In this document: one piece after another, positions 1 through 35,697 of the stretch
Layout: each line of letters opens with the position of its first letter
Numbering within the stretch: the stretch's first letter is position 1
Origin: a virus
Virus record (IMG/VR): IMGVR_UViG_3300046167_000254
Span: 1-35,697 of that record
DNA length: 35,697 bases
Direction: 5' to 3' (one strand)
Program-made: the position numbers and the translations under genes
The notes under the pieces: model-generated
Database searches by the model: none
What the model was told of the DNA's origin: nothing
Seen by the model: the letters and a program-made list of their open reading frames with translations, nothing else

Positions 1-140
1 ATAGCTGGCGTAGAGCTAAACTTAGCGTTTTTCCAGTGGTACAATGATGACGTTGCGACTGTCTTAACAGCGCTTGATGATATAGCAGGCAGTTCATGGT
101 ATGCCTTATTCGATAGTTCTTCGCTTGGTATTATCTGCAT
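1..140 (-). CDS. RecE/Exo8-like exonuclease, N-terminal part (gene continues at the right end of the window)
   Basis: An ATG at 140 behind a GGAGAATTAA ribosome site opens 46 codons that run off the left edge. The right edge (35697 to 35045) carries the rest of a PD-(D/E)XK exonuclease that lacks its own start. Joined across the ends, the reading continues into a Gly-Ser-Ala-Phe-His segment typical of this family, provided one T of a five-T run at the junction is removed. The whole protein would be about 263 aa. The N-terminus (MQIIPSEELSNKAYHELPAI) with a following SSSAVK segment resembles the start of DUF3799/Exo8-type nucleases. The gene follows RuvC by 18 bases, in the same minus-strand operon. 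Confidence 0.75.
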   Translation of the reverse strand, partial: MQIIPSEELSNKAYHELPAISSSAVKTVATSSLYHWKNAKFSSTPA

Positions 141-158
141 TTAATTCTCCTATAATAA

Positions 159-629
159 TTATTTATTTAAAACTTCCGCACCATAAAGTGCAATTAAACT
201 AGCCTCCGCACGCCCATCATCTTTTTTACGTGCGAACCTCTCATAATGGTCTGGAAATCTTTGAATAGCAAGTTGGCGGCTCGTATCTTTATCAGAAGAT
301 AAATTAAAGTGTTTCTTCCACTTGCTAGGCGTAACTAAATGCATGGGCGTCTTATTAGCTGCCACACACGCAATCAACGCGCCGTATCCCATACCAAACC
401 TAAATGTAGCAACAGATGATTGACCTGGCCTTGATGCAACTTGCTCAATCACAGCCATTCTATCTTTGGCCTCTGGTTCTAACAAATGTAATAACGAATG
501 AACATCTATCTCAATTTTTCCACGATTATTAAGTATGGTGGGCATATCTTGCACGTCTAAATCTTTAGTGCGCGTGCAATAATGTGCAATTGCACCAGAG
601 AAGCCCGGATCAACGCCAACGACAATCAT
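159..629 (-). CDS. RuvC-like Holliday junction resolvase
   Basis: This 156-aa protein has the RNase H-fold signature of phage RuvC-like resolvases. GVDPGFSGAIA near the N-terminus supplies the first catalytic Asp, VIEQV around residue 63 supplies the Glu, and a C-terminal Lys-Lys-Asp-Asp-Gly-Arg-Ala-Glu-Ala segment supplies the last acidic residues. Such enzymes cut four-way junctions and branched DNA formed by replication and recombination, clearing concatemers before packaging. Its start codon overlaps the stop of the upstream ribbon-helix-helix gene (ATGA), and the exonuclease gene follows. Resolvase, exonuclease and SSB therefore form one replication/recombination operon. The fold assignment is strong; the exact substrate is inferred. 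Confidence 0.85.
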   Translation of the reverse strand: MIVVGVDPGFSGAIAHYCTRTKDLDVQDMPTILNNRGKIEIDVHSLLHLLEPEAKDRMAVIEQVASRPGQSSVATFRFGMGYGALIACVAANKTPMHLVTPSKWKKHFNLSSDKDTSRQLAIQRFPDHYERFARKKDDGRAEASLIALYGAEVLNK

Positions 630-826
630 TCGTCGCTATCCATTGCAATCAACTCAGCTTCGATTTCCGCGTCTGGCTTTGCAACTTCTACGCCTAGCTT
701 TGTTGCTTCCATATATGAAGCCCTACGAACAAAGGAACTAAATGGCAGCGCTGATTTATGTGCTGCCTCTGCCACAGCATCATACTGCTGCTCACTAAAA
801 TTTATTAATACTCTCTTATCAACCAT
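626..826 (-). CDS. Small ribbon-helix-helix-like DNA-binding protein
   Basis: A 66-aa protein. I start it at the ATG at 826 rather than further upstream because AAGGAGAC lies six bases before this ATG. The N-terminus (MVDKRVLINFSEQQYDAV) is a short strand followed by two helices with the Ser-Ser-Phe-Val-Arg-Arg turn expected of the MetJ/Arc/CopG class. The tail is acidic. It is the first leftward gene after the divergent control region, so it could autoregulate and control the rightward early promoter. It overlaps the resolvase gene by four bases. DNA binding is inferred from the pattern; no target is known. Confidence 0.6.
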   Translation of the reverse strand: MVDKRVLINFSEQQYDAVAEAAHKSALPFSSFVRRASYMEATKLGVEVAKPDAEIEAELIAMDSDE

Positions 827-892
827 TTTAAGTCTCCTTGGGTCTGATAAAACCAGCAATAAAGCAATACAAACAGATGCACAAGTACATTG

Positions 893-914
893 TGATATAT
901 AAATGATATATAAA
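893..914. repeat. Perfect tandem 11-bp repeat upstream of the early promoter
   Basis: TGATATATAAA occurs twice back to back (893-903 and 904-914), ending five bases before the -35 box of the rightward promoter. The 11-bp period is about one helical turn, so both copies face the same side of the DNA. That suits an operator for a small dimeric regulator or an AT-rich UP-like element. The divergently transcribed ribbon-helix-helix gene is an obvious candidate binder, by inference only. Confidence 0.6.
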
Positions 915-918
915 GTGT

Positions 919-946
919 TTGACCGCTACGCAAAAATGCTTATAAT
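919..946 (+). promoter_or_regulatory. Sigma-70-type promoter for the rightward early cluster
   Basis: TTGACC (919-924), a 16-base spacer and a consensus TATAAT (941-946) form the best sigma-70-type promoter I found. Transcription would start near 953. That makes an ATG at 957 almost leaderless and favours the start at 978 for the first gene. Host RNA polymerase use fits the absence of a phage RNA polymerase gene. Confidence 0.75.
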
Positions 947-977
947 GGCTGTATAAATGCAAAATATGAGGAAATAT

Positions 978-1271
978 ATGATGACAAAATATGCAGTAAT
1001 AGCAAATCTAACCATTGCTGATCAAACAAAATTGGGCTTTGAGGTTAAGTCTAGGATTGTGTCTAATTATTGGAATCCATCAACAAAAGATAATCCTAGT
1101 AAACCCCTAATTGCGCTTTATGGCAATGAGCCAAAATTGTTTGACGATATTGATTCTGCGGATGCATTTGCAGAAAGGTTGCGTAGGTATAGATATGATG
1201 GTCAACAAATCACAGTAGCTTGGTTTGAGGTGGTTAAATATTCTCATAAGTTACTTGAGGAGACAGTATAA
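978..1271 (+). CDS. Hypothetical early protein (97 aa)
   Basis: First gene behind the strong promoter. In-frame ATGs lie at 957, 966, 978 and 981. I choose 978 (or 981) because GAGGA at 968-972 sits just upstream, and 957 would fall at the transcription start. The protein is a small mixed alpha/beta chain without a recognisable domain; it is aromatic-rich in its middle and has no signal peptide. Its stop overlaps the next ATG (TAATG), so the cluster is translationally coupled. Position suggests an early host-takeover or regulatory role, but that is inference; the function is unknown. Confidence 0.65.
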   Translation: MMTKYAVIANLTIADQTKLGFEVKSRIVSNYWNPSTKDNPSKPLIALYGNEPKLFDDIDSADAFAERLRRYRYDGQQITVAWFEVVKYSHKLLEETV

Positions 1272-1387
1272 TGAACACTACAATGATAATTGACGGATTG
1301 GCTATGGCGTTATTTGCTGTAGCCGCCGTACATCTGCCAGAGATTATAGTTTTTCTGGATCAATATATTAATGTTTGGGGGAGATAA
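1271..1387 (+). CDS. Small single-pass membrane protein (38 aa)
   Basis: The ATG overlaps the previous stop (TAATG at 1269-1273) and the TAA stop overlaps the next ATG at 1387, so it sits exactly between coupled genes. The product is mostly one hydrophobic helix (Met-Ala-Leu-Phe-Ala-Val-Ala-Ala-Val around residues 12-20, then Ile-Ile-Val-Phe-Leu) with a short polar tail. GGAG lies shortly upstream. Small phage membrane peptides of this kind can be holin-like, exclusion or signalling peptides. Nothing here distinguishes between these, and it shares no motif I recognise. Confidence 0.55.
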   Translation: MNTTMIIDGLAMALFAVAAVHLPEIIVFLDQYINVWGR

Positions 1388-1611
1388 TGACATTCTACAC
1401 AACACTCATTCTAACTTACGTTATTGGCGGCGTGGAGTTGAGCAATGACACAATGTATCGCAGCGCAATGGAATGCGGCAAAGCACTGCCAGCTAAGTAT
1501 GCACCATATGCACATTTGGATAGCATGGCGCAGTGCATCGAGACAAACTATGTCAGCTCTGCAAAAATTACAACAAAGCCAGCGCTTAGACCAGAAGGAT
1601 TATCGTTATGA
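1387..1611 (+). CDS. Small probably exported protein (74 aa)
   Basis: I place the start at the ATG at 1387, which overlaps the previous stop and follows GGGGGAGA, rather than at an in-frame start at 1375. The first 20 residues (MTFYTTLILTYVIGGVELSN) are hydrophobic and could be an uncleaved anchor or a weak signal peptide. The rest is polar and holds two Cys (in MECGK and AQCIE) that could pair in the periplasm. The stop overlaps the next ATG at 1608. No family is recognised. Together with the preceding membrane peptide it suggests early envelope modification, by inference. Confidence 0.55.
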   Translation: MTFYTTLILTYVIGGVELSNDTMYRSAMECGKALPAKYAPYAHLDSMAQCIETNYVSSAKITTKPALRPEGLSL

Positions 1612-1757
1612 AAACATTAACCAAAGAAAAATTGGAAAGCATAATGGATGATGTTTTTGCTAGACATGTTAAATCAATACAAAAGCCAAAGCGCACAGTA
1701 ATGCCGGCGCTCGATGATAATGGTAAATTTATATATAATGAGGAACAAAATGATTGA
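1608..1757 (+). CDS. Hypothetical small protein (49 aa)
   Basis: Starts at the ATG overlapping the previous stop (ATGA, 1608-1611) and ends at 1757, just before the next gene. The product begins MKTLTKEKLESIMDDVFARH and is charged and helical in its first half. A basic patch (Lys-Pro-Lys-Arg) follows, then an acidic C-terminus. No domain is recognised. Support comes from tight coupling on both sides and from filling the gap in an otherwise continuous cluster. Confidence 0.5.
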   Translation: MKTLTKEKLESIMDDVFARHVKSIQKPKRTVMPALDDNGKFIYNEEQND

Positions 1758-1768
1758 GGAGAATATAA

Positions 1769-1966
1769 ATGGCAATGTCAGCAAAGGACGTACACAAGTC
1801 AGTGAGACGCCTGCAAAAGATGAACCGGGAAATAATCAAAGACATGGAGACGCCAGACCCCACACGCAATCGTGGTTATTACCGGTGGTTCATGCAGGAA
1901 CAAGGTGCGATATTGGACAATCTCGAGCAGCGCCTTACCCTTATGCGACGTTCGAAAAAACCATAG
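1769..1966 (+). CDS. Hypothetical helical early protein (65 aa)
   Basis: GAGGAGA precedes the ATG at 1769 by about six bases, a good ribosome site. The protein is strongly charged and helical: two amphipathic helices rich in Arg, Lys and Glu, joined near a Thr-Pro-Asp-Pro turn, ending in Arg-Arg-Ser-Lys-Lys-Pro. It could be a small nucleic-acid-binding or protein-binding factor, but no family is recognised. A second frame is also open over this stretch. I prefer this frame because of its ribosome site and because the other-frame gene has a better start at 1972. Confidence 0.55.
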   Translation: MAMSAKDVHKSVRRLQKMNREIIKDMETPDPTRNRGYYRWFMQEQGAILDNLEQRLTLMRRSKKP

Positions 1967-1971
1967 AAGCA

Positions 1972-2388
1972 ATGAAAGGCCAGACAAAGAGCGTGCGAGA
2001 CGAAATGATGTACGCACATTTACTTTACACGTTTGAGAAAGAGCAAATCAGGCGCGGCTTGAGAAATAAAATAAATAAAACTTTCGAGAGGCCACGACAG
2101 ATCACAGTTAATAAAGCATCACATAAGAATTTTGTGTCTGACAACGATCTGAGAAAGATTAAACCCATACCTCAAAAGAAGTACGATGCTATACTAAAGC
2201 ATATGAAGAGCAGCAAACGCTACACAACCACTATGATAGCGTTAAGCAGTGGCATTGGCGTATCAGACATAGCTTGGACGCTTAACGTCATGTATCGTCA
2301 AAAATTAGTTGATCGTGTTTACGAGAAAACCACACCCATCATAGGTAATGCCGGGGCAAAGTCTCTGCGTTACGTTTACTTCAAGTAA
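1972..2388 (+). CDS. Winged-helix-like DNA-binding protein (138 aa)
   Basis: The frame is open from 1714, but the ATG at 1972, six bases after the previous stop and behind an AGAAG site, is the likely start. The upstream part would overlap two other genes out of frame. The N-terminal half is basic. Residues from about 70 on (starting PIPQKKYDAILKHMK) look like a winged helix: helix, Thr-Met-Ile-Ala-Leu-Ser-Ser-Gly helix-turn-helix core, then Val-Asp-Arg-Val-Tyr-Glu-Lys wing. It is the last gene of the rightward cluster and may regulate early transcription or replication. DNA binding is inferred from pattern only. Confidence 0.6.
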   Translation: MKGQTKSVRDEMMYAHLLYTFEKEQIRRGLRNKINKTFERPRQITVNKASHKNFVSDNDLRKIKPIPQKKYDAILKHMKSSKRYTTTMIALSSGIGVSDIAWTLNVMYRQKLVDRVYEKTTPIIGNAGAKSLRYVYFK

Positions 2389-2402
2389 AGATAAATATAT
2401 CG

Positions 2403-2432
2403 TGTGGGCAAATCATGCCCGAATTGCCCACA
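2403..2432 (+). terminator. Inverted repeat ending the rightward cluster
   Basis: TGTGGGCAA (2403-2411) and TTGCCCACA (2424-2432) form a perfect 9-bp stem with a 12-base loop, 14 bases after the stop of the last rightward gene. The following bases are AT-rich but not a clean T-run. It probably acts as a terminator or an mRNA 3' end. Confidence 0.55.
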
Positions 2433-2493
2433 ATACTTAATATTAAATATAGCTAAAATTAACAAGCAATTTCAAAACATAATAAACAATAAA

Positions 2494-2515
2494 CCCACGG
2501 CGCTAAAACCGTGGG
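2494..2515. terminator. Convergent hairpin between rightward and leftward genes
   Basis: CCCACGG (2494-2500) and CCGTGGG (2509-2515) form a perfect 7-bp GC-rich stem with an 8-base loop. On the minus strand the stem is followed by a T-rich stretch (TTTATTGTTTATT), so it can terminate leftward transcription from the lysis region and back up the rightward terminator. The rest of 2389-2556 is AT-rich and holds no gene I can see. Confidence 0.6.
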
Positions 2516-2556
2516 CATATCGAGATATTATACACTCTCTTTATACTACATTATAT

Positions 2557-2946
2557 TTAAATTTCAAAGCTTTTTATTACTTGATTTAATAATTTCTCTT
2601 CATCTACAAATGCTTCTGGATATAATCGAGTTGATGTTTTTTTTATTACTGGATCATCACCTCTAGCCCAATATATTTTCTTTATATCATATGCCACCAA
2701 AGCGTACACATCAGACTTCTTATCCCTGACAGGCTGCGTATTCCATCTATATTGTGTGAGATTGCCTGATTTTCTGCTGGCTGTTTTAACTTGTAGGGTC
2801 AGCAATTTACCGCTTGGCGTTTTCAAATATGCATCATCAATTTCGTGTTGAACCAAGATGCATGAAATGCCAGCAAAAGATAATCTTGATAGAGCTAGAA
2901 ATTCACCAGCTCTACCAACATTATTATTATGCGTTGAGCCATTCAT
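2557..2946 (-). CDS. Putative PD-(D/E)XK-type nuclease (129 aa)
   Basis: I start at the ATG at 2946, which overlaps the end of the lysozyme gene by 20 bases. The frame is open further upstream, but only inside the lysozyme. Residues about 10-65 carry the layout of a PD-(D/E)XK core: a Gly-Arg-Ala-Gly-Glu-Phe helix, an Asp-Asp-Ala-Tyr segment, then Leu-Gln-Val-Lys-Thr-Ala, the usual strand with the catalytic Lys. It resembles small endonuclease-like or Hjc-like proteins. It is the last leftward gene, so it would be made late and could trim host or concatemer DNA. Activity and substrate are inferred. Confidence 0.55.
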   Translation of the reverse strand: MNGSTHNNNVGRAGEFLALSRLSFAGISCILVQHEIDDAYLKTPSGKLLTLQVKTASRKSGNLTQYRWNTQPVRDKKSDVYALVAYDIKKIYWARGDDPVIKKTSTRLYPEAFVDEEKLLNQVIKSFEI

Positions 2947-3544
2947 AAATTTTGTTTGTCTCGCCTGTCCGGTCAACAATTCCATGTGTTCCACCGTTGA
3001 CTCGGCGTGTTATTTTTAAGATTGTCTCGTCATTCACACCGTCATCTGCAATGTTAAACAACTTGTTTTTCTCAAAGAACCATAATGCTGTATCAAAAGC
3101 ATAATCTGTGGATACCAAATCAGGGTCTGTCATTATCTCAGGTAAGCCCATGTCAGAGCTGAATAACCTGTAATTATTCTTCCCGGTCAACTGCAAGAAT
3201 CCGCGCCCAATATAAGTTGAGCCATCAGTTTCAGTGTTGTTCCCCATGCGCCCGCCGTAAACCTTGTTAGCTAGAGCTGATGGATTGCGCGAGTAACCTT
3301 CGCAAGACGCTAAGTCAGGGAAGCGGCTAGGCCAAACGCGCATCATACTGTCTGCGCTATAGTTTAAATTTTCCCTTGTATGACGCCAGTGACCGCTTTC
3401 GTGGCTTGCTTGACCCATCAGGTGCGCAGCTCTCTCATTAGATAGCTCGTAGTGTTTTGCGATGGCCTTTGCAGTGTTCTTACCAAAATGCCCATCAGCG
3501 CCTACTCCAACTTTTTCTTGGAGCTTTTTCATTGCTTCACTCAT
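2927..3544 (-). CDS. Endolysin, glycoside hydrolase family 19 with N-terminal peptidoglycan-binding-like segment
   Basis: A 205-aa lysis enzyme that cleaves the glycan backbone of peptidoglycan. The first 30 residues resemble a short peptidoglycan-binding fold (Leu-Gln-Glu-Lys-Val-Gly...Asp-Gly-His-Phe-Gly). The GH19 domain follows, with QASHESGHW (Glu49), ENLNYSA (Glu58) and YIGRGFLQLTGKNNY, the classic catalytic and substrate-groove motifs. I use the ATG at 3544 because it begins the folded part and abuts the previous stop; extending to 3595 only adds a basic tract. There is no signal peptide, so it depends on the holin two genes upstream. The next nuclease gene overlaps its 3' end. Confidence 0.9.
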   Translation of the reverse strand: MSEAMKKLQEKVGVGADGHFGKNTAKAIAKHYELSNERAAHLMGQASHESGHWRHTRENLNYSADSMMRVWPSRFPDLASCEGYSRNPSALANKVYGGRMGNNTETDGSTYIGRGFLQLTGKNNYRLFSSDMGLPEIMTDPDLVSTDYAFDTALWFFEKNKLFNIADDGVNDETILKITRRVNGGTHGIVDRTGETNKIYEWLNA

Positions 3545-3545
3545 G

Positions 3546-3701
3546 TTATTTCTTCTTTTTCTTTTTGGCAGTCTTAGCTGCCGCTTTAAATGCACCCGCA
3601 GTTGGTGCGCCTTTTGTACCGGGCTTACGCATCTTCTCGCCGCTACCAGCTTTGATGCGCTTACGTTTCTTTGCGATATTTCCGTATAATGAATTTACCA
3701 T
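3546..3701 (-). CDS. Small highly basic protein (51 aa)
   Basis: An ATG at 3701 preceded by GGAGATAATCT opens a 51-aa reading frame ending at 3546, two bases before the lysozyme start. The product begins MVNSLYGNIAKKRKRIKAGS and ends in a run of Lys after an Ala/Lys-rich stretch. It resembles other small Lys/Gly-rich proteins common in marine phages and could bind nucleic acid or act as a minor virion protein; this is inference. It lies between holin and lysozyme without gaps, which supports it as real. Confidence 0.6.
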   Translation of the reverse strand: MVNSLYGNIAKKRKRIKAGSGEKMRKPGTKGAPTAGAFKAAAKTAKKKKKK

Positions 3702-3711
3702 AGATTATCTC

Positions 3712-4116
3712 CTATTTCTCAATTTTCTTTAACTTCTCTATTGACCTCATTCCGCCTAATCCGAGCATTCCCATCATCACAGTCATAAGTGAACCCATAT
3801 CAAACTCTGGCAGCTCTGGTATGTCAATGCCAGCAGCAGTTACACCAAACACAATCAATGGCTGTAAAACAAAGTGATAAGCAAAAGCTACACCACACAC
3901 CCAACCTATGAATGGACGCCATCCACCTTTGAATAGTGAGCCAGACGCGGCTTCAGCTTTGTTTATTTCAAGCTGACCCATTAGGGCTTGCTGGGCATGG
4001 TTATCTGACATCGTGGCGATCTCATGGGCTAATGCAGCCTTTTGATCTTTATCTTCAATTACCTTATCTAACAGGCCAGTTACTGGGCCTATTAAATTAT
4101 TTACGAGACTCATCAT
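3712..4116 (-). CDS. Holin, 3TM family
   Basis: This 134-aa protein matches the 3TM holin family first noted in gene transfer agents. An amphipathic N-terminal half (residues 1-60) is followed by the hallmark GGWRPFIGWVCGVAFAYHF stretch running into Leu-Gln-Pro-Leu around residues 64-88. A second membrane stretch rich in Met and Gly follows at about 105-125, with a basic tail. Holins open the inner membrane so that the endolysin reaches the wall; the GH19 enzyme lies two genes downstream. The start overlaps the end of the EF-hand membrane gene by 20 bases. Confidence 0.85.
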   Translation of the reverse strand: MMSLVNNLIGPVTGLLDKVIEDKDQKAALAHEIATMSDNHAQQALMGQLEINKAEAASGSLFKGGWRPFIGWVCGVAFAYHFVLQPLIVFGVTAAGIDIPELPEFDMGSLMTVMMGMLGLGGMRSIEKLKKIEK

Positions 4117-4429
4117 TTTGTTTACCTTTCGCTAATGCGTTAGCACCAAAGAATACGCTCACTATGCCTGCAACAGACACAAAGTAAATGCTTGCCATAG
4201 AGCCTAATATCTTGGCGGCTTCTGTTAAACTAAATACATCCGCTAGAATGACTGCAAAGGGGTATAGGAGCATCCCTGACAGGGCGTACCACGTCATCTT
4301 GCGTTGTGCATCACGTTGGGCGTCTTCATCTTGCATTCGTAAGCGTCTATCTTCAAGAGCCATACGATCCCATTCGGCTTGATCTATTGACCCGTTTCCA
4401 TCCACGTCAAACTTTTTAAACTCATCCAT
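4097..4429 (-). CDS. EF-hand protein with two membrane helices
   Basis: A 110-aa protein. Residues 8-19 form a canonical Ca2+-binding EF-hand loop (DVDGNGSIDQAE) with ligands Asp8, Asp10, Asn12, Ser14, Asp16 and Glu19. A charged helix follows, then two hydrophobic segments at about 47-67 and 73-97. Only one EF-hand is visible, so it may dimerise. It sits directly before the holin and overlaps it, so a role in lysis timing or membrane sensing is plausible but unproven. I recall similar EF-hand membrane proteins in marine myoviruses, but none with a function I know. Confidence 0.75.
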   Translation of the reverse strand: MDEFKKFDVDGNGSIDQAEWDRMALEDRRLRMQDEDAQRDAQRKMTWYALSGMLLYPFAVILADVFSLTEAAKILGSMASIYFVSVAGIVSVFFGANALAKGKQNDESRK

Positions 4430-4437
4430 ATTTTCAC

Positions 4438-4947
4438 CTAATCTGCTAATGGGTTATCCAATGCTCTTTGTAATTTATCCATCAATCTTTCTTCTAGCTC
4501 TTTCATTGAGCCACTTTGGGAAACTCTAACACGTTCACGCTGATTTTCAAAGCGTACCTCCGCATCATCTATCATAGACCTTACTTTGTCTTCCGATTCA
4601 CGCACCATATCTTCAATACGATCTGTCTGTTGCTCAATGCGTAATATATCGTCTTTCAGGCCATTCTTTATGTCTCTGGTGTATTCTACGCTTTCTTCTA
4701 CCTTTTCAGATATGCCAACTATCTTTGCATCCATCACATTCATGTTTTGCTGATATGCTTCTATATCTAACCCTGCTACAGCTTCTATTTTTTGATACAA
4801 GACAAAGCCTCCATATAAGCCGCCAACGATAGTAGATAGGAAAGCAAATATAGCCATAATAGAACCAGCAGTTAATCGCATACCACCAGCTTTAATCTGG
4901 CGGTCTGCTAATCCATCTATATCACTTGCTATCTTAGTCGTATCCAT
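4438..4947 (-). CDS. Membrane-anchored coiled-coil protein (169 aa)
   Basis: A short cytoplasmic segment is followed by one hydrophobic helix (about residues 28-52, Ala-Gly-Ser-Ile-Met-Ala...Gly-Gly-Leu-Tyr-Gly-Gly-Phe-Val-Leu). A long heptad-rich, charged coiled coil follows (about 60-165). This is an N-in, C-out bitopic layout reminiscent of i-spanins or division/secretion coiled-coil proteins. No outer-membrane lipoprotein partner with a lipobox was seen nested or downstream, so the spanin idea is weak. Its ATG overlaps the stop of the preceding exported protein, and the EF-hand gene follows nine bases later. Confidence 0.7.
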   Translation of the reverse strand: MDTTKIASDIDGLADRQIKAGGMRLTAGSIMAIFAFLSTIVGGLYGGFVLYQKIEAVAGLDIEAYQQNMNVMDAKIVGISEKVEESVEYTRDIKNGLKDDILRIEQQTDRIEDMVRESEDKVRSMIDDAEVRFENQRERVRVSQSGSMKELEERLMDKLQRALDNPLAD

Positions 4948-5345
4948 CAGTTTTCAAAGTCCATCTCATTGCCTTTTTCTTGCAGGCTTTTTAATTGAGC
5001 TAATTCATCACGTAGCATTTGTATCTCAAGCCTACGCTGCGTAAGTTCTACTTGGTATAGGTCATCACAGTTTATGCGTGATCTAGGTTTATCTAATGGT
5101 ATAACTATGCGGGCATATACACCAATATCCTTTGCCCTGTCTATTGTGTCAAAGCTAGATAAAACGCCCGTGACGCCATACTCAAGGTTTATTCCACCTC
5201 CAACTGCGTTACTGCAATCAAGATTACCAGCGCGAAACCTGTCACTCTGGTAGTTCATTGGTGGATTTGGCAAAGATAAACTAAGATTACTACTTTCAGC
5301 TAACGCAGCGCCGCCAATTATGGATAAAATGACTGCATATTTCAT
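4947..5345 (-). CDS. Exported protein with C-terminal coiled coil (132 aa)
   Basis: The N-terminus (MKYAVILSIIGGAALAES) is a textbook Sec signal peptide with an Ala-Leu-Ala cleavage site near residue 16. The mature part holds two Cys (in LDCSNA and INCDDL), a Gly-rich beta-looking middle and a C-terminal coiled coil (about 95-125, Arg-Arg-Leu-Glu-Ile-Gln-Met-Leu-Arg-Asp-Glu). The fold suggests a periplasmic or outer-membrane-associated protein. The gene follows the chaperone-like exported gene with no gap and overlaps the coiled-coil membrane gene by one base. The function is unknown. Confidence 0.7.
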   Translation of the reverse strand: MKYAVILSIIGGAALAESSNLSLSLPNPPMNYQSDRFRAGNLDCSNAVGGGINLEYGVTGVLSSFDTIDRAKDIGVYARIVIPLDKPRSRINCDDLYQVELTQRRLEIQMLRDELAQLKSLQEKGNEMDFEN

Positions 5346-5729
5346 TTAGTTTCCTCCATTAATTTTTGAGCATATTCTTGAAGAAATAAGCGTTCTTGTT
5401 CCGCGTGACTTAACAACCTTAGATATTGTGCAAACGTACAATGGGTTATTTAAATCTGATCTTCTAATATACACCTCAAAGTCTCTTCTCTCTTTATGGT
5501 CAACTTTCATAATTCTATATGTAGAAGAAAATGGCATACTGTTAAAGTCTAAATCAAACAGCTCGATCTGGTAGTATTTAACGTCTTCACGCTGGTTAAA
5601 TAAAGATAGCTGAACTTTCATCACGCCAGATACATGAGATGGTTTTAGCTTTGGATAGGCTGGCGTCATCTCATGTGCATGAACTATAGACGCCAAGCCT
5701 ATGAATAATATGGATAATTTATTTAGCAA
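5346..5729 (-). CDS. Exported Ig-like, possibly periplasmic-chaperone-like protein (127 aa)
   Basis: A signal peptide (MLNKLSILFIGLASIVHAHE, cut near residue 18) precedes an approximately 108-residue all-beta mature domain. Alternating hydrophobics in the Val-Lys-Val-Gln-Leu-Ser-Leu-Phe, Tyr-Tyr-Gln-Ile-Glu-Leu-Phe-Asp and Phe-Glu-Val-Tyr-Ile segments resemble an Ig-like sandwich such as the N-terminal domain of fimbrial chaperones. Two Cys (YVCTI and RICSK) may pair. It overlaps the preceding pilin-like exported gene by 11 bases, and that pairing strengthens a subunit/chaperone reading. The chaperone role is inference from fold-like patterns and context; no usher gene is present. Confidence 0.65.
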   Translation of the reverse strand: MLNKLSILFIGLASIVHAHEMTPAYPKLKPSHVSGVMKVQLSLFNQREDVKYYQIELFDLDFNSMPFSSTYRIMKVDHKERRDFEVYIRRSDLNNPLYVCTISKVVKSRGTRTLISSRICSKINGGN

Positions 5730-6210
5730 TGCATTCTGCTTGAACTACAGCGGTATATGTACCACCAGTAAAAGGCTTGGAGGCTGCATAAGTTGCAGTT
5801 GAAGATGTAGAAAACCAAGTAGAGCCTGCAACAGTTAAGTCAAATACAGTTGTATTATCGTAAACTACCTTTGCGCTATCATACCCACTCATGCCTGCGT
5901 CTGATGTTTTTGATACGCTTGTTGAGCCTGTCCACGTTACACTATCTGACAATGCTGGTGATGAGCTGAATGATGTAGGGTGTGTAATGTTTGCTGTATA
6001 ATAATCAGCAATAGCTACATCAAATCTAACCACTGGCAATACACCACCATCTGATGGAGCTGTACTTAGTGTACTTGCTGTAGGGTTTCCATATACCCCA
6101 GATTTATCTGTTTGTATCACGCACTTGGCGGCTACATTACCAACTATATCCACACTGCCTGCATAAGCAGGGAATGCACATACTGTAAGCATCATTGTAA
6201 AATATTTCAT
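5719..6210 (-). CDS. Exported pilin-like beta-sandwich protein (163 aa)
   Basis: A signal peptide (MKYFTMMLTVCAFPAYAGS, cut after Ala-Tyr-Ala) leads a Ser/Thr/Gly-rich all-beta mature chain. One Cys lies near its start (AAKCVI) and one at the very end (AECIAK), a pattern seen in DUF4402/fimbrial-type adhesin subunits. A C-terminal alternating strand (GGTYTAVVQAECIAK) resembles a donor-type strand. It may be displayed on the cell surface or be part of the virion. It overlaps the next exported gene, which looks chaperone-like. The family assignment is tentative and rests on pattern rather than a search. Confidence 0.65.
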   Translation of the reverse strand: MKYFTMMLTVCAFPAYAGSVDIVGNVAAKCVIQTDKSGVYGNPTASTLSTAPSDGGVLPVVRFDVAIADYYTANITHPTSFSSSPALSDSVTWTGSTSVSKTSDAGMSGYDSAKVVYDNTTVFDLTVAGSTWFSTSSTATYAASKPFTGGTYTAVVQAECIAK

Positions 6211-6217
6211 TTTAACC

Positions 6218-7092
6218 TCACTTGTTATATTGCATGTCTACCATTTTCTCATGCAGAACTTGTTGTGCTAAATTATTTCGTAAACCCTTCTTATTATCAG
6301 GCAGGTTTCCATCAACTAATTGAGCTGTATCATTATATATACCACCATTTATGGAGGAATTATAGTACATAGCTAAATCTGTGCTTTGGTTCATAGCAGC
6401 TATGATTTCAGACTGACCTTGGGTTCTTAACATAGTCAAAGCATTAGCTGATGCTGTTAAACCCATCTCAAGCCTTGTTTCTTTTTCTTCATCCTCCTCG
6501 TCAGGTATTATGTTGCCCTCTTCATCATACTCATAGTCTAATTCTGTATCTATCGCCTCCAAAACATTATCATCTTCTAATGCAGCGTATACTTCAACTT
6601 CAGGTATTTTTGGCACTGGCTTTATATAACCAGGGACAAGCAGGGTTAGATTGTTCATCATAACATTCATCTATCCTGAAACTATATATAACAACAGGGT
6701 TTTCTACGCTGCCCTCGCCTTCAACTTCAATAGACCCATCGCCCCATAACACTGATGGTACATTTCTGAATGAAAAGGTTCGCACAATTGTATTACCGGG
6801 TACGCCAGACCAATCATCTGTTTTGCGAAACATATAGCCTTCACCATTAGCATTCTTATTGCCTATATGAACCTTTCATATCTGCGTCAGTTTCTTTGTT
6901 GGTGGTGTATCGGTAAACCATACCATTTATATCAACGCCTGGTATGGATGGTAAAATAGAACTCATGCCCCAGCTCAAAGAGCTGGAGGCTGCGTTCTTA
7001 GTTACACCATACGAATATGGATCACATTGCGAGTAAGAAGGCCAGAGTGCTAATGATAACACCAAACCCCATTTTAGTTTCAACATTTTCAT
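6218..7092 (-). CDS. Exported acidic protein, about 290 aa, interrupted by two frame breaks
   Basis: Three consecutive open segments (7092-6856, 6833-6600, 6670-6218) read as one protein if one base is removed near 6865 and one C of a CCC near 6642-6648. The N-terminus (MKMLKLKWGLVLSLALWPSYSQ) is a signal peptide. A beta-rich domain follows, including a conserved-looking Cys pair (DECYDEQSNPACPG), then a very acidic Glu/Asp stretch and a helical C-terminus. The first 70 bases overlap, in another frame, the end of the upstream gene. Continuity of composition across the breaks argues for sequence error rather than three genes. The function is unknown; it belongs to the exported-protein cassette. 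Confidence 0.6.
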
Positions 7093-7576
7093 TGAATATC
7101 TTTCGCATTGGGTTGTTTTGATCTCTTTGTATTTCCTCTTTAACTGCTTCCATTTCCCACGCTAATCTAGCTTTATCTCCAACTAAACCATCTTTAGGGC
7201 AAGGTGTTCCAGCGTTGAGCATGGCTTCAAATACGCGCTCATCCTGACACATTACAGATACAGCAGCTACCTTCATGCCCATATCATACATAGTTTTAGC
7301 GTTTTTCAATTTTTCGCAGTTCATATCACGCACAGTTCTGCCAGCAGATATGCCAAGTATTTGCGTTTGCACAGCTCCAGCTACACCTACAGTACATAGG
7401 TCAGAGTTGCTTGCGCTAATTTGTGGGGATATTGCTGAAGGTGGTGGGCTATTGATTGTGGTGTCCATAGTTCCATCAGAAATTACTCTACTTTCAGACT
7501 TAATCGTGTCATCGTCTTCTGCATACGCAAAGCCACCAGTAAGTAATAGACACACGATTATAAATAAACGTATCAT
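7022..7576 (-). CDS. Exported, C-terminally anchored protein (184 aa)
   Basis: A signal peptide (MIRLFIIVCLLLTGGFAYAE, cut after Ala-Tyr-Ala) is followed by a Pro-rich stretch (NSPPPSAISP), then a Cys-containing helical core. Segments Ser-Asp-Leu-Cys-Thr-Val-Gly, Asp-Met-Asn-Cys-Glu-Lys and Val-Met-Cys-Gln-Asp-Glu-Arg-Val-Phe supply Cys that could pair in the periplasm. The last 15 residues are hydrophobic (GFGVIISTLAFLLAM). I recall the Pro-rich/Cys pattern in proteins of marine phages, without known function. The gene starts inside the stop of the preceding gene (ATGA). Its 3' end is overprinted by the signal peptide of the next gene. Confidence 0.7.
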   Translation of the reverse strand: MIRLFIIVCLLLTGGFAYAEDDDTIKSESRVISDGTMDTTINSPPPSAISPQISASNSDLCTVGVAGAVQTQILGISAGRTVRDMNCEKLKNAKTMYDMGMKVAAVSVMCQDERVFEAMLNAGTPCPKDGLVGDKARLAWEMEAVKEEIQRDQNNPMRKIFNENVETKMGFGVIISTLAFLLAM

Positions 7577-7797
7577 TTTCGCTCCAGAATGCGATCCATC
7601 TTAGCGTCTAATAAGTCAAGCCGACCAAATAATCTATTCATCGACGCAGAGTTGTCGCTTTTAGTTACATACTCTTCTCTAGTACGATTTAATAAGATTT
7701 GCAATCTTTGCACTTCAAGCACGTAACCACGTAGGACAAAGCCTATAAAACCAACGCCTAGCGTTAGTACGCTGCTCCATAGGTCTGTCATTTCCAT
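7573..7797 (-). CDS. Small membrane protein with coiled coil (74 aa)
   Basis: One N-terminal hydrophobic helix (about residues 7-27, starting Ser-Ser-Val-Leu-Thr-Leu-Gly-Val-Gly-Phe) is followed by a charged amphipathic coiled coil ending Asp-Arg-Ile-Leu-Glu-Arg-Lys. This is an N-anchor plus coiled-coil layout often seen in phage lysis-accessory or i-spanin-like genes. It overlaps neighbours on both sides by four bases (ATGA), so it is part of the same translational unit. No specific family is recognised. Confidence 0.65.
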   Translation of the reverse strand: MEMTDLWSSVLTLGVGFIGFVLRGYVLEVQRLQILLNRTREEYVTKSDNSASMNRLFGRLDLLDAKMDRILERK

Positions 7798-8100
7798 CAG
7801 TAGTTACCTTCCCAGACACGTAGTGCCGCTAAATTCATTACTCATTAGCTTCCTCTTTAACACATCTTTGACTGCTTGTGTATCCGTCCATTCAACACCA
7901 GCCTCTTTTAACCATATACCAAGCATAGCCATATCAACATTGCCTACATGCTTATAGTCTGATCCAAATGAATTATCAGTAACTTCACGCGCATATGCAG
8001 CATCCCTTAACGCTTGCCCGCCATCATGTGTTTTCTTAATAAGAATTTGATCGCCTTCAAAGTACATTTTTTCTGATATTTTATTTGATAAATTTGCCAT
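7797..8100 (-). CDS. Conserved-looking small virion-region protein (about 100 aa) with a 3' frame break
   Basis: The first 90 residues read cleanly (MANLSNKISEKMYFEGDQ...). A single extra G near 7826 then sends the frame to an early stop. Removing it yields a C-terminus Phe-Ser-Ala-Leu-Arg-Val-Trp-Glu-Gly-Asn-Tyr that ends at 7797 in ATGA overlap with the next gene, as neighbours do. That fit makes a sequence error more likely than truncation. The protein is helical and polar. Position shortly after the capsid gene suggests a minor virion or head-associated role, by inference. Confidence 0.6.
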
Positions 8101-8107
8101 CTGTCAT

Positions 8108-8359
8108 TCATTTCTTAGATTTAGTTCCGCTGCATTTCCAGCGTTTACGTGATAGGTTTAATGGGCTGTTAGGGTTACTGGCAGCTTTAGGTGAGCGTTT
8201 CTTTTGACCGGCAGAGCGAGCGCAATACGCATCTCCTTTTGATGTACCGGGTCTAACTCTTGGCCCACCATCTTTAGCTTTGCCAGCTTGCCCGTAGCTT
8301 ACACGTTTGCCACTAGCAGTAACTTTAACTTTAGCTTTGCCTTTACGTGGTGTAGCCAT
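8108..8359 (-). CDS. Small basic Gly/Lys/Ser-rich protein (83 aa), possibly DUF6321-like
   Basis: A highly basic protein with a Lys/Gly-rich N-terminus (MATPRKGKAKVKVTASGKRV), a Gly-Asp-Ala-Tyr-Cys-Ala-Arg-Ser motif near residue 43 and a C-terminal LSRKRWKCSGTKSKK. This combination recurs in proteins of marine phages; I relate it tentatively to DUF6321 from memory. The two Cys in similar basic surroundings could bind metal or nucleic acid. Its ATG follows directly on the stop of the preceding gene (TAA then ATG), and the next gene starts eight bases on. A role in DNA condensation or as a minor capsid component is inference. Confidence 0.65.
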   Translation of the reverse strand: MATPRKGKAKVKVTASGKRVSYGQAGKAKDGGPRVRPGTSKGDAYCARSAGQKKRSPKAASNPNSPLNLSRKRWKCSGTKSKK

Positions 8360-8488
8360 TTATTCTTCCCAAGCTTCATTTACATCAGGTGTAGATGGAT
8401 CATCAGACTTGAGTGTGCCGTTTGTATTTCTTGCACGCTTACGTTTTAATAGAGGCTTCTTTGCAGGCTTCTCTACAACATCTTCCAT
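8360..8488 (-). CDS. Small charged protein (42 aa), perhaps the 3' half of a split gene
   Basis: The ATG at 8488 opens a 42-aa frame (MEDVVEKPAKKPLLKRKRAR, then an acidic tail ending in Trp-Glu-Glu) that stops directly before the next ATG at 8359. The frame is open upstream toward the end of the preceding gene (8625-8497). A one-base loss near 8500-8510 would join the two into one protein of about 88 aa. That would be a change opposite in sign to the insertions seen elsewhere here, so I keep two genes. No ribosome site stands out. The function is unknown. Confidence 0.4.
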   Translation of the reverse strand: MEDVVEKPAKKPLLKRKRARNTNGTLKSDDPSTPDVNEAWEE

Positions 8489-8496
8489 AACTGTGA

Positions 8497-8625
8497 TTAT
8501 ATGGGGCCTTTTCTTATAGCGTTAATTTCTTTGATTTCTTTGTCAGAAAGTTCAACAACATCGCCTTCAAAAAACTTGCCCGCAGATGTAAATACATTAG
8601 GGGTCATTACTGTTGCTTTTGCCAT
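8497..8625 (-). CDS. Small protein following the capsid gene (42 aa)
   Basis: AAGGAGATAATA precedes the ATG at 8625, a very strong ribosome site. The product (MAKATVMTPNVFTSAGKFFE, then Gly-Asp-Val-Val-Glu-Leu-Ser) resembles a small beta-barrel-like head protein: a strand, a Gly-turn, then the Glu-Gly-Asp-Val-Val-Glu-Leu strand common in phage head-joining or head-decoration proteins. It stops at 8497. It may be only the first half of a longer gene whose remainder is at 8488-8360. A hairpin separates it from the capsid gene, so expression is probably set separately. Decoration is inference. Confidence 0.5.
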   Translation of the reverse strand: MAKATVMTPNVFTSAGKFFEGDVVELSDKEIKEINAIRKGPI

Positions 8626-8644
8626 TATTATCTCCTTTAGGGTT

Positions 8645-8668
8645 GTGAGGGTAGTTGCCCACCCTCAC
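8645..8668 (-). terminator. Hairpin directly downstream of the major capsid gene
   Basis: GTGAGGGT (8645-8652) and ACCCTCAC (8661-8668) form a perfect 8-bp GC-rich stem with an 8-base loop, 14 bases after the capsid stop. No T-run follows on the minus strand. It is therefore more likely a partial terminator or an RNA-processing/stability hairpin that keeps capsid mRNA above downstream genes. Confidence 0.6.
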
Positions 8669-8681
8669 TATAGATTAATTA

Positions 8682-9640
8682 TTATGAAGTAGTACAGTCA
8701 GCAATCATGCCGTTTGCAGCTTCATTTTTAGCACAAAGTGTTAGCTCTGTTACAACTTGACGTGTTGTGTTGTCGCCAGTTTTCGCTAGTGCAACATTCT
8801 TTGTTCCACGTAAAACTGCAACTTCCCACATATTGTCTTGCATAATGAAGACGTCACGCGATCTGTTTTCACGAGCTAGGCATGAACTCAACAGAACCCC
8901 AAGGTGTTACATATACAGCAAGTGATTTGATTACTTTCTCATCACCAGCTTGTACTGCACTACGCTGGTTGTTGTTACCAGTGAAGCCTAATGCAACATT
9001 CATTTGGAATGCAGATAAGTACACTGTATCTGGCTTACCGCCCTCTTCCCAAATTGACTGCATTACACCGTCAAATTTAGTTTGTGAGAATGCTGTTGGC
9101 GTACCATCATCAGTACGTGCATCAGAACCATCACCAGTTGGGTTTGCGCCAGAGTTACCAGATTGGAAGTCTACGTTTGTAATCATCCATGCTGGAGCGC
9201 CTGCAAGTTCGCGTGCTGTTGATGCATTGCCTGCAACTCTTGCGTTGTTTGCAAATAGAGCTTTTTCAATGTCTAATTTTTGCTCTTTTGCGATTTTTAA
9301 AGTTTGGTATGCAACTTCTTTTGCGCGGCCTGCTTTATTTAGACCTTCATCTGTGTCAGGAACTACAACTGCGTTCTTAAAGATTTGTGTATAGTTACCT
9401 AAACGAGATGTTGCTGTACGTGCTTCAGCAGCAGTTGCGTCACCTTCGATGTGAGCGTTTGCACCAGATGCACGTAGTGAATCTGTTTGCCACTCTGTTA
9501 AAGTATTCTTAGCTGTAGTTTTGCCAGACTTAGAAGTAAAATGGAGTTTCTTCAGGAGAAACGTTGTAGATTACATCCGATAAATCTTCACGGATGCCGA
9601 CAGCATCATAGCTGTCAAATGTGTTGGATGGTTGTGCCAT
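8682..9640 (-). CDS. Major capsid protein, DUF5309/SU10-type, with two frame breaks
   Basis: Translation from the ATG at 9640 gives the typical DUF5309 N-terminus (MAQPSNTFDSYDAVGIREDL, then Ser-Asp-Val-Ile-Tyr-Asn-Val). Removing one T near 9537-9541 restores a long frame through Glu-Trp-Gln-Thr-Asp and Gly-Ala-Asn-Ala-His-Ile-Glu-Gly-Asp to MITNVDFQSG and WGSVEFMP. A second extra base near 8880-8886 separates the last segment (Arg-Glu-Asn-Arg-Ser-Arg-Asp-Val-Phe-Ile-Met-Gln to Asp-Cys-Thr-Thr-Ser). The corrected protein is about 318 aa. It forms the icosahedral shell with the scaffold encoded just upstream. Both breaks are most simply sequence errors, as the gene is indispensable. Confidence 0.85.
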
Positions 9641-9665
9641 GTTTTTTCCCTTTCAAGGATTAAGA

Positions 9666-9679
9666 AGCTATTTCTAGCT
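9666..9679 (-). other. Short hairpin spanning the scaffold stop codon
   Basis: AGCTA-GAAA-TAGCT on the minus strand forms a 5-bp stem with a GAAA loop that includes the scaffold stop codon, 26 bases before the capsid ATG. GNRA-type loops stabilise RNA hairpins. It may help separate scaffold from capsid expression, but the stem is short. Confidence 0.35.
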
Positions 9680-10675
9680 ATCACCAATTATCAAGTTCAA
9701 TGCATCATCGATTGAACCTGTCTTCTGCAAGCGCTGTTGCGCTTTTTTACGAGTTGCAGCATTTCCATCTTGTCTTTTCTTAGCACCAGCTTTCACTACA
9801 GGGCGAGCTTTATTGCTCTTAGTCTGTACTGATTTCTTTTTAGCCACCAACTCACGATATTTGCGTGCATCATTTAATGCTCGTACATATCTAGCATCTG
9901 TCACTGCTTGCATTTCTTCTGCGGAAAATCCGTATGAAACGCCAGTTTCGACAAGTGCATCTTTAAGTCCTTGACCCTTCTTAGGATCAACTATTTCAGG
10001 GATGTACTCTTGCAGAACTTGTGCTTGCTCTTGAAGGTAGGCTTGGTGAGCCTCTTGTTGAGCTTGCATACGCTGCTTTTGTACCCCTTGGAGTTGGAAC
10101 ACATTCTGGTCATACTGTGTCTTCGCCTCATCGTATTTGAGCTTTTCTTCCATGTATCCTATTGGATCACTTTCAAATAACTCTCTTGATGGTGGGGTTG
10201 GAGCTTGTAAACCACCTTGTGTAGCTTGCTGGTGCAACTGGACAATTTGTGCCTGCTGCTGTTGCAATACGGCTTGTTGCTGTTCGAGATTCTTTCGTAC
10301 CTCGGCAGCCTCTTGAAACCGCTTATTAATTGCCGCTTGTCCCGCAGCAGATTGCTTGAGCTGATCCAGTGTCCAATGCTCTTCTTTTCCATCAACTTTG
10401 ATGGGGATAAGCTTGGTGTCTTCAGTAGCCTCTACAGGGTCTTCGTCGTCAACTTCCACATCTTCAAGATCATATTCTTCATCATCTTGTTCGCTGGATG
10501 CTTCTTGTTCAGCGTCATCGTCGCTTTCGGCTACAGCCTCAATCTCCTCACCCTGATCGTCATCTTCAGGTTCAGTGATCTCATCTACAGCTTCGCTAAG
10601 ATTATCGCCACCAGTATCTTCTGGGGCGGGTGATAATAAGCTTTCTACAGCTTGGTCTAGGGTAGTCGATTCCAT
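9674..10675 (-). CDS. Capsid scaffolding protein
   Basis: This 333-aa protein has the usual scaffold composition. A very acidic N-terminal third (Asp/Glu-rich to about residue 85) is followed by a short domain (KLIPIKVDGKEEHWTLDQLK). A long Gln-rich coiled coil follows (about 110-235), then a strongly basic C-terminus (about 285-320) of the kind that contacts the shell. It lies between portal and capsid genes, the standard place for a scaffold that guides procapsid assembly and is then lost. It reads without frame breaks, unlike its neighbours. The GAAA-loop hairpin overlaps its stop codon. Confidence 0.8.
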   Translation of the reverse strand: MESTTLDQAVESLLSPAPEDTGGDNLSEAVDEITEPEDDDQGEEIEAVAESDDDAEQEASSEQDDEEYDLEDVEVDDEDPVEATEDTKLIPIKVDGKEEHWTLDQLKQSAAGQAAINKRFQEAAEVRKNLEQQQAVLQQQQAQIVQLHQQATQGGLQAPTPPSRELFESDPIGYMEEKLKYDEAKTQYDQNVFQLQGVQKQRMQAQQEAHQAYLQEQAQVLQEYIPEIVDPKKGQGLKDALVETGVSYGFSAEEMQAVTDARYVRALNDARKYRELVAKKKSVQTKSNKARPVVKAGAKKRQDGNAATRKKAQQRLQKTGSIDDALNLIIGDS

Positions 10676-10680
10676 CGGTG

Positions 10681-10924
10681 CTACTTCCTTTGTTTGCGAT
10701 CTAAAATTATCTCTGCTTGTATTGAAGCGTCGAGTTTAATTTCGATCTGGTTCACTGCACGCAGTATTGCGTGAGCATCTTCACGTACATCAACGTCTGA
10801 TGCACTACTGTCAGCGAATAACCTTATTTGGTCATCGCGTACCTGTTGCATAAAGTTCTTGAAAGGCTGTGTCATTTTTCAGACGTTTAGCCTCATCTGC
10901 GTTTATGCGTATTTCTGTTGTCAT
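10681..10924 (-). CDS. Small helical protein between portal and scaffold (about 80 aa), one frame break
   Basis: The ATG at 10924 overlaps the portal stop (ATGA). The protein begins MTTEIRINADEAKRLKNDTA, and one extra base near 10857-10862 must be removed to continue into Lys-Asn-Phe-Met-Gln-Gln-Val and on to the C-terminus at 10681. The corrected product is helical and charged, with a dimer-like amphipathic pattern. In many phages a small gene at this place encodes a head-assembly accessory; here that is inferred only from position. The scaffold start follows six bases downstream. Confidence 0.55.
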
Positions 10925-13014
10925 TGCTGTGGAGTACCTTGTGCCATTTCACCAATCATTCTCACCTTTATCTTGCTCCGCTTGTATGCGGGCAACATCA
11001 ACTGATGTTCCATATTCACCATATACTTTAGCTGCATCAACCAGTAAGTCTTGCGCCATCTGATCTCGCTTTAAATCATTGTCTGCGGCGGCTTTCTGCG
11101 CGTCTAATTGCATCTTGGCGGCGTCTGATTGCATCTTAACTTGTGCCTTTCATTTGCTCTGCCTGCAAGAACGCAGCATTCGGGTCTTGCCCTTCGCCTT
11201 GTTGCGCTTGCGCTTGCTGTTGCTGCTTGTAGCATTTGAGCTTCAATTTCTTCAGTAATTGGCGCAAAATATCTGTCAGCATTTCGTATGCCAGATACAG
11301 CTAATTGGTCTGCCAGAGTGTTGCGGATATTAGTCATGCTAACCAAACCATTCATTGGGCCATATGTCTGATAAACCATAGTCTGCATTTGCAGCGCTTG
11401 GCTAAGTGCCATAGCTTTCTCTTCCTCACGTCCAGTTCCCAATCCAACATTAATGCTAACGTCCATTGAGCTATCCCATACTCTAGGGTCAACTGGCACA
11501 AATGTGCCGTTCATACGCATCATTTGCTCTTCGTCTACATTCTTGTTTGATAAGGCGTAACATTATGCCAAACAAGTCTCTCATGCCATCGGCTAGGTTA
11601 CGCACCATAACTTCAACTTGGCCCAGCCGCAGCTTGCACAGTAGCTTGCACAGCCGCTTTAGTTGTAGATTGCATTGCATCTGGGTCTAATCCCCATAGA
11701 AGCCCGTGAGACGCCTGTTTTAGTCTCTACAAGGCCATCTAGGTAAGTTAATGCACCTAACGTCTGCCCAGCAGTAAATGGCACTGACAAGTCTTGTACC
11801 GCACCAGCTTGGCGCATTCTTACAATTGCACCAATCTCGTTGTTTAGCACGTCATCAATGTTAGCTGCGCCTTCTATGACCGCCAAACGTGGATTATTCG
11901 TCATTGCTACGTTATCTAAGATTGAACGTAGTATTGATGTAGCTGCGTCTTGGTCATCCATAACTATTTCAGCTAGTGAACGTCCATAGAATGTATGTGG
12001 TTCTGGGTCTATCTCAAACTTAGCAAAAGGTAACTCATCGCATGGCTCAAAATCTAGCATCTCATATGATGTACCACCGCAGGTAATTTTGTGTAATACG
12101 GGTATGCCAGTGCCATCAGCATCTATTCGCATATATGCTTCTGTCACAGTTACATTCTTCATTGACGGGTCTTGCTCATCTTCATCAGATGTATCTAAGT
12201 CATATCCACGTCTTTCATGTACTTCAGCTTCAGTCATTTCTGACCCATTATCAAAGCTGTTCTAAATCTAATACAACTTCAGGGTCATACCCCATTGCAA
12301 TTAAATCACCCGCACGCATTTCAGTTCTGTGAGCCACCAAGTAAGCATCTTTAAGATTGCGTGCATCTCGGTTTACAGAAGAACTCTTCAGGTGGAACGC
12401 TTTCTATACATAATTCACCACTTTTCTTGCTGGCGGCTAATCTTTATGCTGTGTGATGGTGTTTCTATTTCCATGCCCATCTCATCCATTGAGATGCTCA
12501 TTTCTGTAGTTTGCTCTAGTACGCTTACTTCATCATCATCTGTAAGATATGCAAGCTCATCATCGTTAAGGTCTGTGAACGTGTATATCTCTGCTTCCGG
12601 ATATGTCATCCAGTATGCTTTTACGATACCTTGTTTCTTCACAAGTGCATCTTGGAATGCATCATTAATTACGCGGTATCCGTTTAAACGTGTAAACTCA
12701 TGGTGCATAAATTCAGTGGCTTGTTCTGCCATTGCTACATCTTCTGCGCCATGTGGAACAAACTCCACTGGCTTTGCTGTACTTAGGAATATACGCATTA
12801 AGCTTGGTTTTACAGCACGTACGGTATCACGTACTTTTGTAGCTACAACTTTGCTTCTGCCATCTTCATAACCAAGGTCAACTTCACCATCATAATATCG
12901 CTGCGCTTTAATTCTGTCTTGGCTTATTTCGCTTTCAACAAAATCCACTGCACTTGCAATAGCATCCTGGACTATGCCTTCGACTTCTCTACGTGACTTT
13001 GGTTTTAATTCCAT
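10921..13014 (-). CDS. Portal protein, P22-like, with about nine frame breaks
   Basis: The N-terminus at 13014 (MELKPKSRREVEGIVQDAI) and segments Arg-Tyr-Tyr-Asp-Gly-Glu, Val-Arg-Ala-Val-Lys-Pro-Ser-Leu-Met-Arg-Ile-Phe, Phe-Tyr-Gly-Arg-Ser, ETKTGVSRASMG and QVEVMVRNLADGMRDLFGIM identify a P22-type portal. The corrected length is about 695 aa, close to that family. Single extra bases appear near 12423, 12380, 12254, 11692, 11621, 11543, 11225, 11149 and 10955. The last break yields an end overlapping the next ATG (ATGA at 10921-10924). The C-terminal 150 residues are a Gln-rich helical barrel-like segment. The portal forms the DNA-entry ring that binds terminase and neck. Its place after the ejection genes is unusual. 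Confidence 0.8.
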
Positions 13015-13015
13015 T

Positions 13016-15258
13016 TTACTTACCTTCGTTCAGAAAATTTGCTGATGCGTCTGATGCTGCTGGCGTAACGCCGCCATACATTATCAATGATATTTGTTGT
13101 GCTAAAAACCTGTTTTGTGCGTCTGTTAAATTTTGACCTCTCATAGCATTAGACATTAAATTTAAAGCTGCTTGTGCAGATTTGCCTTTTTTCTCTGTCA
13201 ATGCTCTAGCTACCTCTTCAAACACTTTTTGCTTTCTGACCTTCAGTAAACTCATCAGTTTGCCCTGATATTGCTTGTATAACTTTTTGTGATACTTGCA
13301 ATGGTTCGCCTCTCGCAGCAGTTCCAATTATTCCCGGCTTTATAATTTCTTCTACAGTTTCACGAATTGCTGTTCTTTGTGCTGTTTTAGAATTAACTGC
13401 CATAGATGCTTTTACCACAGCAGATTGCGCTGCCTCATCTATTTGGCCTAGCAATACGTCTGCTTCTTTTCCTAGACAATGCTTTTATTTTATTTCTGGA
13501 ATTATCAGAGCTTAAATCAGTCACAACCTTTATAACTTGTCTAGCATCGATAGCTTCTGCTGTAGGGGTCAGATGCAATAGCCTTAACATTTCCAATTGC
13601 TGTTTCTATATAATTTCTTAATCCTGATTTAGCTGCATTAACTTGAGATGCAGAAACATTCTCTCCAAATTCACTTAATACATCTTCAAGCTGTGTGTTT
13701 GTTTTAATAAAGTCTGCACCTAACTTAAACGCACGCTCTTCAGCTATTTTATCGCCGCCAACTTGTAACTGCATTTCCATATACAGGTACAGCTTCAGAA
13801 AGAGCATTACGCAAGTCTGTAGCTAAATTATTATAATTAGAGCCTTTGCCTGTTAATCTTCCAAATTCGTCAACATTCTCATATGCTATAGATTGTAAGG
13901 ATTTTTTCAGTTCATCTAGCTGCATGACGTTTGGTAGCTCGCTAAACATAATCTTACCATTATCACCAACAATAATTTTTATTTGTTTATTTGCTGGCAT
14001 ACCGCTTATTTGTATAGATTCATTTGCGTCAGCTATTGCTTTTGATAAAATATTGTCTGGCGTTCTATCTAAAACTTTAAAGATGTTATTGCCCTGAACT
14101 GAACTGTAATCAATTGGTGAATTATATGCCTGACCATACAAATCAGCCCTTTGATCTTTGGTTCTCTCTGCAATATTTCTCACAGCAGTTTTAGGGCCAA
14201 GTGGCGCTTCGCCCAACACCTCATTAAATGTAGCATCTAAGTTTTTACCAGTTGTAGCCATGCGCTCATCAATTGCAGTTCTAGCAATACCTGAAGCCTT
14301 GCCACCGCTTGCAGCTGAAGCATCAAGCAAAGATTGCGCCGCTATACCAGCATCAGCAAGCATTCCCTCATCACCAGCTTTTTTAATAGATGCTAGGGCG
14401 CTATCTATATCGCCGCCAGTTTGAAATGCAGTTTTAATAACTTTAGCTGCATCCCTAGATATATTTAAACTTTTAGATATTACGTTTAGATCAGATTGCT
14501 TAACATAATCTGCTAGATTTTTAATTCCTTTTCCAACTATAGGTGCAGCAGCGCCAAAGATTGCTCCACCTCCAGCTCCAAACGCTGCGCCTTGTTTAGC
14601 GCTTTCAATTCTCTCTTGAGTTGTCTCGCCCTCACCAAACCCAGATACAGCACCTTCTACTGTACCTAATCCTGCGCCAGTTGCTACACCGCGCGTAATC
14701 GTAGGAATAGTTGTAGATGTTAAAGGGCCAGCTAATGCAGATGTAACATTTGCTGGTAAGGCCGCCAACATGGCAGCAGAATTAATAACACCGCTTCCTA
14801 AACCTATTGCTAAATTTTCTTTTGGACGCTCACTTGCCATAGCTGACTGAGCTGCTCTTGTTGCTATAGCAGCTTGCTCACCAAAAGTTTGACCCATAGC
14901 CTCATCAGTGTATTTTCCCTGCAAACGGTATTTGACCAAGATAGGCCGCAGCTCTTGATGCTAATGGATACTTATCTAATATACTTTGGTAAAAGCTAGA
15001 CTTAGACGTTTGGCCTGCGTCTGCCTTGCCTTCTAGTATGGCGTTTATTCTTTCTTGATTGGATGTAGAATATGATGGGCTGACTAAATATCTCTTGCCA
15101 TCATTTTGCTCAAATATACGGACATTACCATCCATCTTTTTAATAATGCGTGGTAATTTCTTATAGTTAGATTTTGCTTTTTCTAATGCCTCTTCTTGGC
15201 TAGACGCAGAAACTTCAACCTCGTAGCCATCGGGTGTCATTATTTGAAATTTATCCAT
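13016..15258 (-). CDS. Large ejection/internal virion protein (about 745 aa), five frame breaks
   Basis: Five overlapping open segments read as one protein if single extra bases near 14914 (TTTT), 13760, 13564 (CCCC), 13472 (AAAA) and 13229 are removed. The N-terminus (MDKFQIMTPDGYEVEVSASS) is a small domain. A Gly/Ala-rich, hydrophobic stretch follows at about 150-240 (Ala-Gly-Ala-Gly-Leu-Gly, Gly-Ala-Gly-Gly-Gly-Ala-Ile-Phe-Gly), then long amphipathic helices. Such layouts are typical of podovirus proteins that leave the head and help DNA cross the envelope. The gene abuts another ejection protein upstream and the portal downstream. The role is inferred from composition and position. Confidence 0.7.
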
Positions 15259-15259
15259 A

Positions 15260-16144
15260 TTATTCTTTTCCCGGTACTACACTTGTTACAGAAAATCCAT
15301 TGCCGTTGCCGTTAGCTTGGTTGTTAACATTTTGCCCTGCGGTATATTTTAAACCGCTAATTTTAGCTTCTCTTGCTTGTCTTTTCTGCTCTATAACTTC
15401 TGGCCCATCATTTGGCTGTGGGAAATATTGCAATTCAGCATTGTCAAATTCATCTTTACCAATAGCCGCGCCACTTTCTTGACGTAGTATAGCATTAATA
15501 AAATCACGCTTTGCTTGATCATATTTTTGGCCTTCTGGAGTTCTAAGAAAATTGCCAAAAGGTATAGAGCCAGCTATATAATTTCGCATCATAGTGCCTT
15601 GATTTTCTAAATCATTTAAAATGTTTTGTGAAAATTCTGCCCTTTCAACAAAGCCTTTGGATTGAGCTTGAGCCGCAGTCAAATCTTTACTCATCTCAAC
15701 TTTTTGTGTCGGATAAAATTTACCACTGCTATCAAATTGACCAGCAAGAGCGCCATATGATTTTGCCTCTTCTGGCGTAGCTATTCTGTATGTATCTTTA
15801 GGCTTCATTCTGTTTGATAAAATTGCACTTACCACATTTGATGCAGCAGATGGATTAGCTTCTATAACAGCAGCCGCGTCTGCGTATCCATTGCTCTTTA
15901 ACCATTCAACAGTTTTATTTAAATTACCAGCAGCTACACGTTGCATACCACGCTCACGTATGCCTTCACCTGCACGCATCTCTGGCATAATTAATGGATC
16001 AAGAGCTGCGGCAAAAGTTTGCGCTCTACTTAATCCAGTGTTTTCATCACGCTTTCTTGCATAATCTAGCAAGCCGCCGAACCCGCCGCGTGATTGCGAT
16101 GGGTTCATTTGCTCTTGAATAATTTCTGCTGGTTTTTTTATCAT
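15260..16144 (-). CDS. Internal virion / DNA-ejection protein (294 aa)
   Basis: The C-terminal part carries a pattern I know from podovirus ejection proteins: FINAILRQESGAAIGKDEF followed by Gln-Tyr-Phe-Pro-Gln-Pro-Asn-Asp (about residues 215-250). The N-terminal half is helical and basic (MIKKPAEIIQEQMNPSQSRG), with a repeat-like Glu-Arg-Gly-Met-Gln-Arg helix. It probably travels with the DNA into the cell, together with the large protein just downstream. Its ATG overlaps the upstream stop by one base, and the next gene begins two bases after its end. The frame is intact. Family similarity is from memory and could be tested by a profile search. Confidence 0.7.
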   Translation of the reverse strand: MIKKPAEIIQEQMNPSQSRGGFGGLLDYARKRDENTGLSRAQTFAAALDPLIMPEMRAGEGIRERGMQRVAAGNLNKTVEWLKSNGYADAAAVIEANPSAASNVVSAILSNRMKPKDTYRIATPEEAKSYGALAGQFDSSGKFYPTQKVEMSKDLTAAQAQSKGFVERAEFSQNILNDLENQGTMMRNYIAGSIPFGNFLRTPEGQKYDQAKRDFINAILRQESGAAIGKDEFDNAELQYFPQPNDGPEVIEQKRQAREAKISGLKYTAGQNVNNQANGNGNGFSVTSVVPGKE

Positions 16145-16977
16145 TACATCATTCCCGCACCAAGTTGTAGATAACTAAATAAACCGGGGTTCATTGTCTT
16201 AGTTTCTGATTGTGGCACTGGCGTAACACCAAGCGCAGCAAGTGGTGCGTTGAGTGCCGCAGTTGGAGCGCCAGTATAACCCGCATACTGTTGTTTGGCT
16301 GCATCAATGAGTGCTTGCTGTATGCCTTGCTGTAGCAGACCTTGTTGAGCTTGTTGTTGTTGTATTGCTTGGCCTGTACCAAACGCTTGCTGGCCAAGTT
16401 GACCAAGTTGAGCCGCACCAGCCATTTGTCTGCCCTGCTGTGCTTGTGCAGCTTGCAGTGCTGTGTTGAACCCTTGCTGTTGCAGATTGCCAAACGCTTG
16501 TGCGCCCTGCCTTGCAAATGCCTCGTTTGTCAAAGCTTCTGCCACGCCATGCCTTGAGCCGCCAAATGCTCTAGCACCTGAAGCTTGCGCCCCTAGCGTG
16601 TTCATCTGCATTTGCCGTTGTCTTTCAAGGTCAGCTAACGTGTTTTGCGTAACTTGCCTTGTGTATGGGTTCATAAACTGACCAATGTTTGGCGCTTGCA
16701 TTGCTGCTTCTGTGCCTTGAAATGCTTTTTGTAATCCGCCAGCCGCAGCTTGGTTTACGTTAAACCCTTGTGACTGTGCAGGCGCAGCAGTTGGAGCTGC
16801 CATTGGTGAATATTGTGCAGTTGGCGCTGGTGCTGGAGCTGGCATAGCTCTTGGCATTTCACCATTTCCACCTTTACCACCAGACATTGGTGGTGATGGT
16901 AGTGGAGTAAAATCACTTACGCCCGTTGCAGGCATACCATCTTTTCCCATTGGTCTTACTTGTCCGCCGCCAGCCAT
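16144..16977 (-). CDS. Gln/Ala-rich internal virion protein (277 aa)
   Basis: The first 75 residues are Pro/Gly/Met-rich and disordered. Residues about 90-215 form a Gln/Ala-rich helical region with motifs FMNPYTRQVTQNTLADLERQ and QASGARAFGGSRHGVAEALT. The end is a more apolar tail. I have seen the Asn-Pro-Tyr-Thr and Gly-Ala-Arg-Ala-Phe-Gly-Gly-Ser-Arg motifs in phage structural proteins next to ejection genes. It is flanked without gaps by two further structural proteins, forming an ejection-protein block. Repeated CAG/GCA codons give local low complexity in the DNA. Confidence 0.65.
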   Translation of the reverse strand: MAGGGQVRPMGKDGMPATGVSDFTPLPSPPMSGGKGGNGEMPRAMPAPAPAPTAQYSPMAAPTAAPAQSQGFNVNQAAAGGLQKAFQGTEAAMQAPNIGQFMNPYTRQVTQNTLADLERQRQMQMNTLGAQASGARAFGGSRHGVAEALTNEAFARQGAQAFGNLQQQGFNTALQAAQAQQGRQMAGAAQLGQLGQQAFGTGQAIQQQQAQQGLLQQGIQQALIDAAKQQYAGYTGAPTAALNAPLAALGVTPVPQSETKTMNPGLFSYLQLGAGMM

Positions 16978-16978
16978 G

Positions 16979-18772
16979 TTATGCTTCCTTCTTATTGTTT
17001 TTTGGTAGCAATACTGCGCCTACTGCATATGAGAATGCTTCGCCAACTGCAGCTATCACTTTACCAACTTTATTAGACTTATGTTTTTCTGGACTCATTG
17101 TGTGAGCCATTTCTTCTGCCCATGCTTTAACAATAGGCCACATAACTTTACGTGCAACTTTACCGCCAACTGTGTCTCTCTTAACAAAGTCTGCTAGAGG
17201 CGCAGCCCATGCATGGTATCCGTTCATTAGTTTTCTATTGTTTCTATGCAACCATACACCATATCTTTGATCTAGACGCCATATATCTCTCGGTAAATAA
17301 CCTAGCTCATAATATGCGCAGCATAGGATTTTTGATGAACCGCCGCCACCGCCGCCACCGCCGCCACTTGATTTTGAGCCTCCGCCGCTACTAACAATTG
17401 GGCCGGGCGCTCTAACTGCATTGCCTTTACTATCTTTCACAGCATTTCCACTGGAGTCTCTAACAACTCCGCCAGTATATGTAGGTGTAGGGTTTGAATT
17501 ATCACGTCTACGTGCGGCCTCTTGAGCAACTAATGCTGCTTCATTTCTTATTGCCAGCTCTTGAGCTTCTCTTTGCGCTACAACTTGAGCATCATCTGCT
17601 GCTTTCTTTGCTGCTGCAAATCTAGCACTTTCAGCGCTCGCCAAATCATATTGGTCAGGCAATACAGCCGGTACTGGTGTAGCATTAAAGTCGTAATCAA
17701 TAGCGCTTGGGTCAAACCCACCAGCAGCAGCTTTTGCCGCAAGGTCTTTGCTTTGCGTATCAACTGCGCCTTCAAAGTTAATGCCTGAATAAACATTGTC
17801 AGCAATACCACCGCCAAAGCCTAATAATCCCACTTCTGGTAATCCTGTTAAATTGCCGCTTAAACCTCCAGTAACAAGTGAACCGCCATACGATCCGCCA
17901 GTGCTGTCATAACCTCTTCGAGTAGGGTTTCCATCTGCGTCCGGGAAAGTGTTATAGTATGCCATTCCGCCTGATGGGTCTTGGAAGGATGGTTCTTTGT
18001 TTTGCAACATTTTTAAGTTATCATAAAAGCCCATTTGATTTGAGCCTACAGCACCCATCGCTATATCTTCTTGGGCTAACCTAGCCGCAGCGCCTTCTGG
18101 GCTTTCAACATATCTTCTTTGAGCTTCATTTAAAACCTGTGTAGTGGGATCATAACCGCTGCCGGGCGCTATTGTGTCTGCATACCTAGCCATTTCTTGT
18201 TGTGTAAGGGAAGAGCCGCTAACTTGCTGGCCCATCTGATCTAGTAGTCTTTGGTAATTATCGTCACTGCGTTGCTCACGGCGCATAGCTTCCATTCTTG
18301 CAGTTTCTTCAGCTGCGCGCTGTGTCTCTGCATATGTTGGATACATATTGTAATCTATTGGCATTGGCGCGTTTGAACCGGGTGCGCCAGAATATGGATT
18401 AATAAAGAAGCTATCCATGTATGATTTCTGTGCTGGCCTTTGTCTTGCAAGCTCATCTAATGACTGTTGATATATTGGAGCTGATGAATAACCACTTACG
18501 CCGCCAGCATATTGTGTAGGCGCTCCCATACCACCCATTATATCTTGCTGGCTCATTGGAGCGCCCATTCCAAATGCATCAGCAACGTCAGCAGTGTTTT
18601 GAAACGCGGCTTGTTGCATAGGTGTGAATGCAGCTACGTCTGGGCCATAGTATGGAACATAACCAAGTTGGGAAATACGTTCAGCTTTATTTAAGTTACG
18701 CTGCGCCGCTTTCTCAATGTATTCTGGGATTTCAACACTAGATGTTGTTGATCCGCCTTTGCCACCTGACAT
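16979..18772 (-). CDS. Large structural protein with Gly-linker and conserved C-terminal domain (597 aa)
   Basis: The N-terminus (MSGGKGGSTTSSVEIPEYIE, then a helix with QRNLNKAERIS) resembles the start of the downstream Gln-rich virion protein family. The middle is long, Gly/Ser/Gln-rich and mostly disordered. Around residue 470 a run of nine Gly forms a linker. The last 115 residues form a separate, compact-looking domain beginning CCAYYELGYLPRDIWRLDQR and rich in Trp and basic residues. This is probably an ejection or tail-associated protein. It overlaps the stop of the acetyltransferase-like gene by one base. The exact role is unknown. Confidence 0.6.
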   Translation of the reverse strand: MSGGKGGSTTSSVEIPEYIEKAAQRNLNKAERISQLGYVPYYGPDVAAFTPMQQAAFQNTADVADAFGMGAPMSQQDIMGGMGAPTQYAGGVSGYSSAPIYQQSLDELARQRPAQKSYMDSFFINPYSGAPGSNAPMPIDYNMYPTYAETQRAAEETARMEAMRREQRSDDNYQRLLDQMGQQVSGSSLTQQEMARYADTIAPGSGYDPTTQVLNEAQRRYVESPEGAAARLAQEDIAMGAVGSNQMGFYDNLKMLQNKEPSFQDPSGGMAYYNTFPDADGNPTRRGYDSTGGSYGGSLVTGGLSGNLTGLPEVGLLGFGGGIADNVYSGINFEGAVDTQSKDLAAKAAAGGFDPSAIDYDFNATPVPAVLPDQYDLASAESARFAAAKKAADDAQVVAQREAQELAIRNEAALVAQEAARRRDNSNPTPTYTGGVVRDSSGNAVKDSKGNAVRAPGPIVSSGGGSKSSGGGGGGGGGSSKILCCAYYELGYLPRDIWRLDQRYGVWLHRNNRKLMNGYHAWAAPLADFVKRDTVGGKVARKVMWPIVKAWAEEMAHTMSPEKHKSNKVGKVIAAVGEAFSYAVGAVLLPKNNKKEA

Positions 18773-19134
18773 TATTCAAACTCCTTAACATAAGACGAAT
18801 GTAACTGCTTCCAGCCATGTTTCGCCAATGGTTTTTTCCAGCCTACACGCCCCGTCATGGTTAGTGCTGTGCATCCTTGCGCTTTAGCCCACTGTATCAC
18901 ATCTTTGTGCATATCCAAAATTTGATCCAATTCACCACCGCCAAGAAACACGTTTAACATTCGTTTACGTGGATATACCACAATTTCTGTTACTATGCAC
19001 CCCTTTGGCGTAGGCCACAACTGCATAGTACCTTTATATATTCCTTCAGCAACATCGATAAAGTCATGTGTACCACCAGAATACTCTAAAGCTGCTTCAA
19101 TCCAAGGCTTACATCTCTCTATTTCTTCAATCAT
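18772..19134 (-). CDS. GNAT-like acetyltransferase-related protein (120 aa)
   Basis: A small alpha/beta protein. The segment Ile-Val-Thr-Glu-Ile-Val-Val-Tyr-Pro-Arg-Lys-Arg-Met followed by Leu-Asn-Val-Phe-Leu-Gly-Gly-Gly-Glu-Leu-Asp resembles the strand-loop-helix of GNAT folds that binds acetyl-CoA. The end, GRVGWKKPLAKHGWKQLH, is the terminal motif of a family commonly encoded beside structural genes of podoviruses. Whether it is still an enzyme is unclear: the Gly-rich loop is shortened. It overlaps both neighbours by 1-4 bases. It may modify virion or host proteins, or act as a chaperone. Confidence 0.6.
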   Translation of the reverse strand: MIEEIERCKPWIEAALEYSGGTHDFIDVAEGIYKGTMQLWPTPKGCIVTEIVVYPRKRMLNVFLGGGELDQILDMHKDVIQWAKAQGCTALTMTGRVGWKKPLAKHGWKQLHSSYVKEFE

Positions 19135-19793
19135 GCGTGCGTCCTTGTGATTGATAATGTTGAGGATGGTATAGCTGGCACTGGAGATGATGCAGCTGTG
19201 TAATTTAAAAATCCATCTGTATTATCTATCATGTAATTTACCTCAAGATAATCATTAGCCGCCACAGTAAATATCTGCGTTCTAGATATAACAACTGTAG
19301 CGTTATTCTGATGTAGTGCAGTTGTCATAGCACCATCTGTTGACGCTGTACCATTTATGCTAGGCCAAAAGTAAAAGTGTACTGTGCTTGCGCTTGTTGA
19401 TGATATTTGTGCGGAAAATGATAATACATATTCTCCAGCCTCTTCAAATACAATTCTACTTGCTGGCGTACCTTGCGTAATCTTTGAGTTGCCAGACGGT
19501 GCATCATAGGTCAGCTTGTATGCCGTATTTGCCGCAACTGGTGTAACATCTGATGTTTTAATAAAATTAGCGTGTCCGCCTTCTACTACAATTTGACGCC
19601 ATTCCCCACCTTCGCTCACAACTGGATATTTATATTCCCTATCCCACATGAGTGTACCATCGTCAGCTGCAGTTTCGCCACCAGTTTGCTGAACAAGAGG
19701 TGATCTTGTTTGTGACATAAATTGCATGAGGCGTCTGCCCCATGTTTTCCAATCATCTCCATATGGTTCTGGTGGCCTTTGCTGTTGCGTCAT
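19131..19793 (-). CDS. Virion protein with C1q-like jelly-roll C-terminus (220 aa)
   Basis: The N-terminal 45 residues are polar (MTQQQRPPEPYGDDWKTWGR). From about residue 80 the protein is all-beta, with segments ASRIVFEEAGEYVLSFSAQI, Thr-Val-His-Phe-Tyr-Phe-Trp-Pro-Ser-Ile-Asn-Gly, Ser-Arg-Thr-Gln-Ile-Phe and Asp-Tyr-Leu-Glu-Val-Asn-Tyr. That is the strand order of C1q/TNF-type jelly rolls found in phage decoration and receptor-contact proteins. The N-terminus likely anchors it to the tail or head. Its ATG overlaps the stop of the upstream tail gene (ATGA), and its own stop overlaps the next gene. The role in attachment is inferred. Confidence 0.6.
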   Translation of the reverse strand: MTQQQRPPEPYGDDWKTWGRRLMQFMSQTRSPLVQQTGGETAADDGTLMWDREYKYPVVSEGGEWRQIVVEGGHANFIKTSDVTPVAANTAYKLTYDAPSGNSKITQGTPASRIVFEEAGEYVLSFSAQISSTSASTVHFYFWPSINGTASTDGAMTTALHQNNATVVISRTQIFTVAANDYLEVNYMIDNTDGFLNYTAASSPVPAIPSSTLSITRTHA

Positions 19794-21271
19794 CTTCTAC
19801 CACCTGCAACAACATCAAGTCTATTTACGCCAACACGCCAATCGCCTAGCTCAACTGCGCTTACACGCATTCTCATTTGACGTCCGGTAAATCTCAATGA
19901 TGTAGGCGTGGACATTGTATATGGGCCGTAATCACGCTCAACACCGTTGGGATAAAATCGTGTTTTAAACGTCACGTTCACATCACCTTGTGTTTTCTCA
20001 TCAGGTATCATTTCGGTTACAGACGCAACTGTATCACCAGACCCAAGCATAATAGGGCCTGTTTCGGCAAATGGCACAAGTGAACCGTAATCGTATCCAA
20101 TTTCATGCTCGTAAATCTTGTAGTCATCGGCATCTACCCAAAGAGGTTTTCTAAATGCACCTGCATCTACGCCAGCAGTTCTTGCTAATTCACCAATATA
20201 CCATGTGTTTTCAATATAGTTAAACACAACATATCGGTCATTCTCAGTAGATTGAGCTGATGGGTAAAACCAGAATATTTCACCAAAGTTGCTATTGGTT
20301 ACGCAGAATGCCTTACTTATTTGGCCTCGGTTCATATCGTTAAACACGTAATCCGCAACTTCACTTTGTATTTCTTGCACTCTACCGCCAGTGTAAGCAT
20401 AAAATGCGTGTGCGCCCATCCAGAATGCGCCTGCATCAACAACTGATACAGCTTTATTAGCCGCTAAACCACATGATGAGCCAACACGCTCAATTCCATA
20501 AACATATGGTGGGCCTACATAATTTGCTACGTGTGCGTCTGTACTGGTTAAGATAAGCGTTTGGCCTCGCACTTTAATGCCTGCCATAATTTGACCGCTT
20601 GTGTTTAACTCTAAATCACCGGCTTCATTTGTGGCGGCTGGCGTCCATAGCGTGTTATCTTCTCGATCAGACCATTGCACTTTGCGCGGGTTTCCACCCG
20701 CTCCAAGAGCAAATAAGAAACGCTCTTCTGTTACCACCAATGACCTATTATCTACTGGAGCGTTAGTTATAACTGCGGCTGGTGTACCCGTTGCCAATGC
20801 CCACTCGTATAATTTACCATCATCTTCTGTGCATCCTACAAGGTTTTCGCCCCACGTGTCTAATGCCCAAGACGTTGCTGGCTGTATTCTTACTGTGTCT
20901 GGACGCTCTACACCAAATGCGTAGCTGCCGTATAAACTACCGCCATACCCCGTAAATGATACTGCATCATCTCTGCCCGCAGTAAATGAAGTCGGGGTTA
21001 TATCAAACCTAGAGCCAGTTTCATTCCAGACGTATAATTTATTATATGATCCGCCAGCTATCCAACGGGCATTGCTATTATCTATCCAAGATAACATGCC
21101 ACGCACTGGAGCTGCGGCTGCGTTATCCGAACGTGTACGCCAGCCACCCATTGGGCGCATGGTATTATCTATCCATCGAATTAAATTTGCATCACGCCAG
21201 CGACCATTGGATTGCAGGTCAGTTCCGTTACGGTAAACTCCAGAAGGAATATCTAGTGGAATAAGTGGCAT
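19790..21271 (-). CDS. P22 gp10-like tail-stump / packaged-DNA-stabilisation protein (493 aa)
   Basis: A long all-beta protein with many short Trp-, Tyr- and Gly-rich strands, repeated WxDN/GG turns (Trp-Arg-Asp-Ala-Asn-Leu-Ile-Arg-Trp-Ile-Asp-Asn, Ser-Trp-Ile-Asp-Asn-Ser) and a C-terminal Arg-Phe-Thr-Gly-Arg-Gln-Met-Arg-Met-Arg-Val strand. Length and layout fit the gp10 class, a beta-propeller protein that plugs and extends the tail after packaging. A ribosome site GAGGT lies five bases before the ATG at 21271. A terminator and a candidate promoter just upstream suggest it heads its own transcript. Gene order (fibre cassette before, ejection genes after) fits a tail role. Confidence 0.6.
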   Translation of the reverse strand: MPLIPLDIPSGVYRNGTDLQSNGRWRDANLIRWIDNTMRPMGGWRTRSDNAAAAPVRGMLSWIDNSNARWIAGGSYNKLYVWNETGSRFDITPTSFTAGRDDAVSFTGYGGSLYGSYAFGVERPDTVRIQPATSWALDTWGENLVGCTEDDGKLYEWALATGTPAAVITNAPVDNRSLVVTEERFLFALGAGGNPRKVQWSDREDNTLWTPAATNEAGDLELNTSGQIMAGIKVRGQTLILTSTDAHVANYVGPPYVYGIERVGSSCGLAANKAVSVVDAGAFWMGAHAFYAYTGGRVQEIQSEVADYVFNDMNRGQISKAFCVTNSNFGEIFWFYPSAQSTENDRYVVFNYIENTWYIGELARTAGVDAGAFRKPLWVDADDYKIYEHEIGYDYGSLVPFAETGPIMLGSGDTVASVTEMIPDEKTQGDVNVTFKTRFYPNGVERDYGPYTMSTPTSLRFTGRQMRMRVSAVELGDWRVGVNRLDVVAGGRR

Positions 21272-21284
21272 ATAGACCTCATGG

Positions 21285-21332
21285 CGTTGAACTTGTTGGA
21301 CTATAACACATTTTGCAGTAAAATAACAACAG
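21285..21332 (-). promoter_or_regulatory. Candidate promoter for the gp10-like gene
   Basis: On the minus strand, TTGTTA overlaps the end of the terminator hairpin. A spacer of 18 bases then leads to TATAGT preceded by TG one base upstream (extended -10), about 20-25 bases before the gp10-like ATG. It would restart transcription after the terminator. The score by eye is moderate, and AT-rich DNA can produce such matches by chance. Confidence 0.4.
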
Positions 21333-21356
21333 GAGTAATACGACTTACCCCTGTTG
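21327..21356 (-). terminator. Rho-independent-type terminator after the tail-fibre cassette
   Basis: CAACAGGAGTAA (21327-21338) and TTACCCCTGTTG (21345-21356) pair over 12 positions with one mismatch and a 6-base loop. On the minus strand the stem is followed by TTATTTTACTG, a T-rich tail. It lies 12 bases after the stop of the DUF6447-like gene, and the next gene starts 56 bases later. This is the clearest terminator within the leftward block. Confidence 0.7.
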
Positions 21357-21367
21357 CATATATTTGT

Positions 21368-21598
21368 TTATTCTTCAGCTTCTTCAGCTTCAACTATTGC
21401 TTCATCTAAGGATACAGACAAGCGTTGTATAAATGCTTCACGACCAATACTTAGCTGGTCTAAATTAAATCTGGCGTTGTCTAATTTACGCCCTAGATCA
21501 TTTATGTGGTTTAGCATTATCTTTTGCTCATCAGTAAAGTCATCAACATTATATTCTATGTCGTTAACTGTAATGAGGTTCTTTTCGTTTTTACTCAT
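21368..21598 (-). CDS. DUF6447-like small protein (76 aa)
   Basis: The pattern ITVNDIEYNVDDFTDEQKIM, followed by Asn-His-Ile-Asn-Asp-Leu and a C-terminal helix with Glu-Ala-Phe-Ile-Gln-Arg-Leu, fits DUF6447, a family of small phage proteins that begin with a beta-hairpin naming the substrate-like strand and continue as a two-helix coiled coil. Its role is unknown; members often sit near tail-fibre genes, as here. GGAGACTACA precedes the ATG. The gene ends the fibre cassette, directly before the terminator. The end is acidic (repeated Glu-Ala-Glu-Glu). Confidence 0.65.
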   Translation of the reverse strand: MSKNEKNLITVNDIEYNVDDFTDEQKIMLNHINDLGRKLDNARFNLDQLSIGREAFIQRLSVSLDEAIVEAEEAEE

Positions 21599-21623
21599 TG
21601 TAGTCTCCTTTGGTTAGGTTAAT

Positions 21624-21869
21624 TTAGGAAGCGGTGTATCCGTTCCCTGCTGTGATAGCTGCATTAGCCGCTGTCATATCTTCTGTTGTCCAGTAATCTT
21701 TAGCAACCATTAGTTCTAGGTGCTGAGTATTACGATCCACACAGTCTTGTCTGTCTGCCGCATCATCATCTGCCATAGCATTACCTGCTATCACGTCATT
21801 GATAAGTGCAACTGAGTCACCCATTGCTGAGTAGTTCTGTGCGATTTGTTCTGCTGTTAAGTCATCCAT
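21624..21869 (-). CDS. Hypothetical small acidic protein after the fibre gene (81 aa)
   Basis: A short acidic helical protein (MDDLTAEQIAQNYSAMGDSV, then an Asp-Asp-Asp-Ala-Ala-Asp stretch and Glu-Leu-Met-Val-Ala-Lys-Asp-Tyr-Trp). The start at 21869 follows the fibre stop by three bases. The Asn-Ala-Ala-Ile-Thr-Ala-Gly end is like proteins that follow S74 fibres and may help fibre folding or attachment. No motif I know identifies it. The frame is intact, and gene-to-gene spacing supports it as real. Confidence 0.55.
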   Translation of the reverse strand: MDDLTAEQIAQNYSAMGDSVALINDVIAGNAMADDDAADRQDCVDRNTQHLELMVAKDYWTTEDMTAANAAITAGNGYTAS

Positions 21870-21872
21870 CGG

Positions 21873-24197
21873 TTATGCTCCTTCTAAAGCTGTAATACGA
21901 GCCTCTAGCTCTTGGATTGTTTTTACTAATAGTGGTACAAGTTTAGACTGATCTATGCCTTGGTACTCTGGGTTGCCATCTGCATCAACTGCATCTTTAG
22001 CTCCAGTTACACACTCTGGTACAACTGCTTGTGCTTCGTGGGCTAAGAAACCATCGACTGTAGTATCTGGATCAGCAATAAAGTTAAACCTTGCTGGCTT
22101 GAGTTGCTTTAACCTAGTTGTAGCATCCCATGTGTAGTCTACGTTTTCTTTTAGGCGGTAGTCTGATGAAGTGTTGTATGCGGTTGATGAGCCACTTGTG
22201 GAAATTGTACCGACAGTGCCGTTGCCATTAACAAAGACCATTCTATGTCTAAAGTTAGTATCTGCTCCACCAGAAACAGTAATAGATGGATGAGCAGTAT
22301 TAGTAAAATTAATACCAGAAGCGGATGATGAAGGAGGTTGATGCCAAATTAAATCTCCAGATGCATTTATATGCACTCTAGGATTACCATCCCCATCAGA
22401 CAGCACGATGTTGTTGCTTGAGGTGCGGATGTCTAGGCCGCCTTGGTTGCCGTTGTAGCGTCCAAGGATGGTGTTACCACCGCCACTAGTTACAAGAACA
22501 CCAGCTTGTTGACCAATAAGTGTGTTAGCTCCACCTGTTGCATAGAAACCTGCCTGTCTACCAAAGAAAGCATTATACTGACTTGTAGTATTAGTATAGC
22601 CAGCTTCATGACCTACTGCTGTGTTGCTACCTGCGGTAGTATTATTATAAAGTGAGCGAAAACCCATTGAAACATTATCAGACCCTGTCGTACTATACCT
22701 AGAACTTTCGTAACCAACAGCAGTGTTTTGAGTTGCGGTAGTAGTACTATAAGCCGATTGATACCCAACTGCCGTGTTGTTACTTGCGGTGGTGCTTGAG
22801 ACTAAAGAAGCATAACCAATAGCAGTATTGTTACTACCCGTCGTATTAAATTCTAAAGAAGCCATACCAAAAGCCGCATTTCTCTCACCAGTTGTATTAG
22901 CCTCTAAAGATGTTCTTCCGAAAGCTGTACTTCTTTCAGCTGTACTATTTTTCAGAGCGTGATAACCAACAGCAGTGCTGTAGCTTGCGGTGGTGTTGGA
23001 CTGTAAAGCACGATGGCCTATACCAACATTGTTAATACCTGTAGTATTAGCACCTAATGCATTATAGCCTCCTGCAAAATTATATGAAGCAGTAGTGTTA
23101 TTTGCTAGTGTATACATACCAATACCCACATTATCTGCGCCAGTAGTATTAGCATATAAAGCAGATTGACCAACAGCCACATTATTAGCACCAGTAGTGT
23201 TTGTTAATAAAGAATACAAGCCATAAGCAGAGTTATTAGCACCTGTAGTATTCTCTCTCAGTGCCTCCACACCAACTGCTGTGTTGTAATTTGCTGTAGT
23301 ATTTGATGATAAAGCACCTTTACCAACTGAAACATTACTAAAGCCTGTAGTATTAGCATAAAGCGACTGATACCCAACTGCTGTGTTGTTTGATGCGGTG
23401 GTGTTGGAACGTAGTGCATCTCTCCCCATAGCTACGTTGTTTGAACCAGTAGTGTTAAAGTTTAAAGAGGCAAAACCTATGCCAATATTGTTGCTACCTG
23501 TAGTGTTCGTGCCTAGTGCCTTACCCACAGCTACATTTATATCTCCTGTAGTATTAGCATAAAGCGACTGATACCCAACTGCTGTGTTGTTTGATGCGGT
23601 GGTGTTTGAGTAGAGGGAAGAATCACCTACCGCTACATTATTACTTCCTGTGGTATTTGTGTCTAAAGACTGTGTACCTACAGAAACATTATAATTACCT
23701 GATGTAGTATTATTTAATGCTTGAGTACCTATTGCAACATTCTGACTTCCTGAAGTATTAAATGTTAATGCGTTATCTCCAACAGCAGTATTATAGTTTC
23801 CGCTAAGAGAACCATCATCTAATGCATTATCACCCAACGCCACGTTGCCTGTACCAACAGGATAGTTTCCGTCTAGCTTGATTGTGCCGCCGTCTACTGA
23901 AACATTACCTGCAACTGTAAGGGATGTAAGGCTTCCAAGTGACGTAATATTAGCTTGTGCGGCAGTAGTTAGTGTACCTGCAATATTTGTAAATGTACCA
24001 GCCGCTGCTGATGCACCGCCAATGACTGTACCATCAATCGTACCAGAGTTAATATCAATACCCGTGACAGGTGTTGTCCCGTCTAGCAGATTATCAACGC
24101 TATCTAAATTGGTGTTTATCTTTGTACCCCAAGTATCCTCGGACGCGCCAACTTCTGGTTTTACCAAACCATATGTGGTTGTTGTAGTATCAGCCAT
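21873..24197 (-). CDS. Tail fibre with 17-residue repeats and C-terminal S74 peptidase chaperone domain (774 aa)
   Basis: Residues 1-40 ([20 protein letters not shown]) are a typical fibre anchor. From about 115 to 560 runs a tandem array of some 26 copies of a 17-residue repeat (consensus Thr-Gly-Ser-Asn-Asn-Val-Ala-Val-Gly-x-x-Ser-Leu-x-x-Asn-Thr). This is the left-handed beta-roll seen in YadA-head-like adhesins. A linker and a small domain lead to the S74 intramolecular chaperone from about residue 677 ([10 protein letters not shown], nucleophile Ser with Lys683), which trimerises and then cuts itself off. The last 20 residues are a coiled coil. This is probably the receptor-binding fibre. 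The repeats show recent duplication in the DNA. Confidence 0.9.
23344..23606. repeat. Two exact 62-bp copies inside the fibre gene
   Basis: The 62 bases at 23344-23405 recur exactly at 23545-23606, 201 bases away. They code for the same 17-residue repeat plus flanks. The distance equals 67 codons, four repeats less one residue, because one intervening repeat is a residue short. Identity at third positions points to a recent duplication or gene-conversion event. Confidence 0.85.
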
Positions 24198-24260
24198 GTT
24201 AATCTCCTATGCGGCGTTAGCCAAAGTTATACTTCTTGCCTATGAAGCTGTCCATTCCAT

Positions 24261-24926
24261 CTATGTAGGGGAAGTGGCAGACCAATCATTGACTGCGTTA
24301 GGCACATATTGCCATGTTTCGGGTGTCTTTTCAAGGGGTGTCCATGTTTCAGGCGTATTTTGTTCAACTTCCCACTTCTCAATTGCTCGGCATGTCGTAG
24401 ACAATGCCGTTGCAATTGCTGACGCGGAGAACTGCACCCGGTTAAATGTAGCAGTTGTGCTTAGTGCTGTATTAATTTGAGATGCACCGCTAAATACAAC
24501 AACTGCGTTTGATGATGTGCTAGATGATGGTGTTATATTTGATATTGCATGTCTCACACGCACCATATCTGAGCTGGTTGTGGATGTTGTGGCAATTGCA
24601 CTGCTTGAGTTACGTGTTCTTGCGCCAGCAGCGGATGTGGATGAGCTGGCAGATATTGCTGATGCAACTTCACGAACACGCTCGGCAGAACCAGACGTTG
24701 TTGATGATGTTGTGCTACTTGCAGATGCTTCACGTACTCTTTGCGCTTGTGTTGCAGTCGTGGATACTGTGATTATGTCAGATGCACTTAATCTAACACG
24801 TACTGAAGCCGCAGCAGTTGACGTAACTGTAACAATTGCGCCAGCTCCATCCGTGACAAAGCCATCTAGCCCAAAATTATATGAGCCATATGCACTGCGT
24901 CCATATCCACTGCGGTATTCAGCCAT
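24261..24926 (-). CDS. Tail protein with seven 20-residue Ser/Thr repeats (221 aa)
   Basis: The N-terminus is Tyr/Gly-rich (MAEYRSGYGRSAYGSYNFGL). Residues about 40-180 are seven copies of a 20-residue unit with the pattern Arg-Val-Arg-x-x-Ser-Ala-x-x-Ile-x-x-x-Ser-Ser-Thr-Thr, indicating a fibrous beta-stack. The C-terminus has two Thr-Pro-Glu-Thr-Trp motifs and ends with Asn-Asp-Trp-Ser-Ala-Thr-Ser-Pro-Thr. It lies just upstream of the main fibre, so it is probably a fibre segment or an adaptor between fibre and tail. The start overlaps the preceding stop. Confidence 0.65.
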   Translation of the reverse strand: MAEYRSGYGRSAYGSYNFGLDGFVTDGAGAIVTVTSTAAASVRVRLSASDIITVSTTATQAQRVREASASSTTSSTTSGSAERVREVASAISASSSTSAAGARTRNSSSAIATTSTTSSDMVRVRHAISNITPSSSTSSNAVVVFSGASQINTALSTTATFNRVQFSASAIATALSTTCRAIEKWEVEQNTPETWTPLEKTPETWQYVPNAVNDWSATSPT

Positions 24927-25306
24927 TAGTCTAGGGTAATATCAAGATCGCCTGATGGTAAGCGGAAAACATCACCTGTATCAATTGTTTTGCTTGTCGT
25001 TAATGCAGCGTAAGCAATTAAATTGCCACCAGATGCAGCATCAAACACGCCTACGTGTGTGACTGTGCCAAATGATGCTGTTGCTGTATCCCACTCGATA
25101 GCTGCGTTATTTGACGCTGTATTGCCTGATACTGTGAATGTTACAGCCTTACGACCATATCCACCGCCAGACACTTCTGTGCCACCACCTGTATCGTCTG
25201 GTGCGCCAGTGTATAATGCTATATGCCACGCTGTGGGGCGTGTTGCGCTACCCGTCGTAAACACCCACGTTAGAACTGTTGTCTCGAATGTATTAGAAAA
25301 ACTCAT
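24926..25306 (-). CDS. Small all-beta tail-fibre-associated protein (126 aa)
   Basis: A compact beta protein: MSFSNTFETTVLTWVF, then Trp-His-Ile-Ala-Leu-Tyr-Thr-Gly-Ala-Pro, Gly-Gly-Gly-Tyr-Gly-Arg, Ala-Thr-Ala-Ser-Phe-Gly-Thr-Val-Thr-His-Val-Gly-Val-Phe-Asp, and a final Phe-Arg-Leu-Pro-Ser-Gly-Asp-Leu-Asp-Ile-Thr strand. This pattern matches the phage family sometimes labelled tail-fibre or gp80-like, which probably attaches fibres. Its ATG lies two bases before the adaptor stop, and its stop overlaps the next start. The family label is from memory. Confidence 0.65.
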   Translation of the reverse strand: MSFSNTFETTVLTWVFTTGSATRPTAWHIALYTGAPDDTGGGTEVSGGGYGRKAVTFTVSGNTASNNAAIEWDTATASFGTVTHVGVFDAASGGNLIAYAALTTSKTIDTGDVFRLPSGDLDITLD

Positions 25307-25307
25307 T

Positions 25308-25928
25308 TTAATATGCCCTTATTTTCATGCGACGTCCAGAACCGCCAAATTTAGCTTTTTCGCTTGCTTGATTTATAGCATCAATTGCATTTTGGTACAA
25401 CGCTGCCCATACTTGTATTCTGGCATCATCTTTTAGGTATGGCGCAGAATGTATTAATGAACCATACAAATATGCGTCAGGATAATGCTCTAATATCCAA
25501 TTTGACGTGTTACTATCAGATAATGCGTCTGTTTTGCCGAAATAATACAATTCTGACGTGTATGTGCCATCTGGAACTGGATAAACCTCTAATTCACCTG
25601 CTGTAACTGCGTAATATGCTGGTTGCCCGCTCGTGTTTAGGTTTCTAAACTTGCGATCAAGCATTTCTGCTTGTGATATTAGCTCAAGTGGGCGTGTATC
25701 TCCGCTTGTAATGTAAAATCGTATAACTTCAAGCATATCTGCGGGTATTGCGCTGTATTGCGTGTCAATCTCGGCTGTGCTTCGTTTTTCTTGCCGCCAG
25801 TGACGGATTTGCCTGTTTAAATCTGCTTCTGCGAGTGAGACAAACGTGGATGACACGGATGTTAGGTCATCTCGGTTAAGAAAATCTGCAATATTTGTCT
25901 TTAATTCTGCATATGTTGTAATTGGCAT
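25308..25928 (-). CDS. Head-tail adaptor / tail-tubular-like protein (206 aa)
   Basis: MPITTYAELKTNIADFLNRD and the following Phe-Val-Ser-Leu-Ala-Glu-Ala-Asp-Leu-Asn-Arg-Gln-Ile-Arg resemble the N-terminus of phage adaptor proteins that dock below the portal. The all-beta middle (Ala-Tyr-Tyr-Ala-Val-Thr, Glu-Leu-Glu-Val-Tyr-Pro-Val-Pro-Asp-Gly) and a C-terminal helix (Ala-Pro-Tyr-Leu-Lys-Asp-Asp-Ala-Arg-Ile-Gln-Val-Trp) complete the pattern. Such proteins connect portal and tail tube in podoviruses. It overlaps the large upstream virion gene by one base. It is encoded far from the portal gene, in keeping with the rearranged order here. Confidence 0.7.
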   Translation of the reverse strand: MPITTYAELKTNIADFLNRDDLTSVSSTFVSLAEADLNRQIRHWRQEKRSTAEIDTQYSAIPADMLEVIRFYITSGDTRPLELISQAEMLDRKFRNLNTSGQPAYYAVTAGELEVYPVPDGTYTSELYYFGKTDALSDSNTSNWILEHYPDAYLYGSLIHSAPYLKDDARIQVWAALYQNAIDAINQASEKAKFGGSGRRMKIRAY

Positions 25929-27544
25929 TACAATAATCCCATGCTGTTTTTACGAGTTTGTTCTTCATTGTTTAACATATTATAGCCTAATAGGCCACCT
26001 ATAGGTAATGCAAACTTATATTCGTTTAGTTTTCTAAAAATATCAGCTCTTGTCATTCCCTCAACAGCATCATCATAAAGCTGTATATCATTAACGCCCT
26101 GCCGCCGTAAAATATCTTGAGCTTCAATGTTTCCTTTAGGAACAACTGCTGTTGGAAATTCTGACAGATTTAATGCTATCTTTGGCTTTGCCTCAAAATA
26201 TTCAGTTGGCATATCTTTAACTTCAGACTTAAATGAGTTAAGTATTTTTACTGCATCTGACATTGCTTCAGCAGGAGCATCAGCCCAAGATACACTTTTA
26301 CCTTGCGCTATACTTTCAAGGTAATCGTTTGCGTCTCGCCAGCTTCCATTAAAATATTTTTCTGACAAATCTGTAACGCCGCTATCTACGACGCTTTCAA
26401 ATTGACTTTTTATATCTTGCATATCATTAGAGTCAGTTTTTGCTAATAATCCCCTACTGTTTTTTATATCTTGAAAGTTATTAAATTTATCAGTTGATAA
26501 AGCCCTCATTAAACCAGCAAATCCACTAGCGCCTTTTTCAGTACCAGCCTTGTATGATTTATCTTTGTTCATTCTTTTCATAAGGGTAGGCATATCATAA
26601 TTTTGCAGTTTACGCATTGCGCCAGACGACGTTCTTGGATCTTCAGGAATTAATTTTCTTGCCATATCTCCATAAGCGCTTAAACCAGCGTACTCATCTA
26701 ATTCACCATAAGATCCAATCTTTCTACCAACTTCTCTTGATAACTCTTTTAAGTTAGAAAAATCTTTAGGGTTTACCTTAATACTTGGGTTTGCTATTGC
26801 GTACTGCGCGGTTTTCAACGCGTAATCAGCATCACTTAAAGAATTAAACACTCCTAAAATATTTTTACCCATATGATCAAAATTAGGATCTGAAGTTATG
26901 TTTCTTAAAGCCGCGTCTTCATCAACATACTCTAATATGTGCCTAGGCTGTCTTCCAGTATAAGCATCAGCAGGCCAAACTGACATATTCCTATTTGGAG
27001 CAATCTGGTCTGGCCTCATAATTAAACTTATGTCACCAAAAGTTTGTAAAGGGCTATTTGCATTAGATATAGCTATTGATGGCATTGGTATTCCGCCAAT
27101 ATCTTCAGTTGTTCTTAAGCCTTCAGTATTAAGATTATGCTGTGCAATAAGTGGAACATCATCTGCTGTCAGCCTGCTATCTGGTTTTGAAAGCCTAACA
27201 TTACCACCAGACATACCCAGCGCGTTTGGATCAACTTCAATTCGCTTGGCAGTATCAAGCAATCCTCTTGCGCCCTTCTTAATGCCAGACGCCATTGCGT
27301 CACCAAGTCCGGGTACTAACCCAACGAGAGCAGCGCCGCCTAGAGCTGCCACCATTGCATAATTAGGGTCTGGCTTTTGCAGTTCGTCGTAAACTTCTTT
27401 GGCTGCCATGGCGTCACCAATAATAGGCGTGGCTTCAGCTACAAATCTTGCGGCGTCCATTGGGGTAAAGCTCATTGGCTCTACCGCAAGTCGCTGGCCT
27501 TCTTGGGCGTAGCCTGCATAATTATTTTGGTCTAGTAAGCCCAT
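25928..27544 (-). CDS. Virion protein with membrane-like segment and possible polyvalent-type domain (538 aa)
   Basis: Residues 36-92 contain two hydrophobic Gly/Ala-rich stretches (ATPIIGDAM, then Met-Val-Ala-Ala-Leu-Gly-Gly-Ala-Ala-Leu-Val-Gly-Leu-Val-Pro-Gly-Leu-Gly-Asp), of the kind used by ejection and toxin-delivery proteins. Residues 130-180 carry HNLN, GGIPMPSIAIS and FGDISLI, a motif set I recognise from large polyvalent proteins of phages and conjugative elements. The rest is helical and charged. It is likely injected with the DNA to act in the host early. Its ATG overlaps the preceding stop. The polyvalent reading is from memory and should be tested by profile search. Confidence 0.55.
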   Translation of the reverse strand: MGLLDQNNYAGYAQEGQRLAVEPMSFTPMDAARFVAEATPIIGDAMAAKEVYDELQKPDPNYAMVAALGGAALVGLVPGLGDAMASGIKKGARGLLDTAKRIEVDPNALGMSGGNVRLSKPDSRLTADDVPLIAQHNLNTEGLRTTEDIGGIPMPSIAISNANSPLQTFGDISLIMRPDQIAPNRNMSVWPADAYTGRQPRHILEYVDEDAALRNITSDPNFDHMGKNILGVFNSLSDADYALKTAQYAIANPSIKVNPKDFSNLKELSREVGRKIGSYGELDEYAGLSAYGDMARKLIPEDPRTSSGAMRKLQNYDMPTLMKRMNKDKSYKAGTEKGASGFAGLMRALSTDKFNNFQDIKNSRGLLAKTDSNDMQDIKSQFESVVDSGVTDLSEKYFNGSWRDANDYLESIAQGKSVSWADAPAEAMSDAVKILNSFKSEVKDMPTEYFEAKPKIALNLSEFPTAVVPKGNIEAQDILRRQGVNDIQLYDDAVEGMTRADIFRKLNEYKFALPIGGLLGYNMLNNEEQTRKNSMGLL

Positions 27545-28095
27545 TAGTCAAGAAAACTTTCCGCCATACTTATCGTATTAAAAGCTCTAGCCAATGAAGC
27601 TAACCCGTTGGGCTGTGACATGCTATAAGAATAATTTTGTGGGTCTCTGTTATACATATCTGTCAGGTATTTAACAAAGCCTTGCTTGTTTGGCATTGTC
27701 ATATCTTGTAATTGAAGCATGTCTTCATATGGAAGCAGATTACTAAACGCTGAAATATCTGAGCTAGGCGATAAGTCTGGCCTCAATGGCGGTGGGTTAG
27801 TCTCAAGCAATCCAAGCTTACGCGCTACTTTATCAGGTGCTTCAGTCATCTTTGACAGCAAACCATCTTTAATTGGATCATTGCCAGCAAAGTTAGCTTG
27901 TCCAAGCGTGCCGTAATATGTTTTATCACCAATGTTTTCTACAGGTTTGCCGCCAGTAGTCATAAGCTCGCCGTTAAGATATTCCATCTCGTCGCCCGGT
28001 GTTAAGACATTGGCTAGGAACTCAGTAATACTATTCCTGTCACTTGCACCCTTATCTAGCGAGTTAAGAAAGCTTAAAAATTTATTTTGTGCCAT
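27544..28095 (-). CDS. Hypothetical virion-region protein (183 aa)
   Basis: The frame begins MAQNKFLSFLNSLDKGASDR and contains helical and Asp/Asn-rich segments (YLNGELMTTGGKPVENIGDK) and a C-terminal helix with Ala-Arg-Ala-Phe-Asn-Thr-Ile-Ser. No domain is recognised. It lies between terminase and the large polyvalent-like protein and overlaps the latter by one base (shared ATG/stop). Position suggests a protein packaged or injected with the next one, or an assembly partner. The 35 bases between it and the upstream small gene are AT-rich and carry no clear promoter. Confidence 0.55.
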   Translation of the reverse strand: MAQNKFLSFLNSLDKGASDRNSITEFLANVLTPGDEMEYLNGELMTTGGKPVENIGDKTYYGTLGQANFAGNDPIKDGLLSKMTEAPDKVARKLGLLETNPPPLRPDLSPSSDISAFSNLLPYEDMLQLQDMTMPNKQGFVKYLTDMYNRDPQNYSYSMSQPNGLASLARAFNTISMAESFLD

Positions 28096-28130
28096 AATTA
28101 TAGCCTATGCGTTGTATTTTTTACAAACTA

Positions 28131-28319
28131 TCACAATTTTTCCATATTAGCTAGTACAACACGCATTCTATCTGATAGCTTCCACGTCCCAGCGCGCCAC
28201 CGAGCAGCAAATTGTGCATCTTCCAACGATAGACCTCGGCTCATATAATTTTTAATCCACTTGTTCATCATTAAATTTTTCATCTTAGGTGACAAATTGT
28301 CAAATTTTTTTTTATTCAT
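28131..28319 (-). CDS. Small basic protein overlapping terminase (62 aa)
   Basis: The ATG at 28319 overlaps the terminase stop in ATGA. The product is basic and helical (MNKKKFDNLSPKMKNLMMNK, then Leu-Glu-Asp-Ala-Gln-Phe-Ala-Ala-Arg-Trp). The central helix with Ser-Leu-Glu-Asp-Ala could form a small DNA-binding or terminase-associated fold. No family is recognised. Translational coupling to terminase is the main support. Confidence 0.5.
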   Translation of the reverse strand: MNKKKFDNLSPKMKNLMMNKWIKNYMSRGLSLEDAQFAARWRAGTWKLSDRMRVVLANMEKL

Positions 28320-29713
28320 GCAATGCCTTTAAGATTGCGTTTAATAGACCTATTCCAACTCATACTCGCACCAGACAGTGCTGTGGCTGCGTCTGATGCC
28401 ATAGTCAAACATAATGCATCAGCTAAGTCAGGCGATTTTAGCCCGCGCTTACGCATCGCGTCCTTACTCTCAGCCTTCATCTTGCCTGCGCTGGTAAATG
28501 CGTATCGTATGCCAGTTAGCTCGGCTAAGAGCTGATCATTTTTTGGCAGCTTGCATGACCTGTCTTCCAGCCACGCTTTTGTCTTAAACCACAACTCGCT
28601 GCGCAGGTTCATGTAAGTCTTACCCATAGCAGGCGCTTCGCCAACATTAATCCCACGCACTGGAGCGCCCAGCTCACGCAGTCTATCAACTACACCGCCG
28701 CCAACACCAATACTATCCACAAGTATTTCGTTTGGGCGTAGGCTTGGCGATAAATTTTCATATTCAGCCATGACACGACCCACAGTCTGCATTAAGTCTA
28801 ATCCTTGCCACGCCTCAATATCCGTCACGACATTGCCATATCTTTTGCATAGCGCAGTCTTGTCTGTGCCAAACCTTGCGACGTCCAAGCCCCATATTGG
28901 CCTAATGTCAGGCGTAATTTCAATATCACGATGTATTGCACTTTCGGCGAGGTGAAACGGTATAATCGTATCATCGTCGGCTAATGGGAACTCGCCTAGC
29001 ACACGTATGCGGAAGGCATTTGATTCTTCGCCGTATCGCTCACGCATTTCTTCGACAAACTCTGTCGATACGAGTGGGCTATCGACGCACGACCAGCGCC
29101 TCGTCCACCAGCTCTTGGACATGCGTGTTTGGCTCTCGTAAAATGTGCCTGAAGAACGTGTGGGGTTAGATAAGAGTAGCGTGGTTGCGCTGTGGCCTGA
29201 CATAGAGCCGGCAGCAGCTTCAAAGACTTTCTCAGGCACACCAGATGCCTCATCTACCACCAATAAAACATTCTCAGAGTGAACACCTGCTAGTGCCTCT
29301 GGCGTTTCTGCGCGTGACGTTCTAGCTGATATGAAAGCCTCGGACGCTGCCGACGTTAGCTCGACGCGGTCTGATTTGGTGGTTAGCAATTGCTGTAGGT
29401 GGGGCGGCAACTCGTTAATCCAGCGTTTTAGCTCGGCAAACAATGCGTCAAACAATTGGCTTGACGTGGGGGCTGTGACAACAACTTTATTTGGGAAGCG
29501 CAGTAGGAGAAACCAGAGCATAGCCCAAGACGCTGACGTTGACTTGCCCGTACCGTGGCCTGATCGTACTGACATCTTACGCTCGCCATTCGCTATGGCG
29601 TTGAGGAACTCTTCCTGATAATCGTATGGTGTAGCGCCCAGCACCTCTTTGACGAATAACACTGGGTCATCCCGGTAGCGCAGAACAAACTCTGTTAATG
29701 GATTGTCACTCAT
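28316..29713 (-). CDS. terL: Terminase large subunit
   Basis: 465 aa from the ATG at 29713, which overlaps the small-subunit end. The frame is open to 29755 but the upstream part overlaps that gene. The ATPase half has Walker A Ser-Gly-His-Gly-Thr-Gly-Lys-Ser-Thr (about residues 50-58), Walker B VLLVVDEASGV (about 150) and a coupling Ser-Asn-Pro-Thr. The nuclease half has an RNase H-like triad in GLDVARFGTD, LVDSIGVGGGVVDRL and KSPDLADALCL. It pumps and cuts concatemeric DNA at the portal. Circular permutation of the window suits headful packaging, though the cut mechanism cannot be read here. Confidence 0.95.
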   Translation of the reverse strand: MSDNPLTEFVLRYRDDPVLFVKEVLGATPYDYQEEFLNAIANGERKMSVRSGHGTGKSTSASWAMLWFLLLRFPNKVVVTAPTSSQLFDALFAELKRWINELPPHLQQLLTTKSDRVELTSAASEAFISARTSRAETPEALAGVHSENVLLVVDEASGVPEKVFEAAAGSMSGHSATTLLLSNPTRSSGTFYESQTRMSKSWWTRRWSCVDSPLVSTEFVEEMRERYGEESNAFRIRVLGEFPLADDDTIIPFHLAESAIHRDIEITPDIRPIWGLDVARFGTDKTALCKRYGNVVTDIEAWQGLDLMQTVGRVMAEYENLSPSLRPNEILVDSIGVGGGVVDRLRELGAPVRGINVGEAPAMGKTYMNLRSELWFKTKAWLEDRSCKLPKNDQLLAELTGIRYAFTSAGKMKAESKDAMRKRGLKSPDLADALCLTMASDAATALSGASMSWNRSIKRNLKGIA

Positions 29714-30206
29714 CTGATACATCCTCATAATCTGCGTCAATCGTCTTTGCTTCACGCTCTTGGTCTTCTTTATGGATAGCCGCCAAGTCAGAATTAACTT
29801 TGCGTAGTGCGTCTAGGTGCATGTCACCCACGGATATAGTCACGTTTGTCTGGGGTCTATTGCCGTATCGCTCTTGGTTGTACGAGCCTGCCATAAATTT
29901 ACGCCACTGCACCTTCTCGCGTGTGGCGGCTATCTCGCTTGATGTGCTGCCGCCATCCAAATCATCTACCATTGTTAGACCTTGCTCTACGAGTGCATCT
30001 GCTGCCTCTTGCCTAGCTTTGCGTAGGGCTTGCTCATACTCAGGGATAGTCTTGAGAGATGTGCTGAGATACTGCCGGGAGCAATCATATTCTTTCGCAA
30101 GGGCTGTGAGTGTCGTGCCAGAGGCGATTTGCTCAAACAAGTATTCAGCACCGCCTTTGCTTAGTACATCGGCAAGTATTCTTCTGCGTAACGCTTTGCC
30201 AGCCAT
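29706..30206 (-). CDS. terS: Terminase small subunit
   Basis: I start at the ATG at 30206 because GGAGA sits six bases before it; the frame is open further to 30263 inside the HNH gene. The protein (166 aa, MAGKALRRRILADVLSKGGA) has an N-terminal helix-turn-helix around residues 35-60 (LTALAKEYDCSRQYLSTSLK), then a long helical oligomerisation region and an acidic tail ending Tyr-Glu-Asp-Val-Ser-Asp-Glu. It recognises phage DNA and loads it onto the large subunit; the two genes overlap by eight bases. Its ribosome site lies in the end of the HNH gene, coupling their translation. Confidence 0.85.
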   Translation of the reverse strand: MAGKALRRRILADVLSKGGAEYLFEQIASGTTLTALAKEYDCSRQYLSTSLKTIPEYEQALRKARQEAADALVEQGLTMVDDLDGGSTSSEIAATREKVQWRKFMAGSYNQERYGNRPQTNVTISVGDMHLDALRKVNSDLAAIHKEDQEREAKTIDADYEDVSDE

Positions 30207-30216
30207 TGGTGTTCTC

Positions 30217-30774
30217 CTATCTCCCGTGGTTAGGGTGAAAATTATATTTTTTTTCGGCGGCACTTCTAGCAGATGCAGCTTCTTTTATATCATCGTAATA
30301 TCCAAGAATAATTTTTTTTCTTCTAACACCTATTTGCGCACGCCATTTTGACGATTGTTTATCCCAATGCACACCTATAAATCCGCTTTTGTTGGTGCAG
30401 GGGCGTTTTTGATTTCTTGCATTTTCCATCATGCTAACACACCTTAAATTTACTATGCGGTTATCTTTTGTATTTCCATTAATATGATCAATTTGTTTAT
30501 CAGGCCATTTGCCGTGGTATAATGCCCAAGCAACTCTGTGAGCGCTGTAAGCTTTTTTATTAATCTTACATCTAGGATAACCTTGCCCATCGGTGTATAA
30601 AGCTGTTTCCTTGCCGGCAAACTTAGTATTCCAATATTTAACACGTTTTTCGACGCCTAAAGTTTTTGGCGAAAATTGTTCTTTGGTTCTCTTGAGCCAA
30701 TACATTCTGCCCGTCTCTGCGTCATACCGTATTGTCTTGCGTAAATACTCTACAGTTGGTAATTCTTTTCTCAT
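30217..30774 (-). CDS. HNH homing-type endonuclease with AP2 DNA-binding domain
   Basis: 185 aa. The HNH_3 core is Ser-Ala-His-Arg-Val-Ala-Trp (about residue 78) and Gln-Ile-Asp-His-Ile-Asn-Gly-Asn-Thr-Lys-Asp-Asn-Arg-Ile-Val-Asn-Leu-Arg (about 95-112). An AP2-like domain follows (SGFIGVHWDKQSSKWRAQIG, then Ala-Ala-Ser-Ala-Arg). This is the layout of free-standing homing endonucleases that spread between phages. It lies immediately before the terminase genes, a frequent site for them, and ends 10 bases before terS. It has its own candidate promoter and palindrome upstream. It may also act as a packaging-associated nuclease, as some HNH proteins do. Confidence 0.85.
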   Translation of the reverse strand: MRKELPTVEYLRKTIRYDAETGRMYWLKRTKEQFSPKTLGVEKRVKYWNTKFAGKETALYTDGQGYPRCKINKKAYSAHRVAWALYHGKWPDKQIDHINGNTKDNRIVNLRCVSMMENARNQKRPCTNKSGFIGVHWDKQSSKWRAQIGVRRKKIILGYYDDIKEAASARSAAEKKYNFHPNHGR

Positions 30775-30806
30775 CGCGGCTATCCTTTCTTATCTATTGC
30801 CGTGTA

Positions 30807-30840
30807 GGTGCATTACTTTTTGCAGTTCAAGTAATGCACC
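30807..30840. promoter_or_regulatory. 12-bp perfect inverted repeat next to a -10 box ahead of the HNH gene
   Basis: GGTGCATTACTT (30807-30818) and AAGTAATGCACC (30829-30840) are perfect inverted arms around a 10-base loop. On the minus strand a TATAAT (30846-30841) abuts the right arm, so the palindrome covers the expected transcription start. No T-run follows in either direction, so a repressor operator or a 5' leader hairpin fits better than a terminator. Confidence 0.6.
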
Positions 30841-31182
30841 ATTATACTTTAAATTATTTTTTTTCGAGAAGCAACATAGGCAATTGTGTGCGTGAGATTA
30901 TACACACACACTACCCCCGTAGAATCCGTTGACGGGGGGGGCTTCCTCGCTGCGCCAGATGTGTAGTTTCGCCTAAATGGAACAACGCATAGCTCATATT
31001 AGCTGTATATTGACCGATATTAGGCTAACCCATTGTAATCATTAGATATACTGTAGATTTACCTGTATATGTCCGATAATGTATATTATGTTAACTTTCA
31101 GTTTATCCGAAACTATTGACTATAGATTTGCTTTTGTTTACGCGAGTGCGCCCGTGCAACGGCGTGCCAATGTGTTGTATCG

Positions 31183-31214
31183 CACGTTCTACTATCACGT
31201 TCTACCGTCACGTT
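31183..31214. repeat. 13-bp tandem repeat (CACGTTCTAC plus 3)
   Basis: CACGTTCTAC begins at 31183 and 31196, and CACGTT again at 31209, giving a strict 13-bp period over two and a half copies. It sits 15 bases beyond the stop of the 67-aa gene. An iteron-like protein-binding array is possible, but it is short. Confidence 0.6.
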
Positions 31215-31228
31215 ATGCTGCCAGTAAG

Positions 31229-31432
31229 TCAATGCATTGTCTGCCCTGCTTCCTCTAGCACTTGCTCATGCAGCTCTATGAGCGCCTCTGCTAATGATTG
31301 CAGTACAGTCTGAGCTGGCACAATGGTAAGCCTATCTGTTATGTAATCGCATAGCTCGTTAAGCTCATGGTCTGCGTCATCACTATCAGCACAATGTAAA
31401 TCTAATGTTAAGTTAATGATAAACTCAGACAA
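31229..31432 (-). CDS. Hypothetical small acidic protein (67 aa, TTG start)
   Basis: The frame starts at TTG (31432) with GGAG about eight bases upstream; no ATG occurs in a suitable place. The product is acidic and helical: Ser-Glu-Phe-Ile-Ile-Asn-Leu, then Cys-Ala-Asp-Ser-Asp-Asp-Ala-Asp-His-Glu and a long amphipathic helix to Met-His. It could be a small regulatory or host-inhibiting protein, but no family is recognised. The folded region just upstream would form its 5' leader. The unusual start lowers confidence. Confidence 0.5.
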   Translation of the reverse strand: MSEFIINLTLDLHCADSDDADHELNELCDYITDRLTIVPAQTVLQSLAEALIELHEQVLEEAGQTMH

Positions 31433-31452
31433 CGTCTTGCTCCGGGTAATGT

Positions 31453-31550
31453 GGGCGTGCAGTGAGGAAAGATAACCGCACGCCCTAGTTAAGCGGGCGT
31501 CGCATTGAAATGCAAAACAATGCGTCGGGAGGAGGAGAACCCGCTAACTA
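31453..31550. ncRNA. Candidate structured RNA or leader (two hairpins)
   Basis: Element A: GGGCGTGC (31453-31460) pairs with GCACGCCC (31478-31485), 8 bp. Element B: TAGTTAAGCGGG (31486-31497) pairs with CCCGCTAACTA (31540-31550) over 11 bp with one bulged A, and encloses CGCATTG (31501-31507)/CAATGCG (31518-31524). The two elements touch directly. On the minus strand they lie between the DUF6378 stop and the ribosome site of the 67-aa gene. The strand is uncertain because the arms are symmetric. Confidence 0.45.
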
Positions 31551-31582
31551 TACTATGCCTCAAGTGAGGCTGTTGTTCAAGC

Positions 31583-31948
31583 CTATCCAACCTCATTTGA
31601 TAGCTCGTAAGCCAACGCAAGATAACCGCATCCATCGACAGAGCTATCCTGATGCACGCCATTGCGCATCCTCGCAATCTTCAGCAGCGCCATCATGTTA
31701 GCCACATCATACGCAGAGATATGCCTGCCAAGATAAGCCATCCACATTGTCGCAATACAATTGAAGTTTTCATCTGCACTTCCATATTGCTTCGCTCTAT
31801 CTCCCGTTATCAGCAGATTAGCCTTCGCCAATATATCTGACCTCACCATACTCTCGTCACCCATCGCTTGATCTCCTTTACCCTCGCTTGGCTCGGTCTT
31901 GCCGCCAGCCGTTCTAATGTTTATCTTTTTCTTCATCTCTTGCTCCAT
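31583..31948 (-). CDS. DUF6378-like protein (121 aa)
   Basis: Residues about 38-118 show the DUF6378 pattern: Ile-Leu-Ala-Lys-Ala-Asn-Leu-Leu-Ile-Thr-Gly-Asp-Arg-Ala-Lys-Gln-Tyr-Gly-Ser, Glu-Asn-Phe-Asn, then Asp-Val-Ala-Asn-Met-Met-Ala-Leu-Leu-Lys-Ile-Ala-Arg, and Asp-Ser-Ser-Val-Asp-Gly-Cys-Gly-Tyr-Leu-Ala. It is an all-helical fold related in feel to MazG-like nucleotide pyrophosphohydrolases, which suits a nucleotide-pool role, but the usual EExxE metal motif is not evident. It follows the primase-helicase. The first 35 residues are charged and may not belong to the fold; a later start is possible. Confidence 0.6.
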   Translation of the reverse strand: MEQEMKKKINIRTAGGKTEPSEGKGDQAMGDESMVRSDILAKANLLITGDRAKQYGSADENFNCIATMWMAYLGRHISAYDVANMMALLKIARMRNGVHQDSSVDGCGYLALAYELSNEVG

Positions 31949-32137
31949 AATTCTTAACCCCGATTTTACCTATCTCATACTATTCTCTTAACTACATACT
32001 AATATACTATACCTAAAGGTATATAGTATTAGTAGTAGATTGGTTACGATATACTAATTGCAATTAGTAGTTGTTCGGCTAAGTCATTGATATTGTTATT
32101 ACTAATGCTAATTAGTAGGTAATTAGTAGTATGCATT
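31949..32137. other. AT-rich intergenic region with ATTAGTAG repeats and a palindrome
   Basis: No gene. AATTAGTAG occurs at 32062-32070, 32110-32118 and 32121-32129, with TATTAGTAG at 32027-32035, and inverted TACTAAT forms near 31998, 32053 and 32100. TATACCT-AA-AGGTATA (32008-32023) is a perfect palindrome. CTAATTGCAATTAG near 32054-32067 is another palindrome built from the repeat. This could be an operator array controlling the leftward genes or part of a replication origin. Confidence 0.5.
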
Positions 32138-34018
32138 TTAGCTCACTTTCCCGAAATCATCGCAAAACCATATATAGCCATCATTTTGCACAATATGACC
32201 AGCACTTGTGAGGCCTGCAATTGACTGCTTGTAGGTTTGTGATGGGTTAGCCACGCCAGATACTTTGCCCATGAAATGCTTCTTAATATCCTCTTCTTTA
32301 ATCACCCAAAACGTGCTGGGTTCAGGCCAACCCACGCCGGCAGGGTTAGACATGCCTATGCCCTCGCCTCTTAGCTGCTGGAAGCATGTCTTAAATAATA
32401 TCTGATTCTTGCCCTTAATAGCTTTCTTGTTGGCCTTCTCGACATCATCACTGCTTGCCGGCACAATCACACACGTTGTCACTGGATCGCCGTCGGCGTC
32501 ATGCCCAAGCTCAATGACATTCAACTTAAAGTGAAACTTACGCCCACCCTCCAAATCTCTCTGCTTGGTGGCTAAAGCCGTACGCAAGCCTGTCGCCTCG
32601 TCATACGATAGCTCTATCTCAGTCTCCACAGCAGCTCTCAGTGAGCTATGCCCACGAGCCTTTGCGTCCAAGTTCTTGCCAGAGTGATGCACAAGCAATA
32701 GATGGGCGTCAGTCTCGCCGCGTATCCTGTCGCACGCAGATATAACAGCCGTTGATGATGCAGGCGAATTCTCATCGCCCCCCGGCATTGATCTGGATAG
32801 CGTATCAACGATAATCATTGCAATATCGCCATGCGCCCGCTTCACCTCTTCGCACAAATCAATGATGAGCTGCACGTCAGCGTTTTCCTCAAGTAAATTT
32901 ACTGGCAATGCACGCATAGCTAATTTAGCCTCATGCTCTGGATATTGCTGGCGTAAGGCCACAATCCTATTATGCGTAGTCATACCACCCTCAAGAGCCA
33001 AAAACAGCACCACACCGCCCTTTACCTTGTTTCCATGCCAATCTTGCCCCGCAGACACATGCCACGCCACATCTTGCACAAAGAATGACTTACCAACATT
33101 GCTTGGCCCATATACCATCGATAGCTGCCCAGCGCCAAACCATCCTTTAACAAGATAACTCCTGTCTAATTGTGGCATTGCGTCACCCGGGAAGAACACC
33201 TGATCTAACAAGCTTTTCACTTCTAATGCCTTGGCAGTCGCGTCTTTGCCCTGATTAATCCACATATCAGAGAAGTCCCAGCCGCCAATTTCAGGCACAA
33301 TTGATTGCACTCCATGATCAGCCACGCATCGCTCAATTGCTTTCAAACCTGCCTCGTCATTATCTCCAGCAATAACTATGCGCAAATTAGGACGTGCCTC
33401 TAGCAGCTCACCTATCACGGCAGTCATATTGCCCGCAGATAATGCAAATACTGCTGGCCTACCTGTCGCCATATGCACTGACATTGCAGTTGCCCATCCT
33501 TCACATATGTAAACCAGATCATCTAATTTGCCGCCAATCACGCTAAAATTTCCGACAACTGGCATACCAGATGAAAATTTCTTTGCGCCTGTCGGGTTAA
33601 TGCTCTGGAATCCCACACGCTTACCTTTTGCATTAATTACAGGGATAACCAATATGTCACCCTTTATATCAGCATTGCCAAGCCCGATCTTTTTCTTAAC
33701 CAAGTATGGGTGCGTAGCCTCTGCCTCTGGTTCAGGCCAACTTATGTTGTATTCTTTTGTCATAGGCTTTTCATTCTCATCAGGCCATAAGCTCTGCCTT
33801 CGCAGCGCATCTTTAATGCCAGCAAAATCTGAGCATTTACGGCAGCTAACCATTACATCACTGTTTGCGTCTTCCTTTATCCAAAACCTATCTTCGCCCT
33901 GACACACCGGGCAAGCACCATGATATTCACCTATGGCAGTCTTTTTCAATGATAGTGCGCTTATAATTTTATCTGAGTATCTCTCCCAGCTTGCATTTGG
34001 AAATTTCGTATTTTGCAT
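32138..34018 (-). CDS. Primase-helicase fusion (zinc ribbon, TOPRIM, RepA-like hexameric helicase)
   Basis: 626 aa. A zinc ribbon at the N-terminus has Cys36-x2-Cys39 and Cys59-x2-Cys62. A TOPRIM primase core follows, with a VYICEGWATAM segment (about residue 168) supplying the Glu and VIAGDNDEAG (about 215) the Asp pair. The C-terminal half is an AAA_25/RepA-type helicase with Walker A GPSNVGKS (about 305), Walker B MIIVDTLSRSM and a downstream LLLVHHSGKN sensor. It primes and unwinds phage DNA for host polymerase. GGAAGGAATA precedes the ATG. The iteron-like region lies directly upstream and is probably its origin. Confidence 0.9.
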   Translation of the reverse strand: MQNTKFPNASWERYSDKIISALSLKKTAIGEYHGACPVCQGEDRFWIKEDANSDVMVSCRKCSDFAGIKDALRRQSLWPDENEKPMTKEYNISWPEPEAEATHPYLVKKKIGLGNADIKGDILVIPVINAKGKRVGFQSINPTGAKKFSSGMPVVGNFSVIGGKLDDLVYICEGWATAMSVHMATGRPAVFALSAGNMTAVIGELLEARPNLRIVIAGDNDEAGLKAIERCVADHGVQSIVPEIGGWDFSDMWINQGKDATAKALEVKSLLDQVFFPGDAMPQLDRSYLVKGWFGAGQLSMVYGPSNVGKSFFVQDVAWHVSAGQDWHGNKVKGGVVLFLALEGGMTTHNRIVALRQQYPEHEAKLAMRALPVNLLEENADVQLIIDLCEEVKRAHGDIAMIIVDTLSRSMPGGDENSPASSTAVISACDRIRGETDAHLLLVHHSGKNLDAKARGHSSLRAAVETEIELSYDEATGLRTALATKQRDLEGGRKFHFKLNVIELGHDADGDPVTTCVIVPASSDDVEKANKKAIKGKNQILFKTCFQQLRGEGIGMSNPAGVGWPEPSTFWVIKEEDIKKHFMGKVSGVANPSQTYKQSIAGLTSAGHIVQNDGYIWFCDDFGKVS

Positions 34019-34164
34019 TTTATTCCTTCCTCAATTTATAGGACATATCGGACATGTCCTGCTTTTGTCTTGTCCTGTCTCGGACATAGTGGACATGTCT
34101 CTCAAATGTCCTGTCGTGTCCGTTAGACAAAACCTCGTAAAGTTCTGTCTAACGGCATGTTTAA
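34019..34164. other. Iteron-like region and long hairpin, candidate replication origin
   Basis: GGACATATCGGACATGTCC (34041-34059) and GGACATAGTGGACATGTCT (34082-34100) are near-identical 19-bp blocks, each made of two GGACAT boxes nine bases apart. Further TGTCC boxes lie near 34071, 34107 and 34117. CCGTTAGACA (34120-34129) and TGTCTAACGG (34146-34155) form a perfect 10-bp hairpin with a 16-base loop and no T-run. Placed between SSB and primase-helicase, this is the best origin candidate, with operator function as the alternative. Confidence 0.6.
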
Positions 34165-34812
34165 TTAAAATGGAATGTCATCTTCCAAATCATTTGACGC
34201 TGTAGGTGCAGCTGGTGGCAAACCAAATGGGTCATGCTCCACACCATTAATAGGTGACGCGCCGCCAGAATAACCACCAGACACTTCAGTGAACGGATCA
34301 TCTGCCTCTTGCTTCTCAGCTAACTCCAACACCTGCACCGCACGCAATCTCAATGAAACTCCATTTAGCGTGCCAGTGTTGTATGGCACTACAGTAACTG
34401 CAATATTCACAGTCGAACCAGAAGTAAGCTCAAATCCATCAGGCAACTTCTTACGTGACGCATCTACTTGGCGTGGCGGGTTTGTAATATCGCCTGAATA
34501 TGCGCCTTTTAACTTAGCCTTACCTATCCAATCGCCTTGCTTATCGTCATCACGCTTGTATGGCAGGTTTAACGGCTGGTCAGGCCACTTGCGCTTGCTA
34601 TTTGCATCCATAGCCGCCGCATTTTTATATGCCTGCATACAAACAGCATTCAGCTCTTTGCATTGCTCGCCTGTCAGATTAAATGACATTTCGTATGAAG
34701 CGCCTTCCGAGTCAGGTGAGCATTTCACTGATTTATACTCTTCCTGATCAAATCGGTAAGTAGCATTTAGTCTAGGGTATAGCGCTTTAACGCCAGATAT
34801 AATATGTTGCAT
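34165..34812 (-). CDS. Single-stranded-DNA-binding protein (215 aa)
   Basis: The N-terminal 150 residues look like an OB-fold: Ala-Thr-Tyr-Arg-Phe, Tyr-Glu-Met-Ser-Phe-Asn-Leu, Ile-Gly-Lys-Ala-Lys-Leu-Lys-Gly and Gly-Ser-Thr-Val-Asn-Ile-Ala-Val-Thr-Val strands, with Trp and Lys patches suited to ssDNA. The acidic C-terminus ends Asp-Leu-Glu-Asp-Asp-Ile-Pro-Phe, the same kind of tip that bacterial SSB uses to recruit partner enzymes. It resembles DUF2815/T7 gp2.5-like proteins. It overlaps the AlpA-like stop (TAATG), and the exonuclease is one gene further upstream. A DNA-recombination partner role for the exonuclease is inferred; no RecT-like annealase was seen. Confidence 0.7.
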   Translation of the reverse strand: MQHIISGVKALYPRLNATYRFDQEEYKSVKCSPDSEGASYEMSFNLTGEQCKELNAVCMQAYKNAAAMDANSKRKWPDQPLNLPYKRDDDKQGDWIGKAKLKGAYSGDITNPPRQVDASRKKLPDGFELTSGSTVNIAVTVVPYNTGTLNGVSLRLRAVQVLELAEKQEADDPFTEVSGGYSGGASPINGVEHDPFGLPPAAPTASNDLEDDIPF

Positions 34813-34994
34813 TATTTTGTCTCCTGCATGTTATCAAGCCAATTTTTCAAATCTTCTTCAAGCCACCCGACAGCACGTTCACCGAGCTTTACAGGTTTTG
34901 GAAATCTGCCTTCCGCCATCATGGCATAAATTCCAGCCCTAGATATACCAAATTGTTTTTCTATGTCTGTTCTTCTATAAATTTGTGGTAACAT
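34812..34994 (-). CDS. AlpA-like helix-turn-helix regulator (60 aa)
   Basis: I start at the ATG at 34994, which has GGAGAGG nine bases upstream; a longer frame to 35036 would begin without a ribosome site. The protein (MLPQIYRRTDIEKQFGISRA) fits the AlpA/MerR-like excisionase family: helix-turn-helix in Ile-Glu-Lys-Gln-Phe-Gly-Ile-Ser-Arg-Ala-Gly-Ile-Tyr, wing-forming Phe-Pro-Lys-Pro-Val-Lys-Leu-Gly, and Trp-Leu-Glu-Glu-Asp-Leu-Lys-Asn-Trp. No integrase is present, so an excisionase role is unlikely and a transcription-factor role more likely. A small GTGCAG/CTGCAC hairpin (35020-35036) precedes it. Its stop overlaps the SSB start. Confidence 0.75.
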   Translation of the reverse strand: MLPQIYRRTDIEKQFGISRAGIYAMMAEGRFPKPVKLGERAVGWLEEDLKNWLDNMQETK

Positions 34995-35044
34995 TTTGTT
35001 TACCCTCTCCTTTAAATGTGTGCAGCACCCCTGCACTGGGATTC

Positions 35045-35697
35045 TTATAAGCCGTGGTCTTCATCAAGATATGCCGGAAGATTTATTGTATCCAATTCAG
35101 GCCAGCCAGTATCAAAAGTGTTTGTATCTTGTGCCACTTTTATTTTTCGCAATGTCTTAAACATCTCGGCCTCGGCATATTTGTTATACTTATCGGACAA
35201 CTCGTAGCAAGCTGTAGCGTAACTGTTTTTCTCAGTAGCGATAAAAATAAAGTTTGTAGTTTCAACTCCGCATAGCTTTAATACGTATCTGTAAAAGCAA
35301 TTCTGGACGTCATACCTAAAGTTCCTCACAGCCTTATCAAAACCACGATAGGATGCGTCCAAGCATGACTTTAAGTCTATTACTATGCCAGCCTCTTTTA
35401 ACAGGCCATCGGGCCTGCATTTCAGCTCTAAACCAGTTTCTGGGCATTCAGCTATGAAGCTGTATTCAGCAAGCATGTCTTTATTAGTCAGTAAATTTCT
35501 CGCCATTTTATTTTGCAGGCAACCATCTACCATTTTCTGACATTGTTCATACTCGCCTTCTGGTAGCAATATCTCGTCATCTCCAAGAAAATTTTCCTGA
35601 TCTTTCCAAGCCTTGCTGCCACGTCGTGGTAATCCAGAGTTAGTGACTAAGTTCTTCTCTGGCTCTAACACCATTGCATGGAATGCTGATCCTAAAA
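35045..35697 (-). CDS. RecE/Exo8-like exonuclease, C-terminal part (gene begins at the left end of the window)
   Basis: The reading enters from the right edge as Leu-Gly-Ser-Ala-Phe-His-Ala-Met-Val-Leu-Glu-Pro-Glu, a family motif, and continues 209 residues from the internal Met at 35674. The catalytic PD-(D/E)XK core is Leu-Lys-Cys-Arg-Pro-Asp-Gly-Leu-Leu followed by Gly-Ile-Val-Ile-Asp-Leu-Lys-Ser (about 80-100 after that Met), with the Asp, Asp and Lys expected. It processively resects duplex ends to give ssDNA for recombination or concatemer formation, with the SSB encoded nearby. It shows no start of its own. The first 46 codons are at 140-1. Confidence 0.85.
   Translation of the reverse strand, partial: LGSAFHAMVLEPEKNLVTNSGLPRRGSKAWKDQENFLGDDEILLPEGEYEQCQKMVDGCLQNKMARNLLTNKDMLAEYSFIAECPETGLELKCRPDGLLKEAGIVIDLKSCLDASYRGFDKAVRNFRYDVQNCFYRYVLKLCGVETTNFIFIATEKNSYATACYELSDKYNKYAEAEMFKTLRKIKVAQDTNTFDTGWPELDTINLPAYLDEDHGL

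Follow-up and report, generated by a model that had tools for sequence, protein, structure and literature searches.

The outer-membrane step of phage lysis is the task of spanins, such as Rz/Rz1 of lambda and 18.5/18.7 of T7. A two-component spanin needs an outer-membrane lipoprotein (o-spanin), and a u-spanin is a lipoprotein with a C-terminal transmembrane (TM) segment. Other described systems with which exported phage proteins can be compared are the chaperone-usher pathway and curli secretion. The pilins CfaB, FimG and CsuA/B of the former carry a glycine 14 residues before the C-terminus. FGL chaperones are listed with an F1-G1 disulfide (PMC4133393), pelagiphage curli genes are a precedent for phage-encoded secreted fibres (PMC9599517) and the T4 antiholin RI is a precedent for a periplasmic protein in lysis timing (PMC8385771); here, as for the other papers cited, the statements come from excerpts of the articles.

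The locus described here lies in a viral DNA of 35,697 nucleotides (IMG/VR record IMGVR_UViG_3300046167_000254), hereafter the window. Six genes, P0006, P290, P0004, P0003, P0002 and P0001, follow each other in that order on the minus strand (7576-4438) and form a block placed after the capsid gene and before the holin and endolysin genes, within the half of the genome that is structural (Table 1). The genes overlap, abut or are separated by gaps of a few bases, and the EF-hand gene, the holin and the endolysin come directly downstream. The earlier note had described a co-oriented cassette of exported proteins in the late region, between head and lysis genes, which is borne out. Five of its six reading frames are open over their whole length; the remaining one, P290, which it took for a single frame, is split in the window into pieces lying in three frames (7092-6856, 6833-6600 and 6670-6218). 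In relatives, P290 is intact, with 290 aa and a signal-like start.

Table 1. Genes of the block and neighbouring companion genes in the window.
Feature	Position	Strand	Description
TM74 (74 aa)	7573..7797	-	hydrophobic N-terminus and short coil (by eye); phrog_462, E 1.6e-4
P0006	7022..7576	-	signal-like start, 4-Cys domain, hydrophobic C-terminal tail
P290	6218..7092	-	signal-like start, N-terminal domain, acidic stretch
P0004	5719..6210	-	predicted exported two-Cys beta-sandwich, weakly pilin-like
P0003	5346..5729	-	TTG start; predicted exported single Ig domain
P0002	4947..5345	-	predicted exported, two Cys, C-terminal coil-like stretch (by eye)
P0001	4438..4947	-	N-terminal hydrophobic anchor (scored), long coil-like stretch (by eye)
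EF-hand gene	4097..4429	-	EF-hand motif under the Pfam cut-off, hydrophobic segments
Holin	3712..4116	-	phrog_3427, E 1e-33
Endolysin, GH19-like	2927..3595	-	phrog_181, E 4e-47; PF00182, E 5e-9

Judged by sequence comparison, the six-gene block is a genuine conserved unit. Among viral loci with room for both genes of a pair, P0006 is followed by P290 in 169 of 179, P290 by P0004 in 185 of 186, P0004 by P0003 in 182 of 190, P0003 by P0002 in 187 of 187 and P0002 by P0001 in 178 of 178, counts that include repeat fetches of one contig and exclude ten reference-phage loci (L101-L110). The 19 misses comprise 16 start-codon choices of the ORF caller and three wider gaps. The order is unchanged in three more divergent loci (L230-L232), in which P0003 is 38-45% identical, and is also kept in L229, which begins within P290; the shared gene order that the earlier note had proposed to look for is present in related and in divergent loci. 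The block was seen in hundreds of viral contig stretches, many from uncultured phages, related to known marine phages. TM74 is a frequent companion that occurs whether or not the block is present. None of the six proteins is named by a curated family; P0002 matches phrog_37374 (E 1.6e-7), a family without function annotation. A tblastn search of a phage collection with P0003, P0004, P0002 and P290 gave no match, and the profiles A1, A2 and A3 found among solved-structure sequences nothing, or only a phage DNA-binding protein at E 1.1. No published description of such a block was found in the portions of open-licence literature searched.

Five of the block products are predicted to be exported proteins with paired cysteines, and the sixth to be anchored by its N-terminus. 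With a home-made heuristic signal-peptide score applied to 56 non-overlapping minus-strand ORFs of the window, P0006, P0004, P0003 and P0002 were positive, the anchor of P0001 also scored via an alternative start, and no further ORF of this set was positive; P290 fell outside the set, having been removed by the overlap filter. For comparison, 101 of 2800 shuffled proteins were positive without the alternative starts that real ORFs were given. Hence four of the five consecutive signal peptides announced in the earlier note were recovered in the window, and the fifth, that of P290, was recovered from relatives. Of the distinct homologues that include the N-terminus, those with a signal-like start number 110/111 for P0006, 115/119 for P290, 99/99 for P0004, 98/98 for P0003 and 90/91 for P0002, in a run that was permissive for start codons and blind to the difference between a signal peptide and an anchor (P0001 scores 99/99). 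Conserved cysteine columns number four in P0006, two each in P290, P0004, P0003 and P0002, and none in P0001. At the C-terminus, the last 14 aa are hydrophobic in 94 of the 111 distinct homologues of P0006, the most widespread member; P290 has the conserved ending VDMQYN or a close variant, and P0001 ends in DNPLAD or DNPLSD.

Our best guess, unproven and with the chances somewhat against it, is that the block brings about the outer-membrane step in lysis, with no lipoprotein spanin involved. In its layout, P0001 looks like an i-spanin, with an N-terminal anchor and a coil judged by eye, and the block shares with the spanins of lambda and T7 a neighbourhood of lysis genes. It differs from them in having no detected lipoprotein, five more exported proteins and no sequence match, and some block-less capsid relatives hold a spanin-like pair or a lipoprotein near the same place. 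The window yielded no lipoprotein in a six-frame heuristic lipobox scan that recovered both positive controls (lambda Rz1 and T7 18.7), nor did 12 other block-bearing records, two of which were covered to about 97%, yield a convincing one. Five block-bearing records gave one candidate each, two on the block strand, all judged implausible by eye; the distant block-bearing loci L231 and L232 hold a small lipoprotein on the opposite strand.

The missing lipoprotein is not peculiar to block-bearing phages, because 29 of 46 block-less loci lack one by the same count and neither of the block-less phages phiM5 and HTVC106P gave a lipobox hit. As phiM5 has an annotated putative spanin, either the scan can miss a lipoprotein or that annotation is wrong. 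DB virus 2, a phage of Octadecabacter, gave the top capsid match within the phage collection (67.5%). It is without the block, and its lysozyme gene is immediately followed by that of a TM protein overlapping a lipoprotein frame; the TM protein weakly matches phrog_1026, 'Rz-like spanin' (E 0.014). By terminase comparison other records are nearer to the window, and DB virus 2 is absent from the best 15 matches listed. Its gp19 and gp29 have been named lysis-related (PMC9239159). In locus L287, the lipoprotein has a match to phrog_1275, 'Rz-like spanin' (E 9e-6). Unimolecular-type spanins were reported in cultured cobaviruses (PMC6775973), so that marine Rhodobacteraceae phages are not, as a class, spanin-less. 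The excerpts of the CRP-810 paper mention neither spanin nor holin (PMC11288001).

A survey anchored on the capsid gene started from 138 loci, 116 of them distinct with a capsid hit, and classed 54, namely 53 in which the sequence continued for at least 4 kb past the capsid gene, and DB virus 2 (L236). The block was present in 8, a smaller P0006 module in 6, a 150-aa C-terminal-anchor family (TMC) in 27, only a lipoprotein candidate in 10 and none of these in 3. The stretch after the capsid gene usually carries one of the alternatives, and two in 7 of the 54 loci. L279 and L289 have a P0006 module plus a lipoprotein, L277 and L287 TMC plus a plausible o-spanin. P0006 and TMC never occur together in the 54 loci (Fisher p 1.2e-5), and none of the block-bearing ones has TMC or a lipoprotein that was counted (p 1.2e-6; lipoproteins alone, p 0.046); because the loci are related to one another, these p-values overstate the significance. 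The search for TMC covered both strands of a locus (in L230, a distant locus with the block, it lies on the opposite strand), that for lipoproteins the capsid strand only and within 6 kb. Lipobox hits were excluded if they had at least 125 aa (P0006 in L278, P0004 in L371 and a 262-aa lipoprotein in L373) or lay at least 6 kb downstream, and so were small lipoproteins resembling P0006 in L305, L331 and L336. Other hits, in L251, L304 and L308 and the second one of L336, entered the count, though chance-like by eye.

If, as we infer, the six proteins form one envelope complex, P0001 would sit at the inner membrane by its N-terminal anchor, with a periplasmic coil and a conserved C-terminus, and the secreted P0006 would be held there by its hydrophobic C-terminal tail. 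P290 and P0002 would span out through the periplasm, and P0003 would hold the beta-sandwich protein P0004 until assembly, perhaps by strand donation. Once the endolysin has cut the wall, the complex would collapse or pierce the outer membrane and would act as a spanin does, but with no lipoprotein in that membrane. It is a tentative and fairly unlikely proposal that in these phages spanins are replaced by such a lipoprotein-free, multi-protein machine for disrupting the outer membrane, with an inner-membrane coil, a periplasmic protein anchored by its tail and a strand-donating chaperone/beta-sandwich pair as its parts. The block may represent a so far unrecognised means of breaking the host outer membrane, and would offer for this step a concrete multi-gene candidate in those hundreds of contig stretches, for which related phages with a spanin-like pair or another uncharacterised protein near the same place are the natural comparison. 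Should its role differ, it remains a conserved, unannotated envelope module.

Six proteins are many for a single lysis step, which was counted against the lysis reading.

Alternatively, the products could cover or alter the host envelope in the late phase of infection, to keep other phages from adsorbing or bringing in their DNA, or progeny from being lost to debris. The predicted periplasmic location is consistent with such a guard, as is a weak CBM_4_9 match of the P0006 partner in HTVC202P (E 0.02, under the cut-off). It is nevertheless unlikely, since a block beside holin and endolysin would come late for exclusion and all six genes are under purifying selection (median dN/dS 0.06-0.18; 10 sequences per gene, 13-36 usable pairs), with no sign of an arms race. 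PADLOC, which covers phage exclusion genes poorly, gave only weak partial hits, the best being ZorA2 on the P0001 coil (E 0.0014) and PDC-M45C on P0003 (E 0.006).

A surface or periplasmic fibre, in which P0004 would polymerise with P0003 as its chaperone by a chaperone-usher-like route without an usher or via a host pore, draws on the folds of these two neighbours, which match both halves of that pathway, and on the curli precedent. Structure models were made for P0003 and P0004 only. Mature P0003 (109 aa) is modelled as one Ig domain whose nearest fold is that of fimbrial chaperone N-domains: 33 of the best 50 Foldseek matches listed are fimbrial chaperones, led by Caf1M (E 9e-4), although with a second aligner Caf1M (Z 9.4) ties with unrelated Ig domains. 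Its conserved cysteines fall in the last two model strands (79-87 and 96-105), a putative pair comparable in place to the F1-G1 bond of FGL chaperones. P0003 resembles Caf1M in its modelled Ig fold, the placing of the cysteine pair and predicted export, but has one domain instead of two and no Pfam PapD match. For P0004, chaperone-usher pilins make up 20 of the best 50 Foldseek matches listed, with a best E of only 6e-3, and the second aligner gave no Z of at least 8, its best (7.2) being a chitin-binding domain; a BFVD search gave one match at E 8e-4, an uncharacterised phage protein without function. P0004 as modelled shares with CfaB, FimG and CsuA/B the two-Cys beta-sandwich, the glycine 14 residues before the C-terminus and a short N-terminal segment (12 strandless residues ahead of the first cysteine in the model), but its fold scores are weak, its second cysteine lies in the last strand and a Pfam match is absent. 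The usher (PF00577) was found in none of 13 block-bearing virus records, possibly fragments, with a positive E. coli control, in agreement with the earlier note.

The block was rejected as a chaperone-usher system because those 13 records show no usher and the modelled chaperone has one domain instead of two. What the models appear to support of the chaperone and fimbrial subunit proposed in the earlier note, which had called for structure prediction, is the Ig fold and the beta-sandwich, a resemblance at the level of fold only. A fibre would also leave P0006, P290 and P0001 unexplained, the surroundings seem to favour lysis, and we regard it as quite improbable. Much the same holds for a periplasmic sensor or antiholin-like complex tuning the firing of the holin: the holin and EF-hand genes are adjacent and RI provides a precedent, but the block is large for a timer and some block-less phages retain both the EF-hand and the holin genes. 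Ordinary virion or tail parts with chance signal-like starts, which the block's place in the genome's structural half might suggest, are very improbable given signal-like starts in at least 97% of distinct homologues, conserved even cysteine sets and adjoining lysis genes in the window and relatives.

Curli, or type VIII secretion, was rejected as well, the comparisons with CsgG, CsgF and CsgB all being negative. The CsgF-CsgG-CsgB genes of HTVC008M are, like the block, a multi-gene exported phage module, but CsgG occurs in none of the 13 block-bearing virus records, the six family profiles had no hit in HTVC008M gp13-gp18 or its first 100 kb, and hhalign of five of the six families with its CsgF, CsgG and CsgB gave nothing. 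The assembly holding L231 and L232 (G010) has four CsgG genes, whose loci share no sequence with the stretches L228, L229, L231 and L232.

Phages that infect SAR11 and Roseobacter bacteria contain the P0006 core. P0006 (phrog_20531) together with an anchored protein ending in NPL recurs in pelagiphages and roseophages, in 10 of the 10 reference records compared (11 were found; H29 was left out), as it does in the block, whereas P0004, P0003 and P0002 were not found in those ten loci. Excerpts of a pelagiphage transcriptome paper contain nothing on P0006-like genes (PMC12753301). Homology of P290 to other large pelagiphage partner proteins was unsupported by hhalign; its alignment with the C-terminus of the large HTVC115P partner (probability 70, 29 columns) is suggestive. 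In roseophage-type loci, P0006 is paired with a small P0006-like lipoprotein.

The six adjoining genes of the block (P0006, P290, P0004, P0003, P0002 and P0001) lie within the 35,697-base virus record on the minus strand, where the terminase, portal, scaffold and capsid genes are followed by the block and then by the holin and endolysin genes. Neighbouring genes inside the block overlap, abut or are separated by a few bases. The genes for the portal, the capsid and P290 are all fragmented over different frames in the window. Because intact P290 and capsid genes are present in relatives, read or assembly errors in the record are the likely cause of all three broken genes. The EF-hand family encoded after the block is common to these phages and the pelagimyovirus HTVC008M, and the window also encodes a tail-fibre-like protein with many repeats of a 15-residue type. 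The viral contigs are related to pelagiphages, roseophages and a sea-ice phage, which suggests a marine habitat.

Coordinates of the features discussed (L numbers denote fetched stretches, with coordinates local to each)
Feature	Location	Strand	Remark
Portal gene	window 13014-11104	-	fragmented
Capsid gene	window 9186-8682	-	fragmented
P0006	window 7576-7022	-	first block gene in transcription order
P290	window 7092-6218	-	second in block; three frames
P0004	window 6210-5719	-	third in block
P0003	window 5729-5346	-	fourth in block
P0002	window 5345-4947	-	fifth in block
P0001	window 4947-4438	-	sixth in block
EF-hand gene	window 4429-4097	-	next after P0001
Holin	window 4116-3712	-	after EF-hand gene
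Endolysin	window 3595-2927	-	after holin
Tail-fibre-like protein	window 21873-24197		repeats
EF-hand family, HTVC008M	L374 16024-16365		
Lipase-like genes	L230 11667-12428; L231 11550-12260; L232 11717-12424		directly 3′ of block
150-aa family, example	L362 11970-12425		after capsid gene
Longer gp33 frame, DB virus 2	MW805364 23640-23852		overlaps gp32
Small P0006-like lipoproteins	L104 5558-5818; L305 10270-10506; L336 6490-6693		directly before P0006

Pattern matches in viral contigs were confirmed as relatives in 551 of 553 cases for P0006, 402 of 425 for P0003 and 330 of 342 for P0004. Up to 80 loci were taken from each viral-contig scan, and the order of the block genes is nearly invariant (of 920 neighbour pairs, 19 deviate, 16 of them through the start codon chosen by the ORF caller and 3 through wider gaps). 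A scan of genome assemblies yielded five block loci, in which P0003 is identical to that of the window (L228) or shares 56% (L229), 45% (L230), 42% (L231) and 38% (L232) identity with it; the order is kept in all five, L229 beginning inside P290. Median dN/dS values of the block genes range from 0.06 to 0.18. In the three distant phages L230, L231 and L232, the place of the EF-hand gene is occupied by a lipase-like gene, which matches PF01764 in L231 (E 2e-21), the other two copies being similar by eye. Its product could act on membranes.

Among 56 non-overlapping minus-strand ORFs, only P0006, P0004, P0003, P0002 and the P0001 anchor were positive by a simple signal-peptide score, which was also positive for 101 of 2800 shuffled controls, these lacking the alternative starts permitted for real proteins. 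The overlap filter placed P290 outside this set; its intact relatives score positive in 115 of 119 cases. Conserved cysteine columns number four in P0006, two each in P290, P0004, P0003 and P0002, and none in P0001, and the even sets of the five exported families are as would be expected for an oxidising periplasm. A hydrophobic C-terminal tail is present in 94 of 111 distinct P0006 homologues, and in 182 of 191 matches the C-terminus of P0001 is DNPLAD or DNPLSD.

Mature P0003 was modelled as one Ig domain (pLDDT 86, pTM 0.77). Fimbrial chaperones make up 33 of the best 50 of its 1765 Foldseek matches, the best being Caf1M (E 9e-4), the sole match at or below 0.001. Caf1M is also top with a second aligner (Z 9.4, rmsd 3.5 over 100 residues), tied with unrelated Ig domains. 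Both cysteines of the model fall within its two final strands, at the position where FGL chaperones form their bond according to PMC4133393. Mature P0004 was modelled as a beta-sandwich (pLDDT 83, pTM 0.73), and chaperone-usher pilins account for 20 of its best 50 Foldseek matches; as their best E is only 6e-3 and the best structural Z (7.2) is to a chitin-binding domain, the pilin label for this predicted fold is only a lead. Pfam searches with 42 P0003 and 39 P0004 homologues returned weak, scattered matches only, and none of the six window proteins (P290 as broken pieces) exceeded a Pfam cut-off. NCBIfam gave no match for any of the six, and PADLOC only weak partial matches for the block.

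Loci were collected by capsid similarity in two fetches, and the content downstream of the capsid gene was classed in 54 usable loci as the six-gene block (8), a smaller P0006 module (6), a 150-aa C-terminal-anchor family (27), a lipoprotein candidate only (10) or none (3), two kinds occurring together in 7 of the 54. The 150-aa family, which corresponds to phrog_32327 (function unknown), is the commonest alternative at this position. In these loci P0006 does not co-occur with the 150-aa family (p 1.2e-5) and the block is never accompanied by the family or by any lipoprotein that was counted (p 1.2e-6, or 0.046 when only counted lipoproteins are compared), these exchange p-values being guides only because the loci share ancestry. 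The simplest single reading is that the various contents of the stretch after the capsid gene are different ways to accomplish a single late task at the envelope, which for some of them would be outer-membrane disruption of the spanin type. The block may work like a spanin. Octadecabacter phage DB virus 2, whose capsid gives the best match found in the phage collection, is without the block and carries a TM-protein/lipoprotein pair with overlapping frames directly after its lysozyme gene. Its gp33 apparently has a longer lipoprotein frame, probably an unannotated o-spanin (the outer-membrane lipoprotein of a two-component spanin).

Several loci argue against the spanin reading. In L231 and L232 the strand opposite to the block encodes a small lipoprotein, and in L230 it encodes a member of the 150-aa family. 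L279 and L289 combine a P0006 module with a lipoprotein, and in L277 and L287 a plausible o-spanin accompanies the 150-aa family. Thirteen records that carry the block, 35-80 kb long and two of them covered to about 97%, were examined with a heuristic six-frame lipobox scan. Eight gave no candidate in any frame. Each of the other five has a single candidate, which is on the strand opposite to the block in three records and is short and on the block's own strand in two; all five were judged implausible. This absence alone proves little, since 29 of 46 block-less loci have no counted lipoprotein and the scan finds none in the block-less phages phiM5 and HTVC106P.

Alternatively, the block may guard the envelope against other phages, make a fibre or set the timing of lysis. 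A known spanin is rejected as far as the heuristic lipobox scan can tell. The block is neither a chaperone-usher system, since no usher gene was found in 13 records with the block and the chaperone is modelled with one domain only, nor the curli system of pelagiphages, no CsgG having been found in 13 such records. The likely task of the block is of a known kind, and its machinery is without description in the sources that could be searched.

A P0006 homologue was found in 11 reference phage records. In all 10 of those fetched, a protein ending in NPL is encoded downstream of it, sometimes separated by other genes. The P0001 profile matches this protein in 4 of the 10, and that of pelagiphage HTVC115P was also found with P0001 by tblastn (E 2e-9). 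In roseophage-type loci, small lipoproteins resembling the P0006 domain are encoded directly 5′ of P0006 and are possible o-spanins of a P0006 system.
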